A stretch of DNA of 64,000 nt from Zhongshania aquatica (GTDB lineage Bacteria > Pseudomonadota > Gammaproteobacteria > Pseudomonadales > Spongiibacteraceae). Location: positions 1 through 64,000 of the forward strand of contig NZ_JANZNQ010000012.1 in the NCBI RefSeq assembly GCF_027257955.1. The letters run 5' to 3'. The first letter of the stretch is position 1, and every line of letters begins with the position of its first letter. Under the pieces are notes generated by a model. It saw only the letters and a list, made by a program, of their open reading frames with translations. It was not told the origin of the DNA and made no database searches. The position numbers were made by a program, and so were the translations under genes. Below, piece by piece: positions 1 to 64,000 of the stretch.

Positions 1-2
1 TC

Positions 3-98
3 AAACAGAAGGTATCGAAGCACATGCGTATGCTGCAACGGAAGCCACATCGTGTCCGCAAATATTTTAAGCACGAGAAAATTCGTTATGCCGCATAA
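3..98 (+). CDS. C-terminal tail of an unidentified basic protein (cut by window edge)
   Basis: An open frame enters from the left edge and gives 31 residues ending in a TAA. The tail is very basic, rich in Lys, Arg and His, and ends RYAA. Such a tail would fit a nucleic-acid-binding protein such as a transposase, but I do not recognise the family. A short 6-bp inverted repeat (110-115/126-131) lies just downstream. The other two frames are also open for part of this stretch, so coding status is uncertain. Confidence 0.35.
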   Translation, partial: KQKVSKHMRMLQRKPHRVRKYFKHEKIRYAA

Positions 99-211
99 CA
101 GATACCAAAATCCGCCGGGTTAATAGCGGATCGTTTTCATTTGAAAGTGATGCTGAAGGCGATAGTACATCTGTAAAAGTAGACGCAGGTAAAGAAGAAG
201 GTAAAAAATAG
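71..211 (+). pseudogene. Possible 3' remnant of a disrupted gene
   Basis: A frame open from 71 to a TAG at 209-211 has no ATG, GTG or TTG codon, yet its last 27 codons read like a natural acidic/lysine-rich C-terminus (SFSFESDAEGDS, then KVDAGKEEGKK). It could be what is left of a gene whose 5' part was replaced by the element running in from the left edge. This is inference from composition only. It may equally be non-coding. Confidence 0.2.
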
Positions 212-253
212 TCTGCGAAATTTTGTTGCCTTTATATGAAAAGGTAAAGCACA

Positions 254-297
254 TCCGTGTTTGATTAGTAATGGCTCAGTCGCCAATCAAACACGGA
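254..297. repeat. 13-bp perfect inverted repeat with 18-nt loop
   Basis: Arms 254-266 and 285-297 are exact reverse complements (core CCGTGTTTGATT). There is no T-tract immediately after the right arm. It sits between the left-edge remnants and the DUF202 gene. It may be a transcription terminator for whatever lies to the left, or an operator. The rest of 212-423 shows no gene. Confidence 0.5.
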
Positions 298-423
298 ATT
301 CAATGTAAAAATTCCTGAGGTAAAATACTAAAAACGATGATGAAAATATTCGTTTAATAGCGCGACACTGTTCAAATTTTTTGTCATGCTATTGTCCTTT
401 ATAAGCTTAGAAAAGGTGTGGTA

Positions 424-705
424 ATGGGGGCTGATTCCGAAACGCGCGATATGCTTGCCTTAGAGCGTACGCATTTAGCCAATGAGCGGACCTTTCTTGC
501 CTACATCCGCACGGCATTATCTTTGATCGCTGGCGCGATAGTGCTGTTCCAGTTTTTCTCATCTCTACATGCCTATATTGCGATAGCTTGGGTGCTCGTT
601 GTTGTCGGCTTAGTCGTGCTCATCTTTGGGATTTATCGATTCTTTTATGTTAGAGCAGAGCTTAATAGATACAGAGATAAGCCAAGTAATTTACCTAACC
701 CATAA
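424..705 (+). CDS. DUF202 family small membrane protein
   Basis: This 93-residue protein carries the DUF202 (YidH-like) signature near its N-terminus (ERTHLANERTFLAYIRTALS), followed by two hydrophobic segments at roughly 30-55 and 60-80. It is predicted to be an inner-membrane protein, and the family's biochemical role is unknown. A GTG two codons upstream (418) is possible, but the ATG at 424 lies 7 nt after an AGG and fits better. It stands alone. A weak hairpin follows it. Confidence 0.8.
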   Translation: MGADSETRDMLALERTHLANERTFLAYIRTALSLIAGAIVLFQFFSSLHAYIAIAWVLVVVGLVVLIFGIYRFFYVRAELNRYRDKPSNLPNP

Positions 706-742
706 CCGTAAATTCGCACATTAAATCTTGTAGTTACTAACC

Positions 743-767
743 ATTACCCCCTTGTTTATGGGGTAGT
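743..767 (+). terminator. Weak hairpin after the DUF202 gene
   Basis: Stem 743-750/760-767 (ATTACCCC with GGGGTAGT, one G-T pair) encloses a 9-nt loop. Only a short, impure T-rich stretch follows, so termination would be inefficient. Confidence 0.4.
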
Positions 768-868
768 GATTCTTGGCGTAACAAAATATTCTCCCGAGTT
801 AGCTAACAGTGTCGCGTTGATTTTTTGCGCGGAAACACTGAGCAGAATAATTAACTCTGGAGAAGTGT

Positions 869-3800
869 ATGTCTCGCATAAAATGTCTGCATTTGCCGTT
901 ACTTGCCGTCGCGGTCTCATTAGCGGCGTGTAATGACGATAATAAGAGCTCTTCCGGCGCTAGCGCTGAACAGCAATCTGTGGTGGTCGCGCCGTCATTA
1001 GGCCTGATCCGTAACGCACGGATAAAAATATTTCAGGCAGATGGTACGACCTTACTCGGCGAAGGAACGAGTGCTGATGACGGTACCGTTGACGTTAGCT
1101 ATCTTAATTACACTGGTCCGGTTGTTATAGAAGTGCTTGGTGGTGGCAGCGCTATTTATTATGATGAGTCTTTAAAGCAGTTTGCTGCGCTTCCTGCGTC
1201 TGCGACTGTTCGTGCTATCGCGGTATTACCTGCACAAAATCTCGCCGTAACACCACTAACAAACTTGGCGTATGAAATTGCTAAAGCGCGCAGCAGCGCG
1301 ACGCTTACAGCTGCCGACGTAGCCAATATTAATGAACAGGTACGCCTTAGTTTAGCGCCAGGCATTAGCAGCATTTTGGCGGTACCAGAGTTACTAAGCA
1401 GTGCTACAGGCGCTAAGTTGGGTGATACAGATGCGGGTAAACACGCACTAGTGTTAGCAGCTTTGGCTGACCTGTCTTCTGGTAACGCCAGTCCTGCCTT
1501 AAATACATTACTCGCGATGGCAACTGATGGTGCAGACGGCTCTTTAGATGGCTTGGTGGATGGTTCTTCAATAACTGTACCTTATGGCGATTTTATCGCC
1601 GACATGGCAGCGGCATTGTCGCGTCAAGCAAATACCTATGGCAATGCTGCGTTGAAGGCATCGGCTGCAGATCAAAAACCTAGTAGTGCCACTGTTGAAG
1701 AAGGTGATACGGGTGGATCTGGCACAGGTGGTACCGGTGGGTCAGGTACAGGTGGAACGGGTGGTACCGGTGGATCGGGTACAGGCGGAACGGGTGGTAC
1801 CGGTGGATCAGGTACAGGCGGAACGGGTGGTACCGGTGGATCAGGTACAGGTGGAACGGGTGGTACCGGTGGATCGGGTACAGGCGGAACGGGTGGTACC
1901 GGTGGATCGGGTACAGGTGGAACGGGTGGTACCGGTGGATCAGGTACAGGCGGAACGGGTGGTACCGGTGGATCAGGTACCGGCGGAACGGGTGGCAATA
2001 CAGACCCTGCACTTAACAATGAAGGTAAAGGGCGCTTCACCGGCGATGGCTTTACTGGTGACGTTAATGGCGTGACATACACCTACACCGATTCAGTTAA
2101 TGTATTACCTAATAACACTGACAAGACTCAGTTTTACATTGAAGGTCGTGATGCCTCCGCCTTGAGTAAATGGCGGGTAGTTATTCCGAATGCAGTCGGT
2201 ACATATAACTGCGATGACTCCGGCGATGACACGGTTCTGCAGCATCTCAATCAAGGCGGGTTAGCGGTTAATTCCGGTGCTGGCTCAAATGATGGCGACT
2301 GTATAGTTAAGGTCTTGCAAGTTGGTTCGGTTTACGAAGGATACTTTATAGGGAACCTCTATGGCGCAGTAGGGACCCCGCTGAAGCCGGTAACAAACGG
2401 TTACTTCTATGCTACCTCAGAGGTTGTAGACACTGGCGGCGGTGGTGGTAATACCGGCGGCGGCACGGATGGCGGAGTGAGCGGTGATCTGAATAATGCA
2501 GTTTACGATTCTTTGAACGGCCGCAATGGCGCTACAGTTAGCTTCGTTGGCAGTGCAGAATCTTACAACCTAGGAGTTGCCGACGTCGGTAGTGGTTTTG
2601 GCTTGCGCGGACTCGATTTCTATGTTGATCGCACAAGGGACGTGAATACGACCTTATTCCAAGAAGCTTATCCAAGTTATTTAGAGGTCGATATCACTAA
2701 CCCAGTACTGGGCGAACAGGATTGTGGCGATGAGCTAAAAATTCGCTTGAATATGGCAGGTGGCACAAATTCCGGACGCTATTCTGCTAGCGCATGTAAA
2801 ATGCGTCTTGATTATGCCAGCGATATTGGCGGTCTTCAGGGAGTAATTTTATCGGCTACACTGGTCACAACGTCAGATACTAGTCCGACCTTTGAATTAA
2901 TAAACACGCCATTCCGTATTTATCACCATGTCGGTACGGCCGGCGCACTTTCTGGCGATTTGCCATTAGATAAGTTTGGTTCAATCGAAATTGGTGATGG
3001 CGGCACGTTCGAGCTGGGGGATAATCAATATTTCTTACTTGAAAACCGCGTTGGTCTTGGCGGAACGAGCCCTGATGATGGCTCACCAGCATTCACCGGT
3101 AATGCATCAGATGTAATCAGTCTCGTAACTAAGGGCCATCCTAGCTCTGGCTTTGCAGGAGACACAACCTACAACTGCGGAACAGAATATCGCTCACGTG
3201 CTGGTGGTTTAGAGCTAGCTATAAAGGTAGGTACTTATCTGTTAGAGACCAGATATAGCTCTGCGAATAATGTGGCCGCCAATTGCCAGATCGTAACGGT
3301 CGGGCGTGGAGGCAGGTATTATGATGCGTCTTACACTGCAACGCTTATATCAAATGACACCTCACTGGAAGAGTCGCTACGTACTTTGCCAGTGACGGGA
3401 GAATTCCGCAATTACGCGGTTCGGCTAAATCGGCCAGAAGGTGGCGTGGATGATGAAGGCGCACTGAGCTCAGAAGAAGTCGGCGCGACTCTGCAAATTG
3501 AAGATGGCAGTCCAGATTGGCAGACTGGTGATCGCTTCAAATTCCTTGAGGATCAGTTCGACCGCATCTCAGTTTTTGACACGAGCTATGGTATCTCAAT
3601 AGATCGCGGTGAGCGTGTCATGAAATACGGTGTAGAAGTGCTTAATGCGCCACGTGCGGTGGGCGTATATGATTGCGCCAGTATTAACCCAGACAATAGT
3701 CGCATTGTGAACGTTGCGGTTAATGCTGTCGGTGTGAAGTACGAAACCACAACCTATGATAGCGTCTTGAGAAAAACGATCTTGACGCCAGGCGCAGCGT

Positions 3801-3958
3801 GTCAGATTGAAATTGTCAGTGATGATGATGGCTTCGTGAACGGTACTTACACCGCAACCGCGGTTGTAGTGGGGGGCGAGCAAATTATGCCCGGTGGCGA
3901 CAATACAGTTCGTGTATCCGGTACCTTCCGCCGTAAAATAGAGCCCGCTCAACAGTAA
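869..3958 (+). CDS. Large secreted lipoprotein with Gly-rich repeat linker and four Cys-pair domains
   Basis: The 1029-residue protein begins with a lipoprotein signal (lipobox SLAAC, lipidated Cys21), so it should be anchored in the outer membrane. Residues about 24-270 form an Ala-rich domain. Residues about 281-376 are a tract of nearly identical 11-residue Gly/Thr/Ser units. The rest holds four related beta-rich domains, each with two cysteines: about 447/476, 618/643, 769/805 and 934/979. A second short Gly-rich linker lies near 522-535. No catalytic motif is visible and I do not recognise the family. GGAG lies 7 nt before the ATG. The gene is monocistronic with a strong terminator. A surface or adhesion role is only a guess. 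Confidence 0.85.
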   Translation: MSRIKCLHLPLLAVAVSLAACNDDNKSSSGASAEQQSVVVAPSLGLIRNARIKIFQADGTTLLGEGTSADDGTVDVSYLNYTGPVVIEVLGGGSAIYYDESLKQFAALPASATVRAIAVLPAQNLAVTPLTNLAYEIAKARSSATLTAADVANINEQVRLSLAPGISSILAVPELLSSATGAKLGDTDAGKHALVLAALADLSSGNASPALNTLLAMATDGADGSLDGLVDGSSITVPYGDFIADMAAALSRQANTYGNAALKASAADQKPSSATVEEGDTGGSGTGGTGGSGTGGTGGTGGSGTGGTGGTGGSGTGGTGGTGGSGTGGTGGTGGSGTGGTGGTGGSGTGGTGGTGGSGTGGTGGTGGSGTGGTGGNTDPALNNEGKGRFTGDGFTGDVNGVTYTYTDSVNVLPNNTDKTQFYIEGRDASALSKWRVVIPNAVGTYNCDDSGDDTVLQHLNQGGLAVNSGAGSNDGDCIVKVLQVGSVYEGYFIGNLYGAVGTPLKPVTNGYFYATSEVVDTGGGGGNTGGGTDGGVSGDLNNAVYDSLNGRNGATVSFVGSAESYNLGVADVGSGFGLRGLDFYVDRTRDVNTTLFQEAYPSYLEVDITNPVLGEQDCGDELKIRLNMAGGTNSGRYSASACKMRLDYASDIGGLQGVILSATLVTTSDTSPTFELINTPFRIYHHVGTAGALSGDLPLDKFGSIEIGDGGTFELGDNQYFLLENRVGLGGTSPDDGSPAFTGNASDVISLVTKGHPSSGFAGDTTYNCGTEYRSRAGGLELAIKVGTYLLETRYSSANNVAANCQIVTVGRGGRYYDASYTATLISNDTSLEESLRTLPVTGEFRNYAVRLNRPEGGVDDEGALSSEEVGATLQIEDGSPDWQTGDRFKFLEDQFDRISVFDTSYGISIDRGERVMKYGVEVLNAPRAVGVYDCASINPDNSRIVNVAVNAVGVKYETTTYDSVLRKTILTPGAACQIEIVSDDDGFVNGTYTATAVVVGGEQIMPGGDNTVRVSGTFRRKIEPAQQ
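1709..1995 (+). repeat. 33-bp in-frame tandem repeat inside the lipoprotein gene
   Basis: The Ser codons of the GGS motif occur at 1718 and 1742 (24 bp apart), then every 33 bp at 1775, 1808, 1841, 1874, 1907, 1940 and 1973. Copies differ only at a few third positions (TCA/TCG, GGC/GGT), which implies recent expansion. The period is a multiple of three, so copy-number change would alter linker length without a frameshift. It also keeps several other frames open on both strands. Confidence 0.95.
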
Positions 3959-3990
3959 TTTACTCAGTCTCCCTGACGTATATTATTTTG

Positions 3991-4017
3991 CCCCAGCAAT
4001 TGCTGGGGCTTTTTTTT
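3991..4017 (+). terminator. Rho-independent terminator of the large lipoprotein gene
   Basis: The 18-bp perfect palindrome CCCCAGCAATTGCTGGGG is followed by CTTTTTTTT. It lies 33 bp after the lipoprotein stop, and just before the 3' end of the convergent tesB. Confidence 0.9.
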
Positions 4018-4028
4018 GGGGATGAGGT

Positions 4029-4889
4029 TTAACGCAATACCGCCTCTTGTGTGACAGTCGCTATTAGTTGGCCTGTTTGTGTAAATATTTTGCCTGTGGC
4101 AAGTCCTCTGCCATTCGCCGCCCAGTGACTTTCTGTGCGATACAGCAACCATTGATCTACCTTTACTGGTGCGTGTATCCACATAGAATGATTCAATGAT
4201 GCCAAAAAACTAACGCCAGAATCACGACCATGTGGAACAGCTATTGTGCCGGGTAACCAGTAATCCGATAAAAGCGCTAGCAAAGAATGATGGTCGCGTT
4301 CATCGCTGACGACACTGGCGGAAGGTAGGCGAATCCAGTAGTCACGAAATGCGGTATCTGGGCTGTCAAAATAGTGTTCAGGTTTGAGCATTCTAAGCTC
4401 AATAATATAGGGTTTCGTGAGCACGGCGACGATGTGTTCCGGTAAGCGATGGGCATTTTGCTTCGCAAACTGATCAAGACTTAACAAAGATTCTGGGTCC
4501 GCTGGATTACCCAAATCTGCAAACTGGTGGCATAGTCCTTCCTCGCCTTTGTGGAAGGAACAGAGCAGCTCGAATATCACTCGCCCGCGCTGCTCAGCGG
4601 TGACGCGACGGGTTGCAAAGTTGCGGCTATCGCTCAGGCGTGCAACAACATAATCGATGGGTTCGTCGATTATGCCGCCCCGCATAAAAACACCGCTAAG
4701 ACTGTGGCACTGCCAGCCATCAACCGTGAGCGTTGCGGCGGCGAGCGATTGCCCTAGCGCCTGCCCACCAAAGGTCACTCCGGCCATATTGTCGAGGTTA
4801 TGGCTAGCTCGAAAACGGTCTTCACCTATTGTTTCGAATTGCAGCATTTCAGCGGCGTTAGGAATATATCGGCTATTTATGGCGAGCAT
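4029..4889 (-). CDS. tesB: Acyl-CoA thioesterase II
   Basis: TesB hydrolyses acyl-CoA to free fatty acid and CoA in the cytoplasm. The 286-residue length equals that of E. coli TesB, and the double-hotdog layout is clear: VTFGGQALGQS in the first half and LNHSMW in the second. The known Asp/Thr/Gln catalytic triad aligns here with Asp209 (LLSDYW), Ser231 (ASLNH) and Gln281 (TQEAVLR), so Thr is conservatively replaced by Ser. It is monocistronic and convergent with the lipoprotein gene. It fits the beta-oxidation and lipid theme of the window. Confidence 0.93.
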   Translation of the reverse strand: MLAINSRYIPNAAEMLQFETIGEDRFRASHNLDNMAGVTFGGQALGQSLAAATLTVDGWQCHSLSGVFMRGGIIDEPIDYVVARLSDSRNFATRRVTAEQRGRVIFELLCSFHKGEEGLCHQFADLGNPADPESLLSLDQFAKQNAHRLPEHIVAVLTKPYIIELRMLKPEHYFDSPDTAFRDYWIRLPSASVVSDERDHHSLLALLSDYWLPGTIAVPHGRDSGVSFLASLNHSMWIHAPVKVDQWLLYRTESHWAANGRGLATGKIFTQTGQLIATVTQEAVLR

Positions 4890-5179
4890 TACTTGTCTTA
4901 CTCGTTACAATTTGGGAGGGGCATAGAGCTTATGCAACAAAGGTGATTAGATCAATCGATGACAGCTTATTTCGAGTCTGAAAATTAATTGTACCTTTTT
5001 ATAATCCTTTTCAAGATGGTGAATTTACTCATTCGGTATATGTTTGCGTCAAAGTGGTGTAATGCAGGGAGCAGTAAAGTGTCACAAGCTGTGCGACAGC
5101 CAGTCCGCAGAGCTCTTAACTTGGGTGTCAGAGGGGCCAACGCGGTTTCTTCTGCATCCTGCCGCTTAAGCGCGTATCC

Positions 5180-6133
5180 CTACACTATTTGTATGACGAC
5201 TTTACCTCGGCTTCTACCGGTTTTACTTCTAATATAAGCATCTTCAATATTAGCTAGTTGGTGAACGCTATCGATTACCGGGGTAACGGCACCGCTTTCA
5301 ATAAAGTCCTTTAATATCTCTAAGTCGCTAGTATAGGACTCAACCCATACTGGCTTAGCCGATTTATCACCCATAAAGAGATGGGGGCGGTAGGCGTTAA
5401 AAAGTGCTTTTCCGTGGCCTGCGGTAGACACAAATAGGCCGTCGTCAGCCATTAATGATGCGCATGTTGTCAGGCTTTCGTAGGCGGTTGCATCGAATAC
5501 TAAATCAAAATTATTTTTCTCTGATTTAAAATCCCCCTGTGTATAGTCAATGACCTTATCTGCACCAAGGCTTGTCACTAGCTCGATATTTTTTCCGCTA
5601 CATACCCCAGTTACCTCGGCGCTCATCGCTTTAGCGATTTGTATTGCGAATGTGCCGACTCCCCCTGACGCGCCGATAACGAGGACTTTGCTGCCATTGC
5701 TGACGCTGCCCATTTGAAAAGCTTGCAAGGCTGTTAGCGCAGCAAGCGGAACGGCTGCGGCCTCGTTAAAAGATATATTATTAGGCATGTGCGCAATCCG
5801 CTTGGTGGCAATGCAGGCGTATTCGCTACAAGCCGCTGTGCGCAATCGCATATCCATACCATATACTTTGTCGCCGACCTTAAAGTTGCTGACATTACTG
5901 CCCCGCTCAACGATGACACCCGCTAAGTCGTCACCAATAATATGGAAGCTAGATAAGCAGCCGACTTTAGGGACCAAGCTGGAAATATTGTAATTCAGCT
6001 TCCAGTCTTTGGGATTCACCGATGATGCATGCACTTCAACTAATACATCATCGGCGCCAATTCTGGGCTTGTTTACGTCTTTAATTATTAACCTTGCTCT
6101 AGGGCCAAAACCTGTGGTGGTGGCAGCTTTCAC
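5180..6133 (-). CDS. Zinc-independent MDR-family oxidoreductase (quinone-reductase-like)
   Basis: This 317-residue protein of the medium-chain dehydrogenase/reductase superfamily has a GroES-like N-terminal half, with the typical SSVNPKDWK segment. Its Rossmann half carries the nucleotide motif GASGGVG at 154-160. The structural-zinc cysteine cluster of classical alcohol dehydrogenases is absent, which points to the NADPH:quinone oxidoreductase/enoyl-reductase branch. The substrate cannot be read from sequence. It is monocistronic. The 290 bp between it and tesB show nothing beyond the 10-bp palindrome CGCTTAAGCG near its 3' end. Confidence 0.85.
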   Translation of the reverse strand: MKAATTTGFGPRARLIIKDVNKPRIGADDVLVEVHASSVNPKDWKLNYNISSLVPKVGCLSSFHIIGDDLAGVIVERGSNVSNFKVGDKVYGMDMRLRTAACSEYACIATKRIAHMPNNISFNEAAAVPLAALTALQAFQMGSVSNGSKVLVIGASGGVGTFAIQIAKAMSAEVTGVCSGKNIELVTSLGADKVIDYTQGDFKSEKNNFDLVFDATAYESLTTCASLMADDGLFVSTAGHGKALFNAYRPHLFMGDKSAKPVWVESYTSDLEILKDFIESGAVTPVIDSVHQLANIEDAYIRSKTGRSRGKVVIQIV

Positions 6134-6328
6134 TATAGGGTGCTCCTAGTAAATTTAATAGAATTCAGGTTGGCGATTGGCCCACTTCGGACAGCGACGC
6201 CAATTTAGCAATCCGCAATCAAGTTTGGATTAACCGAGCGTATTATGTATAGATAATTTGAAAACGGTAATATATGTTACTTTACGGGTGGCATATTTCA
6301 ATTCAGCAAACAGAGCGAGACAAATACT

Positions 6329-6487
6329 ATGGATATCATTCGTATCATCTTTGCGATCTTATTACCGCCATTGGGCGTGTTTTTACAAGTCGGTTTAGGT
6401 AAGCATTTTTGGATAAATATTATTCTTACACTCTGCGGATACTTTCCAGGCATTATCCATGCGGTTTATATCATCGCTAAGAAATGA
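6329..6487 (+). CDS. YqaE/PMP3 family small membrane protein
   Basis: This 52-residue protein has two transmembrane segments and the hallmark LLPPLGVFLQVG plus CGYFPGIIHAVYII of the YqaE/Pmp3 proteolipid family. The family is linked in yeast and plants to membrane potential and salt stress. Its stop overlaps the start of the next gene as ATGA, so the two are almost certainly co-transcribed and translationally coupled. Confidence 0.9.
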   Translation: MDIIRIIFAILLPPLGVFLQVGLGKHFWINIILTLCGYFPGIIHAVYIIAKK

Positions 6488-6846
6488 GATCGCGAGAGAC
6501 AGAACGGCGATTGCAGCGCAGTCGCAAACTCGCTACGTTATTAGACGGCGCGTGGGGAATCCCCAACACGCGCTGGCGTTTTGGTATTGACGCTGTACTC
6601 GGTTTACTTCCTTTCGCCGGAGATCTCGTGAGTGCCTTACTCGGTTTAGGTATTGTTTGGCACGCACACAAACTAAATGCACCGAGATTATTGAAGTTTA
6701 GGATGATGGGTAATATCGGTTTAGATTTTTTACTTGGTAGTGTGCCAGTGATTGGTGATATAGCAGATGTCGCGTTTCGCAAAAATTTACGTAATGCGTC
6801 TTTGCTCGAAGACTGGGTTGCGATACAAGCAAAAAAAGAACAATAG
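6484..6846 (+). CDS. DUF4112 family membrane protein
   Basis: The 120-residue protein has the DUF4112 pattern: an N-terminal basic/Leu helix (RRLQRSRKLATLLD), then IDAVLGLLPFAGDLVSALLGL and LLGSVPVIGDIADVAFRKN, two glycine-kinked membrane segments each with a GD pair. The function is unknown. The 4-bp ATGA overlap with the YqaE-like gene indicates an operon and suggests that both proteins act at the inner membrane. Confidence 0.85.
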   Translation: MRSRETERRLQRSRKLATLLDGAWGIPNTRWRFGIDAVLGLLPFAGDLVSALLGLGIVWHAHKLNAPRLLKFRMMGNIGLDFLLGSVPVIGDIADVAFRKNLRNASLLEDWVAIQAKKEQ

Positions 6847-6992
6847 CATTGAACGCACAAGCAGCTTTCTTGCCGTAGTCGTAGCATCGCGATGGTGCAG
6901 AGATGCCTTGGCATTTACACACAGTATTTCAAGTAGCCTGTGGTGATTGCGTAACATTTAAGGCAATAAGATCCTTGTTTCATCATTCCCCT

Positions 6993-7022
6993 TTGAATAT
7001 ATCCCTTTCTTAGAAGTATAAT
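6993..7022 (+). promoter_or_regulatory. Predicted sigma-70 promoter of the feo operon
   Basis: TTGAAT (6993-6998) and a perfect TATAAT (7017-7022) are separated by 18 nt. The -10 box lies inside the Fur box, and the feoA start is about 40 nt downstream. Confidence 0.7.
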
Positions 7023-7035
7023 GAGACTCATTATT
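7017..7035. promoter_or_regulatory. Fur box overlapping the feo promoter
   Basis: TATAATGAGACTCATTATT matches 15 of 19 positions of the classical consensus GATAATGATAATCATTATC. It contains the perfect dyad ATAATGAG-A-CTCATTAT. Because it covers the -10 hexamer, iron-loaded Fur would block transcription directly. Confidence 0.85.
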
Positions 7036-7060
7036 ATTAGCGCTGTTGTGGTATCTCCTA

Positions 7061-7300
7061 GTGAATTTATCCGAGTTAGTAAAAGGCGGACGGGCCACGG
7101 TGCTGAATGTGAGTGATGCTTGTGAGCTTGATCCCATCGCCCGCCGTATTCGTGAATTAGGCTTTGTAGCAGGTGCCACCGTAGAAGTCGTTGCAAAGGG
7201 CTTTTGGGGAGGCAACCCCCTTGTTGTGCGAGTTGGTAATACTCGCTTCGCCCTGCGAAAAAAGGAAGCGCAACGGATTCTTATTGAGGATCAGCAATGA
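7061..7300 (+). CDS. feoA: Ferrous iron transport protein A
   Basis: FeoA is a small cytoplasmic SH3-like protein that supports FeoB-mediated Fe2+ uptake. The 79-residue product starts VNLSELVKGG and contains RIRELGFVAGATVEV, the typical FeoA core. A TTG start 15 nt upstream is possible, but the GTG at 7061 matches the family's usual N-terminus. The stop overlaps the feoB ATG as ATGA. Confidence 0.92.
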   Translation: MNLSELVKGGRATVLNVSDACELDPIARRIRELGFVAGATVEVVAKGFWGGNPLVVRVGNTRFALRKKEAQRILIEDQQ

Positions 7301-9156
7301 CCGCTTCCGCCGAACAACTGCACCGAATTGCTCTGGTTGGGAATCCCAATTGCGGTAAAACAGCGCTATTTAATCTACTTACCGGAAGTACTCAGAAGGT
7401 TGCCAACTACGCGGGCGTCACGGTTGAGCGTAAAGAAGGTTTATGCCGTATTTCGGATGAAGTGAGTCTGCAGATTTTGGACTTACCCGGCGCCTATAGT
7501 TTGGACGCAACAAGCCCGGACGAGGCAGTTACCCGTGATGTACTTTGTGGCCAATACAAAGGGGAAGCCCAGCCAGAGCTGATTGTTTGCGTGGTAGACG
7601 CCACTAATTTGCGACTTCATTTGCGTTTTGCGCTGGAGCTGATTGCCCTAGGTCGACCAATGATTGTCGCCGTCAATATGATGGACTCAGCGCAACGCCA
7701 GGGCATTCAGGTCGACACCGCCCGCTTAGCGGAAAAGTTAGGTGTCCCGGTGGTAGAAACTATTGCCGTGCAGCGCCACGGCGCAAATACCTTGTTGGCT
7801 TTGTTACAACAACAAAATTTTTCGGCCGTGCCTGTTCCGTGTGAAGATCAAGGTTTGGAAGCACGATTTCGGCGGGTTCAAGACATTATTGAGTGCTGCG
7901 TTTCCCAGACTGAACAGCCCCAAAACATGGATGATCGTTTAGATGCGGTACTTCTACATCCATTTGCCGGAATGGTCATTTTAGCGGCTATGTTGTTTTT
8001 CATGTTCCAGGCAGTTTTCTCCTGGGCGGAACCGCTGATGGTTGGTATTACCTCCATAGTAAATTCGGCCGGTGCGCTTATCACGGCGCCAATGCCGACG
8101 GATTCCGCGCTGTACAGTTTAGTTAATGACGGTGTTATTGCCGGACTCGGCAATGTGCTGGTGTTCTTGCCGCAGATAATGATTTTGTTTTTGTTTATTC
8201 TTATTTTAGAAGAGTCCGGCTACCTTCCCCGAGCGGCGTATCTGCTCGACAAATTAATGTTCAGTGCTGGCTTGTCTGGTCGCGCCTTTATTCCGCTGCT
8301 ATCGAGTTTCGCCTGTGCTATTCCCGGCATTATGGCGACTCGCAGTATTCAGGATCCACGGGATAGATTGACCACCATTTTAGTGGCCCCTTTGATGACT
8401 TGCTCTGCTCGGCTTCCGGTTTATACATTGCTTATCGCCGCGTTCATTCCCCAGCGTGAGGTGGCGGGGTTGTTTAATTTGCAGGGACTCGTGCTATTTG
8501 CTTTATATTTCTCCGGCATTATCAGCGCGCTGCTGGTCGCTTTTGTGATGAAAGCGCTGCGTAGAAACAAAAGTGATCACGCCCTGTTAATGGAGTTGCC
8601 TGCCTATCGTTTACCTCACGCTAGAGATATCGCCTTGGGTCTTCTGCAACGGGCCAAGATTTTTCTGCGCCGTGTTGGCGGGATTATCTTTGCGTTGACT
8701 GTGCTCCTGTGGCTACTTTGTACTTTTCCGTCCCCGCCAGAAGGTTTTACTGGCGCGGCAATTGATTTCAGTATTGCAGGTCGTCTTGGTCATCTACTCG
8801 CTGTGGTTTTTGAACCCATTGGATTTAATTGGCAAATTTCGGTCGCGCTTATTGTCGGTATGGCGGCAAGAGAAGTGGCGGTATCTGCGTTGGGAACCGT
8901 CTATGCAATGTCGGGCAGTGAGGAGGCGATTACCGAGCAGCTAGGCCAACTGATTGCGCAACAATGGGCTTTGCCTACCGCACTTTCGCTGTTGGCGTGG
9001 TTTGTATTTGCGCCCCAATGCATTTCGACCCTCGCTGTTATCCGTCGCGAGACCAACTCGTGGCGTGTTATGGGGTTTGCGGTGTTTTATCTCTTTGCCT
9101 TGGCGTATTTGGCGTCTTTGGCGACCTATCAAATTGCTACCGCCGTGTTGAACTAG
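7297..9156 (+). CDS. feoB: Ferrous iron transporter FeoB
   Basis: FeoB is the inner-membrane Fe2+ transporter with an N-terminal G-protein domain. The 619-residue product shows G1 GNPNCGKT at 15-22, G3 DLPGAYS near 64 and G4 NMMD near 127. The C-terminal membrane domain follows with two Gate-type regions, including SGRAFIPLLSSFACAIPGIMA (split) and GMAAREVAVSALGT. It is clearly shorter than E. coli FeoB (773 residues), mainly in the segment after the G domain and at the C-terminus, as in other compact FeoBs. It overlaps feoA by 4 bp. Confidence 0.96.
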   Translation: MTASAEQLHRIALVGNPNCGKTALFNLLTGSTQKVANYAGVTVERKEGLCRISDEVSLQILDLPGAYSLDATSPDEAVTRDVLCGQYKGEAQPELIVCVVDATNLRLHLRFALELIALGRPMIVAVNMMDSAQRQGIQVDTARLAEKLGVPVVETIAVQRHGANTLLALLQQQNFSAVPVPCEDQGLEARFRRVQDIIECCVSQTEQPQNMDDRLDAVLLHPFAGMVILAAMLFFMFQAVFSWAEPLMVGITSIVNSAGALITAPMPTDSALYSLVNDGVIAGLGNVLVFLPQIMILFLFILILEESGYLPRAAYLLDKLMFSAGLSGRAFIPLLSSFACAIPGIMATRSIQDPRDRLTTILVAPLMTCSARLPVYTLLIAAFIPQREVAGLFNLQGLVLFALYFSGIISALLVAFVMKALRRNKSDHALLMELPAYRLPHARDIALGLLQRAKIFLRRVGGIIFALTVLLWLLCTFPSPPEGFTGAAIDFSIAGRLGHLLAVVFEPIGFNWQISVALIVGMAAREVAVSALGTVYAMSGSEEAITEQLGQLIAQQWALPTALSLLAWFVFAPQCISTLAVIRRETNSWRVMGFAVFYLFALAYLASLATYQIATAVLN

Positions 9157-9165
9157 GGAGGCTTG

Positions 9166-9471
9166 ATGATATTTGCCACAGTTCAATTTCTGATTATTAC
9201 CGCTTTAGTTTTGCTGAGTCTGTGGATTACACTGCGCAATTATTTCCCCGAGGCCTGCGATTCCCTTTTAGAGAATTTACGCAGAGCTTGTCTTCGCCAT
9301 CGACATATTCGTGGTATGGCATGGCTGATAAAGCGACTTGAGCAGGATAAAACGCGAGTCAGCGTTAACTGCGGTAGTTGTAAAAGCTGCACAGCATGCG
9401 CGCCGTCAGCGCACAGCGAACTCTACGAGCCAGATGTGATTCGTTTTGTCGATCTAGATGTTCAGAAATAA
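9166..9471 (+). CDS. FeoB-associated Cys-rich small membrane protein
   Basis: The 101-residue protein has one N-terminal transmembrane helix (about 3-24), then a basic segment, then a regular C-x2-C-x2-C-x2-C cluster (CGSCKSCTAC). It starts 10 nt after feoB behind GGGAGG, so it is the third gene of the feo operon. It resembles the FeoB-associated/DUF6587-type Cys-rich proteins that replace FeoC in many bacteria. The Cys cluster could bind iron or an Fe-S cluster, which is inference. Confidence 0.75.
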   Translation: MIFATVQFLIITALVLLSLWITLRNYFPEACDSLLENLRRACLRHRHIRGMAWLIKRLEQDKTRVSVNCGSCKSCTACAPSAHSELYEPDVIRFVDLDVQK

Positions 9472-9477
9472 GCTAGC

Positions 9478-10938
9478 TTAGCTTTTCCAATAGGTGGGTG
9501 TCATCACTAAGATGATGGTCATAAATTCCAATCTACCCAGCAACATTCCCACGCTTAGAATCCACTTACTGCTATCGGGCAAGGTAGCGAAGTTACCGGC
9601 GGGGCCGATGATATCGCCCAGACCTGGGCCGACATTCATGAGCGCAGTAGATGCGCCGGTTAGGCTAGTGACTAAATCAAGTCCGCTAAATGCCAGCATT
9701 AAAGTGATAACTACCAATGATAGCAGCATGATGAACACGAAGGTCACCGCAGATAATACAATGCTATCGTCTACCGCTCGACCGTTGTAGTAGCGACGGA
9801 TCATGGCGCGGGGATGCACGGCGCGAACGATACTTTCCTGCATCATCATAAATAATAATTGAAAGCGGAAAATTTTAATGCCACCACTGGTAGAGCCTGA
9901 GCATCCGCCAATAAACATGGCAAAGAAAAACGCGGCAACCGCAAGATTTCCCCATTGAGAATAGTCCCCACTTGCGTAGCCTGTAGTCGTTATTACCGAG
10001 ACTAAGTTGAAGGTGGCATACGTTAAGGCGTGAATAAAGTCGATGCCGGTTTCCGACATTAGGTGCAAGGTAATGATGATACTTATAACAAGTATAGTCA
10101 GCAGGAAGCCGCGGATTTGCTGGTCTCTAAATGCAAGTACATTGCGCTTGATTAGGACGTGAACGTAGATTGCAAAGGGCATTGCACCGAAAATCATAAA
10201 GGTGATCGCTACCCAGTGGCTGCCGAGATCGGCGAATTGCGCAAAGGAACTGTCTGAGGTTGAATAGCCGCCTGTGGATATAGTGGTCATGGCGTGATTC
10301 ACCGCGTGGAAGCTATCCATACCCGTTAACATAAACGCGACGGTACACAGAAAAGTAAGAATGATATACACGTAAATAATCATTGTGACCATGGTGCGCG
10401 AGCGGGGCATGGCTTTGTCTGACCAATCTGATGATTCGGTTTGGAATAGGCGCATACCACCGACTTTAAGAAAGGGCAGAATCGCGACGGCCATACCGAT
10501 AACGCCGAGGCCACCGATCCATTGCAGCATAGAGCGCCATACCAAAACGTCATGCGCCATGGTATCTAGGCCGGTAAGTACAGTTGAGCCGGTGGTGGTA
10601 AGGCCAGACACAGATTCAAAAACAGCGTCGGTAAAGCCGCAAAATCCGGGGATTAATAAAAAAGGTAGTGCGCCTGTTAAGGAAATTAATACCCACGAAG
10701 TTGTAGTGATTAAAAACATTTGTCGTGGGGTAAGCATATTAATGCGATGTGACCGCGACAATAGCCATCCCCCAGCAGCCAGTCCAACCGTTAGCGCAAT
10801 TGAATTGCTAAAAGCGGCGGTATTGCCGGTGTGATAAATGACTGCCATGAGTAATGGCACTGTCATCATTAGGCCAAAAACCAGCAGTATTAAACTGCAA
10901 ACTTTTAGAACCGGTTTGATGAGGGTGAACTGGGTCAT
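9478..10938 (-). CDS. trkH: Trk-type potassium uptake membrane subunit
   Basis: TrkH is the membrane channel subunit of the Trk K+ uptake system and works with cytoplasmic TrkA, which is not in this window. The 486-residue product carries the four P-loop glycine motifs: TTTGST, STGGYST, TTTGYASGD and VGPGLGD. The frame stays open 126 nt further upstream, but that extension overlaps the DUF502 gene, so the ATG at 10938 (MTQFTLIKP) is preferred. The last gene of a minus-strand run; its end lies 6 bp from the 3' end of the feo operon. Confidence 0.93.
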   Translation of the reverse strand: MTQFTLIKPVLKVCSLILLVFGLMMTVPLLMAVIYHTGNTAAFSNSIALTVGLAAGGWLLSRSHRINMLTPRQMFLITTTSWVLISLTGALPFLLIPGFCGFTDAVFESVSGLTTTGSTVLTGLDTMAHDVLVWRSMLQWIGGLGVIGMAVAILPFLKVGGMRLFQTESSDWSDKAMPRSRTMVTMIIYVYIILTFLCTVAFMLTGMDSFHAVNHAMTTISTGGYSTSDSSFAQFADLGSHWVAITFMIFGAMPFAIYVHVLIKRNVLAFRDQQIRGFLLTILVISIIITLHLMSETGIDFIHALTYATFNLVSVITTTGYASGDYSQWGNLAVAAFFFAMFIGGCSGSTSGGIKIFRFQLLFMMMQESIVRAVHPRAMIRRYYNGRAVDDSIVLSAVTFVFIMLLSLVVITLMLAFSGLDLVTSLTGASTALMNVGPGLGDIIGPAGNFATLPDSSKWILSVGMLLGRLEFMTIILVMTPTYWKS

Positions 10939-10987
10939 TTGTTTAGTCGCTATCTTGAATATGAGGTTCTGATTTACCCGGCAGACT

Positions 10988-11611
10988 TCACTTTGCCGAC
11001 GGCGTGATAATACCGAGTTCGGCTGAGCCAGCTCCACAGGAAATAATTGATTTAAAGGCGGCATCGAGTTTTATGTCGGGGCGCGGCTCAACGCATTCCG
11101 GCGGCAGATGATACACAAATCCAGAGGTGGGGTTTGGTCCGGTGGGCACAAATACCGTAAACCAACCATTGCTGTGACGACTTGTGATAATGGCGGTCGC
11201 CCTAGCGGGGCTTTGCGTGCCATACAGCTGCACTACTGCGGCCTCGCCTTTGGTAAAGGGGGAGTTGCTATTCGCTCCAAACATTTGTTGAATGATGTCG
11301 CGAATTAATCGATAACCCGGCGCGAAACGCGCCAAGTGGGCATCGATAAAGTTCTGTATCCAGCGACCGGCGCTTGTCGCAACGATAGTGCCAACCATAA
11401 AGCATGAAAAAAGAATAAGTGCGATAACTAGCACGTCTATAGCGAGCGGCGGTGCACCTGTTAGTCTCACCAGTGGTCCAGTTAAGGGCGCGATTAGCGA
11501 TTGCACACTGTTGACGGCCCAGCGGAGGCCGAGCAATAAAATGATGATCGGTGCAATAACGAGAACGCCACCAATAAAGGACTGACTAATAAAATGCTTA
11601 AGTTTTTTCAT
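10988..11611 (-). CDS. DUF502 family membrane protein
   Basis: The 207-residue product has two N-terminal transmembrane segments (about 10-32 and 58-80), then the DUF502 soluble domain with YRLIRDIIQQMFG and FTVFVPTGPNPTSGFVYHLP. The function is unknown. It sits 49 bp upstream of trkH and about 88 bp downstream of the VWA gene, so co-transcription with trkH is likely. Confidence 0.85.
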   Translation of the reverse strand: MKKLKHFISQSFIGGVLVIAPIIILLLGLRWAVNSVQSLIAPLTGPLVRLTGAPPLAIDVLVIALILFSCFMVGTIVATSAGRWIQNFIDAHLARFAPGYRLIRDIIQQMFGANSNSPFTKGEAAVVQLYGTQSPARATAIITSRHSNGWFTVFVPTGPNPTSGFVYHLPPECVEPRPDIKLDAAFKSIISCGAGSAELGIITPSAK

Positions 11612-11699
11612 GATGATCCGAGCTAATCATGGTTTGCCGCTATAGTAACGAGTTTGAGTGATAAGGATACTGTAATTCGTATGAATTTATATGCGTCCT

Positions 11700-13079
11700 C
11701 TAACGCAGTAGGCTTAGGAGTTGATCGAGTAGCCGTTCTAGTTTTCGCAGTGAGCCGCATTCTGCCACATAGTGGCAGGCGCTTTGATAGCGACGAATTT
11801 CTGAGTCGCCAGTATTCCAGCTGTAGTGCGATTCTGGATTAAACCAAAGCACTAATCTTGCGCGGTGATAAATACTGCGCAGTGCATCTATTCCGGTGTT
11901 GCCGCCATTGCCGCGGCCGTCGCCAAGAATAATGACGCAACTGCGTCGATTGAGTTTGTCTTCGACAAGGTCTTTAAAGCTAGTGAGCGCCGCGCCGTAG
12001 TCGCTGCCACCCATGCCGTGGCGCTGCTGGATGATGGCCATGGCGTCATCGGCGGAATACTGTTTAAAGAGATCGGTAACTTCAATACTTTCTCCGCAAA
12101 ATACAAAGCTGCGGGTGTTTGGCAAGACATCGCTCAGCGCTTGTACAAAAAGGAGTAGCACTCGTGACCAAGCGCTGACCGAACCGCTAATGTCGCAAAG
12201 TACAAAAATTTCACTTTTGTCTTTGCGGGTGGTTTTCCAAAAGCGGTGAAAGGGAATACCGCCATAGGCAATGTTGCGGCGCAGGGTTTTACCCAAATCA
12301 AGCTTGCCGCGATTGGCGCGTTTATGGCGCTGGCGATGCCGAGAGGCAAGCTTTTTAGCGAGTTTGCGAATAAGCGGCGGCAGACGTTCGCGGTGGTAGT
12401 GTTCCATTGCCGACAGCGAACTGTCTTTTAGGTTTGTTTCACGAAGACTGTTAATGGCGGCATCGTTATTTAACAGCAGTTGTCGGTCGATGATTTCTTT
12501 GATCGCTGCAATTCGACTATCACGCAATTGCGTTAAAAGGTGGGCTTGCTCATTGTCACCGGCATCCTGACGTTGTTGGATTTCACTGAGTGCCTGCTCG
12601 TCATTCAGCGCATTTAACATCTTGCGCCGATAGACGCCACGCTGTGTTCGAAATTGTATATTTTCTAGGCCAACCTCGGCTGCCGCCTGCATGACGTCGC
12701 TGAAGGTGTTATCCCGCTGTCCGCCATTGCCGCCACCACCTGAGCCTTGCCCGTAGCCCCCAGCGTCGCCTTGTCCCGGCCCCTCGTCAGAATCCGCCGG
12801 TGATTCATCGCTAGCGTCGGCTCCTGCATTTTGCGGAGCTAACTCTTGTTGAACGTTTGCGCTCGCCTGAACCCGGAAGAAACGATCGAAACAGTCTACA
12901 AAGCGCTCGTGGTCGTCTACTGTTTTAGCGAGGCAGCTTGCCAGTCCGTCTTGTAAAAGTCGGGGTTCGCTATAGCCCAATGTCGCCACGACGCGCATGG
13001 CGTCTAGGGTTTCCGCGGTGGATATTGCTAAGCCGTTGTTCCGCAGATGGCGAATAAATTGCAGTAGCGTTTCATCCAC
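11700..13079 (-). CDS. CoxE-like VWA-domain protein
   Basis: The 459-residue cytoplasmic protein has an N-terminal helical domain and a low-complexity Gly/Asp linker (about 85-122). A basic segment (about 240-268) precedes a C-terminal von Willebrand A domain with MIDAS motif DISGS at 296-300, a later GGSDYG and GDGRGN. CoxE-type proteins pair with MoxR AAA+ ATPases in metalloenzyme maturation, for example CoxD/CoxE for Mo-Cu CO dehydrogenase. The MoxR gene lies 5 bp upstream, so the pair surely forms one system. The client is unknown. Confidence 0.85.
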   Translation of the reverse strand: MDETLLQFIRHLRNNGLAISTAETLDAMRVVATLGYSEPRLLQDGLASCLAKTVDDHERFVDCFDRFFRVQASANVQQELAPQNAGADASDESPADSDEGPGQGDAGGYGQGSGGGGNGGQRDNTFSDVMQAAAEVGLENIQFRTQRGVYRRKMLNALNDEQALSEIQQRQDAGDNEQAHLLTQLRDSRIAAIKEIIDRQLLLNNDAAINSLRETNLKDSSLSAMEHYHRERLPPLIRKLAKKLASRHRQRHKRANRGKLDLGKTLRRNIAYGGIPFHRFWKTTRKDKSEIFVLCDISGSVSAWSRVLLLFVQALSDVLPNTRSFVFCGESIEVTDLFKQYSADDAMAIIQQRHGMGGSDYGAALTSFKDLVEDKLNRRSCVIILGDGRGNGGNTGIDALRSIYHRARLVLWFNPESHYSWNTGDSEIRRYQSACHYVAECGSLRKLERLLDQLLSLLR

Positions 13080-13084
13080 GGCGA

Positions 13085-14017
13085 TTAGTGATCACTATTC
13101 GCGCGCTTGATAAGGCCGTGTAGTTCAGGGCTGACCATTGCGATGTCTTCTTCGTACTTGAGCAGTACATTGAGGGTGCTTTCAACCAATTCCCGCGACA
13201 GACTGTTGCAGTGCAGGAGCAGCAGACTGCGCGCCCAATCAATGGTTTCGCTTATTGCGGGTTGTTTTTTTAAATCCAGGTCGCGAACGGCATGCACAAA
13301 ATTTACTAGCTGCCGACGTAACTCGTCTGGTACTGCAGGCACTCTGCTTTGTACAATTTTGCTTTCTAATTTTGCTTCCGGGAAGGGAATGTACAAATGC
13401 AGACAGCGGCGTTTAAGGGCATCGCTCAGGTCCCGGGTGTTGTTACTGGTTAATATCACCAAGGGTTTGTGGGTTGCTCTTAGTGTGCCAATTTCTGGCA
13501 GAGTGACACTAAAGTCGGCAAGAATTTCTAACAGAAGCGATTCGAACTCGTAGTCGGCTTTGTCTATTTCGTCGATGAGTAATACGGCACCGTCGTTACT
13601 TTGCAGCGCTTTTAACAAGGGGCGGGGTTCTAAAAATCGCTCTGAGTAAAAGATGTCGTCAAAATTATGAAGTCGCTCCACCGCATTCGCTAAGCCCTCG
13701 GTACCATCGAGGATGTTGTGGAGCTGTTCTTTTAATACTTGCACATAAAGGAGCTGTTTGCTGTATTTCCAGTCGTAGAGTGCTTTGCTTTCGTCCAGAC
13801 CTTCATAACATTGCAGACGGAAAAGAGGTTTCGCTAACATTGCAGCTGTCGCATTGGCGAGTTCGGTTTTACCAACGCCCGGCGGCCCTTCAATAAGAAT
13901 GGGGCGCTCTAATTGTTGTGCAATATAAAGTGTCGTCGCAATAGCTGAGCTCGCGATGTATCCCTGTTCGGCGAGCCTATCGATTAGCTGGGCTATGTCG
14001 TTGCTGGCATCAGTCAT
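13085..14017 (-). CDS. MoxR-family AAA+ ATPase
   Basis: The 310-residue ATPase has Walker A GPPGVGKT at 44-51, Walker B LLIDEID at 146-152, a sensor-1 TSNNTRDLSDALKRRC segment and a helical lid. MoxR ATPases act as chaperones that insert cofactors or activate complexes, partnered with VWA proteins. The VWA partner follows 5 bp downstream, the cupin gene ends 23 bp upstream, and moaA is one gene further. The arrangement suggests an operon moaA-cupin-moxR-VWA. Confidence 0.92.
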   Translation of the reverse strand: MTDASNDIAQLIDRLAEQGYIASSAIATTLYIAQQLERPILIEGPPGVGKTELANATAAMLAKPLFRLQCYEGLDESKALYDWKYSKQLLYVQVLKEQLHNILDGTEGLANAVERLHNFDDIFYSERFLEPRPLLKALQSNDGAVLLIDEIDKADYEFESLLLEILADFSVTLPEIGTLRATHKPLVILTSNNTRDLSDALKRRCLHLYIPFPEAKLESKIVQSRVPAVPDELRRQLVNFVHAVRDLDLKKQPAISETIDWARSLLLLHCNSLSRELVESTLNVLLKYEEDIAMVSPELHGLIKRANSDH

Positions 14018-14040
14018 AAGTAGTCCGAAAAATCAGTAAA

Positions 14041-14529
14041 TTAGCGAGATATAAGATGCTTTAGCGCCGGCCAGTGCTGTAAATAGTGTTGCTGAATATG
14101 GCTGGCGTCGGCGAGTTCGTGGTCATCAAAATCAAAACCTGGGCAAACGGCTTCAGAGATTAAGCTATGATTGCCATGTAATAGCTCAGAAGCTTTCCAG
14201 TAGCCGCCCGGCACTAGCATTTGAAGCTGTTGTCCGGCGGCTAAATCCGGGCCCATTACCACGCGTTCTAGATTTCCAGCAGGTGATAGCAGTGTGTAAT
14301 GAACTGGGCTGCCGTGCTGCCAAAAATGCAGAATATCAGAACGGTTTCGGTGCAGATGGCCGACGGGGCTTTCTTTATTAAGAAGGTAGAAAATTGACGA
14401 CATTGCCGCACGCGTGTTGCTTTTATGGGATGAGGTGAAGGTTCTACAAAAGTAGCCACCTTCAAGATGGGGCTCTAGATTGAGCCGCTTGATTAGTTCA
14501 TCGCTGCTGGTGATCTTCGCGTTAGACAT
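14041..14529 (-). CDS. DUF985 family cupin protein
   Basis: The 162-residue protein has the DUF985 cupin pattern: LEPHLEGGYFCRTF near the N-terminus, GHLHRNRSDILHFWQHG in the middle and the C-terminal PGFDFDDHELAD. His residues of the HLHRNRSDILHFW segment suggest a metal site in a beta-barrel. No reaction is established for the family. It lies 11 bp after moaA and 23 bp before the MoxR gene, on the same strand. Confidence 0.85.
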   Translation of the reverse strand: MSNAKITSSDELIKRLNLEPHLEGGYFCRTFTSSHKSNTRAAMSSIFYLLNKESPVGHLHRNRSDILHFWQHGSPVHYTLLSPAGNLERVVMGPDLAAGQQLQMLVPGGYWKASELLHGNHSLISEAVCPGFDFDDHELADASHIQQHYLQHWPALKHLISR

Positions 14530-14540
14530 GGCGTGTTGTG

Positions 14541-15542
14541 TTAGCCGCCGGTGGTGTTCATAAACCGGACGATCTGTGGTTCGTCATCCAGTGAAAAATG
14601 ATGACGCTCAGGTTTGAGGTCCATGGCCTTGATGATGGCCTCACGTAATTTTTGATCATCTCCGGGATAGCGGTCTACGATCTCTTTCAAGCTGACCGAG
14701 TGTTCATTGCCAAGACAGAGCAGCAGACGACCTTCTACAGTTAGGCGCACTCGATTGCATAAATGGCAGAAGTTGTTGCTATGGGGCGAAATAAATCCGA
14801 TCCGCGAGGTGCTATCACTCATGCGATAGTAGCGCGACGGCCCACCGGTATTTTCGGTAGTCGGGGTAAGGGCGTAGCGAGATTCTATTTTGCTGCGAAT
14901 TTGCTCGCTGCTGATAAAACTCAGTGCTCGATCGTGTTCGCTAATATTGCCTAGTGGCATTTCTTCTATAAAACTAATGTCGATATGCTTATCGCGGACA
15001 TAATCGATTAAATCTAAAATTTCGTCGTCGTTCCGTCCTTTTAGGATCACAGCGTTAAGCTTTAGGCGTTGAAATCCGGCGTCACGAGCGGCGTCGATAC
15101 CGGTTAATACTTTTTTTAGTTCACCAAATCGGGTTAATTCTTTAAAGCGATCTGGCTGTAGGCTGTCTAGGCTGATGTTGATGCCAGTTAGGCCGGCGGC
15201 TTTTAGCGGTGCGGCGAACTTGTCGAGTTGCGCGCCATTAGTGGTGAGGTGCAGTTGTTCTAGCTGCTCTAGTTGGCCTAGGCGCTCGACCAATGCCATC
15301 ACATTTTTGCGGACCAAGGGCTCTCCGCCGGTCAGGCGAATTTTTTTTACCCCCAAGTGCACGAAACTACTAGCGATGTCGTACAACTGCTCTAAAGTGA
15401 GAATTTGCGCGCGGGGCAAAAAGGTCATATCTTCCGACATGCAATACACGCAGCGGAAGTCGCAGCGGTCGGTGACCGATAGTCGCAGGTATTCAACCCC
15501 GCGACCAAAGCGGTCTTGTAGTGGCGTGTCGGTGTTTATCAT
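14541..15542 (-). CDS. moaA: GTP 3',8-cyclase
   Basis: MoaA is a radical SAM enzyme catalysing the first step of molybdenum cofactor synthesis, GTP to 3',8-cyclo-7,8-dihydro-GTP. The 333-residue product has the N-terminal SAM cluster motif C27-x3-C31-x2-C34 (CDFRCVYC). The C-terminal cluster CHLCNRVR...CLGNE is present, as is the essential C-terminal Gly-Gly. No moaC, moaD, moaE or moeA is nearby. It is probably the first gene of a run with the cupin, MoxR and VWA genes. Confidence 0.96.
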
Positions 15543-15660
15543 GGCTTGGATGTTATCACATGTGATGAAGTCAGGCTGCGGTGCTAAGTGTTTGTTTTAC
15601 GGTTACAACGGGCTGTAACATTACAATAACGGATTTTTAATTTAGTCTCAGGGGCGACAA

Positions 15661-16296
15661 ATGAAACTTTTCAATACTTTAGCGTTAATTTCAGTCTGTG
15701 CCGCGCTGCCGGTGTATGCGGCGGGTAGTGCAGCAAATGCTAATAATTCAGCACAGGCGCCGCAAAATCAGGCTCAGGCAAAAACCAATACTAGTGCGGG
15801 GGTGCAGTCAGGCGGCATTTATGACCGTCACGGTCGGCCAGTGACAGCAATGGAAGTCGGAAAAGCCCGTGCCGCTGAAGCTGCGGTCAAAAAAGCGGGT
15901 GTCGCGCCAGATTCTACCGAAGCCGCGATGATTCGTATCAGCGCTGGGCAGTCTCCAGAAACCGCCTACGAACCCTTTGACGGCATCTACGACGCCCAAG
16001 GAAACCGTATTAGTAGTAAACAGGCGGCAGAGGAGCTGGCGGTTGAGGAGGTTGTACGTCGCAGTGGTGCCGAGCCGGGTTCTGAGCGTGAAGCGATCAT
16101 TCGTGCCGCCGCAGGTGGTGAAACTGAAACCGAGGCGGGGGATGAAGTTGATGGCCCGACAATGGAGGAGGTGGCAAAAGAGATTGCTGTGCAGCAAGCT
16201 ATTCTTCGTACTGGTGTGCAGCCAGGATCGGCTAACGAATCACTAATTCGTATGGGCGCGGATGTGATGATGGAACGGTATAAAAGCTGGAAGTAA
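15661..16296 (+). CDS. Exported protein with a threefold internal repeat
   Basis: A signal peptide (about 1-21, cleavage near YAA-GS) precedes a Gln/Asn/Ala-rich spacer. Three related repeats follow at about 62-106, 108-152 and 165-200. The first two start GIYD-x-GxR/P, and all share an amphipathic helix ending in the pattern (V/A)xxxG(V/A)xPxS...(I/L)IR. The 211-residue protein is acidic and presumably periplasmic. I do not recognise a family. It is monocistronic and followed by an 11-bp hairpin. Confidence 0.8.
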   Translation: MKLFNTLALISVCAALPVYAAGSAANANNSAQAPQNQAQAKTNTSAGVQSGGIYDRHGRPVTAMEVGKARAAEAAVKKAGVAPDSTEAAMIRISAGQSPETAYEPFDGIYDAQGNRISSKQAAEELAVEEVVRRSGAEPGSEREAIIRAAAGGETETEAGDEVDGPTMEEVAKEIAVQQAILRTGVQPGSANESLIRMGADVMMERYKSWK

Positions 16297-16304
16297 TGCC
16301 CCTT

Positions 16305-16331
16305 GTGTGGCGATCTCTCGGATCGCCACAC
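16305..16331 (+). terminator. Hairpin after the repeat-protein gene
   Basis: A perfect 11-bp stem, 16305-16315/16321-16331 (GTGTGGCGATC with its complement), has a 5-nt loop and starts 9 nt after the stop codon. There is no T-tract, so it may act as an mRNA-stabilising 3' hairpin rather than an intrinsic terminator. Confidence 0.55.
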
Positions 16332-16525
16332 CTATATAACAATAAGTCGTACCACTAAATTTGGCGTTTTTTGCCAGTTTCCTGTCTCATTTTGTCATTG
16401 TCTCTGCAGTTTCAAAGAGTAAAGTGTGGGGCAATTCTGGGGTTCTGTTCGCAGGATCTGCTACACCGTACTGAGGTCTGACTTTTTAGCAATAGCGCCA
16501 GACCGGTTCAGCCAAGGACGAGATC

Positions 16526-17539
16526 ATGATGAGCGATACTAATACGATAAAGCGTTATCCAATGCCCATGCCATTTGGTTGGTTTGCGGTTTCTTATTCT
16601 GATGAATTGGCGCCAAGCCAGTCACGGGCCGTGCATTACTTCGGACAAGAATTGGTGTTATTTCGTACCGAGGCTGGTAAGGCGGTATTGATGGAGGCCT
16701 ATTGCCCGCATTTGGGTGCGCATTTGGGTCACGGCATTCACGAACGCTCCGGCACCGGTGGCGGCCGTATTGAAGGCAATAATATTGTCTGCCCCTTCCA
16801 TTCATGGAAATTTAGCCCCGAAGGTGAGTGTGTAGAAGTACCGTACGCCAAGAATATGCCGCCGAAAGTTGCCGGTAAGAAGTGCCTTAAAAGTTTTCCC
16901 ATCCGTGAAACAAATCAGGTCGTTTGGGCTTGGTATCATCCCGACGGTGTTGCCCCATTGTGGGAAGTGATTAGTCACGATGAGGCCAATAGCGATGATT
17001 GGTCTCCGCAGGATCGCTACGAGTGGATTATTAATACACATCCGCAAGAGATGGCAGAAAATGCCGCTGACCCCGCGCATTTCAAATACGTGCATGGCAC
17101 CGCATCTTTCCCTGAATGGGAGACCACCTACGACGGTTACTTTGTTCGGGGGCTACAGGTGGCAAATATGCCAACGCCACGTGGCGAGGTAAAAGGCTCA
17201 ATTCGCACGGGCAGTGCAGGTCCAGGGCAGGGCTTTACCAAGTTCGAAGGTATTGCCGATACGTTTTTACTTGGCCTAACAACACCTATCGATGAGCACA
17301 AGGTGCAGGTACGCTTTGCATTCATTCAGCCCAAGGTAAATGGAGAAGTGAAGAAGGGGGGGGTCAACGCAGCGATTATTGCTAATATTGTTGGTCAGCT
17401 CGAAGAAGACAAGCCTATTTGGGAGCATAAAATTTACCGTCCGCTGCCAATTCTGTGCGACGGCGATGGGCCAATTGCTAAATTCCGTAAATGGTATAGC
17501 CAATTTTATGCGGAAGGATTTGATCCCCGCGCACTATAG
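16526..17539 (+). CDS. Rieske non-heme iron oxygenase, KshA-like
   Basis: The 337-residue oxygenase subunit has a Rieske [2Fe-2S] motif, C60-x-H62 and C89-x2-H92. A C-terminal mononuclear iron site lies in the segment N179, D182, H185, H190 (AENAADPAHFKYVHG). That segment resembles 3-ketosteroid 9-alpha-hydroxylase oxygenases (KshA), which need a separate reductase. No reductase or steroid gene is adjacent, so the substrate is open: a steroid or another hydrophobic ring compound. AAGGA lies 7 nt before the ATG. A terminator follows. Confidence 0.85.
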   Translation: MMSDTNTIKRYPMPMPFGWFAVSYSDELAPSQSRAVHYFGQELVLFRTEAGKAVLMEAYCPHLGAHLGHGIHERSGTGGGRIEGNNIVCPFHSWKFSPEGECVEVPYAKNMPPKVAGKKCLKSFPIRETNQVVWAWYHPDGVAPLWEVISHDEANSDDWSPQDRYEWIINTHPQEMAENAADPAHFKYVHGTASFPEWETTYDGYFVRGLQVANMPTPRGEVKGSIRTGSAGPGQGFTKFEGIADTFLLGLTTPIDEHKVQVRFAFIQPKVNGEVKKGGVNAAIIANIVGQLEEDKPIWEHKIYRPLPILCDGDGPIAKFRKWYSQFYAEGFDPRAL

Positions 17540-17569
17540 TTTTATTTCGCGTTGTTTTTAGTGTTGGTC

Positions 17570-17599
17570 ATCCGGTGGGGCTGCGTCCCGCCGGATTTT
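17570..17599 (+). terminator. Terminator of the Rieske oxygenase gene
   Basis: The stem ATCCGG(T)GGG/CCC(G)CCGGAT spans 17570-17579/17587-17596 and is followed by TTT. It lies about 30 bp after the stop codon. Confidence 0.75.
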
Positions 17600-17639
17600 C
17601 TGTATACTTTGGCAATCAGTAAACTTGCCGGAAAGTGTA

Positions 17640-17978
17640 ATGCGTTTTTTTGTTCCCTCTGTTTTTATTTTTACACTGTGCGCACCCTTAGTTCATGCAT
17701 CTTGCGTTATTCCCTTGCCACCGCAGCATTTCCCTAACGGTTCTGTAGCGGATGCAGAGGCCATGGATTTCGCAAAACGTCGAATTGAGCGCTACCTCGA
17801 TAATAGTCAGCGTTTTATAAAGTGTTTAGATACGATGGACAAAACGGCCATTGGCACTGGCCGAGATAATGAAGAGCGTCGCCGACGCCGCATCAATAAT
17901 TACAATGCGGCTATGGAAAATACTGCGCTGGTCATCCGTGAATACGAAGAGAGTGTGCGTAAGTTTAATAATCGATAA
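17640..17978 (+). CDS. Small exported protein of unknown function
   Basis: The 112-residue product has a signal peptide (about 1-20, cleavage after VHA), then a Cys-containing N-terminus and a long charged helix with an RRRRR run, probably a coiled coil. The ATG at 17640 follows GGAAAG and is preferred over an in-frame TTG at 17625. Its last 14 bp overlap the 3' end of murI on the other strand. I do not recognise the family. Confidence 0.7.
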   Translation: MRFFVPSVFIFTLCAPLVHASCVIPLPPQHFPNGSVADAEAMDFAKRRIERYLDNSQRFIKCLDTMDKTAIGTGRDNEERRRRRINNYNAAMENTALVIREYEESVRKFNNR

Positions 17979-18777
17979 GGCAAAGCCTAGAGTCTTCTAG
18001 GCGACGTTTTAAGATGGGTGTTGCTTCCTCCTTCCCTAGAATTAGTACCTCCTGTAGACCATGCTCTCCTGCACTATCGAGGGGTAGATTGAGTTCGTTG
18101 ATCACATGTGCAACACGCCGTGCTATTGCTTCGCCGGAATCAATCCACTGCAGATTGGGTAGCAACTCTGAAAGTGGTTTTTGCATCAGCGGAAAATGAG
18201 TGCAGGCTAAAACCACGGTATCCATTTCAGCAGCGCGAGGGTGCTCGCTAAGCGCAGCTTTGATCTGTTGTAGAACCTCGTCAATATTACTGTCGTGCCA
18301 AAATAGAGATTCAATTGCGGGGGCCAAAATTCGGCTTCCCACCGGTATTACACAGCAATGCGAGGCAAAATCATTGATTAATTGCGCGGTGTAGGCGCGG
18401 GCCACGGTGCCCGGGGTGGCGAGTAATCCAATCACGCCGCTTACACTGCGCTGCGCTGCGGGTTTTATGGCTGGGACGACACCAATGACGGGAATACTTA
18501 GAATGCTGCGAAGCGCCGGTAATACCGCGGTGCTAGCAGAGTTGCAGGCCATTACTAAGATGTCGGCGGCGTGTCGCTGTAAGACAGCAGTCACCGCCTG
18601 ACAAATATGTGTGACCAGCTCTTCCTCCTGCCACTCTCCATAGGGAAAGCCACCGTGATCCATGGCGTAGAGAAGATTGGCTTGGGGAATAAGCTGATGA
18701 ATCGCGGCGCCGATGCTCAATGAGCCGACGCCGGAATCAAACACTAACACGCGTGGTGCGTGCATGTTGGGGATCAC
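17965..18777 (-). CDS. murI: Glutamate racemase
   Basis: MurI makes D-glutamate for peptidoglycan. The 270-residue protein shows the DSGVGSLS N-terminal motif and the two catalytic cysteines, Cys78 in MACNSAS and Cys192 in ACTHFPL. The start is a GTG that overlaps the peroxiredoxin stop by 4 bp (GTGA). An ATG 12 nt further in is an alternative. It is translationally coupled to the peroxiredoxin gene and convergent with a small exported protein. Confidence 0.94.
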   Translation of the reverse strand: MIPNMHAPRVLVFDSGVGSLSIGAAIHQLIPQANLLYAMDHGGFPYGEWQEEELVTHICQAVTAVLQRHAADILVMACNSASTAVLPALRSILSIPVIGVVPAIKPAAQRSVSGVIGLLATPGTVARAYTAQLINDFASHCCVIPVGSRILAPAIESLFWHDSNIDEVLQQIKAALSEHPRAAEMDTVVLACTHFPLMQKPLSELLPNLQWIDSGEAIARRVAHVINELNLPLDSAGEHGLQEVLILGKEEATPILKRRLEDSRLCLIDY

Positions 18778-19253
18778 AGCAGGGCGAGAATTTTTTCTGC
18801 CGCGCTTACATCAACTGCACCGGTAGGTTCGAGTGCTAAATGACTGACGGTGCCGTTGTCGACAATCATTGCGTAGCGGCGCGAGCGATTGCCAAGACCA
18901 AAGCCTGAACCATCCATGACTAAGCCAAGTGCTTCGGTCAGTTCGCAGTTGCCGTCGGCCAACATCAGTAATTCTTCAGCATTCTGGCTTTTGCCCCATG
19001 CATCCATTACAAAGGCGTCATTTACAGATATGCAGGCGATGGTGTCCACGCCTTTTGCTTTGATTTTGTCGGCGTTTACAACATAGCCAGGCAAGTGGGT
19101 CAGAGTGCAGCCTGGGGTAAATGCGCCGGGCACGGCGAACAATACAACTTTCTTGCCAGAAAAAATTTCTTCGCTGCTAATGTCCTGCGGGCCTTTTTCG
19201 CCCATAACTTTGAGTGTAACTGCTGGGATTTTATCGCCTGTCTGAATGCTCAT
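18774..19253 (-). CDS. Peroxiredoxin, Prx5-type
   Basis: The 159-residue peroxidase has the Prx5 signature PGAFTPGCTLTHLPGY with peroxidatic Cys49, and the conserved SVNDAFVMDAWG segment. It reduces H2O2 or organic hydroperoxides in the cytoplasm using glutathione/glutaredoxin or thioredoxin; no fused glutaredoxin domain is present. It is the first gene of a two-gene unit with murI. Confidence 0.93.
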   Translation of the reverse strand: MSIQTGDKIPAVTLKVMGEKGPQDISSEEIFSGKKVVLFAVPGAFTPGCTLTHLPGYVVNADKIKAKGVDTIACISVNDAFVMDAWGKSQNAEELLMLADGNCELTEALGLVMDGSGFGLGNRSRRYAMIVDNGTVSHLALEPTGAVDVSAAEKILALL

Positions 19254-19457
19254 AGTAGAACCCTTATTTATGTCTAGCGAGTGTGAAGTTGTTAGTTTAG
19301 CAGAGCGGAGTTGCTGTGGTAATGCAGTAAAAATATCTGATCTAGATTGCCGCAGTCACTTAGACGACTTAGCGTACAATGGTTCGTAATTTCGGGATAA
19401 TGTTTTTGAACTGGTGCTTGGTGCAAGCTCGGAAAGCCCTGTTTATGGAGTATGTAG

Positions 19458-20222
19458 GTGATAACTCGTCAACAATTGCAGCGAGAATGGCAGGTATTTC
19501 TACTTGCCGTGGGATTTTTAACGCGGATACCGGTCCCCGCTGACCCAGATTTTAGCGAAGAAAAACTAAACGGGGCATCGCGCTACTTTCCCTTGGTGGG
19601 ATTAATCGTCGCTGGCGTTTCTGCGCTGGTATTTGTTGCCGTCGCCGCTCTTTTTACCAATACGTTGATTGCCGTGCTGCTATCAATGGTCGCATCAATA
19701 TTGTTAACGGGGGCCTTCCACGAGGATGGCTTTGCAGACAGTTGCGATGGCTTTGGCGGCGCATGGCGGTCAGAAGACGTGCTGCGAATTATGAAGGATT
19801 CGCGTATCGGCACCTACGGTGCTGTGGCCTTAGTATTGGTGCTAGGGCTTAAAGCGGCGGCACTGACTGCCATGCCATCGACCTCAGAATTAGTTGGCGC
19901 CTTGTTTTGGGCGCATGTGCTTAGTCGCTGGCTATCGACGTCTTATCTGGTCGATTTGCAGTATGTCCGCGGTGAGGGGAAATCTAAGCCGCTAGCGACC
20001 GCCATGAAGATGAAAGACTGGCTACTCTCTGGATTACCTCTGATAGCGCTATTCTTGTGGGCAGAGTTGCCGCCGTTTATTCCATTATTGGCGACACTGC
20101 TTGTTTTTCGTTTCTTTTATGCCGCCTATTTGCGGCGCCGTATCGGCGGATATACCGGCGACGCGCTCGGCGCTGGCCAGCAAATAGCAGAGATCATGGT
20201 GTATTTAGCGTTTTTACTATGA
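19458..20222 (+). CDS. cobS: Adenosylcobinamide-GDP ribazoletransferase (cobalamin synthase)
   Basis: CobS is the membrane enzyme joining adenosylcobinamide-GDP with alpha-ribazole in the last steps of cobalamin assembly. The 254-residue product has multiple hydrophobic helices, LTRIPVP near the N-terminus and the metal-binding FHEDGFADSCDGFGG. It starts with GTG 7 nt after GGAG. No cobU, cobT or cobC neighbours exist here, and I see no B12-box riboswitch upstream. A 21-codon ORF (20219-20284) overlaps its stop as ATGA, but is probably not a gene. Confidence 0.94.
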   Translation: MITRQQLQREWQVFLLAVGFLTRIPVPADPDFSEEKLNGASRYFPLVGLIVAGVSALVFVAVAALFTNTLIAVLLSMVASILLTGAFHEDGFADSCDGFGGAWRSEDVLRIMKDSRIGTYGAVALVLVLGLKAAALTAMPSTSELVGALFWAHVLSRWLSTSYLVDLQYVRGEGKSKPLATAMKMKDWLLSGLPLIALFLWAELPPFIPLLATLLVFRFFYAAYLRRRIGGYTGDALGAGQQIAEIMVYLAFLL

Positions 20223-20349
20223 GTTCAAAAATCGAAAGTGTGAATACTGCACTACCTTTCATAGAGGGTTGTCGGCACTCTTAGGTACATAGTAGGTCGT
20301 AGTGTTACAAGGATATGAAGTCTGAGACACAGGAAAAGAGGATACAGAC

Positions 20350-20904
20350 ATGAATACAAGTTTATTAGTTGGCGGAATATTTGGTGCAGTCGCGGTAACT
20401 GCAGTGGGCAGTTACGCGGGCTACAACAATTATGTAGAAAACAAGAAACCACTTTTTGCTGAGGTTCTTGAGACGAAGCCGGTAACTGAAACCTACTTTA
20501 CCAACCGCGAAGAGTGTTATGACGAGGTTGTGCAGCATCAGGCTGAGGTTAAAGACGAGAACAAAATTACCGGTACAATCTTAGGTGCGGTAATTGGCGG
20601 TGTTATCGGTAAACAAGTTGGCGGTGGCAATGGTAAAAAACTCGCAACGGTAGCAGGTGCGGCTGCCGGTGGTTATGCCGGTAATAAAGTTCAGGGCAAT
20701 ATGCAGCAAAAAGACGTATATACCACCACTGAGCGTCGCTGTAATACTGTGCAAGACCCTCAACAGCGGGTTACTGGTTACAGTGTAACCTATAAATTAG
20801 ATGGCGAAACTGGCACCGTTGTCATGGATCATAAACCGGGGAACACTATACCCGTTCAAGATGGTCAGTTGGTGCTAAACAAAACGGAGACCCAAGAGCT
20901 ATAG
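20350..20904 (+). CDS. Glycine-zipper 2TM domain protein
   Basis: The 184-residue protein has an N-terminal hydrophobic segment (about 5-24). A glycine zipper at about 77-115 (ILGAVIGGVIGKQVGGG, then AGAAAGGYAGNKVQG) and a C-terminal soluble domain follow. This is the rickettsial 17-kDa/glycine-zipper 2TM architecture, common in envelope proteins of gammaproteobacteria. The precise role is unknown. It stands just before the PA2779/PA2778-like pair. Confidence 0.85.
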   Translation: MNTSLLVGGIFGAVAVTAVGSYAGYNNYVENKKPLFAEVLETKPVTETYFTNREECYDEVVQHQAEVKDENKITGTILGAVIGGVIGKQVGGGNGKKLATVAGAAAGGYAGNKVQGNMQQKDVYTTTERRCNTVQDPQQRVTGYSVTYKLDGETGTVVMDHKPGNTIPVQDGQLVLNKTETQEL

Positions 20905-20981
20905 GCTCTAGGCGTTTTCAAAAGTGTATGGCTGATAATTTTGGTCATCAAGTTAACCATTGTGGATAAAGGAAGTAAATT

Positions 20982-21383
20982 ATGGCTAGGACAACATTAA
21001 AACGTAGCACCACGGCGATTGTGATGAGCGGTTTCATGGTATGGACTGGCGTGATGGCCACAACGGCGTCTGCCAGCGTTATTGGCACGGATCACATGGT
21101 GGCTGAGTACGCAGTTAAAGAGCATCGCGCTGAAATGAAGGCGGCTCTGTCGCAAGACAATGTTCGTGAGCGCCTAGTAGAGTTAGGTGTATCGCCAGCG
21201 GATGTAGAGGCGCGTATCGATGCATTAACACCCGCAGAGTTAGCTATGTTGCAGGAAAAAATGGATCAACTACCTGCCGGTGCCGGTGCAGTTGGTTTAC
21301 TAGCGTTACTGGTATTGATCTTCTTTATTACTGATATTCTTGGTATCACTGATATATTCCCCTTTGTGAATGCGGCTAACTAG
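20982..21383 (+). CDS. PA2779-family membrane protein
   Basis: The 133-residue product has an N-terminal signal segment (about 13-32), a helical middle with LVELGVSPADVEARIDALTPAELAML, and a C-terminal transmembrane helix (about 100-122). This matches the PA2779 family of unknown function, nearly always encoded next to a PA2778-like C39 peptidase, as here. AAGGA lies just before the ATG. The last 14 bp overlap the next gene. Confidence 0.88.
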   Translation: MARTTLKRSTTAIVMSGFMVWTGVMATTASASVIGTDHMVAEYAVKEHRAEMKAALSQDNVRERLVELGVSPADVEARIDALTPAELAMLQEKMDQLPAGAGAVGLLALLVLIFFITDILGITDIFPFVNAAN

Positions 21384-22326
21384 TATTCTCATCACATGCC
21401 TGCTTTTGCAGGCATGTTCCTCTATACCTTTGAATGAATCTGTTGCATCCCTGCCAAGGCAGCGGCAACTGGTCGTGCCTTTTGTCGAACAGCAATCCCA
21501 TTATTGTGGCCCAGCAGCGCTTACAGAAATTGCGCGGTTTTGGGGTTTAGAGGCCGATCAACAATCATTAGCAAAACAATTATTTATTCCGGATAAAGAG
21601 GGTTCGCTCGCAATTGAAATGCAGGCGACCTCACGGCGTTTAGGCTTACTTCCCTATCCGCTAGCCAAGAATCTATCGGCAGTTCTCAGCGAAATAGATG
21701 CTGGCAACCCCGTGTTGGTATTTCAAAATCTTGCTTTTTATTGGTGGCCGCAGTGGCATTACGCCGTTGTTGTTGGTTACGACCTAGAGATGGAAGAACT
21801 CATTTTGCACTCTGGCAGCCATGAAAATTACCGGCTGTCGTTTAGAACATTTATGAGCACATGGTCGCGAACTAATTACTGGGCGCGAGTATTAACAGAT
21901 AGCAGTCGTCTGCCTGCCACAGCGAAACCGGCTCAGTACATCTCGACCGCTTATGAATTTGAACAAGTAGGGGATGCCGAACTCGCAACAGCGTTTTATT
22001 CCTTAGCTGCTGAGCAATGGCCAAATTCGAAGCCGGTATTAACCGCCTTAGCGAACGTCGCTCTCACACAGGGCGATACTCCTCGTGCGCTTGAATTATT
22101 TGGTCGCCTATTACAAACAAATCCAGACGACCCTGCGCTCTGGAATAATTATGCCTTCGCACTGCTAGCGCAACATTGCCGAGGCGAGGCCTTGTCCGCG
22201 ATCACAACAGCGATCGAGTTGGCCGAAGATAAGGCGCCGTATCAGCAGAGCCTTGATGAGATTCGCTCTGGAGGAGACAAGCAATCGGAGCAGTGTGAGT
22301 TTGATGGCGAATGGAATAAGCCTTAA
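21370..22326 (+). CDS. PA2778-family C39 peptidase lipoprotein with TPR region
   Basis: The 318-residue protein starts with a lipobox (LLQAC, Cys16), then a C39-type papain-fold domain. The nucleophile Cys46 lies in SHYCGPAAL, and a His near 130 in QWHYAVVVGY. The C-terminal 120 residues look like TPR helices. The family is of unknown function and is paired with PA2779. The partner presumably is its substrate or membrane anchor (inference). It overlaps the upstream gene by 14 bp, with a hairpin inside the overlap region. Confidence 0.88.
   Translation: MRLTSILITCLLLQACSSIPLNESVASLPRQRQLVVPFVEQQSHYCGPAALTEIARFWGLEADQQSLAKQLFIPDKEGSLAIEMQATSRRLGLLPYPLAKNLSAVLSEIDAGNPVLVFQNLAFYWWPQWHYAVVVGYDLEMEELILHSGSHENYRLSFRTFMSTWSRTNYWARVLTDSSRLPATAKPAQYISTAYEFEQVGDAELATAFYSLAAEQWPNSKPVLTALANVALTQGDTPRALELFGRLLQTNPDDPALWNNYAFALLAQHCRGEALSAITTAIELAEDKAPYQQSLDEIRSGGDKQSEQCEFDGEWNKP
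21394..21417 (+). other. Perfect hairpin in the PA2779/PA2778 junction
   Basis: A 10-bp stem (ACATGCCTGC with its exact complement) and a TTTT loop lie just after the PA2779 stop and 24 nt inside the PA2778-like coding region, within the signal peptide. It could act as an attenuator or RNA-processing site that sets the ratio of the two proteins. Confidence 0.7.
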
Positions 22327-22340
22327 AAATAAGGCTTATT
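22315..22340 (+). terminator. Terminator overlapping the PA2778-like stop codon
   Basis: An 11-bp perfect stem (AATAAGCCTTA/TAAGGCTTATT) with an AAAA loop includes the TAA stop at 22324-22326. T-rich sequence follows only weakly. Confidence 0.7.
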
Positions 22341-22391
22341 TAAACAAATAGTTCGATACGCACGGGTTAAAAATAGCCAATTGCATATCGA

Positions 22392-22422
22392 AACTAGGGC
22401 TCGGCAATGCCGAACCCTAGTT
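22392..22422 (-). terminator. Terminator of tex
   Basis: The stem AACTAGGG-x-TCGGC/GCCGA-x-CCCTAGTT has one mismatch and an AAT loop. It lies 3 bp beyond the tex stop and is followed on the minus strand by TTTCG. Confidence 0.75.
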
Positions 22423-22424
22423 GT

Positions 22425-24740
22425 TTACAAGCGCCCTTTTTGATTCTGCTTAGCTTGGGCAAATAGCGCGGCCATCGTTGAATTTACTTCTTTTTGTGGC
22501 GCTTGCTTTGGTACAGCGGGTGCTCTGCGACTGCCGCGACGATCCCCACCGTTATTGCTCGAATCCTGCTCGCTGGCTTTGTCTTCTAAGCGCATGGAGA
22601 GAGCAATACGCTTGCGTTGAGCATCTACCTCCATAACCTTAACTTTAACAATGTCACCAGCTTTAACGACGGTGCGCGGGTCTTTAACAAACTGATTCGC
22701 TAGCGCAGAGATATGCACTAGGCCATCTTGATGCACCCCGATGTCTACAAAGGCACCAAAGTTGGTGACGTTGGTGACTACACCCTCCAAAATCATATCG
22801 GGTTCGAGGTCAGAGATTTTCTCGATACCGTCTTTGAAACTCGCTGTTTTAAAGTCAGGACGAGGGTCGCGGCCCGGTTTGTCTAGCTCGGCAACAATAT
22901 CGGTAATAGTGGGTATACCAAAGCGCTCGTCGGCGTACTCGCTAGGCTTGATGGTTTTGAGAAAGTTACTGTCGCCGATCACGTCATTTACCGCACGACC
23001 ACAGCGATTGACGATTTTCTCTACCACACTGTATGACTCGGGATGTACTGCCGAGCTATCCAGCGGGTTGTCGCCGCCCATGACGCGTAAGAATCCTGCC
23101 GCTTGCTCGAAGGTTTTGGCGCCGAAGCGACTCACTTCCATCAATTGCGCCCGATTTTTAAAGGCGCCGTGTTGATCACGGTATTCAACAATATTGGCAG
23201 AGATGCTTTGATTGAGGCCAGATACGCGCGCTAATAAGGCGGGGGAGGCGGTATTTACGTCCACCCCGACAGCGTTTACACAGTCTTCAACTACGGTGTC
23301 TAGAGTGCGAGATAGGGCGGTTTGTGAAACATCGTGCTGATACTGGCCTACGCCGATAGATTTTGGGTCGATTTTAACCAGTTCCGCCAGTGGGTCTTGC
23401 AGGCGACGAGCGATGGAAATCGCACCCCGAATGGTGACGTCGAGATTCGGAAACTCCCGTGCCGCGTATTCAGACGCCGAGTAAATTGACGCGCCTGATT
23501 CATTCACCATCACACTGGTGCAGCCAAGCTCTGGTCGCGCCGCCAGTAAGTCTTTAACAAAGCGCTCGGTCTCGCGGCTGGCGGTGCCGTTGCCAATCGC
23601 GATCAGCTCTACATTGTGCTTTTTGATCATGGCCAAGAGGATGGCGGCGGATTCTGCAATTTTGTTTTGTGGCGGGGTTGGGTAAATCGCACAGTGATCC
23701 AGTACTTTGCCGGTGGCGTCGATAGCGGCGACTTTGACACCGGTACGCATGCCAGGGTCGAGTCCAATAGTGGCGCGTTGACCAGCAGGGGCGGCCAATA
23801 ATAGGTCTTTCAAGTTTTGGGCAAACACATCAATGGCAGCGGTATCTGCTAGCTCGCGTAATTGGCCCAGTAAGTCAGTTTCTAAGTGTGTGTAGAGCTT
23901 TATACGCCAGGTCCAGCGAATAACCTCCTTCAGCCAGCCGTCAGCAGGGCGGCCTTCATCAACCACATTCCAGTGCTTAGCCACCATGATTTCGCAGGGG
24001 TGGACACTGCCTTCTTCTTCGTTGAATTTAATTGCCAAGCTCAGCACGCTTTCATTGCGGCCGCGGAACATCGCCAGCGCACGGTGCGATGGCGTCGTTT
24101 TTAAGGCTTCGCTGTGGGCAAAATAGTCGCGGAATTTTTCGCCTTCGGTTTCCTTGCCGGTCATGACGGTGCTACACAGCAGGCCTTCTTCCCATAGGAA
24201 ATTACGCAGCTTGGCGAGTAAGTCTGCGTTTTCGCTTAGGCGCTCCATAAGAATGTATTTCGCGCCGTCCAGTGCCGCTTTCACGTCGGCAACACCGAGG
24301 TCGGCATTGAGATACTCTAGGGCCAGTACTACCGGGTCTTGGCTAGGATCGTCAAACAGGGTGTCTGCCAGTGGCTGTAAGCCGGCTTCTATCGCTATTT
24401 GGCCTTTCGTGCGGCGCTTTTGTTTGTAGGGAAGGTAGAGGTCTTCTAGGCGGTTTTTAGTGTCTGCGGCTAGAATGTCCCTTTCTAACTCTGGCGTGAG
24501 CTTTTCCTGCTCGCGAATGCTGTTGAGTATACTTTGCCGGCGATCTTCCAATTCCCGCAGGTAGCCTAGTCGAGATTCCAAGTCGCGCATTTGAGTATCA
24601 TCTAGGCCGCCGGTGACTTCTTTCCGATAGCGGGAGATGAATGGAACAGTCGCACCTTCATCTAGTAAGGCTATGGCTGCGCTAACTTGGGCTTCTTTGA
24701 CGCCCAGTTCTTGGGCTATACGGCTGGGGATGGAATTCAT
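22425..24740 (-). CDS. tex: Tex-family transcription accessory RNA-binding protein
   Basis: The 771-residue protein has the full Tex layout: N-terminal helical domain, YqgF/RNase-H-like fold ([13 protein letters not shown]), helix-hairpin-helix region ([19 protein letters not shown]) and a C-terminal S1 RNA-binding domain at about 640-715 ([16 protein letters not shown]). A low-complexity basic tail follows. Tex homologues bind nucleic acid and affect transcription. It is monocistronic. Confidence 0.96.
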
Positions 24741-24824
24741 AAGGCTTTATTGTCCGGTTTAAGAAGCCGGACATTATGCAAAAACTATGGAGCTGGTGCG
24801 AGCCTTGACAGCGCTCATTTTCAT

Positions 24825-25466
24825 CTATTGTTCGTTGATCGCCAAGGCTTCGAAGAGGGCGCAGCATTCGTCGTAGAAATAGCGATACTCAGGACGCAAA
24901 TGTTGTGATACCAGCGACATTACCTGAAAAACACCTTGGTGGATCATAATTTCATCACTGGTGTTGCGTTCGCGAAGCTGGTTGTAGTTGAGCCAAAAGG
25001 TAAGTGACATGGCTACATTGTCGCAGAGCCGTTCGAGGAGCATGTCATCTAGGTCAATAAAATTTTGCGCTCGCAATTCCGTCGCAACCGCTCGAACCGC
25101 CTGTACTTTTAACTCGAGTAATTTAGAGAATTTTTTACTGATTTGAGGGTAGCGCTGCAAAATGTCGTTGAGATTTCTATAGAGATAGCGATGATTAAAT
25201 ATGTGCTCAAAAACAATGTATAAGTAAAACCACGCGTCTTTTGCGCCCAGTGTCTTTTCTATAGGGGCGCTTAGTATGTCTATTAATTCAATGTCAAAGG
25301 CGGCAAATAATTCTTGAATAATCTCTTCTTTGCCATGGAAATGGTAGTAGAGATTACCTGGGCTAATATTCAGTTCGTTGGCGATATCAACCGTCGTGAC
25401 ATTTGGCTCACCTTCAGCATTAAATAATCGCAGGCTACTTAATAAAATTTTGTCGCGGGTTTTCAT
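24825..25466 (-). CDS. TetR-family regulator, PhaD-like
   Basis: The 213-residue regulator starts MKTRDKILLSSLRLFNAEGE with a helix-turn-helix at about 26-46 (TVDIANELNISPGNLYYHF), strongly like PhaD of Pseudomonas. PhaD activates phasin and polyhydroxyalkanoate genes in response to acyl-CoA. Two phasin genes lie upstream on the same strand, which supports that role. A longer frame begins at 25508, but the ATG at 25466 matches the family. Confidence 0.85.
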   Translation of the reverse strand: MKTRDKILLSSLRLFNAEGEPNVTTVDIANELNISPGNLYYHFHGKEEIIQELFAAFDIELIDILSAPIEKTLGAKDAWFYLYIVFEHIFNHRYLYRNLNDILQRYPQISKKFSKLLELKVQAVRAVATELRAQNFIDLDDMLLERLCDNVAMSLTFWLNYNQLRERNTSDEIMIHQGVFQVMSLVSQHLRPEYRYFYDECCALFEALAINEQ

Positions 25467-25577
25467 GCGTGTAACTAAACTCTTATAGGCGAGGCGACAA
25501 GGTGCCACGAAGCGACGGTGGTGTCTAGTTGTGTGGTTTTACGAGTGGCGTATTGGAGAGAATTGAGAGGCTAAAAT

Positions 25578-25614
25578 AAAACAAGCTCCTGTCAATCCGA
25601 CGGGAGCTTGTTTT
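25578..25614 (-). terminator. Strong terminator of the distal phasin gene
   Basis: A 16-bp stem with one G-T pair (AAAACAAGCTCCTGTC/GACGGGAGCTTGTTTT) and a 5-nt loop. On the minus strand it ends in TTTTATTTT, and the A-rich other side may make it bidirectional. Confidence 0.9.
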
Positions 25615-25651
25615 AACTTTCTTCGCTTAAAAAAACGCAAGTTCAAACGTT

Positions 25652-26152
25652 TTATTCCGCTTTAGTGGCTGCTTTTTTAGCCGGCGCTTTACGAGCAGCT
25701 TTTGCTTTAGGTGCAGCAGCGGTAGCGGCTTTGGCAGCAGGCGCTTTTGCTGCTGCAGCTGGCTTGGTCGCTTTTGCCAGTGAATCAACTTTCTTGCTCA
25801 GCGCATCGAGTTTTTTCTCTAAACGCTGAAGGTCATCTGCGCTGGCGGTGTGACCGAAGCCAAGGCTAGCACGCATTTTACTGATGCGCTCTTCGATGGA
25901 GGTTGTTTTGCCAATGCTGGTAACTTCGCCTAGCTTTTCACGAGCTTGGCTTTCAAGGCGTGAACCTTTATCAACCAAGTCTGTAAACAAGCGTGGAGTT
26001 TCCTTGCTAGCCTTTTCGTAGCGGTCGTGAGCTTCATCATAAGCTCTGCCGTAGGCGCCAAGGCCGGCAAGCCATATGCTTTTGGCTAATTCGCTAGCCT
26101 GATTCGTTACGTCTTTAAGATCTTGCAGGCTTTTTTTACTGTCTTTGCTCAT
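25652..26152 (-). CDS. Phasin with Lys/Ala-rich histone-like tail (PhaF/PhaI type)
   Basis: The 166-residue protein has a phasin core with amphipathic helices (SIWLAGLGAYGRAYDE) and a leucine-heptad stretch at about 110-130 (DDLQRLEKKLDALSKKVDSL). A tail of AAKAPAAKAA-type repeats follows, like the DNA-binding C-terminus of PhaF. It would coat polyhydroxyalkanoate granules and tether them to DNA. The frame extends to 26281, but GGAG 7 nt before the ATG at 26152 decides the start. Confidence 0.9.
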   Translation of the reverse strand: MSKDSKKSLQDLKDVTNQASELAKSIWLAGLGAYGRAYDEAHDRYEKASKETPRLFTDLVDKGSRLESQAREKLGEVTSIGKTTSIEERISKMRASLGFGHTASADDLQRLEKKLDALSKKVDSLAKATKPAAAAKAPAAKAATAAAPKAKAARKAPAKKAATKAE

Positions 26153-26240
26153 GGTTTTCTCCATTGCAAACGGTTCACTGAATAGATTGGTATATAAACA
26201 CGCCAATACACCAAAGAAATTTGTTCTGCGCTCGGGTATG

Positions 26241-26278
26241 AAAAAAGCACGATGGCCAATCGGCGCATCGTGCAAAAG
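26241..26278 (-). terminator. Terminator between the two phasin genes
   Basis: The stem GCACGATG(GCC)/(GGC)G-CATCGTGC with an AATC loop is followed on the minus strand by TTTTTT. The two phasins can therefore be transcribed separately. Confidence 0.85.
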
Positions 26279-26331
26279 CATAGGTGAGATACAGACCTAG
26301 GATTTGGTACCTTGAAACAGGCACCGAATGC

Positions 26332-26799
26332 TTACGATGCGCTTACGACTTCGGCTGCGTCATCGGCACTGCTAGAAACTTTGCTTTTTACTTTACCAAA
26401 GCTTTCGCGCAGAGTTTTCATTTGACCTTCAACAGCAGCGTTACTTTCGCTTTTCAGTTCTTCGAACTTAGCAAGTGCCTGTGCCTTGGTGTCTTTGAAC
26501 TTAATAACGGCTTGTGACTTGCTGCTTTCAATTTTGCTGGTGAACTGTGTTTTGCTGTCTTTAACCATAGAGATAGTGTCGCTTTGTACTTTCTCACCGC
26601 GAGCGACTAAGCTATCGAAAAATTCGTTGCGCTTGCTGTAAGCGTCTTTGCATTTGCTTTCGGTTTCTTTCAGCTTGGCTTCAGTTTGCTTCAGTAGCTC
26701 TTGGCTTTGCTCAAAAACTTTGCCGGCCAGACCAAGATTGGCTAGAAATACGTCTTTTGCTAACGCATTTGCTTTTTCAATTTTGCTTGCTTCGGTCAT
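26332..26799 (-). CDS. Phasin family protein
   Basis: The 155-residue, almost wholly helical protein has KDVFLANLGLAGKVFEQSQELL near its N-terminus, a phasin-type motif shared with its neighbour (KSIWLAGLGAYGRAYDE). A charged coiled coil follows, without an Ala-Lys tail. GAGGA lies 8 nt before the ATG at 26799; the longer frame to 26910 has no such site. It forms a granule-associated pair with the downstream phasin. Confidence 0.85.
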   Translation of the reverse strand: MTEASKIEKANALAKDVFLANLGLAGKVFEQSQELLKQTEAKLKETESKCKDAYSKRNEFFDSLVARGEKVQSDTISMVKDSKTQFTSKIESSKSQAVIKFKDTKAQALAKFEELKSESNAAVEGQMKTLRESFGKVKSKVSSSADDAAEVVSAS

Positions 26800-27111
26800 A
26801 CTGATGTCCTCGTGTAAAATTAAGGTGTTTATGAGGTATGTGGCCCAAGCCAGATCTACATAAACTCGCTGATTGAGACCAAGCTTACGGATAAAAATTA
26901 GAAACCGCATACTAATAAAAAAAATAGCTCAGTGATTTCCCCTATTTTGCTTCATAGTTATTGTTCGTTAGTGTTACCTCTCGATAAAACGTAGATTGCG
27001 TCAAGGACGATATTGCGGTTATATAACTGTTACTCTTTGGGGCGAATTCGACTAAGTGGGTCGGCATCACCTTAGTAAAAATACGAAGTGTAGATAGCGT
27101 GAGGGGACACA
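26800..27111. other. Divergent intergenic region, phasin versus alpha/beta hydrolase
   Basis: About 310 bp contain no gene. It must hold the phasin promoter (minus) and the hydrolase promoter (plus). A weak candidate for the latter is TTGCGT (26996) with TATATA (27020), 18 nt apart. GAGGGG precedes the hydrolase ATG. I see no clear operator. Confidence 0.5.
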
Positions 27112-27918
27112 ATGGATAATAAGAATATAAATGACGTTGTCGCTAAAATTACGGCGCCGACGTTTTTTAATACTGCTAAGGAATTGCGCGTTATTTTTGA
27201 GATGCTGGCAATGGCATCGTTCCGATCACGCCTAGATACTTTGAAGCGAGGTGACGGTCATCCGGTGGTGATTGCGCCATCTTTTATGACCGGCGATGGC
27301 GGCACTGCGGCATTGCGAACATTTTTACGGCGTTCTGGGTTCGCAGCTTACGGCTGGGAACAGGGACGTAATACCGGCCTAAGAGAGCAGGTTTATCTTA
27401 ATTTCGAGAGTCACGTTAAGGATTTGGCCGCCCGTCATTTTAAGAAGGTAAGCGTAGTCGGATGGAGTTTGGGGGGGGTTTATGCGCGGACATTAGCAAA
27501 TAAGAACCCGGATATTGTTCGCCAAGTAATTACCTTGGGCTCGCCAATTCATATTCCCGATATGAGCGGCGTAACTGGGCCTGTCTTAAAGCTGTATGAA
27601 ATGCTGAATCCTGGTGCGATGACTGATCCAATGTTGGAGTGGGGAGATTGCTGGCGTGACATGCCAAAAGTACCGTCTACTGCGATTTATAGTGAGGGCG
27701 ACGGCATTGTAGATTGGAATTTATGCGTTGATAAAATGTTGGGAGCACACTCGGAGAATCTGCGGGTACCCGGCAGTCATGTTGGATTAACTCATAATCT
27801 AGCGGTGATGTACGCGATTGCAGATCGCTTAGTTCAACGAGAGGGGCAGTGGCGCCCGTTTGATTTAAGTGGGATTCGTGGTCGAGTGTTTGGTCGAACG
27901 CCATCACTGGCGGTCTAA
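27112..27918 (+). CDS. Alpha/beta hydrolase
   Basis: The 268-residue enzyme has the nucleophile elbow GWSLGG with Ser119. Asp197 (YSEGDGIVDW) and His223 or His228 (GSHVGLTHN) complete a likely triad. The elbow has Ser rather than the Cys of PHA synthases, so it is an esterase/lipase-type enzyme. Its divergent position next to two phasins makes a polyhydroxyalkanoate- or lipid-related role plausible, but the substrate is unknown. A hairpin terminator follows. Confidence 0.82.
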   Translation: MDNKNINDVVAKITAPTFFNTAKELRVIFEMLAMASFRSRLDTLKRGDGHPVVIAPSFMTGDGGTAALRTFLRRSGFAAYGWEQGRNTGLREQVYLNFESHVKDLAARHFKKVSVVGWSLGGVYARTLANKNPDIVRQVITLGSPIHIPDMSGVTGPVLKLYEMLNPGAMTDPMLEWGDCWRDMPKVPSTAIYSEGDGIVDWNLCVDKMLGAHSENLRVPGSHVGLTHNLAVMYAIADRLVQREGQWRPFDLSGIRGRVFGRTPSLAV

Positions 27919-27922
27919 TCAT

Positions 27923-27941
27923 TAGGCCGTTTAGCGGCCTA
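27923..27941. terminator. Convergent hairpin terminator
   Basis: The stem TAGGCCG/CGGCCTA with a TTTAG loop lies between the alpha/beta hydrolase and the convergent methyltransferase gene, 4 bp from the latter. Confidence 0.6.
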
Positions 27942-27944
27942 TAG

Positions 27945-29144
27945 TTAATTCGCCTGCTGTAATAACTGTTCCAAACAGTGTTCCTCAATACCATAAAAGC
28001 GCTTTAACTCGGCGATTTGATCTAGTGTTTGACTATTATCTCGCTGAGTTTTGCGTTTTAGCGCTAATATCATTTTATTTTTGTTGGTGTGTTCTAAGGA
28101 AATAAATTCAAATACTTGGGTGTCGTAGCCATTTGCCTCTAGTAGCAGTGCCCGCAAACCGTCGGTGATCATTTCCGCCTCTTGTCCAAGATGGATGCCA
28201 TGTTGTAACAGCGGCGCTAGTATCGGTGGGGTTTTTAACTGGGGTCGAATCTGTTTGTGGCAACACGGTGAGCACATGATGATATCGGCGTTGCTGCGAA
28301 TTCCCATATTGATTGCATAATCTGTGGCGGTGTCGCAGGCGTGCAGTGCGATCATGATATTAATGTTTTGGGCTGCGAAATGCTGTACGTCGCCCTGCTC
28401 AAATTTAATACCGCCAAGGTCGAGTTTGGTCGCGGTTTGATTGCACAAATCAACCAAGCCTTGGCGTAGCTCTACGCCGGTAACCCGTGGCGATATGGCG
28501 AGGGTGTCGCTTAGGTAGTCATGAACGGCGAAGGTCAAATAAGCCTTGCCAGAGCCGAAGTCAGCTATATGAATTTCTCGCTGTTTGGTGAGTTCGGTTT
28601 TATCAATCGCGGCTGATAATACTTCAATAAACTTATTAATTTGTTTCCACTTGCGTGACATCGCAGGAATAACGTGCCCTTTGCTGTCGGTGACGCCCAA
28701 GGCTTGAAGGTAGGGGCGGTCTTGTTTGACAAAGCGATTCTTGTCTCGGTTATGGGATATATCGACATTGGTCTCAGTTTTAATGTCTTTTATACGATGT
28801 TCACTTAGCAGCGCTTTACCCTTTTTACTGAACCGCAGTTGAATTTCTGCAGATTGACTAAACAGGTGGGCGTTTTTAAATTCCTCGCCTAAATAGTTTG
28901 CCAATAAGGTGAGTGATTCTTCAATAGGGATATTCTTGGTTATATGCTGCGTTTGGTATTCGTATAAAAAAGACAGAACAAGACTGTTTTTTAATAGGAC
29001 AGGCCGTATGGTTACGCGGTTTAGTCCGGCATCCCTGCCTTGGTATTTTGACAGTACTAAACGTTGCAGTGCGCCATTGTTGAAGGCCTGCTGGAGTTGG
29101 TCTAGAAAGTACAGGACTTCTTCTGGCGTATTGGTAGCCGACAT
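27945..29144 (-). CDS. SAM-dependent methyltransferase (Methyltransf_32-like)
   Basis: The 399-residue protein has an N-terminal domain of about 170 residues and a C-terminal Rossmann methyltransferase domain. Motif I is IADFGSGKAYLTF near 190; later come IALHACDTATDYAI and the unusual SPCCHKQIRP. That Cys-rich motif is typical of the GSTCD/Methyltransf_32 group, suspected to act on nucleic acids. The target is unproven. It is monocistronic, next to pckA's terminator. Confidence 0.8.
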   Translation of the reverse strand: MSATNTPEEVLYFLDQLQQAFNNGALQRLVLSKYQGRDAGLNRVTIRPVLLKNSLVLSFLYEYQTQHITKNIPIEESLTLLANYLGEEFKNAHLFSQSAEIQLRFSKKGKALLSEHRIKDIKTETNVDISHNRDKNRFVKQDRPYLQALGVTDSKGHVIPAMSRKWKQINKFIEVLSAAIDKTELTKQREIHIADFGSGKAYLTFAVHDYLSDTLAISPRVTGVELRQGLVDLCNQTATKLDLGGIKFEQGDVQHFAAQNINIMIALHACDTATDYAINMGIRSNADIIMCSPCCHKQIRPQLKTPPILAPLLQHGIHLGQEAEMITDGLRALLLEANGYDTQVFEFISLEHTNKNKMILALKRKTQRDNSQTLDQIAELKRFYGIEEHCLEQLLQQAN

Positions 29145-29234
29145 GATTTACCTAAGTATTTGGTTTGCAAGGCGGTGAGCCCGTTTAATGCGGCTAGTAT
29201 AGAGCAAGGAGCGTATGTTTTGTTCAGGCGAAAA

Positions 29235-29257
29235 AAAGGGCAGCTGAGCTGCCCTTT
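29235..29257 (-). terminator. Terminator of pckA
   Basis: A 10-bp stem (AAAGGGCAGC/GCTGCCCTTT) has a TGA loop and is followed on the minus strand by a run of T residues. Confidence 0.9.
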
Positions 29258-29275
29258 CTTACTATCGTATTGCGC

Positions 29276-30826
29276 TTAGCCTTTTGGGCCAGCAGCGATG
29301 ATGGCATCTGATACATCAAATTTCTTAATGTTTTCTTGGAACAACTTAGCCAGCTTACTAGCTTCGGTGTCGTAAGCGTCAGTATCGCCCCACGCCTTAC
29401 GTGGGTTAATGTATTTATCATCAACGCCAGGAATAGACTTAGGAATGGTTAGATTCAGCGCCTCTAGGGTCTCTGTCTCTGCACCAATCAGAACACCGTT
29501 TTGTGCTGCGGCTACCACAGCGCGGGTTACTGGAATTGGGAAGCGTGAGCCCGTTCCGCCTGCGGCACCTGAGCCACCCGTCCAGCCGGTGTTAATCAGG
29601 TAAACCTGCGAGTCGAAGTCTTCGATGCGCTTCATTAACAGTTCTGCGTATTCGCCAGCGGCACGCGGCATAAACGGTGCGCCAAAGCAGGTAGAGAAGG
29701 TGGGGTGAATGCCCGCTTCTGCGCCTAGTTCGGTTGAGCCAACACGTGCGGTATAACCGCTTAGGAAGTGGAATGCCGCCGCCTCTTTAGACAGAATCGA
29801 AATTGGTGGGATAACACCAGAAACGTCGCAGGTCAGGAAGATAACAGTTTTCGGTTCGCCAGCGGCGTTTTCGATAACGCGCTTTTCAACGTTTTCGAGT
29901 GGGTAGCAGCAACGACCGTTCTCGGTCAGGCTGGTGTCGTCGTAGTCTGCCGTGCGGGTGTGCTCGTCAATGACCACGTTTTCGACAATTGAGCCAAAGC
30001 GAATTGCGTCCCAGATAATGGGTTCGTTTTTTTGGCTTAGGTTGATGGTTTTTGCGTAGCAGCCGCCTTCGATATTGAAAACTGAGCCTTTTGCCCAGCC
30101 GTGTTCGTCATCGCCAATCAAGTAGCAGCTTGGATCTGCTGACAGGGTGGTTTTACCCGTGCCAGACAAACCAAAGAATAAAGTGGTTTTGCCTTCTTCA
30201 TCAACGTTGGCCGAGCAGTGCATTGGCATAACGTCTTTTTCTGGCAGCAGGAAGTTCTGAACAGAGAACATCGCTTTTTTCATTTCACCAGCGTAACGCA
30301 TACCGGCTAACAGTACTTTGCGCTGTGCAAAGTTAATGATAACGCAGCCATCAGAGTTTGTGCCGTCACGCTCAGGGTCGCAAACAAAGCCAGCGCAGTT
30401 GATGATCGTCCACTCTTCCTTGCCCTTGGGGTTGAACTTGGTTGGGCGTACGAACATATTACGACCAAACAGACCTTGCCACGCGGTTTGTGTGTTAACA
30501 ACAACAGGAATGTAATGGTCTTCGTGGGCGCCGACATGAAGTTGAGAAACGAAACTGTCGTGATCTGCTAGGTAGTCTTGGACACGATCCCATAGGGCGT
30601 CGAATTTAGCGCTGTCGAAGGGGCGGTTTACACTGGTCCAATCGATCGAATCTGAGGTTGAGGGCTCTTGCACGATATAACGGTCGCCGGGTGAACGGCC
30701 GGTGCGCTTGCCGGTAGTGACTACCAGTGCGCCGGTGTCTGCGAGTCGTCCTTCGCCACGGCTTAGGGCTTGCTCAATCAATTGCGCGGGGGTTAAATCC
30801 TTGTATATCGTCGTTTCAGCACTCAT
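29276..30826 (-). CDS. pckA: Phosphoenolpyruvate carboxykinase (ATP)
   Basis: PckA converts oxaloacetate and ATP to PEP, CO2 and ADP for gluconeogenesis. The 516-residue product carries the P-loop [11 protein letters not shown], the kinase-2 motif LIGDDEHGW and the substrate loop [10 protein letters not shown]. The start is set at [11 protein letters not shown]; the frame runs on to 30928 without family support. It lies just downstream of hslO, as in E. coli. Gluconeogenesis from acetyl-CoA fits the fatty-acid-degrading gene content. Confidence 0.96.
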
Positions 30827-30997
30827 TCTCTGTTTTCCTGTCACGTAATCCTGAGAGCAGCCTAGGTCTAGCAGTGGGGTCGGAGAGCAATGAAAACCCC
30901 CGTGATGGCTGGTAATTTGGGGCGCCATTATTACAAAAAACCCATAGCAGCGCTAACCTTTGCAGACATAAATATGCTTTTGGGTATTTTTACTGAA

Positions 30998-31849
30998 TTA
31001 ATGCCGCGTAATGGTGGTGTTTTGGTCGAACATTGCCGCAATGTCAGTCGGGCTAAAATGATATAAACGGTTGCAAAATTCGCAGTTGGTCTCGATTTGC
31101 CCCTGCTCGCGAATAATGTCGTTTAACTCCTCTTGGCCTATCGATATCAGTGCTTTTTCAACCCGCTGGCGACTGCATTGGCAGCGGGCGATCAGGGGTT
31201 TGGCTTCAAATAATCTTACCGCGTCTTGGTGGTATAAGCGGTAGAGCAAATCTTCCGCGCTCAGTGTGAGTAGCTCTTCATCCCGCACAGTATCTGCGAT
31301 GGTGGTCAAATGCTGCCAGCGGTCTTTATCGGGAGTCTTGCTAGGAAGTTCTTGGAGCATGAGTCCGGTGGCGTGTGTGGCATCGGCGCATAGCCAAATT
31401 CGAGTAGACAGTTGCTCGCTTTGCTGAAAATAGGCTTCTAGGCAATGTGCCAAGCTGTCGCCATCCAAGCTCACGATGCCTTGGTAGCGTTTGCCGTGTT
31501 TAGGGTCGATGGTCATTGCAAGTTGGCCATTGCCAACGAGGGTTTTGAAATCAAGGCTCATGGCTTCGTTCGCATCGCGTGCAATGGCGCGCAGTTCTCG
31601 CTCTGAATTGGCCTCGGCCATTATGAGTGGCACTTCTCCGTCACCACGGACCTGAAGAATGAGCGAACCTTCGAATTTGATTGTGGCGCTAAGTAGACTG
31701 GCGGCGGCGAGGAATTCCCCCAGTAAATTGGCCACGCCGGGTGGATAGTGATGAATATTGAGAATGTCCTGATAGCTCTTTTCTAAGCGGACATGTTCAC
31801 CGCGCACGTCGGTATTATCGAAAATAAAGCGGCTTATCGTGTCGCTCAT
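30998..31849 (-). CDS. hslO: Redox-regulated chaperone Hsp33
   Basis: Hsp33 is a holdase activated by oxidation and unfolding. The 283-residue protein has the zinc-binding switch cysteines C223-x-C225 and C256-x2-C259 near the C-terminus. The N-terminal chaperone core (RFIFDNTDVRGEHVRLEKSY) is typical. It belongs to the yrfG-hslR-hslO-pckA run, with 72 bp separating it from hslR. Confidence 0.96.
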   Translation of the reverse strand: MSDTISRFIFDNTDVRGEHVRLEKSYQDILNIHHYPPGVANLLGEFLAAASLLSATIKFEGSLILQVRGDGEVPLIMAEANSERELRAIARDANEAMSLDFKTLVGNGQLAMTIDPKHGKRYQGIVSLDGDSLAHCLEAYFQQSEQLSTRIWLCADATHATGLMLQELPSKTPDKDRWQHLTTIADTVRDEELLTLSAEDLLYRLYHQDAVRLFEAKPLIARCQCSRQRVEKALISIGQEELNDIIREQGQIETNCEFCNRLYHFSPTDIAAMFDQNTTITRH

Positions 31850-31921
31850 GGGAGTGGGTATTCCATATCTGAATTGAAGTGGAATTATAACGGGTTCGAC
31901 GATATTAATCTGTCTTGGGTG

Positions 31922-32317
31922 TTAATCTGTTGTGCGTTGAAAGCGATGAATTTGCCGACGTTGTTTTTTATTGGGGCGTTCGGATTGGGCGAAAGCACTG
32001 CCAAGCGCTTTGCGATCTGCGGCCTGCTGTTCCCGTGCGCTAATACTGTCGGCGGTTTCCGCGTAAAGCAGTGCTGCTTCTGGTGCACCGCGGCGCTGGT
32101 CAGATAGGGCGACAATGTCGACGACTTTAGTATCGAATCCGACTCGGATGCTAAGTTGGGCGCCAACTTGGACTTCTTTGCTGACTTTACAGCGATCACC
32201 GTTGTACTGAACCTTGCCTCCTTCAATGGCCTGCTTTGCCAAGCTGCGCGTTTTGTAGAAGCGGGCAGCCCATAACCATTTATCGAGGCGAATGCCACTT
32301 TGGGATGATTGAGTCAT
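31922..32317 (-). CDS. hslR: Hsp15, S4-domain ribosome-associated heat shock protein
   Basis: Hsp15 binds free 50S subunits carrying stalled peptidyl-tRNA. The 131-residue protein begins with an S4 domain (IRLDKWLWAARFYKTRSLA) and has a basic tail ending near KKQRRQIHRFQ, as in E. coli. It lies 14 bp after yrfG in a conserved operon. Confidence 0.94.
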   Translation of the reverse strand: MTQSSQSGIRLDKWLWAARFYKTRSLAKQAIEGGKVQYNGDRCKVSKEVQVGAQLSIRVGFDTKVVDIVALSDQRRGAPEAALLYAETADSISAREQQAADRKALGSAFAQSERPNKKQRRQIHRFQRTTD

Positions 32318-32331
32318 ATAAATGTTTGGCT

Positions 32332-33000
32332 TTATCGAGTAGGTGGTGTGATCGGTAAAATTTCATCAAAGCTTAACACTGCAGGATAGCTTAGCGCCTC
32401 ACGGATGGCCTGTTTGCTATCTGGTTGGCGCAGCGTTAATAAGTGGCGGATTCCAAATATCGCGGCGGCGTCTAAAACGCTAGCGGTGTCGTCTACCAGT
32501 AAACTGCGATCGGGATCGAAATGCCAGTGTTGCTGGAGTTGTCGCCAAAATTCGGGGTCTTCTTTGGGGATGCCAATCTCGTGAGAGCTAATAATTTTGG
32601 GGATGTGTTGGCCAAGGTCAGTGTGCTCGAGCTTGAGATTTAAACTGCCGTGATGGGCATTGGTGACTAACCATGTTTCACAGTGACTGGCGTTCAGCGC
32701 ATTGAGAAAATCTTTGGTACTAGGGTGAGGTGCGATGAGATGGGCAACTTCGCGCTTAAGTGCAACAATATCGACCTTGAGTTGCTCTGACCAGTAATCT
32801 AGACAATACCAGTTTAGCGATCCCTTCTCCGCCACAATGCGGCTCATAAGGTGCTCAGTTACAAGGTCTGGGTCGCCGCCATGAATATCGAGGTAGCGGC
32901 GGGGTAAATGCTGTGTCCAGAAAAAATTATCGTAGTGCAGGTCTAGCAGGGTGCCGTCCATATCTAGCAGAACGGTGTCTATATCTTGCCAATCAATCAT
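32332..33000 (-). CDS. yrfG: HAD-family GMP/IMP nucleotidase
   Basis: The 222-residue HAD hydrolase begins IDWQDIDTVLLDMDGTLLDL, nearly identical to E. coli YrfG, a purine 5'-nucleotidase. Motif I DMDGT, motif II (VTNAHH), Lys in SSHEIGIPKEDPEFW and motif IV LLVDDT are all present. It is followed by hslR. A small unknown gene precedes it by 27 bp. Confidence 0.93.
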   Translation of the reverse strand: MIDWQDIDTVLLDMDGTLLDLHYDNFFWTQHLPRRYLDIHGGDPDLVTEHLMSRIVAEKGSLNWYCLDYWSEQLKVDIVALKREVAHLIAPHPSTKDFLNALNASHCETWLVTNAHHGSLNLKLEHTDLGQHIPKIISSHEIGIPKEDPEFWRQLQQHWHFDPDRSLLVDDTASVLDAAAIFGIRHLLTLRQPDSKQAIREALSYPAVLSFDEILPITPPTR

Positions 33001-33027
33001 AGGGTGCCATGGTGTGTGGCACAGGGT

Positions 33028-33207
33028 TTAGTTGGCGGCCCGTACCTGTTTAAATTTGGTGCTAACGGCATCACGCATTTCAATAACTTCAGCGTAGTTA
33101 ACATTTAACCACCATTCAGCGCGATTACTACCAAATTGGCTGATAGCGTTTAAATTACGACGCATCTCATGGAAAATTGAACCGTCTTGATTGCTAGCAC
33201 TATTCAT
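33028..33207 (-). CDS. Small protein of unknown function at the head of the yrfG-hslR-hslO run
   Basis: The 59-residue soluble protein (MNSASNQDGSIFHEMRRNL) has two predicted helices and a central EWWLNVNYAE segment. GAGGG 7 nt before the ATG at 33207 selects this start. The 27-bp gap to yrfG suggests co-transcription. I do not recognise a family. Confidence 0.65.
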   Translation of the reverse strand: MNSASNQDGSIFHEMRRNLNAISQFGSNRAEWWLNVNYAEVIEMRDAVSTKFKQVRAAN

Positions 33208-33410
33208 TGTTGTTGCCCTCTGCACAGTTGATTCGGTTGTTTCGTTAACCGTGTATTCAAGGTACTGAGAGTGGCTGCAATGCAGTATAGGGAAAAGCCC
33301 TTACTGAGTGAACCTATGTGATGAAACTGTGATCCGAGTCAGGTTTTGCTGTGTCGCAGTGGCAGCCAATTTGGCATTTGTAAGCAGAATTGCCCGCCAC
33401 CGCGTCGGCA

Positions 33411-34637
33411 TTAGCGGCTTTGATTTCCGCTGGGTATTTCGTTGAAGGCCAAGCCCTTGTCTGCACGGGGTTCCTGGGGCAGCCCAAGTACCTGTTCGGC
33501 AATGACATTGCGCATGACTTCGTCGGTGCCCCCTGCCAATCTGATTCCCGGTGAAAACAACACGGTCTTTTGGAAATGCGCCTGCTGTTGGGCGAATTCG
33601 GGCTCACTGATACTTCCTGTGTCTCCCATGAGCTGAATGGCGTAATTGGCGATATCTTGGTTCATCACTGCGCCTACCAGCTTCCCCAGGGCCGCTTCTG
33701 CACCGGGCATGCCACCTTTGGCAACCGCGGTTAGCATCCGGTTAGTCGAGGCTTTGATACCCGCGTGTTTGTAATACCACTCGGCAAGGTGTTCTCTCAC
33801 AGCGGGGTTGGCGCTGATTGGCTCGCCATCGATGTGTAAGGTTTTAACCAGACTCAAAAATTCAGGGAAGCCATCTGGTTGAACGCCGGCGATAGCAAGT
33901 CGTTCGTTCATAAGTACAAGGAGTGCGGCGCCCCAGCCACCACCAACGTCACCAAGTCGATAGGCATCGGGGATGACGGCATTATTGAAAAACACCTCGT
34001 TAAAGTGCGAGCCTCCGTCCATTTGTTTGATGGGTTTAACTTCAACACCGGCTTGCCTCATGTCGATAAAGAACATGGTCATGCCGCGGTATTTAGAAAT
34101 GGTGGGGTCGGTGCGGCACAAGATCACGCCATAATCGGAGTGCTGCGCGCCCGATGTCCAAATCTTTTGGCCATTGATAAGCCATTTGTCGCCATCGGCA
34201 ACTGCAGTGGTACGCAGGCCGGCAACATCGGAGCCGGCGCTCGGTTCCGAGAACATTTGGCACCACACCGTTTCCGCGCTCGCCATAGGTGGCAGCAGGT
34301 GTTGTTTTTGTTCTTCGGTGGCGAAATGCATTAGGGCTGGGCCACAGTTGCCGATGCCAATCACAAAATAGGCATCGGGTTCGTCGTAGTTGCTGACTTC
34401 CTGTGACCAGATGACCTTGTGAATATCGGTGAGTCCGGCACCGCCGTATTGTTTGGGCCAGTTTAGACAAGCGTAGCCAGCGTCGGCGACTTTTTTATAC
34501 CACGCTTTGGCATCTTCATAGGCTTCTGATTGATCTTTGCGTCCGCCAGATGCGGATTTTGCTCGCGCATTGCTTTGCAACCAGCAACGTATTTCGGCGC
34601 GAAATTCGGCTTGCTCGGGCGAGTCTTTAAAATCCAT
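33411..34637 (-). CDS. Acyl-CoA dehydrogenase, subunit 1 of a probable heteromeric pair
   Basis: The 408-residue flavoenzyme begins MDFKDSPEQAEFRAEIRCWL. It has the FAD-binding MFSEPSAGSDVAGL and KIWTSGAQ motifs, and the C-terminal GGTDEVMRNVIAEQVLGLP. It oxidises an acyl-CoA at C2-C3. A second acyl-CoA dehydrogenase gene starts 28 bp upstream. Adjacent non-identical pairs of this kind form alpha2beta2 enzymes in steroid side-chain degradation (FadE26-FadE27 type). The substrate cannot be deduced. Confidence 0.92.
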   Translation of the reverse strand: MDFKDSPEQAEFRAEIRCWLQSNARAKSASGGRKDQSEAYEDAKAWYKKVADAGYACLNWPKQYGGAGLTDIHKVIWSQEVSNYDEPDAYFVIGIGNCGPALMHFATEEQKQHLLPPMASAETVWCQMFSEPSAGSDVAGLRTTAVADGDKWLINGQKIWTSGAQHSDYGVILCRTDPTISKYRGMTMFFIDMRQAGVEVKPIKQMDGGSHFNEVFFNNAVIPDAYRLGDVGGGWGAALLVLMNERLAIAGVQPDGFPEFLSLVKTLHIDGEPISANPAVREHLAEWYYKHAGIKASTNRMLTAVAKGGMPGAEAALGKLVGAVMNQDIANYAIQLMGDTGSISEPEFAQQQAHFQKTVLFSPGIRLAGGTDEVMRNVIAEQVLGLPQEPRADKGLAFNEIPSGNQSR

Positions 34638-34665
34638 GATTATTCCTCAACAATTCAGTGTGGGC

Positions 34666-35751
34666 TTAGGCCGCGAGTAGTCGATCTACAAGCAGGCTTT
34701 TCCAATAAGGATTGCCGCCTAACAGAGTAGAGAGCGCTTGTGCTCGGCGATAGTAAAGATGGCAGTCGAATTCCCACGTAAATCCCATACCGCCGTGTGC
34801 CTGAATATTTTCTTTACTACACAGATAATAAGCATCTATGGCGCTGACGCGAGCGGTCGCGGCGGCTAGCGCAAGTTCTGGCGCGTCTGCCGACAAGGCC
34901 CAAGCACCGTAATAGGCGTTGGATTTGGCCAGCTCTTTTGCCACAAACATATCTGCTAGCTTGTGCTTTATTGCCTGAAATGACGCCACTTGGCGGCCAA
35001 ACGCATAGCGATCACTGGTATAGGCTTTGGCCATCTCGATAGTCGCTTCACAGCCGCCGACTTGCTCAAATGCCAGCAATACAGCGGCGCGATCAAATAC
35101 CACTGACAAGGCTTTTTCTGCGGAGATGTCTCCGCCCAGCGCCACGACGTTGGCGTTAGAAAATGAAAGCTCAGCGCGGGGGAGGCTGGGGTCGAGGCTA
35201 TTCTGTACTTTGCGGCTAACGCCGCTATCGCCAAGATTGACTAAATAGAGGCCTAGCTCATCGCGCTCATTTGTAGCGGAGACAATAACTTGGTTGGCGA
35301 TCATGCCGTGCAATACGGCAGACTTGTTGCCGGATATTTGCATGTTCTTTACAAGGCAGTCCCGGGGGCTGCCGTTTACTGCAACGGTGCTGATTACATC
35401 TCCGCACGCCAGTGAGGGCAGCCACTCGGCTTGCTGCTGGCTTGATGCGGCGGTTTTAATTAATTCAGTGCTGAGATAGACCGAGGCAATAAAAGGCGTT
35501 GGTGCCAATGAACGCCCGAGTTCGGTGGCAATGACACACAGCTCTAAATAACTTAAACCTAGGCCACCGTGTTCTTCTGCGATGGTCGTCGCGGGCCAGC
35601 CCAACTGGACAATCTGCCGCCATAGCGCATTGTCGTAATACTCGCCTTTGTCGATAACCCTGCGCACGGTTGCGCTGCTGCATTCTTTTGCCAGCATGCC
35701 ACGGGCTTGTTCTTGGATGTTTTTCTGGTCTTCAGAAAAGTCAAAATTCAT
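34666..35751 (-). CDS. Acyl-CoA dehydrogenase, subunit 2 of a probable heteromeric pair
   Basis: The 361-residue protein starts MNFDFSEDQKNIQEQARGML behind GGAG at 8 nt; an upstream ATG at 35802 is less likely. It lacks the clear FAD loop of its partner (no SEPSAGSD). It keeps QAHGGMGFTWEFDCHLYYRRAQ near the C-terminus. Division of FAD-site residues between two subunits is known for heteromeric acyl-CoA dehydrogenases. A TetR gene lies upstream. Confidence 0.9.
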   Translation of the reverse strand: MNFDFSEDQKNIQEQARGMLAKECSSATVRRVIDKGEYYDNALWRQIVQLGWPATTIAEEHGGLGLSYLELCVIATELGRSLAPTPFIASVYLSTELIKTAASSQQQAEWLPSLACGDVISTVAVNGSPRDCLVKNMQISGNKSAVLHGMIANQVIVSATNERDELGLYLVNLGDSGVSRKVQNSLDPSLPRAELSFSNANVVALGGDISAEKALSVVFDRAAVLLAFEQVGGCEATIEMAKAYTSDRYAFGRQVASFQAIKHKLADMFVAKELAKSNAYYGAWALSADAPELALAAATARVSAIDAYYLCSKENIQAHGGMGFTWEFDCHLYYRRAQALSTLLGGNPYWKSLLVDRLLAA

Positions 35752-35867
35752 GATGTAGCTCCTGTGCATCTCCCCGTGATATAGCGCGGAATGACGTTGC
35801 ATAGAAGCTTAGTTGTGCACCTACTTAGGCACAATGGCAAAACTGACCAAGCGAATACCGGATGGGG

Positions 35868-35893
35868 CCAGCGCGGGCTTAACGCCCGCGTGG
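35868..35893 (-). terminator. Hairpin after the TetR gene
   Basis: The stem CGCGGGC/GCCCGCG (35872-35878/35884-35890) with a TTAAC loop is extended by CC/GG around a bulge. It is GC-rich but has no T-tract. Confidence 0.6.
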
Positions 35894-35894
35894 T

Positions 35895-36473
35895 TTATAG
35901 TGCTAGCGCGCGTAGGCTAGCTTTGAAATGTTCTTTAGTCGAAGGTAATTGCCGATAAGAGAGCACTAGGCGGCCCACAATTCTGATCAGATCATCCAGA
36001 TCAACATTGCGATTATTACGCGCGTTATAAGCATCAAGCGGCTCTTTTAACAGCTCGCGCCAATGTTCATCGGATTCATCTGTGTCGATATGCGGTGCCG
36101 CCTCCGAGGCGTTGGCACCAGATACTAGATCCAGTTTACCAGCTTCTGGCGGCTTATAGCTGGCAGCGAACCAGATACATTCTTCCAGCATAAGTGGGAA
36201 GTTATTGTCGTACAGCTTGGCAATATCTTGTACTTTGATAAACATCCGCTCGCGCTCGATGTCGATCAGTGCGGCAATGATGTCAGATTTGCCATTAAAA
36301 TACCGATACACAGTTCGCCGAGTAACGTTAGCTACTTTGGCGACGTCTTCGATGGTAGTTGATTTGATGCCTTTAGTAATGAAGCAATCTACGGCGGATT
36401 TCAGGAGGATTTTTTTACCGGTATCAAGATCGTCAACCCTCGCCCCGTTTCCCCATCGCTTGTTTGTTTTCAT
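35895..36473 (-). CDS. TetR-family transcriptional regulator
   Basis: The 192-residue regulator has an N-terminal helix-turn-helix at about 45-64 (TIEDVAKVANVTRRTVYRYF). The C-terminal ligand domain does not resemble a named subfamily. It lies between the acyl-CoA dehydrogenase pair and a divergent KASIII-type gene, so it may control one or both in response to an acyl-CoA. The 200-bp divergent region contains the direct repeat GGGTGAC (36603-36617) and TGTTAACA, which could be operator parts. Confidence 0.85.
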   Translation of the reverse strand: MKTNKRWGNGARVDDLDTGKKILLKSAVDCFITKGIKSTTIEDVAKVANVTRRTVYRYFNGKSDIIAALIDIERERMFIKVQDIAKLYDNNFPLMLEECIWFAASYKPPEAGKLDLVSGANASEAAPHIDTDESDEHWRELLKEPLDAYNARNNRNVDLDDLIRIVGRLVLSYRQLPSTKEHFKASLRALAL

Positions 36474-36672
36474 CCTAGTGCATCCTACGTATTAGCATTG
36501 TCACCATCTTAGCATGTTGTAATCTTGTGTTTGCCTCCTAAAAGGGTAGATTTCATAGGGGATTGTACGTAGTTAGTGTGTGATTTTTGCCCAATTCTCA
36601 TGGGTGACTCGGGTGACAGTGTTAACATTGCTGCGCATAATACTGAGCCTAAAACAGGATTCAGGGGTGGTC

Positions 36673-37764
36673 ATGCGGTACGCTAATATTACTGGTTGGG
36701 GAAAATGCTTGCCGCCGGCGGTGCTTAGTAACGAGGATTTGGCGACATTTTTAGATACATCCGATGAGTGGATTTCTACTCGCACAGGCATTAAAGAGCG
36801 TCGTATTTCTCATGTATCAACCGCAACATTAGCGAGTTTAGCTGGCAAGCGAGCCTTAGCTGCCGCGGGTTTAGATGCGGCGGAACTTGATATGGTGATA
36901 TTGGGCACGGCCTGTCCAGATACCTTGATTCCAAATGCTGCGTCAGCGGTGCAGGCCGATATCGGCGCCATCAATGCTGCGGTTTTCGATTTGAACGCTG
37001 CCTGTACGGGTTTTGTCTACGGTTTGAGTATTGGCACCGCCATGATTCGAAGTGGCGCAATGAAAAAGGTGTTGGTGGTTGGTGCAGACCGTATTCCTTA
37101 TTTTTTAGACTATACCCAGCGTGATGTGTCAGTTTTGTTTGGTGAGGGCGCGGGTGCTGTTGTCTTAGAAGCTTGCGATGAAGAATGCGGTCTGATTGCA
37201 GAAAAGCTGGGCTGTGATGGTGAGGGCCGAGGTATTTTGGCGGCGCGGGATTCAGGCACGATTCGAGAGCGTTTCACCGGAATTGATGGGTTTTTTGATG
37301 TGAACTTTGAGGGCCCAGAAATCTTCAAACGTGCAGTTCGCGGAATGGGGCAGGCGGTAACATCGGTCTTAGAAAAACTGGCCTTGGAGCCAGAGCAGAT
37401 CGACTTATTGATACCGCATCAAGCAAATATTCGCATTATAGAAACCTTGGCTAAGCGCCTAAAAGCGCCACCAGAAAAAGTGATTGTTAATATTGAGAAA
37501 TACGGTAATACCTCTGCGGCCACCGTGCCTATTGCGCTGTGCGAGGCGCTGGAGACAGGGCGTATTAAACCCGGCGATAAGATCTTAACGGCGGCGTTTG
37601 GCGCGGGCTTAACATGGGGAGCGGCAGTTATTAAATGGGGTTCTCGGGTGACTCCTCTTTCGGAGTGCGGTGAAGAATTGCCGCCAAGTGATAAAACGGC
37701 CTTAGATATTTTGATGCCGTGGATCAGAGGCTGTGAGGCGGCGCTTGCCAAAAAAGGGAAATAA
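36673..37764 (+). CDS. KASIII-type beta-ketoacyl synthase with C-terminal extension
   Basis: The 363-residue thiolase-fold enzyme has the complete KASIII triad: Cys111 (NAACTGF), His249 (PHQANIRI) and Asn279 (GNTSAA). FabH joins acetyl-CoA with malonyl-ACP. This protein is about 45 residues longer than E. coli FabH, the extra being a C-terminal tail after WGAAVIKWG. The frame opens at 36580, but ATG 36673 behind AGGGG starts the conserved N-terminus. It diverges from the TetR gene and ends in a strong terminator. Confidence 0.88.
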   Translation: MRYANITGWGKCLPPAVLSNEDLATFLDTSDEWISTRTGIKERRISHVSTATLASLAGKRALAAAGLDAAELDMVILGTACPDTLIPNAASAVQADIGAINAAVFDLNAACTGFVYGLSIGTAMIRSGAMKKVLVVGADRIPYFLDYTQRDVSVLFGEGAGAVVLEACDEECGLIAEKLGCDGEGRGILAARDSGTIRERFTGIDGFFDVNFEGPEIFKRAVRGMGQAVTSVLEKLALEPEQIDLLIPHQANIRIIETLAKRLKAPPEKVIVNIEKYGNTSAATVPIALCEALETGRIKPGDKILTAAFGAGLTWGAAVIKWGSRVTPLSECGEELPPSDKTALDILMPWIRGCEAALAKKGK

Positions 37765-37784
37765 TTTAAGGCTTGGAAGAACGC

Positions 37785-37811
37785 AAAATGGCCGCAGACT
37801 GCGGCCATTTT
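37785..37811. terminator. Bidirectional terminator between the KASIII and cfa genes
   Basis: A 12-bp perfect stem (AAAATGGCCGCA/TGCGGCCATTTT) has a GAC loop. T or A tracts at both ends let it serve both converging genes. Confidence 0.92.
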
Positions 37812-37829
37812 AATGTACTGCCTTATTGC

Positions 37830-39071
37830 TTAGGAGACAGGTTTTTCTAACACGAATTGATATACGTCGATCGAATTGCCGCGGAAGCCACCCTCGCAGT
37901 AGGTCAAGTAGTAATGCCACATTCTCTGGAAGCGCTTATCAAAACCAAGTGGTGCTATCTCGTCCCAACGCTGATGGAAGGTTTTGCCCCACTCCTGCAG
38001 TGTACGAGCATAGCCGAGCCCAAAGGCCTCTTCATCAGCGACGTTAAGACCAGCTTCGATCGCTTTTTCTTTAAAGATGTCGGGTGTGGGCAGCATACCG
38101 CCAGGAAAGATATAGGCTTGTATAAAGTCGGGGCTACTGCGATATATCTCGAATCGTTTGTCCTCAATGGTAATAATTTGAATTGAGGCTTTGCCACCTG
38201 ACTTTAGACGTTTGCGAACGGTCTCGAAATAGGTTGGCCAGTATTTTTCACCAACCGCTTCCAACATTTCAATCGACACAATGTGATCGTATTCTCCGAC
38301 AGTGTCTCGGTAGTCTGTGAGAGTAAATTCTGCTTCGCCAAGGGTGTTCGCGTTTGCCAAGCGTTTTTGAGCGAACTCTAACTGACGTTCAGATAGGGTT
38401 ATACCATGGAGTTTAACCGCTCTTTGTGCACAGACTTGTTCCGCAAAGCCGCCCCAGCCGCAGCCAATTTCAAGAATGCTGTCGCCATCTTTAATATCGA
38501 GCAAATCAATGATGCGCTGATATTTCGCGTACTGAGCGTCGGCAAGCGTTTGTTGCTCGCTGGTGTAGTAGGCCGCCGAGTAGGTCATGCTTGGATCTAG
38601 CCAATGTTGATAAAACTCATTGCCTAAATCATAGTGATAAGAAATATTACGACGACTACCGCGCTTACTGTTGGCGTTGCGCTGGTGGCGCCATTTTTGG
38701 AAAGCGCCCTCTATTTTGCCGCTGTCGAGCATGTCACCAAAGTGATCTTCGTTAATCACTATCCACTCTACTAACATGGCGAGGTCTGGGCTGTCCCAAT
38801 CGCCATCCATATAGGCCTCGCTCCAACCTACAGAGCCACCAGTAAACGCTTTGCGTACGGCCTTCCAGTTGTGGAGTACGATAACAGGATTAAAGTGGTC
38901 GCAGGGATGTTCTCCAAACTGCACACTATTTCCGTTGGGTAAGGTAAGACGAAGTACGCCGCGCGCAGCGTTGGACAACGGTGCAAGTACCTTCGACACC
39001 ATCTGTTGCTGGCGCTTTGCCCACCAGCCAGAACCCATATTACTTTCTAGAGCAGCAGTTGCTGACTTCAT
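37830..39071 (-). CDS. cfa: Cyclopropane-fatty-acyl-phospholipid synthase family methyltransferase
   Basis: The 413-residue enzyme has the CFA-synthase layout: an N-terminal domain with NWKAVRKAFTGGSVGWSEAY, SAM motif I ILEIGCGWGGFAEQ near 198, and a C-terminal catalytic region. It methylates double bonds of membrane phospholipids using SAM. It is the last gene of the operon FAD oxidoreductase-DUF1365-cfa (27-bp gap). AAAGGG precedes its ATG. In this context the product could be a methyl-branched or furan fatty acid rather than cyclopropane. Confidence 0.93.
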   Translation of the reverse strand: MKSATAALESNMGSGWWAKRQQQMVSKVLAPLSNAARGVLRLTLPNGNSVQFGEHPCDHFNPVIVLHNWKAVRKAFTGGSVGWSEAYMDGDWDSPDLAMLVEWIVINEDHFGDMLDSGKIEGAFQKWRHQRNANSKRGSRRNISYHYDLGNEFYQHWLDPSMTYSAAYYTSEQQTLADAQYAKYQRIIDLLDIKDGDSILEIGCGWGGFAEQVCAQRAVKLHGITLSERQLEFAQKRLANANTLGEAEFTLTDYRDTVGEYDHIVSIEMLEAVGEKYWPTYFETVRKRLKSGGKASIQIITIEDKRFEIYRSSPDFIQAYIFPGGMLPTPDIFKEKAIEAGLNVADEEAFGLGYARTLQEWGKTFHQRWDEIAPLGFDKRFQRMWHYYLTYCEGGFRGNSIDVYQFVLEKPVS

Positions 39072-39098
39072 AGTCGACCCTTTGCGATTTTCTAATGA

Positions 39099-39884
39099 TT
39101 ATTGGTCAATACGTGAGATTGAAGATTTTGGTTCAGGTGGGCGAGGGACTAATTTTACCCCTTTTATAAATAGCTTCAGTGCTTCCCAGTGGATACCTGC
39201 AACCGCCTTCATTGTCATGAGTGGAAGACTGAAAAAATTCTTGAGCAGCTCAGTGTCGGTAAATGGTCGATGAGTGCCGCGAAATACCGCGTGGAGCAGG
39301 GCTTGGTTGTTTTCGGTTTCCCGTATTGCCATCGAGATTCTGTCATTGGGTAAGTGCATGCGGAAGTGGTAGCGCATGTCCATGGGAATAAAGGGTGAGA
39401 CGTAAAATGCCTTATCACATTGCTGGCGGATAATGCCTTTTTGCCTGTCTGAGGATGAAATCGGCAGTAAATAGCTATGACGTTGATTAAAGGTATTGCT
39501 AACTTCGTACAGTATCGCAAAGGCCTCATTTTTGGCGTTGTAGCAGTAGTAGACGCTTAGCGGATTAAAGGTGTAACCGAGAACGCGGGGGTAGCATAGA
39601 AGAGCTGCTGAGTTGAGATTGTCGGTGATACCGTGCTCTAGCAGTGTTCGTTCCAGATACTGTCGGGGTGACTCTCCGCTGCCGTTGCCAATATCGCGGT
39701 GATAGAAGCTGAAAACATTAAACGTGTTGACCGAGAACAATTTGCAGCGCTTTGCAGTTTCACTTAGCTTGTCTAAATCAAAGAGAAAACTGCTCATGCG
39801 ATACACAAAGCGATGCTTGCGCGGGTAAAAGCGATGGTGCATCACTTCTCCGTTGTAAATCGCGGTGCGATCGCCGGTACTCAT
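39099..39884 (-). CDS. DUF1365 family protein
   Basis: The 261-residue protein has the family hallmark AIYNGEVMHHRFYPRKHRFVYRMSSFLFDLD and later YNPLSVYYCY-like residues (FNPLSVYYCYNAKNE). DUF1365 proteins are almost always encoded with an FAD oxidoreductase and a CFA synthase, and are implicated in modified fatty acids. The ATG at 39884 overlaps the upstream stop as ATGA; the longer frame to 39947 is not supported. Confidence 0.9.
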   Translation of the reverse strand: MSTGDRTAIYNGEVMHHRFYPRKHRFVYRMSSFLFDLDKLSETAKRCKLFSVNTFNVFSFYHRDIGNGSGESPRQYLERTLLEHGITDNLNSAALLCYPRVLGYTFNPLSVYYCYNAKNEAFAILYEVSNTFNQRHSYLLPISSSDRQKGIIRQQCDKAFYVSPFIPMDMRYHFRMHLPNDRISMAIRETENNQALLHAVFRGTHRPFTDTELLKNFFSLPLMTMKAVAGIHWEALKLFIKGVKLVPRPPEPKSSISRIDQ

Positions 39885-41227
39885 GCAGCTGCGACAAGAG
39901 GGTTGTCCGGTAAACAAATGCGACCGCTGGCATTTTCTGCCGTCCACGGGCGCAGTGCGCCGCCGAGTTGTTCTGCTACAGCGAGTCCGGATTGAATACC
40001 GTCTTCATGAAAACCATAACCAAAATAGCTACCGCAGAACCACGTTCGTTGGGCACCCTGCAGGCTCCAAAGGTGTTTTTGTGCATTTAATGCTGCTTCG
40101 TCAAATACTGGGTGCTGGTAGCTAAAGTGTTTGTATAGCAGGTGCTTGCGTGGCGCTTGCAGCGGGTTGAGGGTGACTATTAACTGCTCTTGGCAGGGCA
40201 GATGCTGAAGCGAGTTCATCCAGTAGCTAACCGACACCTTAGTGTTTTGCTGCGAACTGTCGGCAAGGTAGTTCCAGCTCGACCATACTTCGCCTCGCAC
40301 AGGCATGAGTTTTTCGTCGCGGTGAAGATAGGCGTCATTCTGCTCGTACGCAAAGGCCCCAAGCAGTCTTTTTTCATCCGCGCTAGCATCGGTAAGCATT
40401 GCCAATGATTGATCGGCGTGACTTGCCATAACAACGTGGTCAAAGCGGTGATCTTCGCCATTGATGTCGGTGAGTATGACGTGATCAGCAAAGCGGCGGA
40501 TCTTCGTTATGCCGCAATTCAGCCGAATATCACCGTTAAATGTGCTGTTGATTTTTTTTACATATTCTCGTGAACCGCCAATCACGGTTTGCCATTGCGG
40601 ACGTTCATTGACCTGCAAAAGCCCGTGATTATCGCAGAATCGCAAAAAAGTTTTGGCCGGGTAGGCTAAGAACTTCTCAACTGGCGTTGACCAAATTGCC
40701 GCGCCCATAGGCAGCAGATGGTCTTCACAAAATCCTGGCCCAAACTTTTCACGCTTAAGCAGATCGCCCAGTGAGAGGTCGTCGGGCAAAGTATCCATCC
40801 ATTCGGCACTCTGTTTGTAGAATCGCAATAGGTCGCGAATCATGCCCCAAAAGCGGGGCCTAAACAGATTACGTTTTTGTGCGAACAGGGTAGATATTGA
40901 GTCAGAACCACTGTACTCAAGCCGGCCTTTGTCTAGAGACACGCCGAAAGACATGTCCGTACCTTGATACTTAATACCGAGTTCATTGAATAAGGCCACC
41001 AAGTTGGGGTAGCAGCGCTCATTGAACACGATAAAACCGGTGTCTACGGCGATGGTGCCAGCGCTGGTTTTTACATCGACGGTATTGGTATGCCCGCCCA
41101 AACGAGCGTCTTGCTCGAATAGAGTTACTTTGTGGTTCTTGGCGAGTAGCCACGCACTGCTCAGGCCAGAGATTCCGGAACCGATGACGGCGATATTGAG
41201 AGCGTTTTTTTGTGGTGAAGTTTGCAT
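39881..41227 (-). CDS. FAD-dependent amine-oxidase-like protein of the CFA cluster
   Basis: The 448-residue flavoprotein has an N-terminal dinucleotide-binding motif (IAVIGSGISGLSSAWLLA) and the flavin amine-oxidase segment EQDARLGGHTNT. It is the usual partner of DUF1365 and CFA synthase and probably acts on phospholipid acyl chains. It is the first gene of the three-gene operon. Its start lies about 23 nt downstream of the predicted TSS of the minus-strand ECF-like promoter. Confidence 0.9.
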   Translation of the reverse strand: MQTSPQKNALNIAVIGSGISGLSSAWLLAKNHKVTLFEQDARLGGHTNTVDVKTSAGTIAVDTGFIVFNERCYPNLVALFNELGIKYQGTDMSFGVSLDKGRLEYSGSDSISTLFAQKRNLFRPRFWGMIRDLLRFYKQSAEWMDTLPDDLSLGDLLKREKFGPGFCEDHLLPMGAAIWSTPVEKFLAYPAKTFLRFCDNHGLLQVNERPQWQTVIGGSREYVKKINSTFNGDIRLNCGITKIRRFADHVILTDINGEDHRFDHVVMASHADQSLAMLTDASADEKRLLGAFAYEQNDAYLHRDEKLMPVRGEVWSSWNYLADSSQQNTKVSVSYWMNSLQHLPCQEQLIVTLNPLQAPRKHLLYKHFSYQHPVFDEAALNAQKHLWSLQGAQRTWFCGSYFGYGFHEDGIQSGLAVAEQLGGALRPWTAENASGRICLPDNPLVAAA

Positions 41228-41238
41228 AAGAGTTTCAG

Positions 41239-41266
41239 TGATCTCACAGTCTTTTTAATACGTATA
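41239..41266 (+). promoter_or_regulatory. Predicted ECF-sigma promoter of the MFS operon
   Basis: TGATCT (41239-41244), a 16-nt spacer and CGTATA (41261-41266) fit the TGATC(C) and CGTA/TAAG-like elements recalled for RpoE/ChrR-type (ECF11) promoters. The expected start near 41273 lies about 59 nt before the preferred MFS ATG. Confidence 0.6.
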
Positions 41267-41284
41267 CAGGCCTTAGTCAGATCA
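41257..41284 (-). promoter_or_regulatory. Predicted divergent ECF-sigma promoter of the FAD-oxidoreductase/DUF1365/cfa operon
   Basis: On the minus strand TGATCT (41284-41279), a 16-nt spacer and CGTATT (41262-41257) mirror the plus-strand promoter around a centre at 41261.5. Only the -35 and -10 elements are symmetric while the spacers differ, which favours two promoters over one operator. Confidence 0.6.
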
Positions 41285-41331
41285 CTATGCGGGTCTGTTC
41301 TGGGCCGCTTCATGGCCGCCACGGAGTGTGT

Positions 41332-42579
41332 ATGCGGAGTCCTTTCCAATATTGGCGTTTTATTCGCTATGCATTGCCCGGTTTGCCATTAGCTGCATTA
41401 GGGCTGCCTTTCTACATTTATGCTCCTCTTTGGTTGGCTGAGCAAGGTGGTTATGGTTATACCTTAGTCGGTGCGGTGTTTTTTATTGCGCGTTTCAGTG
41501 ACGTCGTGAGTGATCTACCCGTTGGCGCGTGGGTTGATCGTCGTGGAAGTCATCGCTTATTGTGGCTCGGTTCTTGGGTACTTATTGCCGCTAGCGCGTT
41601 GGCATTGGCACTTATTCCCCACCCTTGGCCGCCGTTGATGCTGGGCCTTTTTCTCGTATTACTCATGTTGGGCTGGACGGGTCTTACTGTACCTTGGTTG
41701 GCCTTACCTGTGAACCTCTCAGAGCACAATATTGATCGTTTGCGTTATAACAGTAGTCGCGAGGGCATATTGTTATTCGGAACCTTGTTGGCGATGTTGG
41801 CTCCCGTATTGCTAGCGCCCTCGGCACTGCCGTCGGCTTTAGCGATACTGTTAGGCGTTCTGCTTTTGGCGGTCTATCTGCAGGGTAGCCAAAATCCCTT
41901 GGAAGAGAGCAACCCCACCTTAAGTTTCAAGGTATTACTGGGCGATAGTCGGGTTCGAAGCCTCGCACTACCGTGGTTTGTAAATATGCTCGCCAATGCA
42001 ATTCCTGGAACCGTATTGCTGTTGTTTATGCGCGAGGTCTTAGGCGCCGAGGATATGGTTCCACTAGCGCTCCTGAGTTATTTTTTGGCGGGACTGATCG
42101 GTGTGCCGTTCTGGTATTTCTTGGCGAGAAAAATAGGTGATTTAACATCATGGCGAATTGGCCTGTGCAGTTCAGCAGTCCTTTTTAGCTTTGCCGCGTT
42201 TCTCGGCGAGGGCGATGTGTATTGGTTTATTGCGATTAGTGTCGGTACTGGCCTTGCCTTGGGAGCAGATCAGGCGCTGCCCTCAGCAATGCAAACGGGT
42301 TTAGCGCAAGCGCTGTCCAAAGAACATGGCGGTGCGGCAATAGGTGCGAGGATGTTTGCGCTTTGGAGTATGTTGAGTAAAGCGGCCATGGGTTTAGCCG
42401 TCGGCGTGTCGTATTTATGGCTTGGTAGCCAAGCAGAATTATTAGTACCGCCAGTATGGGCAATTACCGCAGTATATGTTGTGGCTCCGGTGGTATTGAA
42501 ATTGGTGGTGTATTTTATGCTGGGGCGTTTGCCGGTGGCATGGGTTGGCGGGAGGCAGGTCTATGAACAGGGTAACTAA
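41332..42579 (+). CDS. MFS transporter of the GPH/MelB-like type
   Basis: The 415-residue protein has about 12 hydrophobic segments and the MFS loop GAWVDRRGSHR between helices 2 and 3. MFS permeases often accompany CFA/DUF1365/FAD-oxidoreductase clusters. The substrate is unknown. The ATG at 41332 follows GGAG by 5 nt; an upstream in-frame ATG at 41287 would leave almost no leader after the predicted promoter. It overlaps the next gene by 17 bp. Confidence 0.85.
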   Translation: MRSPFQYWRFIRYALPGLPLAALGLPFYIYAPLWLAEQGGYGYTLVGAVFFIARFSDVVSDLPVGAWVDRRGSHRLLWLGSWVLIAASALALALIPHPWPPLMLGLFLVLLMLGWTGLTVPWLALPVNLSEHNIDRLRYNSSREGILLFGTLLAMLAPVLLAPSALPSALAILLGVLLLAVYLQGSQNPLEESNPTLSFKVLLGDSRVRSLALPWFVNMLANAIPGTVLLLFMREVLGAEDMVPLALLSYFLAGLIGVPFWYFLARKIGDLTSWRIGLCSSAVLFSFAAFLGEGDVYWFIAISVGTGLALGADQALPSAMQTGLAQALSKEHGGAAIGARMFALWSMLSKAAMGLAVGVSYLWLGSQAELLVPPVWAITAVYVVAPVVLKLVVYFMLGRLPVAWVGGRQVYEQGN

Positions 42580-43129
42580 ATTGAAGATGATGCGGACGAT
42601 TTGGCAAGGATTTTTAGTCACGGTTTTACTGTCGATTCACCCTTTAGTGTTCGCCGCAAACTGGCAAACAGTCAGCGGTGAGACGTATACCTTGTTGTGG
42701 AAAGATCTTACCTACACCGAGCTGCAGGTTGATCCTGAGCAAGCAAAGCCAGCGAACTTCGATATTCTCGATATCAGCTATGCTAAACAAATAATTATCG
42801 AATATAAATTAGGTGTGTCGGCGGATCGATTTCGGAAAATGACGTTGAAGGCATTGGATGGTGCATATAACGAACAGGAGTTGTCACGGGCCGCTGATGA
42901 TATTAACCGCTTCTGTAGCTGGTATTTAGGCGTGGAGAAAGGCGATCAATACCGCTTAACGTGGTTGCCTGAGCAAGGTTTAGGGCTTTATTTAAATGAT
43001 AAGCAATTAGGCATGATTGCGTCGCCAGAGTCGGCGGCATTGATTCTGAGCGTATGGTTGGGGCGTGCGGCCGTCAGCGAAGACCAGCGTGATACGATGC
43101 TAGCGGCGTGGCGGGCGACCTCGCTGTAA
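42563..43129 (+). CDS. Exported chalcone-isomerase-like protein
   Basis: The 188-residue product has a signal peptide (about 1-31, cleavage after VFA) and a soluble domain. The segment SYAKQIIIEYKLGVSADRFRK is typical of the bacterial chalcone-isomerase-like family (PF16036), a fold related to fatty-acid-binding proteins. GGGAGG lies 7 nt before the ATG at 42563. Overlap with the MFS gene shows co-transcription. Fatty-acid binding in the periplasm is a reasonable guess. Confidence 0.75.
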   Translation: MNRVTKLKMMRTIWQGFLVTVLLSIHPLVFAANWQTVSGETYTLLWKDLTYTELQVDPEQAKPANFDILDISYAKQIIIEYKLGVSADRFRKMTLKALDGAYNEQELSRAADDINRFCSWYLGVEKGDQYRLTWLPEQGLGLYLNDKQLGMIASPESAALILSVWLGRAAVSEDQRDTMLAAWRATSL

Positions 43130-43194
43130 GCTAAGTGCTTGAAAATACAGTCTAATAACTTATTGATCTAAGCTTAGAATATTTAAAGCAACAA

Positions 43195-43222
43195 AGCCTT
43201 GATTGCTTGAAATACCAAGGCT
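43195..43222 (+). terminator. Possible terminator after the chalcone-isomerase-like gene
   Basis: The stem AGCCTTG/CAAGGCT has a 14-nt loop and no T-tract. It lies in the 139-bp gap before the TonB receptor gene. Confidence 0.3.
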
Positions 43223-43268
43223 GAATCCCTAGCATGCGCTGCTGCTATCGTGCTGGGAGAAAGTCTGG

Positions 43269-45746
43269 GTGAACACTGCAACAAAAATAACATTGACACT
43301 ACTGAGTGTGGTTCATTCCCTGGGTGCCAGCGCGCAAGAAGGTAGTCAAACTCGGCGCGGCTTAAGTATTGAAGAGGTCTTGGTTACCGCACAAAAACGT
43401 GAAGAGGGTGCTAACGATATCCCCCTTGCGATTTCCACCTATACTGGCGAAGACCTATTTGCCCTGGGTGTGAGTGATACTCGTGATCTCGGTAAGTTAC
43501 TTCCAGGCTTTACCTACGCGGATGGTGGCTTTAACACGCCAATCTACACCCTGCGGGGCGTGGGTTTTAATGAAAATAGTCAAACCGCCAGTGCCACGGT
43601 TGGTGTGTATATAGACGAATTTAATTTGCCCTTCCCAATTATGACTAAGGGCAGCAATTTAGACCTTGCTCGGGTGGAAGTATTAAAAGGCCCTCAGGGC
43701 ACACTTTACGGCCGTAACACCACCGGCGGCGCCATAAACTATATTGCCAACAAGCCCAGTGACAGCCTGACCTACGGTGGCAGCCTAGGCTATAGCAGTT
43801 ACCAAACCAGTGAAGCGAATGGATTTATTAGTGGGCCGCTAACAGAGAACGTGAGTGCACGGCTTGCGCTGCGTACTATCAATAGTCGCGAGGGATGGCA
43901 ACGTAGTCGTACCCGCCATCCGAGCAGCGAAGCTTACAACGGCAATACGGGCCGCAATCTCGGCGGTGAGTACCAACAATTTGGCTATGATACCTTGGGT
44001 GAAGTCGACAAGCAGAGTGGCCGGTTTTCATTGAGTTGGCAGCTTGCTGACAATATTGATGTTAGCTATCACCTCGATGGCTGGCGTGATCGCTCTGAGC
44101 CTCAAGCACTGCAGGTTATTGCCATTGAATCACAGAACGCAATTTTGGGTGCCGCTGGCTTGCATCCTGAAGTGGCAGATTACCCCGTTAACGACAAGAA
44201 CACCCAAGACAATCGCGCTGCTGACTGGCCGAATAACGGTATGGAGTTTCGTTTAAACGATAGCTTCTATTCTAGCGGTGTGCGAGTCGGCTGGGCCGTG
44301 TCAGACAATGTGGATGCGGTATTTTTAGCGTCGCTAGGTCGTTTTGAGTCAGATGGCAGCTTTATCCCCCAATCCGGCGTTGATACCGTGAATACCGAGC
44401 GCAACGTGTTTGCGACCACCGACTACTATAATTTGGAGTGGCGTTTATCGGGTAATTACGACGATGATGTGTTCTGGCAATTTGGTGTCAATTACAGTGA
44501 AGACGATGTCGCCGAATTCCAGCGTTTGCACCATGAGACGGTGAGCATCATTTTTCCGGTCGATGCGCCGAATGGTGACGGTGTGGCCGGGTTGGATAAT
44601 CGCTCGGGTTTTGGTGGCAATCAGCTGGCCAAAGTCGCCGCCGTGTTTGTTCATAGCGAATGGGAATTTACTGACAACCTGACCTTAAGTGGCGGTGCGC
44701 GTTACACCGACGAATCACGTAAGTTTAATGGCTGTGGTCAAGACGTTAACGTTGCCGATGAGCCGGGTGCTGATCAAGACTCAGCGGGAGCGCAGGACGA
44801 GGGCGTGGGTTTAGCGACTGCCTTTAGCGCCCTAAGTTTGCTGCAATCGCCGCTGGCAGGTTATCTCCCCGGCACGGCAGCGCAGGGTGGCTGCTTTACT
44901 TTGGATAATGAAACCCGTCGTCCTGGTCGCTATTTTGGCGAATTGCAAGAAGACAACGTATCGGGTCGCCTAGCGCTTGATTGGCGCTTTGCTGAAGATA
45001 TGCTGGGGTATATTGCACTGAGTCGCGGTTTTAAGTCAGGCAGTTTCCCGGTGATTAATATTTCCGATTCGGTGCAGTTTGAACCCGTGACACAAGAGCA
45101 GCTTGATGCCGTGGAGATTGGCGGTAAATTCACCCTGCTAAATAAAGCCATGCAGCTCAATGCCTCAGTGTTTGATTATCGCTATAAAGACAAGCAGCTC
45201 GTCACTAATTTCCGTGACCCGATATTTGGCGCGTTACCAATTTTGCGCAATGCGCCTAAGTCTACGGTGCGTGGCGCGGAGCTAGACATAAAATACACGC
45301 CGGTCGAAGGCTTGTATCTGTCAGTGGCGGCGGCATATTTAGATACCGAAGTTGAAGAACTTGTCAGCGGTGATAGCAATGGCGATGAGTTCGATTTTGC
45401 CGGCAAGCCGTTTAACTATAGTCCGCGATGGGAATACACTTTACTACTTGATTATGTGCTGCCGGTATTTGAGCGCTATGAGTTATCAGTGGGTATCGAC
45501 TATAGCTATAGCGGTGAAACCAATGCGTCGCTGGAACAGGATGAGCGCTTCTTTATTGACGATTATGGCGTGATCAATGCGCGTCTCGCTTTTGCACCAA
45601 GTGTGGGGCCCTGGGAGTTGATGCTGTGGAGCCGGAACCTCGGTGATGAGTATTACTATAATAATGTGACTAATCAGCTCGACACTATTGGTCGGTACAC
45701 GGGAATGCCAGTAACTTATGGGATCAGCCTTTCTTGGCAGCCCTAA
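43269..45746 (+). CDS. TonB-dependent outer-membrane receptor
   Basis: The 825-residue receptor has a signal peptide (about 1-22), a TonB box (EEVLVTAQKREE) and a plug domain with VEVLKGPQGTLYGRNTTGGAINYI. The C-terminal beta-barrel ends in an aromatic residue region (YGISLSWQP). The plug resembles the large sphingomonad/Spongiibacter receptor family for hydrophobic organics rather than classical siderophore receptors. No Fur box precedes it. It starts with GTG behind GGGAG. The substrate is unknown. Confidence 0.92.
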   Translation: MNTATKITLTLLSVVHSLGASAQEGSQTRRGLSIEEVLVTAQKREEGANDIPLAISTYTGEDLFALGVSDTRDLGKLLPGFTYADGGFNTPIYTLRGVGFNENSQTASATVGVYIDEFNLPFPIMTKGSNLDLARVEVLKGPQGTLYGRNTTGGAINYIANKPSDSLTYGGSLGYSSYQTSEANGFISGPLTENVSARLALRTINSREGWQRSRTRHPSSEAYNGNTGRNLGGEYQQFGYDTLGEVDKQSGRFSLSWQLADNIDVSYHLDGWRDRSEPQALQVIAIESQNAILGAAGLHPEVADYPVNDKNTQDNRAADWPNNGMEFRLNDSFYSSGVRVGWAVSDNVDAVFLASLGRFESDGSFIPQSGVDTVNTERNVFATTDYYNLEWRLSGNYDDDVFWQFGVNYSEDDVAEFQRLHHETVSIIFPVDAPNGDGVAGLDNRSGFGGNQLAKVAAVFVHSEWEFTDNLTLSGGARYTDESRKFNGCGQDVNVADEPGADQDSAGAQDEGVGLATAFSALSLLQSPLAGYLPGTAAQGGCFTLDNETRRPGRYFGELQEDNVSGRLALDWRFAEDMLGYIALSRGFKSGSFPVINISDSVQFEPVTQEQLDAVEIGGKFTLLNKAMQLNASVFDYRYKDKQLVTNFRDPIFGALPILRNAPKSTVRGAELDIKYTPVEGLYLSVAAAYLDTEVEELVSGDSNGDEFDFAGKPFNYSPRWEYTLLLDYVLPVFERYELSVGIDYSYSGETNASLEQDERFFIDDYGVINARLAFAPSVGPWELMLWSRNLGDEYYYNNVTNQLDTIGRYTGMPVTYGISLSWQP

Positions 45747-45770
45747 ATAAGACGGGGTTTTGTACGCGAA

Positions 45771-45796
45771 GACCGATATTAAAAATAATATCGGTC
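45771..45796 (+). terminator. Terminator of the TonB receptor gene
   Basis: An 11-bp stem (GACCGATATTA/TAATATCGGTC) with an AAAA loop lies 24 bp after the stop codon. There is no T-tract. Confidence 0.65.
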
Positions 45797-45851
45797 CTGA
45801 GGCAAAGGCCGATTCTATTGCCGGGGGCCGACCAAACATAAGGGCATATGC

Positions 45852-45884
45852 CTAAGCCAACATCGCCGAAGACGGTTGGCTTAG
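45852..45884 (-). terminator. Terminator-like hairpin after the second KASIII gene
   Basis: A 10-bp stem (CTAAGCCAAC/GTTGGCTTAG) with a 13-nt loop sits 10 bp beyond the stop of the minus-strand KASIII-type gene. Confidence 0.55.
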
Positions 45885-45893
45885 AGAGGGTGC

Positions 45894-47018
45894 TTATCGT
45901 TTACGAAGTATCAAACTGCCGATAGAGTAACCTGCGCCGAATGAGCAAATTACGCCAATATCGCCGACGGCTAGATCTTCATGATGTTTAGCGAAAGCAA
46001 TAATAGAACCCGCTGAGGCAGTATTGGCATATTCGTCGAGAACGATTGGCGCTTCTTCAAGTGTCGCGTCACGCCCTAATAATCGTCTGCTGATCAGAAG
46101 GTTCATATTGATATTGGCTTGATGTAGCCACCAACGTTTTAAGTCTGCAACTTGAATCCCTTCACTGCGCAAATGGCCTTCAATGTGATCAGCTGCCATT
46201 GGGCACACTTCTTTAAACACCTTGCGACCATTTTGATGAAATAGTTTGTCTGCGGCATAGGGGTCTTCGTCAGTCGCGCGCGTAGTGTAGCCAAAGTTTG
46301 AGCGAATATTATTGGAGTATGAGGTTACGCATTTGCTGCTCACAACGTCAAAGGCGTGTGCAGATGTGCAGGATTCACTGCTCTCAACTACCACGGCTGT
46401 TGCGACATCACCAAAGATAAAATGAGAATCCCGATCCATGAAATTGACTTGAGGAGAGGTAAGTTCAGGATTTATAACTAATACACCTTTTGACGAGCCG
46501 CATTTGATCGCGTCAACTGCCCTTGCTAAGCCAAAGGTTGCTGCGGAACAAGCCACTAACATGTCAAAGCCGAAGCCGTCGATGCCTAAGGCCGCTTGAA
46601 CTTCAATGGCGATTGCGGGGTAAGAGCGCTGGGTATAGGCACAGGACACAATTACCATATCAATATCAGCAGCTGTTTTGTTGGCGGCAATAAGGGCTTT
46701 TTTCGCTGCAGCAATGGCCATCTCAGCTTGATGTGAGACGTCATCGTCGCTGCGTACTTCAAGAAGTGGGCGCATTCGATTTATATCTAAAATGCCTTCT
46801 TTTGAGTAGACGAAACGGCTTTTTATACCCGAAGCTTTTTCAATAAACTCTGGGCTGGAAAGCGGCTTAGCGTCTAGTTCTCCGGCTTCAATGGCGGCTT
46901 GGTTTTCGCCATTAAAATGTTCTGCCCACGCGTTGTAACTTATTACCAATTCTTCGTTGCTAATGCTATTTGCTGGAGTCCATAGGCCCACCCCGCTAAT
47001 AACGACTGAGGAGTTCAT
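45894..47018 (-). CDS. Second KASIII-type beta-ketoacyl synthase
   Basis: The 374-residue enzyme has the triad Cys157 (VACSAATFGL), His299 (WLHQANINM) and Asn332 (YANTASAGS). The CSAATFGL context and the long insertion around residues 40-90 place it in the FabH-like subgroup that includes acyl-condensing enzymes such as DarB/CerJ, rather than housekeeping FabH. It shares little sequence with the first KASIII gene at 36.7 kb. It is monocistronic and divergent from fadE. Confidence 0.85.
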   Translation of the reverse strand: MNSSVVISGVGLWTPANSISNEELVISYNAWAEHFNGENQAAIEAGELDAKPLSSPEFIEKASGIKSRFVYSKEGILDINRMRPLLEVRSDDDVSHQAEMAIAAAKKALIAANKTAADIDMVIVSCAYTQRSYPAIAIEVQAALGIDGFGFDMLVACSAATFGLARAVDAIKCGSSKGVLVINPELTSPQVNFMDRDSHFIFGDVATAVVVESSESCTSAHAFDVVSSKCVTSYSNNIRSNFGYTTRATDEDPYAADKLFHQNGRKVFKEVCPMAADHIEGHLRSEGIQVADLKRWWLHQANINMNLLISRRLLGRDATLEEAPIVLDEYANTASAGSIIAFAKHHEDLAVGDIGVICSFGAGYSIGSLILRKR

Positions 47019-47312
47019 GTAAGTAGTCCCGATATTAATTCAAGTTATGTAATAGGAGAGAGTGTGGCCGACATCGTCGATGCAGTCCATATTTTGAAAT
47101 AACAAAAGCTACGTGATGGTCAAAATACCGGAAACAAACCGCGGAATTCATTGTTTAAGACAATAGCGTGTCTCTACCAGCTTAAGCATGCATGCCTTGG
47201 ATGTTGGTTTGAAGCATTAATGCAAAAGTCGCTGTGACCGCGTAGCATGGTAATCACATTCACTGATCCACGGTGTTTGCCACGCAAACTACGAAGACTC
47301 AGAGAGGGTATT

Positions 47313-49754
47313 ATGACTGGCCTATTTTCCATACTTGCACTTGTTCTCGTTACCGCACTAATTTTCTATTATCGCTTATCCCGTCGTAACGGCTGCGCTG
47401 CCTTTTTTGCGGCGTGGATTGTTGCAGGTTTTTGCAGCGACTTCTTTCTCCACCCACTGGCGTTGTTAGTTTTATTATTTGTCTTGGCGGTAATCGTCGT
47501 CGATTCATTGCGCGTTCGCTTTGTTAGTGCACCGGCTATGGCGGCGTTGAAAAAAATGATGCCGGCAATGAGTAGCACGGAGCGAGAAGCTTTAGATGCG
47601 GGTACGACGTGGTGGGAAAAGGATTTATTTTCTGGTCAGCCCGATTGGGCGAAGTTCGATCAAATCCAACTCTCAAGCTTGAATGATGACGAGCAAGCGT
47701 TTCTAGACAATGAAACCGCAGAATTATGCGACATGCTCGACGAATGGAAAATCCATCATCACGATAAAGACCTCACCCCAGAGGTGTGGCAGTTCATCAA
47801 AGATAAAGGCTTTCTCGGTCTGATTATTCCTCGTGAATATGGCGGTCTCGCCTTTACACCCTATGCGCAGAGCCGGGTGGTAAGCAAAATTGCTAGTCGT
47901 TCAACGGTGGCGGCGGTCAGCGTGATGGTGCCTAACTCCTTGGGGCCGGGCGAGTTGCTGATGAAATACGGCACCGAAGAGCAAAAGAATTTTTGGCTTG
48001 CGCGTTTAGCAAAGGGTGAAGAATTACCTTGCTTTGGTTTAACCAGTCCTGAGGCTGGTTCTGATGCCGGTGCAATTCCAGATACTGGCGTGGTATGTGA
48101 GCAGGAGTTTAAAGGCGAGAAAGTATTAGGTGTAAAACTTAATTTCTCGAAACGCTGGATCACGCTAGCGCCCGTTGCCACGGTGGTGGGCTTAGCGTTC
48201 CGGCTGAGCGATCCGGATGGCTTAATCGGCGACGAAGTCGAGCGCGGTATTACCTGCGCCTTAGTCCCGGCGGATCTGGCGGGGGTGGAGATTGGTCGTC
48301 GTCACTACCCAGGTTCGGCATTCATGAATGGGCCGATAACCGGTGAGGACGTTTTTATTCCCATGTCTATGCTCATTGGTGGGCAGGACTACATCGGCAA
48401 AGGCTGGATGATGTTGGTGGAATGTCTTGGCGCTGGTCGCGGTATTTCGCTGCCAGCACTGTCGACCGCAAGCGGTGAAATGAGTTACCTCATGGTGGGT
48501 GCGTTTGCGCGCATCCGTCGTCAGTTTGGTATTTCGGTCGGTAAGTTTGAAGGTGTCCAAGAGGCCAGTGCAGAGATCGCTTCTGGCGCTTATATGCTTG
48601 AGGCCTATCGTGCTCTCGTCACTCGGGCCTTGGCAGATGGTGCGCCGTCCGTATTAACGGCAATGGCCAAGTATCATGCTACGGAAACCATGCGGGGCTT
48701 AGTGAATAACAGCATGGATATTCTTGGTGGTCGGGGTATCCAGATGGGGCCGCGCAATTTTATGGCGCTAGTCTACCAGACCATTCCGATTGCGATCACC
48801 GTTGAAGGCGCGAATATTCTCACCCGCTCGATGATTATATTTGGTCAGGGCGCAATGCGTTGCCACCCGTACTTAGCCGATGAACTGCAAGCCTTATCAG
48901 ACGAAAGTGAGGGTGCAGTAGCGCGTTTTGATGAATTGCTGAGTGGTCATTTAGCACATACCGCTGGGGTCTTTAGCCGAGGACTTTTGCTGGGGTTAAC
49001 GGCAGCTAAATTAGCTAAACCTAAGTGCGGGCACAGTGAGCTCTCTGCGCGCTGGTATCCCCGCATTGATCGTTATAGCGCGGTGTTTGCCGCTACCGCA
49101 GACTTTGCCTTGTTACTTCTTGGCGGTGATCTTAAGCGTCGCGAATTACTGTCCGCGCGCTTAGGTGATGTGCACAGTCAGCTCGTTATTGCTTGCGCTA
49201 TTTTAAAGTTTCATGACCACCAACCGGAGAGCGAGGCAAATACCTTACACGCTGAGTTTGCCTTAAAACGCAGCTTCAATTCTATGAATCAGGCCCTGCG
49301 AAATTTTTATCAAAATATGCCGCAGCAGTGGATAGGCTGCGCATTGAAGGGTGTTTTCTTTCCCTGGGGAATGCCCAACTACGAGGTGTCAGACGATGAC
49401 ATTCGCGCCTTGGGCGAAATGATTATGAAGCCCAACCCCGTGCGAACACTATTGGCGGGGGCAGTTCATGTTAGCGATGATGACCAAGACGCTCAGGGGC
49501 GTATCCACTGTGCTTTTGAGTTACTCACGGAGATAGACAAGGACTACGACCTATTTCTTGAAAACGAACATCACGATCGTTTACAGGGTGATACGATGAC
49601 CGAAAAACTGCAGTCGGCGATAAGTATGGGTTTGTTCACAGAAGAGCAGGCAGCACGTTTGGGCGAGTATGACGAGCGCCGCTACGACTGTTTGCTTACC
49701 GATGCCTTCGATGCCAATTTAAATGATGTGGACGTGCGACCCGTTAGGCCATAG
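47313..49754 (+). CDS. fadE: Acyl-CoA dehydrogenase FadE, membrane-associated type
   Basis: The 813-residue product matches E. coli FadE in length (814). It has two N-terminal hydrophobic helices (about 1-20 and 28-58), then the acyl-CoA dehydrogenase core (CFGLTSPEAGSDAGAIPD and VEGANILTRSMIIFGQGA), and a long C-terminal extension. It catalyses the first beta-oxidation step. ATG 47313 follows GAGAGGG; an in-frame start at 47247 is less likely. Its 294-bp upstream region has the palindromes GCATGCATGC (47186) and GCATTAATGC (47214). Confidence 0.95.
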   Translation: MTGLFSILALVLVTALIFYYRLSRRNGCAAFFAAWIVAGFCSDFFLHPLALLVLLFVLAVIVVDSLRVRFVSAPAMAALKKMMPAMSSTEREALDAGTTWWEKDLFSGQPDWAKFDQIQLSSLNDDEQAFLDNETAELCDMLDEWKIHHHDKDLTPEVWQFIKDKGFLGLIIPREYGGLAFTPYAQSRVVSKIASRSTVAAVSVMVPNSLGPGELLMKYGTEEQKNFWLARLAKGEELPCFGLTSPEAGSDAGAIPDTGVVCEQEFKGEKVLGVKLNFSKRWITLAPVATVVGLAFRLSDPDGLIGDEVERGITCALVPADLAGVEIGRRHYPGSAFMNGPITGEDVFIPMSMLIGGQDYIGKGWMMLVECLGAGRGISLPALSTASGEMSYLMVGAFARIRRQFGISVGKFEGVQEASAEIASGAYMLEAYRALVTRALADGAPSVLTAMAKYHATETMRGLVNNSMDILGGRGIQMGPRNFMALVYQTIPIAITVEGANILTRSMIIFGQGAMRCHPYLADELQALSDESEGAVARFDELLSGHLAHTAGVFSRGLLLGLTAAKLAKPKCGHSELSARWYPRIDRYSAVFAATADFALLLLGGDLKRRELLSARLGDVHSQLVIACAILKFHDHQPESEANTLHAEFALKRSFNSMNQALRNFYQNMPQQWIGCALKGVFFPWGMPNYEVSDDDIRALGEMIMKPNPVRTLLAGAVHVSDDDQDAQGRIHCAFELLTEIDKDYDLFLENEHHDRLQGDTMTEKLQSAISMGLFTEEQAARLGEYDERRYDCLLTDAFDANLNDVDVRPVRP

Positions 49755-49769
49755 ATCGTGGAGTGGTAA

Positions 49770-50081
49770 GTGGAAAAAATATTTACAGATCAAAACCTAA
49801 TGTTAGTAGCAAATGTGCAAAACCTGTTATCGGCAGAGGGAATTGTTGGCGAACTAAGAAATACCTATGCGAGTGGCGCGTCCGGTAGTTTGGCGTTTAC
49901 CGAGGTTTGGCCAGAGCTTTGGATCGATGGGCGGCAAGTGATTAGGGCAAAAGAATTGCTGCAACAGATAAGTGAAAAGTCTGAATTGGCGTGGCATTGC
50001 TCTCGTTGTGACGAGGAAAGCCCAGGTAATTTTGATTATTGCTGGCACTGTGGTGATACGGCACCAAAACTGGCGCGCTAG
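49770..50081 (+). CDS. DUF2007-type protein with C-terminal zinc ribbon
   Basis: The 103-residue protein has an N-terminal DUF2007 domain (QNLMLVANVQNLLSAEGI, then EVWPELWIDGRQ). A C-terminal zinc ribbon follows with two Cys pairs, CSRC and CWHC. The function is unknown; a regulatory or protein-binding role is usually assumed. It starts with GTG 15 bp after fadE, so it is probably co-transcribed. A strong terminator follows after 170 bp. Confidence 0.82.
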   Translation: MEKIFTDQNLMLVANVQNLLSAEGIVGELRNTYASGASGSLAFTEVWPELWIDGRQVIRAKELLQQISEKSELAWHCSRCDEESPGNFDYCWHCGDTAPKLAR

Positions 50082-50248
50082 TGAATTTTGACGGGCACCT
50101 ATTACCAATTCTTTGTTAAGGGTAATTGCTTATCAAAAAACGATGACGTATCGGGTATATTCGAAGTACATGTCTTTTCATTGAGACGATTCGTGAAAAG
50201 ATATTGGGACGGGTTTTTTCTTCTGTTGCGTGAAGATTCTGCCAATTT

Positions 50249-50276
50249 AAAAGGGGCCATTTGGCCCCTTTTTTTA
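50249..50276. terminator. Bidirectional terminator between the DUF2007 gene and ilvD
   Basis: A 10-bp stem (AAAAGGGGCC/GGCCCCTTTT) with an ATTT loop is followed by T residues on the plus strand and preceded by A residues for the minus strand. Confidence 0.92.
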
Positions 50277-50294
50277 TGCTTCAAAAACCAGTTA

Positions 50295-52136
50295 TTAAAG
50301 CTGGCTTATATCACGCACAGCGCCTTTATCCGCACTGGTGACCATCTTCGCATAGGCTTTTAAGGCCGCAGAGACTTTCCGTGGACGCTCATTGACTGGT
50401 TTCCAGCCATCGGCTCCCCTGGCATCCATTGCCTTGCGGCGTTTATTGAGCTCGCCTTCGTCGATCAGCACGTTAATACCGCGATTGGGGATGTCGATAC
50501 GGATGATATCGCCCTGTTCTACAAGTCCAATTGCGCCACCTGCCGCAGCCTCTGGCGAAGCATGACCAATAGACAGACCGGATGTGCCACCCGAAAAGCG
50601 ACCATCAGTAAGTAATGCACAGACCTTACCCAAGCCCTTAGACTTGATGTAGCTAGTTGGGTACAGCATTTCCTGCATACCCGGGCCACCTTTGGGGCCT
50701 TCGTAACGCACAATCACTACATCGCCAGCTTTAACGCGGTCGTAGAGAATGTCGTCTACAGCGCCTTCTTGGCTCTCGCAGATATGAGCGGGTCCTTCAA
50801 ACACCAGAATACTTTCGTCAACACCAGAGGTTTTTACCACACAGCCGTCTTCAGCGATATTGCCATACAGCACTGCAAGGCCGCCCTCGCTGGAAAAAGC
50901 GTGTTCCAGATTACGGATACAGCCATTCTCGCGGTCGGCATCGAGTGAAGTCCATCGCGTGTCTTGGCTAAAGGCGGTTTGGGTTGGAATCCCGGCAGGG
51001 CCAGCTTTGAAGAAGTTCTTCACCGCATCGTTGTCAGTGGTCATGATGTCCCACTGGGCCACCGCTGCTCCCATGGTACTGGCGTGTACGGTGGGTAGGT
51101 CGGTTTCGAGCAAGCCGGCGCGATTAAGCTCCCCAAGAATAGCAAAAACACCGCCTGCTCTGTGCACGTCTTCCATGTGATAGAGCGGGGTATTCGGCGC
51201 AACCTTACACAGTTGCGGCACTTCACGGGACAGTTTATCGATATCTTTCAGCGTGAAATCTAGCTCGGCTTCCTGCGCAGCGGCTAATAAATGCAGAATA
51301 GTATTGGTTGAGCCGCCCATGGCAATATCTAAGGCCATCGCATTTTTAAAGGCGTTATACGAGGCGATGCTGCGTGGCAACACGCTTTCGTCATCTTCTT
51401 CGTAATAACGTTTGGCGATCTCGACAATACGGCGGCCAGCTTCTAAGAATAGTTTCTTACGATCAGCATGTGTTGCTAGCATCGAGCCATTGCCGGGTAG
51501 AGACAAGCCGAGGGCTTCAGTCAGGCAGTTCATCGAGTTGGCGGTGAACATACCCGAGCACGAGCCACAGGTAGGGCAAGCAGAGCGTTCATACTCGGCG
51601 ACTTTCTCGTCGGATGCTGAATCATCAACGGCAATGACCATGGCGTCGACCAAGTCGAGTTTGTGCTCAGACAACTTGGTTTTACCGGCTTCCATCGGCC
51701 CGCCAGACACAAATACCACCGGAATGTTTAAGCGTAAGGCTGCCATCAACATGCCGGGGGTGATTTTGTCGCAGTTAGAGATACACACCATGGCATCGGC
51801 GCAGTGGGCGTTGACCATGTACTCTACCGAGTCGGCAATAATGTCGCGGCTGGGCAGGCTGTACAGCATACCGTCGTGACCCATGGCGATACCGTCGTCG
51901 ACCGCGATGGTGTTGAATTCTTTAGCGACACCGCCGGCCTCTTCAATTTCTCTGGCGACGAGTTGACCCATGTCTTTAAGGTGGACGTGACCGGGTACAA
52001 ATTGGGTAAAGGAGTTCACCACAGCAATGATCGGCTTTTCGAAATCACCGTCTTTCATACCAGTGGCGCGCCATAGTGCGCGTGCACCCGCCATATTGCG
52101 GCCGGAAGTTGTGGTTTTAGAACGATATACAGGCAT
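50295..52136 (-). CDS. ilvD: Dihydroxy-acid dehydratase
   Basis: IlvD is the Fe-S dehydratase of branched-chain amino acid synthesis. The 613-residue product starts [20 protein letters not shown] behind GAGG; the frame extends to 52172 without support. The cluster cysteines are seen in CISNCDK and [18 protein letters not shown]. It is monocistronic. Other ilv genes are not in the window. Confidence 0.97.
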
Positions 52137-52365
52137 AAATTCCTCTTTGGCAGTCGCCGAGCCATGTCGCACGTATAGTGTAAAGTGGCGTAGTTTAACA
52201 CACAGCCCAGTGTCGTCGCATGGGCGATTCGGCCATACTCATACGTCCGATGTGCATTTGTCTGCGTACATTGGCAAGATGATCTACTTTGAAAGCAAAG
52301 TAATCAAATTTTGTTTCCAAGCCAGCAATTGCTATTGATCAATAAGCCACAAAGGGAGTTCGAGG

Positions 52366-53481
52366 ATGGATGAGGCATTGGGTGCAGTAGGCAATGTGGC
52401 ACCCGAATGGTTGGGTGACTGGGGTCCCTTTGCGGTGGTCATGCTGTTTTTAGTGGGCGTATGGCTTTTTACCCGCAAGATATTTTCTGTCCAAAAAGAT
52501 CACGGTGCCGACATTCGTTATCGGGAACAGGGCACCAAGCTGGTTTTTCGCTTAAGCGGTTTGCTGCTGGGCATTACTACTTTTCCGATGGAAAGCGAAT
52601 TGCGCGGGCAATTACTGAGCCTAGTCGGCTTGTTGCTCAGTGCGGCGATAGCACTGTCTTCTACCTCGGTCATGGGCAATCTCATGGCAGGGTTTATGTT
52701 GCGTACAGTGAATAGCTTCCGTGCGGGTGACTATATCGAATTTCGCAATGAGCTAGGTCGTGTCTCTCAGCGGGGCTTGTTGCATGTGGAGTTTCAAAAT
52801 GAAACCAGTGAGCTGGTAACCGTACCGAATTTACTGTTAGTGCAGGAACCTTACAATGTCGTGCGGGCCTCTGGCACGGTGGTGTCGGCCGAGGTGTCGC
52901 TAGGGTATGACGTTGATCGACGTGATATTGAAAAGGCGCTGCTCTCCGCAATTGAAGCCGCCGAGTTGGGCGATGGATTTGTACAAATTCGTAATCTTGG
53001 CGACTTCTCGGTGAATTATCGCGCTAGTGGTTGGTTGAATGAGGCGGGCCTGTTAGTTAGCGCACGTTCTCGGTTGCGCGGCAAAATGTTAGATGCGCTG
53101 CACGACGCTGGTATTGAAATCGTATCCCCCAGCTTTATGAATCAGCGGCCCTTACCGCCAGAGCTGAAATTTATTCCCAAACGGAAAAAAGCGAGTCAGC
53201 CGGAAGAAGATAAAAACGGACATGCCGAGGAGATTTTGTTTAGTAAAGCTGAAGTGGCCAGCGCCGTCGAAAATATTGAGGGCAAGATTAAAAAACTCAA
53301 AGAAAAGTTGAAAACAGAAGCGGAAGAGGGCGAAGAGGATATTGATAGAGAGGCAATAAAAGCAGAGTTAGCTAAACTAACGGAAGAGCTTGAGACGGCG
53401 CGAGAAAATGCCAAGGAAGAGTCTGCTCGAGATCGGAATGGTAAGGCGGATAGTGACGAGGGAAAGGATACGGCGAAATAG
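52366..53481 (+). CDS. MscS-family mechanosensitive channel with charged coiled-coil tail
   Basis: The 371-residue protein has hydrophobic helices at about 22-40 and 58-105, a MscS pore-like segment (IALSSTSVMGNLMAGFMLRTVNSFRAGDYIE) and the beta domain (VTVPNLLLVQEPYNVVR). From about residue 275 it continues with a roughly 95-residue, highly charged Lys/Glu coiled coil absent from standard MscS. It opens under membrane tension. The tail may mediate assembly or gating. Confidence 0.87.
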   Translation: MDEALGAVGNVAPEWLGDWGPFAVVMLFLVGVWLFTRKIFSVQKDHGADIRYREQGTKLVFRLSGLLLGITTFPMESELRGQLLSLVGLLLSAAIALSSTSVMGNLMAGFMLRTVNSFRAGDYIEFRNELGRVSQRGLLHVEFQNETSELVTVPNLLLVQEPYNVVRASGTVVSAEVSLGYDVDRRDIEKALLSAIEAAELGDGFVQIRNLGDFSVNYRASGWLNEAGLLVSARSRLRGKMLDALHDAGIEIVSPSFMNQRPLPPELKFIPKRKKASQPEEDKNGHAEEILFSKAEVASAVENIEGKIKKLKEKLKTEAEEGEEDIDREAIKAELAKLTEELETARENAKEESARDRNGKADSDEGKDTAK

Positions 53482-53523
53482 CGGATGACGTTAAGCCGAG
53501 TAAATTGATCCTCATAGGTCGAA

Positions 53524-53826
53524 ATGCGTGATAATAAAAAACTATTTGGTCATTTTTTGAATGAACCGGTGAAGAAGGTGCATGCTATGGATCAAGACAA
53601 ACGCAAGGGCGGTGACGCGATACCGCAAAATGCGATGGACATGCTTAATGAATTGCAGGTTTTGGCGTTGCGTCAGATGGAGGGTTTCGGCTGGCGACTC
53701 CATTTTATAAGACGGCCGTTATTCCAAGAGCGTATTGTGGTGGTGATTGATTCTGTTGGCGAGAGAATGGGAATTTTAGAAGAAGATGGAAGTATAAATA
53801 TGGCGTCGTCTACCACGTTTCGCTAG
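53524..53826 (+). CDS. Small conserved-looking protein of unknown function
   Basis: The 100-residue protein has a conserved-looking core, GFGWRLHFIRRPLFQERIVVVID, ending in a GILEEDGSIN hairpin. It is soluble. The ATG at 53524 and an internal ATG at 53587 both have weak ribosome-binding sites, so the first 21 residues are uncertain. It follows the MscS gene by 42 bp and may be co-transcribed. No function is known to me. Confidence 0.7.
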   Translation: MRDNKKLFGHFLNEPVKKVHAMDQDKRKGGDAIPQNAMDMLNELQVLALRQMEGFGWRLHFIRRPLFQERIVVVIDSVGERMGILEEDGSINMASSTTFR

Positions 53827-53863
53827 CAAGCTGATGGGTTTATCTTCGCTGAATTAGAAGGAC

Positions 53864-53896
53864 ACTCAGAGCGTCAGTGGGTGAGGCGCTCTGAGT
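53864..53896. terminator. Convergent hairpin terminator
   Basis: A 10-bp perfect stem (ACTCAGAGCG/CGCTCTGAGT) with a 13-nt loop lies between the 53.5-kb gene and the Nudix gene. No T-tract is present. Confidence 0.6.
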
Positions 53897-53918
53897 AATT
53901 GCAGCAAAGGATTCAATG

Positions 53919-54401
53919 CTATTTGCCCAATTGCGTTTTTATCCAATCCGTTAATGCCAACCCTGTTCCCATCGGCCAAGGTTTAATATCGGCTACAGGT
54001 ACAATTTTGTAATCGTCCAATTCGTGGTTTAGCTTCACCTCACCGGCGGCTTTTACATGGTAGGCGATGATGACTTGGTTTTGTTGTGCAAAGGGATAAA
54101 CACCAACGAGTGAGGTTTCCAGTGCGTGGAGATTAAGTTCTTCCATGGTTTCGCGGCGAGCGCATTCCTCGGGATCTTCGCCGGCTTCTAAAAAGCCGGT
54201 GATAATAGAATAAAAGGTTTTTGGCCAGCTTACGTTGTGGGCCATTACTACGCCGCCTTCCACCTCAACGATCATCGCCACCACAGGCACGGGATTATTC
54301 CACAGCACGAAACCACAGCTGGTATCGGGGCAGCCCTTGCGAATTTCACTATCAATTAAAATTTCAGCTATGGGGCTGGCGCATTGTGGGCAGAATTTCA
54401 T
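53919..54401 (-). CDS. Nudix hydrolase with zinc ribbon (NudC-like)
   Basis: The 160-residue enzyme begins with a four-Cys zinc ribbon (C4, C7, C24, C29). The Nudix box follows at 69-91: G69, E75, then RRETMEEL with R83 and E84, E87, E88. The Gly near the box end is replaced by Asn, a tolerated change. It hydrolyses a nucleoside diphosphate linked to another moiety. NudC proper is longer and has an extra N-terminal domain, so the substrate is open. Confidence 0.88.
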   Translation of the reverse strand: MKFCPQCASPIAEILIDSEIRKGCPDTSCGFVLWNNPVPVVAMIVEVEGGVVMAHNVSWPKTFYSIITGFLEAGEDPEECARRETMEELNLHALETSLVGVYPFAQQNQVIIAYHVKAAGEVKLNHELDDYKIVPVADIKPWPMGTGLALTDWIKTQLGK

Positions 54402-54525
54402 AGTCTCGTCTCGTCGTTATTGTCGGGTAGATGGCTTAATTTTAAGATTTTGCCACAGACTGGCTATGTGCGACCATGTTTGGCGCTAAGGTATTTCTCT
54501 TGATCGAACAAAATGGTGTGTCGTT

Positions 54526-55314
54526 ATGGATCTGAAACTGCAAAATAAAATTGCGCTGGTTACCGGTAGTAACCGAGGCACCGGTGAAGCGATTGCCCAA
54601 ACGCTGGCGCGGGAAGGCGCGATTGTTGTCTTTCATGGTAATGAAGAGGGCAGCGCTGTAGAGGTAGCTGACGCGACTGCATCCGCGCACGCGGTATGGG
54701 GAGATATTTCTACGGATGCGGGTTGCGACCAAGTGCTAAGCCAAACCAGAAAGGCAGTTGGTGATATCGATATTCTGGTAAACAATTACGGCACCGCGAC
54801 CGCCGGTAAGTGGTTACAGAGCGACTCGGAAGATTGGTTGGATATGTATCAAAAAAATGTGCTGTCCGCAGTGCGCTTGATTAAGGGCTTCAGTCCAGCA
54901 ATGCGAAATAAAGGTTGGGGTCGGATTGTGCAATTAGGCACAATTGGTAGCCACCAGCCGAATAGTATTATGCCACACTATTACGCATCAAAAGGGGCGG
55001 TTGCCACGATGGGAGTGAGTCTCGCAAAGGAGCTTTCCCATACTGGTATTACCGTCAATACCATCGCGCCGGGGTATATTCGCACGGCTGAGTTAGAGGC
55101 GGGTTTTCGACGGCGCGCCGCTAAAAAAGGATGGGGCGAAGACTGGAATGATATTGTGAAAAAAATCGTCGAAACAGAATACCCGAATCCCAGCGGTCGA
55201 ATTGCCGAGCGGCAGGAAGTGGCAGATCTCGTTGCCTTTATTTGTAGTGATCTTGCAGGTTTTATTAATGGTCAAAATATCCGCATTGATGGCGGTGCCG
55301 TATCTTACGTTTGA
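54526..55314 (+). CDS. Short-chain dehydrogenase/reductase
   Basis: The 262-residue classical SDR has the cofactor motif TGSNRGTG at 13-20, an NNYG motif near 86-89 in place of NNAG, Ser142 and Y152-x3-K156. It resembles 3-oxoacyl-ACP/acyl-CoA reductases. The substrate is not determinable. It is monocistronic, convergent with hemW with only 18 bp between stops. Confidence 0.9.
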   Translation: MDLKLQNKIALVTGSNRGTGEAIAQTLAREGAIVVFHGNEEGSAVEVADATASAHAVWGDISTDAGCDQVLSQTRKAVGDIDILVNNYGTATAGKWLQSDSEDWLDMYQKNVLSAVRLIKGFSPAMRNKGWGRIVQLGTIGSHQPNSIMPHYYASKGAVATMGVSLAKELSHTGITVNTIAPGYIRTAELEAGFRRRAAKKGWGEDWNDIVKKIVETEYPNPSGRIAERQEVADLVAFICSDLAGFINGQNIRIDGGAVSYV

Positions 55315-55332
55315 TACATTGGAATAGAAAAG

Positions 55333-56571
55333 CTAGTCCGGTAAAAACTCGGCCAACACGCTATCAAGCATGTCGTAGCCACGCGGTGTTGGCGAGTATT
55401 TGTCACCGTGCTTTTGCAACAAACCACGACAGATAAAATTATTCATCGTAGTGCTAATCGCAGACCAGGCTAAACCTGTGCGCCGCTCAAAGAGCGCCGC
55501 GGTAAATCCTTGCTGCAGGCGTAGCGCATTCATCATAAATTCTAAGGGTAAATCAGCGGGGCTGATAATCTCAGTTTTGCTGCTGCGTGAAGGACTTCGG
55601 AGAAGGTAGTCTTCGGGCTTGCGGGTTTTTTGATAGCGAATAATATCGCCATTGGCCTGGGTGATTTTACCGTGGGCGCCGGCACCGATGGCGAGATAGT
55701 CCCCAAATTGCCAATAGTTAAGGTTATGACTGGATTGGCGTCCCGGCATTGCAAACGCTGACACCTCATACCGCCCAAAGCCCGCTGCAGATAATTTGTT
55801 AAAGCCCGCGCTTTGAATACGGTGCATTTCGGTTTCTATTGGCAAGCTCGGCGGTCGCTTAAAAAACTCGGTATTCGGCTCAATGGTAAGTTGATACCAG
55901 CTGATATGTGGCGTGCCAGCATCAATAGCTAACTTGAGGTCACACAAGGCATCTTCTTGGCTTTGATTGTTCAGGCCGTGCATCAGATCGACATTAAAAT
56001 TATCGAAGCCCGCGTTTTGCGCACAGGCAATTGCTCGAAGCGCGTCATCGTTATTGTGTATTCTGCCGAGTTTTTTAAGTTGTGACGGATTAAAACTTTG
56101 CACGCCAATCGATAAGCGGTTGATCCCCACCTGCCGGTAACCATCAAAGCGGGCTTGCTCAACGGTGCCGGGATTTGCCTCTAGGGTAATTTCAATATCG
56201 TCGGTAAATTTCAGCCGCGTGCGTAATTCCCTAAATAGAGTTTTATAAGCTTGTGGGCTAAATAAACTCGGTGTGCCGCCGCCGATAAAAATACTCTGTA
56301 GTTCTCGATCTTGAATAAACCCTAAATCCTGATCAAGGTCCTCAAGCATCGCATTGATATAGGCCTGCTCTGGTAACTCGCCCTTTTGCTCGTGTGAATT
56401 AAAATCACAGTAGGGGCATTTGCGCACGCACCACGGAATGTGGATGTAGAGCGATAAGGGCACCGGCTTTAGTAGGAGTTGTTCGGCGTTGAAGATGGAT
56501 GATATGGGATTAGTCATAGCCGATTTTACTTGTGCTGATTTGCTGCGGACAGCAAGTTTAGCACTATTCAT
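55333..56571 (-). CDS. hemW: Radical SAM heme chaperone HemW
   Basis: HemW belongs to the coproporphyrinogen-oxidase-like radical SAM family and acts in heme trafficking. The 412-residue product has the cluster motif C-x3-C-x2-C in IPWCVRKCPYCDF, preceded by LSLYIHI, and GGGTPSLF. Two starts are possible, 56571 and the ATG at 56517 (MTNPISS), neither with a good ribosome-binding site. It is monocistronic. Confidence 0.93.
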   Translation of the reverse strand: MNSAKLAVRSKSAQVKSAMTNPISSIFNAEQLLLKPVPLSLYIHIPWCVRKCPYCDFNSHEQKGELPEQAYINAMLEDLDQDLGFIQDRELQSIFIGGGTPSLFSPQAYKTLFRELRTRLKFTDDIEITLEANPGTVEQARFDGYRQVGINRLSIGVQSFNPSQLKKLGRIHNNDDALRAIACAQNAGFDNFNVDLMHGLNNQSQEDALCDLKLAIDAGTPHISWYQLTIEPNTEFFKRPPSLPIETEMHRIQSAGFNKLSAAGFGRYEVSAFAMPGRQSSHNLNYWQFGDYLAIGAGAHGKITQANGDIIRYQKTRKPEDYLLRSPSRSSKTEIISPADLPLEFMMNALRLQQGFTAALFERRTGLAWSAISTTMNNFICRGLLQKHGDKYSPTPRGYDMLDSVLAEFLPD

Positions 56572-56648
56572 CGACGCTGTTTTTAATTTTCATTCTTGTC
56601 AGAAAGCAATCTCCAATACGCGCCGAGCTTGTTAAATATAATTTTGAA

Positions 56649-57107
56649 TTACTCAACTACTTGAACGTCCACGCGAATTAAACCTGAGGAGGTATCACCA
56701 ATGGTTGTAAAGGCCGACTTTGAAAGATCAATAATCCGGCCCCTTACAAAAGGTCCGCGGTCGTTTATTTTTACCAACACACTTTGGCCTGTCTTTTGGT
56801 TTGTTACTTTTACGTGAGTGCCGAATGGCAGTGTTCGATGGGCAGCTGTATTTAGCTCATGCCTATATCGCTCGCCGCTCGCGGTTTTTTTATTGTGGTA
56901 TTTATCGCCATAGTAAGACGCCATACCTGACTCAATGATGGCAACGCTTCCCTCGCCACTATTCTCATGAAACTGTGTAGAAGAGCAACCTGCTAAGGAG
57001 AGCAACAACGCAAACATTGTAATAATAATTAAAGCACCATTGTCTCTCGCGACACGTTCACGAGGTCGCTCTACTAGGTCGATCCTGTAACTTAAGGTTT
57101 TTGACAT
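56649..57107 (-). CDS. Short RlpA-like double-psi beta-barrel lipoprotein
   Basis: The 152-residue lipoprotein (lipobox SLAGC, Cys41 after a basic N-terminus) has a single RlpA-type domain. Motifs are GMASYYGDKYHNKKTASGE, the catalytic-type KINDRGPF and GRIIDLSKSAF. RlpA cleaves denuded glycan strands at the septum, but this protein lacks the C-terminal SPOR domain. The ATG at 57107 behind AAGG is preferred over 57131. It may be a minor peptidoglycan lytic enzyme. Confidence 0.85.
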   Translation of the reverse strand: MSKTLSYRIDLVERPRERVARDNGALIIITMFALLLSLAGCSSTQFHENSGEGSVAIIESGMASYYGDKYHNKKTASGERYRHELNTAAHRTLPFGTHVKVTNQKTGQSVLVKINDRGPFVRGRIIDLSKSAFTTIGDTSSGLIRVDVQVVE

Positions 57108-57304
57108 GAACACCTTTCCATCCACCCCCAAAAAGGCGCTTGGTATTTGCGCTTGCGTTCTAGTTGATCATAGTAAGAGATATTAGTTCCTGCCTGGCAA
57201 GACGCAAAGGGGTCATTTGCCGTGCCGACGGTATTGCCGTGAATAGCTTTAGTACTTTTTGTTTCACGCCATACCCAAGCTTGATCGGGTATCCATGTGA
57301 GCAA
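57092..57304 (-). pseudogene. Possible small gene or gene fragment before the RlpA-like gene
   Basis: An open minus frame from 57322 to a stop at 57092 reads W-rich, protein-like sequence (LLTWIPDQAWVWRETKST, then YQAPFWGWMERCS). It has no ATG; only TTG at 57304 could start it. Its end overlaps the RlpA-like start by 16 bp. It could be a remnant of a larger gene or a leader ORF. Coding status is weakly supported. Confidence 0.25.
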
Positions 57305-57573
57305 AGCGAATGCCTTTGTTCAGATATTGGGTCAAAAAGCGGTTATGTAGGGTTTCTGCCAGCTCTAATTTCCCTCTTGCTGGGCGACTTAGTTATTCTG
57401 CACTACGGGTCGTCCAGTGGGGCGAAAACTTACAGAACGGTGAAAGGGGATTACTCAGGATAATTTTTTATACAAAGGTCAAAAATCACGTGGTGTTGGA
57501 GGTGGGCTTAAGCTTAAATCGCCAGTTCGAGGTAAACGAAACGGGCGATTTAAGCTCGTATATTTGCTTTGTG
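57305..57573. other. Intergenic region with a partial copy of the 61-kb repeat motif
   Basis: No gene is supported here. The 13-mer GCTGGGCGACTTA at 57379-57391 occurs in reverse complement at 61039-61051, flanked by further similarity (CCCTC on one side). This suggests a decayed copy of the repeat element beside ubiD. Confidence 0.4.
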
Positions 57574-60495
57574 CTATTCCACAATAACTTGAATGGTGCC
57601 GGACACATCGCCGCTATTTTTCAGTACTTGTTCACCCGGGTCCTGTTGCGTTGCCGGGGGCGAGGCCAATACAGAATCAAAGAAGCTGGCATAAATCATT
57701 ACTTGAGATCCACTAGCCATCGCAGGTATCGTCCAGCGTTTACCCGAAGGCAACACACCGTCTAAACAGGTCGTCCCGCCGCCTGGTGGATTTGTCAAAG
57801 GAAGCACATTTACTTCTTGGCCATTTTCATCGTAGGTATGTATAACGAAAATGATATTATTACCCGATTGAAGGCCTTCAACGGGTTTAGCAGAGCAGGC
57901 AAGATCTATTTTCAATTCGTAATCGGCTTCGGCTTCGTGATCGAAGACCCAGGCCATAATGTAACTGCCCAATGCGCCAGAGGTAATGCAATCGGTACCT
58001 TTTTCACCCTCCGAATATTCAACTTCGATACACCGCCCCTGCGTTTCGCTTGAGGTACCAAAGCCGATGGTGTTGTCGCCCATATTCTCTATAGTGCCGG
58101 CGCTGTCTGCAATCAACGCTACGCTCGTAGTTAGGCATTGATCGCCGCGCTCTTCAGAAAACACCAAATTGTCTGAATCCGACTGATCAAAATTAAATGG
58201 GCGGCCCTCAGACAGTGAGCCCATTTTTTGACGGATATTCGCCGGTGATAGACCCTGGTAATCGGGGTTTACCACACCAAAGATGGTTTCTACTTCGACG
58301 TCCTCGGGATTACTGTTGGTGCAATCTTCTCTTGGTGAGCTGGCATTCGTTACCACGTTTGCATTCATATAGACATTGCCCGCGCAATCTAGTGTATTGA
58401 TTGTCACATTGGCCTTTATGTTGCTGTCTTCATTACTGGTGGCGGTGAGTACAAACGTGCCTACGTCCTCCGTACTGAATCGCACCGTATTATTGGCGAG
58501 CTCTGTCAGCGTGCCGCCATTGGAAGTCCAAGTTACAGAGTCATCATTGCTAAACCCGGTGATGATGGCGCGATTTTCTTCGGTGTAGACGGTTTCGTCG
58601 CAACTACCGGCTAGTGTTTCCTCAATACTTATCTTTAAGTCTGCCAGTTTGACTTCTGCGGTTGTCCTGCGAGGCTCTGTTGGCACGAGGGTTTTGGATG
58701 TAGAGGTTAATGTAATGTACTGAGGGTAGCCCTCTGGATCCGAGGGGGTTGCTATCCTTAATTGTAATGAGTCACCACTTCGTGTCTTGGACACGCTAAG
58801 ATTACTGGAGGTCTGCATCTCATGTTTTTCGGGAAGCACTGAATTGAGAATGCTCACATTGACATCAATGACTTCTCCTGGGGTGTTGACAACAATTGGG
58901 CTAGAAGAAAACAAAAATGATTTCGCGAGGTTTTCCATCACGATGGTGTCTTGCTCCATCGCGAGCGTGTTGGTATATGAGGGGAACTTCCCTGACTTCA
59001 GTTTCACCTCGAGTTCAGATTGACCAACTTCCTGTGGCGTGATTTTACGATCTTGTCCGGTGTTTAAAGAAAATGCAGTGCCTGAAATAAACTTTGGCTC
59101 AGCATAGTCACTGCCAATCTGGATGTTATTCCAGCTGATAGAAGGCACAATTAACTCGCAATCCTGAGCCCCCGCTTTAGAAGTGACCCGGTTGGCGACT
59201 TCACTTGCCCCGAACATTAAATTGGGATCAACTGGACTCTTTGGGGCACCCAAAGCGGCAAAACCGGTGTCTACAACCAATTTAGAAAAGTCATATTCTT
59301 TGCTTCGCGCATCGACGCGGAAAAGCCAACTCGGTTCTGAAAATTTTTCGGTGTAATCTTCTTCGAGGCGTGGCTTCGGAATAATTGTCAGTTTGGCTTC
59401 CGTGATTTCAGATGGCAGCAGCGCTGCAACCATGTCAATTTCCATATTGTTGGTAATACTGCTAATCGCCATCGCGGTCGTCAATACTGCTAAGGGTGTT
59501 GCAGCTGCCCCTTTGCCTAATTGGCCACCTACGGTAAATAACGTGTTTAGTGCAGAGCTCTTTGCCGCCTGACTTGCGGCGGCACTTTGGGCGTTTCTTT
59601 GCTTAGTTTGCGCCTCGTAAGATAACTTCATGCCGCGAGACAATGTCTCGCCATTATTTATCGCTACTTTGTGTTTAGTATTATCTGCATAGCTGCCCGT
59701 GCATTGGGCGCGGCGTACCATCGGTTCCGCTGCGGCAACATTGGCTATTTCGCCTGAGTCTGGGGTTGTCGTAAAGATCGGCCCATCAAAACGGCTCGCA
59801 AAATTCTCTAGTAAAGTTTTGAGATCCAGTTTTTCCATTACTTGCGCGATGTAGGCCTTATCATTTGCGGACATCGTAGCGAACACGTTGCGCTGATAAG
59901 CCAAGCTAATTTCGCTGGCGGGATCGTTGAATAACTCGTGGATGTAGTGGGCCGCCAAAAGATAGGGGTCATTTTGGATATCTTCGTCTGATACTGTCTC
60001 CGGATCGTAACCAAAGGCCTCTTCAAACTTGATAAGCGCCTGCTCAAGGGTATCCAGTACATCGGCGTAATTATCGGTATCGCTAGCCGGTGGGAGGGCA
60101 TCAACCGTGATAGCTGGGATGTTGCAGCGTGCGCCGCCCATTTCGGCAACTAGCGTAATTTCGCCACCGTTTGCCGCTAGGTCCGGTGTTATGGGCGCAT
60201 TGACGATGTACCCCATGTCGCTAGTAATACTGCTCAGCGGGACTTCGCTGTCTGACAGAACAATATAGACGGCGTCGAGGGTTTCGTTTGTTTTGAACTC
60301 TATCGGATCGCCGGGCAGTATGGTGTCCGTTGTCAGAAGAGTCAGCCTATCGCAGACCTGATTTGCACTACTTCCACCTCCGCCGCCTCCGCCACCACAG
60401 GCACCTAGTAATATGGTCGAAATCACCACGATATAGCCTAGCGATTTGCGAAGAAGTTGTTTAAATAGGAGAGAATTCAACTGGTTAAAATACAT
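57574..60495 (-). CDS. Very large lipoprotein with polyglycine linker, unknown function
   Basis: The 973-residue protein has a lipobox (LLGAC, Cys33) followed at once by eight glycines and Ser-Ser. A helical part follows at about 140-340, with an Ala-rich segment (SAAASQAAKSSALNTLFTVGGQ). The C-terminal half consists of Ig-like or beta-sandwich domains (TWTSNGGTLTELANNTVRFS near 640). Several Cys pairs suggest disulfides. No catalytic motif is evident and I do not recognise the family. It is monocistronic. An exposed outer-membrane role is likely from the anchor. Confidence 0.83.
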   Translation of the reverse strand: MYFNQLNSLLFKQLLRKSLGYIVVISTILLGACGGGGGGGGSSANQVCDRLTLLTTDTILPGDPIEFKTNETLDAVYIVLSDSEVPLSSITSDMGYIVNAPITPDLAANGGEITLVAEMGGARCNIPAITVDALPPASDTDNYADVLDTLEQALIKFEEAFGYDPETVSDEDIQNDPYLLAAHYIHELFNDPASEISLAYQRNVFATMSANDKAYIAQVMEKLDLKTLLENFASRFDGPIFTTTPDSGEIANVAAAEPMVRRAQCTGSYADNTKHKVAINNGETLSRGMKLSYEAQTKQRNAQSAAASQAAKSSALNTLFTVGGQLGKGAAATPLAVLTTAMAISSITNNMEIDMVAALLPSEITEAKLTIIPKPRLEEDYTEKFSEPSWLFRVDARSKEYDFSKLVVDTGFAALGAPKSPVDPNLMFGASEVANRVTSKAGAQDCELIVPSISWNNIQIGSDYAEPKFISGTAFSLNTGQDRKITPQEVGQSELEVKLKSGKFPSYTNTLAMEQDTIVMENLAKSFLFSSSPIVVNTPGEVIDVNVSILNSVLPEKHEMQTSSNLSVSKTRSGDSLQLRIATPSDPEGYPQYITLTSTSKTLVPTEPRRTTAEVKLADLKISIEETLAGSCDETVYTEENRAIITGFSNDDSVTWTSNGGTLTELANNTVRFSTEDVGTFVLTATSNEDSNIKANVTINTLDCAGNVYMNANVVTNASSPREDCTNSNPEDVEVETIFGVVNPDYQGLSPANIRQKMGSLSEGRPFNFDQSDSDNLVFSEERGDQCLTTSVALIADSAGTIENMGDNTIGFGTSSETQGRCIEVEYSEGEKGTDCITSGALGSYIMAWVFDHEAEADYELKIDLACSAKPVEGLQSGNNIIFVIHTYDENGQEVNVLPLTNPPGGGTTCLDGVLPSGKRWTIPAMASGSQVMIYASFFDSVLASPPATQQDPGEQVLKNSGDVSGTIQVIVE

Positions 60496-60890
60496 TATAC
60501 AATTCCATTTGCGACGTTAATCGTCGAAGTTCCATTGAAAAGACCCAACAGCTATCGCGTACCCCCCCGCTAAATTAAGTTAGGCGCGATATAACCGTTT
60601 TCTTATGATAACTTTATCAACCCTAAACTGAATAATCTACTGATGGCGAATGCCCTATTTTTGTTGGGTGCTTCGCAAATAACGGCACGGGCAGCGAGCG
60701 TGCCGCCGGGAAAACTCGCCTTCGGCTCAAGCAGTTCCCCGCTTAACCCGTTACTTGCTTCAGTGCTCGGCGGTGCTGAAGGGGATTCGTGTAAGCTGCA
60801 GGTGTTGTGTGGGAAAGACAAAGTTTTTTGTCTAATGTTACAGCGAAGTGCCGCCCTTAGTCCCGCTTTTGAACTCACCGAGCATCGCAG

Positions 60891-60962
60891 AAACTCAATG
60901 GGATTTTTTTAGTGAGGACTGTCTGAGCCCAAGGCGAGTTCCGCAGCGATCCCATTGAGTTT
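60891..60962. repeat. 14-bp perfect inverted repeat, 44-bp centre
   Basis: AAACTCAATGGGAT (60891-60904) and its exact complement (60949-60962) flank a TTTTTT run and the GAGGACTGTCTGAGCCC segment. It lies within the composite element. Confidence 0.85.
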
Positions 60963-61012
60963 TGAGAAGCACAGAGTACCCGAAGGGTGAGTGATAGCGG
61001 GCGAATTTCTTG

Positions 61013-61042
61013 CTTACTTCTTTTTTCGCAAAAAGAAGTAAG
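61013..61042. repeat. 13-bp perfect hairpin with TCGC loop
   Basis: CTTACTTCTTTTT at 61013-61025 pairs perfectly with 61030-61042. A second dyad, TTTTTTCGC/GCGAAAAAA (61021-61029/61056-61064), overlaps it, so two alternative foldings exist. Confidence 0.85.
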
Positions 61043-61287
61043 TCGCCCAGCGAGGGCGAAAAAATCGCTAGCAGAGCGTAGTAATATTACTCAGAATGAT
61101 TTTCAGTTTAAAAATTACTTCTTGGACTTTATATTTAGGCTCAAAGCGTATGTATTATGAATTGTAGTCAAGCCCTATAAGCTTGCGAGCACTATCAGAA
61201 ATCAGTTTTCTACCTCTCGATATCCACAAAAAATAAACAAGCCATTCCAGCGAAAAGTTTATATCAGATTAGCGAGTCTGCTGAGCC

Positions 61288-62751
61288 TCAGCTCAACCCC
61301 AACTGATCCCAAATATCATCTATCTTCTGGATAACAGCAGGATCTTTCACAATGGGACGACCCCATTCTCGGGTGGTTTCACCGCCCATTTTATTGGTGG
61401 CGTCCATTCCCATCTTCGAGCCGAGGCCCGAAACCGGTGAGGCAAAATCAAGATAATCGATGGGTGTATTTTCAACCAGCACGGTATCGCGAGCCGGGTC
61501 CATACGAGTGGTAATCGCCCAGATAACATCATTCCAGTCGCGGGCGTTGACGTCGTCGTCGCAAACAATTACAAACTTGGTGTACATAAATTGTCGTAAA
61601 AATGACCAAACCCCAAACATGACGCGTTTGGCGTGACCTGGATATTGTTTTTTAATCGTCACCACGGCCATGCGATAGGAGCAGCCTTCCGGTGGCAGAT
61701 AGAAATCGACTATTTCTGGGAATTGCCTTTGCAGTAGTGGGACTAACACCTCATTCAAGGCGACGCCGAGTACGGCAGGCTCGTCCGGTGGACGACCGGT
61801 ATAGGTGCTGTGATAGATCGGTTTTTTGCGGTGACTAATATGGGTAACGGTGAAAACCGGAAAGCTGTCTACCTCATTGTAGTAGCCGGTGTGGTCGCCG
61901 TAGGGGCCTTCGTCGGCCATTTCTTCGGGGTCAATATAACCCTCAAGAATAAATTCTGCGGTCGCGGGTACTTGTAAATCATTGCTTAGGCTTTTGGTGA
62001 GTTCGGTCTTGCTGCCGCGCAGCAATCCGGCAAATGCGTATTCGCTCAGCGAGTCGGGTACGGGTGTTACCGCGCCTAGGGTCGTAGCTGGATCGGCGCC
62101 AAGGGCAACCGATACGGGAAACTTCTCGCCGGGATTGCTGGCTTTAAATTCTTGAAAATCTAAGGCGCCACCACGGTGAGATAACCAGCGCATTATCAGC
62201 TTGTTCTTGCCGATAAGCTGCATGCGGTAAATGCCGAGGTTTTGGCGTTCTTTATTCGGGCCACGGGTAATAACTAGTGGCCAAGTGATCAGTGGTGCGG
62301 CGTCGTCGGGCCAGCAGGTTTGAATGGGCAGTGTGCGTAAATCTACCGCGTCGCCTTCAATCACGCATTCCTGGCAGGGCGCATTGCTCACCATTTTAGG
62401 CCCCATATTCAAAACTTGTTTGAATACCGGTAGTTTGCTCCACGCGTCGCGTAGACCTTTTGGTGGATCAGGTTGGCGTAAAAAAGCGAGTAATTCGCCG
62501 ACTTCGTGAAGGGCCTTTATATCGTCTTTGCCCATACCCATTGCGACACGCTTTTCGGTGCCGAATAAATTCGCCAGTACCGGAATATCGTAACCAATGG
62601 GATTTTCAAACAATAGGGCGGGGCCGCCAGCGCGCAAGACGCGGTCGCAAATCTCAGTCATTTCCAGATTGGGATCAACGGGATGGCTAATACGTTTTAG
62701 CTCACCTTGTTTTTCTAAATGCCGGATGAATTCTCTGAGGTCTTTATACAT
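61288..62751 (-). CDS. ubiD: 4-hydroxy-3-polyprenylbenzoate decarboxylase
   Basis: UbiD is the prenylated-FMN-dependent decarboxylase of ubiquinone synthesis. The 487-residue product starts [20 protein letters not shown] and shows [14 protein letters not shown] ([10 protein letters not shown]), [10 protein letters not shown] and [11 protein letters not shown], all typical. The frame runs on to 62829, but that stretch lies in the inverted-repeat element and is not family-like. It is monocistronic between two repeat regions. The flavin prenyltransferase UbiX is not in the window. Confidence 0.96.
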
Positions 62752-62767
62752 GGCAGGCGTTACGCTG

Positions 62768-62878
62768 GATGGGAGACGGGAGACGAAAAGTAAAATAATA
62801 GTGGGCGCGGATGGTGCAGCGCCCAACACATTGACGAGAGCTGAGAGTTTTGCTTTTTAGCATCTCCCGTCTCCCGTC
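62768..62878. repeat. 111-bp inverted-repeat element between rho and ubiD
   Basis: Eighteen-base arms at 62768-62785 and 62861-62878, built on GGGAGACGGGAGA, are complementary at 16 of 18 positions. They enclose an inner 7-bp hairpin TGGGCGC/GCGCCCA (62802-62808/62819-62825). It looks like a MITE- or REP-type insertion and may also serve as the rho 3' end. Confidence 0.75.
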
Positions 62879-62890
62879 AAGCATTCCGCG

Positions 62891-64000
62891 TTACTTACGC
62901 TTCATCGAGTCAAAGAAATCGGCATTGGTCTTGGTATCTTTGAGCTTGTCGATTAAGAATTCAATCGCTGCGGTGTCTTCCATGCCGTGTAGTAATTTAC
63001 GCAGAATCCACATTCTGGCCAGTTCTTCTTCACCGGTCAGCAATTCTTCGCGACGGGTGCCGGAGCGGCGAATATTGATGGCGGGGTAAACGCGTTTCTC
63101 GGCAATTTTACGGTCGAGATGCAGTTCATTGTTACCCGTACCTTTGAACTCTTCGTAGATAACCTCGTCCATTTTCGAACCGGTATCAATCAATGCCGTT
63201 GCAATAATGGATAAGCTGCCGCCTTCTTCAATATTACGTGCCGCACCGAAGAAACGTTTAGGGCGCTCAAGTGCGTGAGCGTCAACACCACCTGTTAGTA
63301 CCTTGCCTGAGCTAGGGACGATGGTGTTATAGGCGCGAGCTAAACGGGTGATGGAGTCGAGTAAGATAACAACGTCGCGCTTGTGTTCGACTAAGCGCTT
63401 GGCCTTCTCTATAACCATTTCGGCAACTTGAACGTGACGTGCTGGTGGTTCATCAAAGGTTGATGCTACAACCTCGGCACCGCGCACACCCACCGAGCGT
63501 TGCATTTCAGTTACTTCTTCTGGGCGTTCGTCGATCAATAATACGATGACATAACATTCTGGGTTGTTGCGGATAATGCTCGAGGCAATATTCTGCAACA
63601 TTAAGGTTTTACCCGCTTTCGGCGGCGCGACGATCAGGCCGCGTTGACCTTTGCCAATAGGCGCGGCCAAGTCGATGATGCGGCCAGTTAAATCCTCAGT
63701 CGAGCCGGTACCCAACTCTAGGGTTAAACGCTCATTGGGGAACAGGGGGGTGAGGTTTTCAAATAGGACCTTGTTCTTAGATTGTTCGGGGCGGGTGAAG
63801 TTAACTTCGTCGACTTTCAATAGCGCAAAGTAGCGCTCGCCTTCTTTGGGTGGTCGGATCTTGCCAGCAATGCTGTCGCCGGTGCGCAGATTAAAGCGTC
63901 TGATCTGACTGGGAGACACATAAATATCGTCGGGGCCGGCAAGGTAGGAGCAGTCGGCGGAACGCAAGAAGCCGAAGCCGTCTTGTAGTATTTCTAATAC
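62891..64000 (-). CDS. rho: Transcription termination factor Rho (5' end beyond window)
   Basis: The frame is open to the right edge and gives the C-terminal 369 residues of a protein normally about 419 long. Visible are the RNA-binding domain ([13 protein letters not shown] [20 protein letters not shown]), Walker A APPKAGKT, Walker [17 protein letters not shown] and the Q/R-loop region. It ends FFDSMKRK, as usual. The missing part is only the N-terminal helical segment. Confidence 0.97.

Follow-up and report, generated by a model that had tools for sequence, protein, structure and literature searches.

The closest described counterparts of the locus considered here are the bidirectional promoters of the sigma-70 type. 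According to the accessible parts of the reports, they consist of a short symmetric sequence with a shared -10 element that RNA polymerase can use in either orientation (PMC12825309, PMC10268837), and the binding of two polymerases at the same time is sterically excluded (PMC12825309). The divergent start sites lie from a few bp to 25 bp apart, most often 18 bp (PMC12825309, PMC10268837), and this usual spacing sets key -10 bases opposite each other (PMC10268837). The basal activity of five tested promoters was too low for competition; in E. coli, competition occurred only at raised activity, strong activation of one side could repress the other, and interference lowered noise (all PMC12825309). 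In a Salmonella ChIP-exo study, as far as its accessible text goes, one RpoE binding site was assigned to a divergent promoter region, with no mention there of a shared -10 (PMC10794520).

The promoters of group ECF11 sigma factors provide the second point of comparison. Their sequence is given as TGATCC-N16-CGTA for Shewanella RpoE2 (PMC4336711) and for PSPTO_1043 of P. syringae, where the sites are listed with binding-peak scores (PMC5507510), and as TGATC-N16-18-CGTAW for V. cholerae (PMC5241685). The targets named for Shewanella RpoE2 include a cfa-containing operon, a glutathione peroxidase and an SDR gene, the latter two being predictions, and ybgA (PMC4336711). In the furan fatty acid pathway of R. 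sphaeroides, UfaO carries DUF1365, and UfaD (RSP1091) is its neighbour in a singlet-oxygen-responsive operon, as described in the accessible text of PMC7380195.

The window analysed here is a stretch of 64,000 nucleotides from Zhongshania aquatica (contig NZ_JANZNQ010000012.1). Sequence inspection and a motif scan revealed TGATCT-N16-CGTAT on either strand of a 46-bp element at 41239–41284, TGATCTCACAGTCTTTTTAATACGTATACAGGCCTTAGTCAGATCA, with a complete -35/-10 pair in each direction, placed at 41239–41264 on the plus strand and at 41284–41259 on the minus strand. Its predicted parts are as follows:

41239–41244, + strand: -35 box TGATCT of the rightward promoter, toward the MFS gene (TGATC in 16 of 17 genus loci)
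41261–41265, + strand: -10 element CGTAT of the rightward promoter (CGTA in 17 of 17 genus loci)
41279–41284, - strand: -35 box TGATCT of the leftward promoter, toward the amine-oxidase-like gene (TGATC intact in 12 of 17 genus loci)
41258–41262, - strand: -10 element CGTAT of the leftward promoter (CGTA in 15 of 17 genus loci)
41259–41264, no strand: palindromic core TACGTA, containing both -10 elements (TACGTA in 15 of 17 genus loci)

The two CGTAT elements overlap at the CG of 41261–41262, within their common TACGTA core. The initial annotation had described this mirrored arrangement with a two-base overlap and unrelated spacers, and both descriptions hold: the spacers in the window are self-complementary at 5 of 15 positions. 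The outer arms are slightly longer than first described (AGTGATCT / AGATCACT at 41237–41244 and 41279–41286), being exact over 8 bp and 91% complementary over 11 nt. The TACGTA core would provide the symmetric -10 of a bidirectional promoter, and the combination of TGATC[C/T] and CGTA 16 nt apart, typical of ECF11 promoters, is present on both strands. A consensus scan detected no sigma-70-like sites in 41150–41400; thus, the element represents a variant, rather than a plain member, of the described bidirectional promoters. We conclude, mainly from comparison of sequences, that 41239–41284 is very probably (roughly 0.9) a single bidirectional promoter for an ECF11-type sigma factor, the RpoE of an RpoE-ChrR pair.

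The genes on either side are listed below:

39881–41227, - strand: FAD amine-oxidase-family protein, first gene of the leftward operon (Pfam PF01593, PF13450)
39099–39836, - strand: DUF1365 protein, UfaO-like (Pfam PF07103, 246 bits)
37830–39071, - strand: cyclopropane-fatty-acid-synthase-type methyltransferase (Pfam CMAS, 284 bits)
41332–42579, + strand: MFS/GPH-type transporter, first gene of the rightward unit (Pfam MFS_2; close relatives)
42545–43129, + strand: chalcone-isomerase-like protein, next rightward gene, open frame as listed with a provisional start (Pfam Chalcone_3 on 42578–43126)

The start of the MFS gene was placed at 41332 and not at 41287 because the ATG at 41332 is preceded by GGAG and aligns in close relatives. 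In relatives, too, the chalcone-isomerase-like gene is adjacent. The ATG of the amine oxidase, at 41227, lies about 24 nt past the expected leftward start site. Judging by gene order, we take the amine oxidase to be UfaD-like and the CFA-type methyltransferase to be UfaM-like. Elsewhere in the window, a long open frame at 869–3958 encodes a protein with a glycine-rich GTGGTGGSG-like repeat array.

In 17 genomes of the genus, the window's own among them, the amine oxidase and MFS genes adjoin and are oriented divergently; G009 of the genus is without the MFS gene and without a close amine oxidase. The exact 46-bp mirror stands between the same two genes in 11 of the 17 loci. Among named records, the exact mirror is present at this site in five of Zhongshania, one of Spongiibacter marinus and one of Neomelitea salexigens. 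The other six loci are one-sided, the amine-oxidase side being lost in five (G002, G010, G006, G011 and G014) and the MFS side in G001. Since only one intact direction is kept in these six, two-way activity is not essential. Across all 17 loci, four of which (G001, G002, G011 and G014) were put in register with anchors chosen by hand, 13 parsimony changes fall in the 16 box columns versus 148 in the 30 spacer columns, and none of 100,000 random sets of 16 columns had as few changes as the boxes. The count over all 17 was used because the 11 mirrored loci have no box changes by construction. Conservation in relatives, proposed in the initial annotation as a check, is therefore found for the boxes, which change more slowly than the spacers, and for the exact mirror in 11 of 17 loci, but not for both directions throughout. 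In one genome (G015, L073), the homologue of the amine oxidase is broken up into two matches that overlap, which points to a frameshift or an assembly error.

How rare is such an arrangement? For the single motif TGATCY-N16-CGTA, 0.11 matches are expected in the window, and one of 100 window shuffles had at least two matches. In the whole genome, 20 matches were detected versus 7 for the reversed control, so one copy of the motif alone is weak evidence. The genome scan suggested at the outset returned more matches than its control, and several of them are inside genes: among the 18 other matches inspected (L003–L020, with L011 left out), several are within open frames and others are upstream of a gene. 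Three of the latter genes are, judging from the starts of their proteins, presumably YbgA/DUF523-like (L015), SRPBCC-like (L014) and DUF4331-like (L018). The mirrored form was searched as TGATC-N15-TACGTA-N15-GATCA, with the reversed pattern as a control, and is far rarer than the single motif. In a draw from the order, it was present in 12 of 390 genomes, 10 of these 12 belonging to the genus, which contributed 17 genomes to the draw; the reversed control gave 0 matches in the order-draw table. In a draw from the class, the only match among 369 genomes was the window's own genome. One match of the order draw (G085) sits in a 325-codon frame, and another (G332) is due to a palindromic repeat described below. 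When up to 2 mismatches are allowed, the mirrored pattern is no longer discriminating: it turns up in 39 of 57 relatives, in many of them at unrelated places.

A mirror scan of a genome collection (84,980 species by its description) yielded 37 stretches. Seven were at the amine oxidase and MFS pair, two at a glutathione peroxidase and SDR pair in alphaproteobacteria (L119, L121), and one at an epimerase (DUF1731) and CbiX pair in a Marinomonas MAG (L093), while the remaining 27 were treated as chance or unassigned. All of the 27 are inside an open frame of at least 100 codons except L129 (Chloroflexi), which lies between divergent frames. However, seven of the ten stretches that were kept are also in a stop-to-stop frame of at least 100 codons. 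The frame test alone cannot separate real from chance mirrors because stop-to-stop frames extend upstream of likely starts; it is gene content together with conservation that tells them apart. Among the stretches set aside, L114 (Vibrio) is near a frame start and reads as the N-terminus of a protein, which we take to be a FadH-type reductase, and L106 and L120 both represent one Pseudomonas repeat that is palindromic throughout. This fully palindromic 46-bp sequence (L089, L092, L106, L120) is present in two copies in G332 and in two stretches of Pseudomonas sp. EpS/L25, and looks like a repeat and not a promoter. The predicted mirrored promoters at the two further gene pairs are:

L119 7035–7080, L121 1215–1260, and L162: mirrored ECF11-type promoter between glutathione peroxidase and SDR genes
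L093 4687–4732, and L183, L184, L185 1501–1546: mirrored ECF11-type promoter between DUF1731 epimerase and CbiX-like genes

L119 and L121 share the same gene pair (58% and 48% identity) and differ in their spacers. The mirror was also present in a further genome whose glutathione peroxidase is 98% identical to that of L119. The family of the L119 genome comprises nine genomes, seven of which gave a glutathione peroxidase match at E <= 0.001, and within it the mirror is confined to the L119 genome and its 98%-identical relative. Four homologues of 51–56% identity (L163–L166) showed no SDR match and no motif upstream, and the seventh matching genome gave weak partial matches only. The order to which the L121 genome belongs was covered with 297 genomes, that genome among them, and yielded no second exact mirror. 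In the genus of L093, two other genomes have the mirror in the epimerase-cbiX gap; each departs from it at one box position and has different spacers, and the 46-bp register is unchanged. Together with the exact one, this makes 3 of 48 genomes. Allowing up to one mismatch gives hits in 5 of 48 genomes of the G759 genus; L181 and L182, which have TGGTCT and lie at other genes, were left out of the count, as was L186, a further one-mismatch site of G759 itself. From the different gene pairs and lineages, we infer three independent origins of the mirror.

These data bear on the possibility that one direction alone is functional and that the other half is a by-product of a palindromic -10 element and chance. 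A TACGTA core does yield a second -10 automatically, and one-sided loci do occur. Nevertheless, both -35 boxes are placed at the exact distance in 11 of the 17 genus loci while the spacers diverge, and both are also kept at the two further gene pairs, making a one-way promoter improbable.

The bidirectional ECF11-type promoter calls for a cognate sigma factor, and one of the 20 genomic motif matches is found just upstream of an ECF sigma gene, which is followed by a ChrR gene. The best PDB match of the sigma factor is R. sphaeroides RpoE (2q1z, E 5e-34) and that of the anti-sigma factor is ChrR (2z2s); the latter scores 191 bits with TIGR02451 (cut-off 124.5). The group label ECF11 is a presumptive assignment for this sigma factor. 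The motif before the sigma gene, TGATCT-N16-CGTA, is the same as that in the window, suggesting autoregulation. ChrR was over the cut-off in 21 of 22 genomes probed, including those of L119 and L093, and gave a weak match only in G758, which holds L121. In 20 of 21 sigma-ChrR loci, two of which (G003, G765) look identical, the motif precedes the sigma gene by no more than 260 bp, with a 16-nt spacer in 19 and a 17-nt spacer in one; no reverse-strand motif was seen upstream of the sigma gene in the genus rows. G009 of the genus has ChrR and no motif upstream of the sigma gene. A second protein (G000 C52:241200–241829; L021, L022), which has two tandem ChrR-type cupin domains (PF12973), is below the cut-off of the ChrR anti-sigma model. 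The reading as ECF-type promoters, put forward in the initial annotation, is thus well supported by the cognate ECF11-ChrR pair with the same motif upstream, by targets of the ECF11 type, and by boxes that are conserved while spacers are not.

Outside the genus, the gene order differs. In two genomes of a sister genus (G018, G019), the chalcone-like gene is directly divergent from the amine oxidase, with no adjoining MFS gene, and a single TGATC-N16-CGTA precedes the amine oxidase. In G056 and G027 (loci L170 and L171, respectively), the amine-oxidase operon is divergent from sigma-chrR, and the gap contains two separate, non-overlapping ECF-type promoters; the sigma gene there shares a gap with its presumed target. 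In G056, an MFS homologue (31–34% identity) comes after aox-DUF1365-CFA and has the same orientation, and in G043 one is located about 2.7 kb downstream of the amine oxidase, again on the same strand, so that MFS and ufa-like genes are associated outside this genus as well. The simplest inference is that the transporter was once co-directional and turned divergent in the genus, its co-regulation being kept by the mirrored promoter.

The symmetry of the element could also reflect the operator of a conventional dimeric repressor or activator, with the resemblance to promoters being secondary. The near-perfect dyad, with its outer arms exact over 8 bp and at 91% over 11 nt, is what such an operator would offer. 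An operator's half-sites would be expected to be conserved as a unit apart from promoter elements, whereas a full -35/-10 pair survives on one side in the six non-mirror genus loci (the MFS side in five and the amine-oxidase side in one). Moreover, the single motif before the amine oxidase in the sister genus and the forward-only motif in 20 of 21 sigma-chrR loci carry the promoter elements without the mirror, and widely spaced outer arms with unconserved spacers would be unlike the usual operator. Binding of the dyad by a conventional repressor, which the initial annotation had named as the finding that would overturn its reading, is disfavoured by the one-sided promoters without a dyad in 6 of 17 loci, and we regard the operator as even less probable than a one-way promoter. 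Control by Dam methylation, suggested by the GATC in both -35 boxes, can be practically dismissed, since GATC belongs to the ECF11 -35 consensus anyway and a search with TIGR00571 (Dam family) gave no match in the genome at E <= 0.001, with the E. coli control among those matched.

If the element is a bidirectional ECF11-type promoter, ChrR would release the sigma factor, as it does in characterised systems upon singlet oxygen or related oxidative stress, and the holoenzyme could then occupy this 46-bp element facing either way, the two orientations being mirror images with separate -35 boxes and a common palindromic -10 (TACGTA). One orientation would lead to transcription of the ufa-like amine oxidase-DUF1365-CFA operon and the other to that of the MFS and chalcone-isomerase-like genes. 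Both directions could not be open at once because the holoenzyme in one orientation would occupy the -10 of the other; one bound polymerase would thus exclude the other, and one signal would induce both units at one binding site. Sigma dependence, mutual exclusion and any effect on the output ratio are predictions of this model. Start sites would be about 17–21 bp apart if transcription begins 6–8 nt past CGTA, and the C and G of CGTA would pair with the G and C of the opposite-strand CGTA, a formal parallel to the sigma-70 spacing. As one sigma factor would drive both sides, co-induction with competition at high activity is to be expected, and not a switch. Of the two behaviours initially envisaged, competition between the directions is plausible, while a deterministic alternation finds no support.

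Mutually exclusive bidirectional promoters with a shared -10 are already known for sigma-70, as the accessible text of PMC12825309 and PMC10268837 makes clear. At the level of titles and abstracts, we found no prior description of an ECF bidirectional promoter with a shared -10 in the open-access literature. What is new here is the alternative sigma factor, the two complete -35 boxes and the recurrence at two further gene pairs. The view of the site as an unusual divergent control device thus applies to the ECF form with two full -35 boxes but not to bidirectionality as such, which is common in bacterial promoters.

We tentatively suggest, as a possibility that is rather doubtful at present, that mirrored ECF promoters are a recurrent, selected "splitter", in which the shared polymerase site fixes the ratio and limits the noise of two outputs that rise together, in contrast to the see-saw produced by an activator that acts in favour of one direction at a sigma-70 bidirectional promoter. 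Independently of this suggestion, a two-way ECF promoter would extend bidirectional promoters from sigma-70 to an alternative sigma factor, with both directions turned on by one signal. Whether competing polymerases at a common -10 determine the ratio and noise of two co-induced outputs could then be examined in a natural setting, with one-sided relatives available for comparison, and the 46-bp signature could be used for finding such promoters.

Compared with the known systems, the element resembles the ECF11 promoters of Shewanella RpoE2, P. syringae PSPTO_1043 and V. cholerae in TGATCC/T, the 16-nt spacer and CGTA, but a mirrored pair is not described for these promoters in the accessible parts of the three reports (PMC4336711, PMC5507510, PMC5241685). 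The leftward operon resembles R. sphaeroides RSP1091-1087 (ufaD-ufaO) plus ufaM in that the DUF1365 protein UfaO is encoded next to UfaD, among genes responding to singlet oxygen (PMC7380195, accessible text), the window's amine oxidase and methyltransferase being the presumed counterparts of UfaD and UfaM; however, the R. sphaeroides ufa operon is co-directional, whereas the transporter gene in the window faces the opposite way from the shared promoter. With the bidirectional promoters of Warman, Grainger and co-workers, as they appear in the text available, the element has in common a symmetric shared -10 and a site that polymerase could use either way. Those promoters are of the sigma-70 type and rely on -10 symmetry, while here an ECF-type CGTA -10 is combined with a full -35 box on each side, so that one sigma factor would induce both sides.
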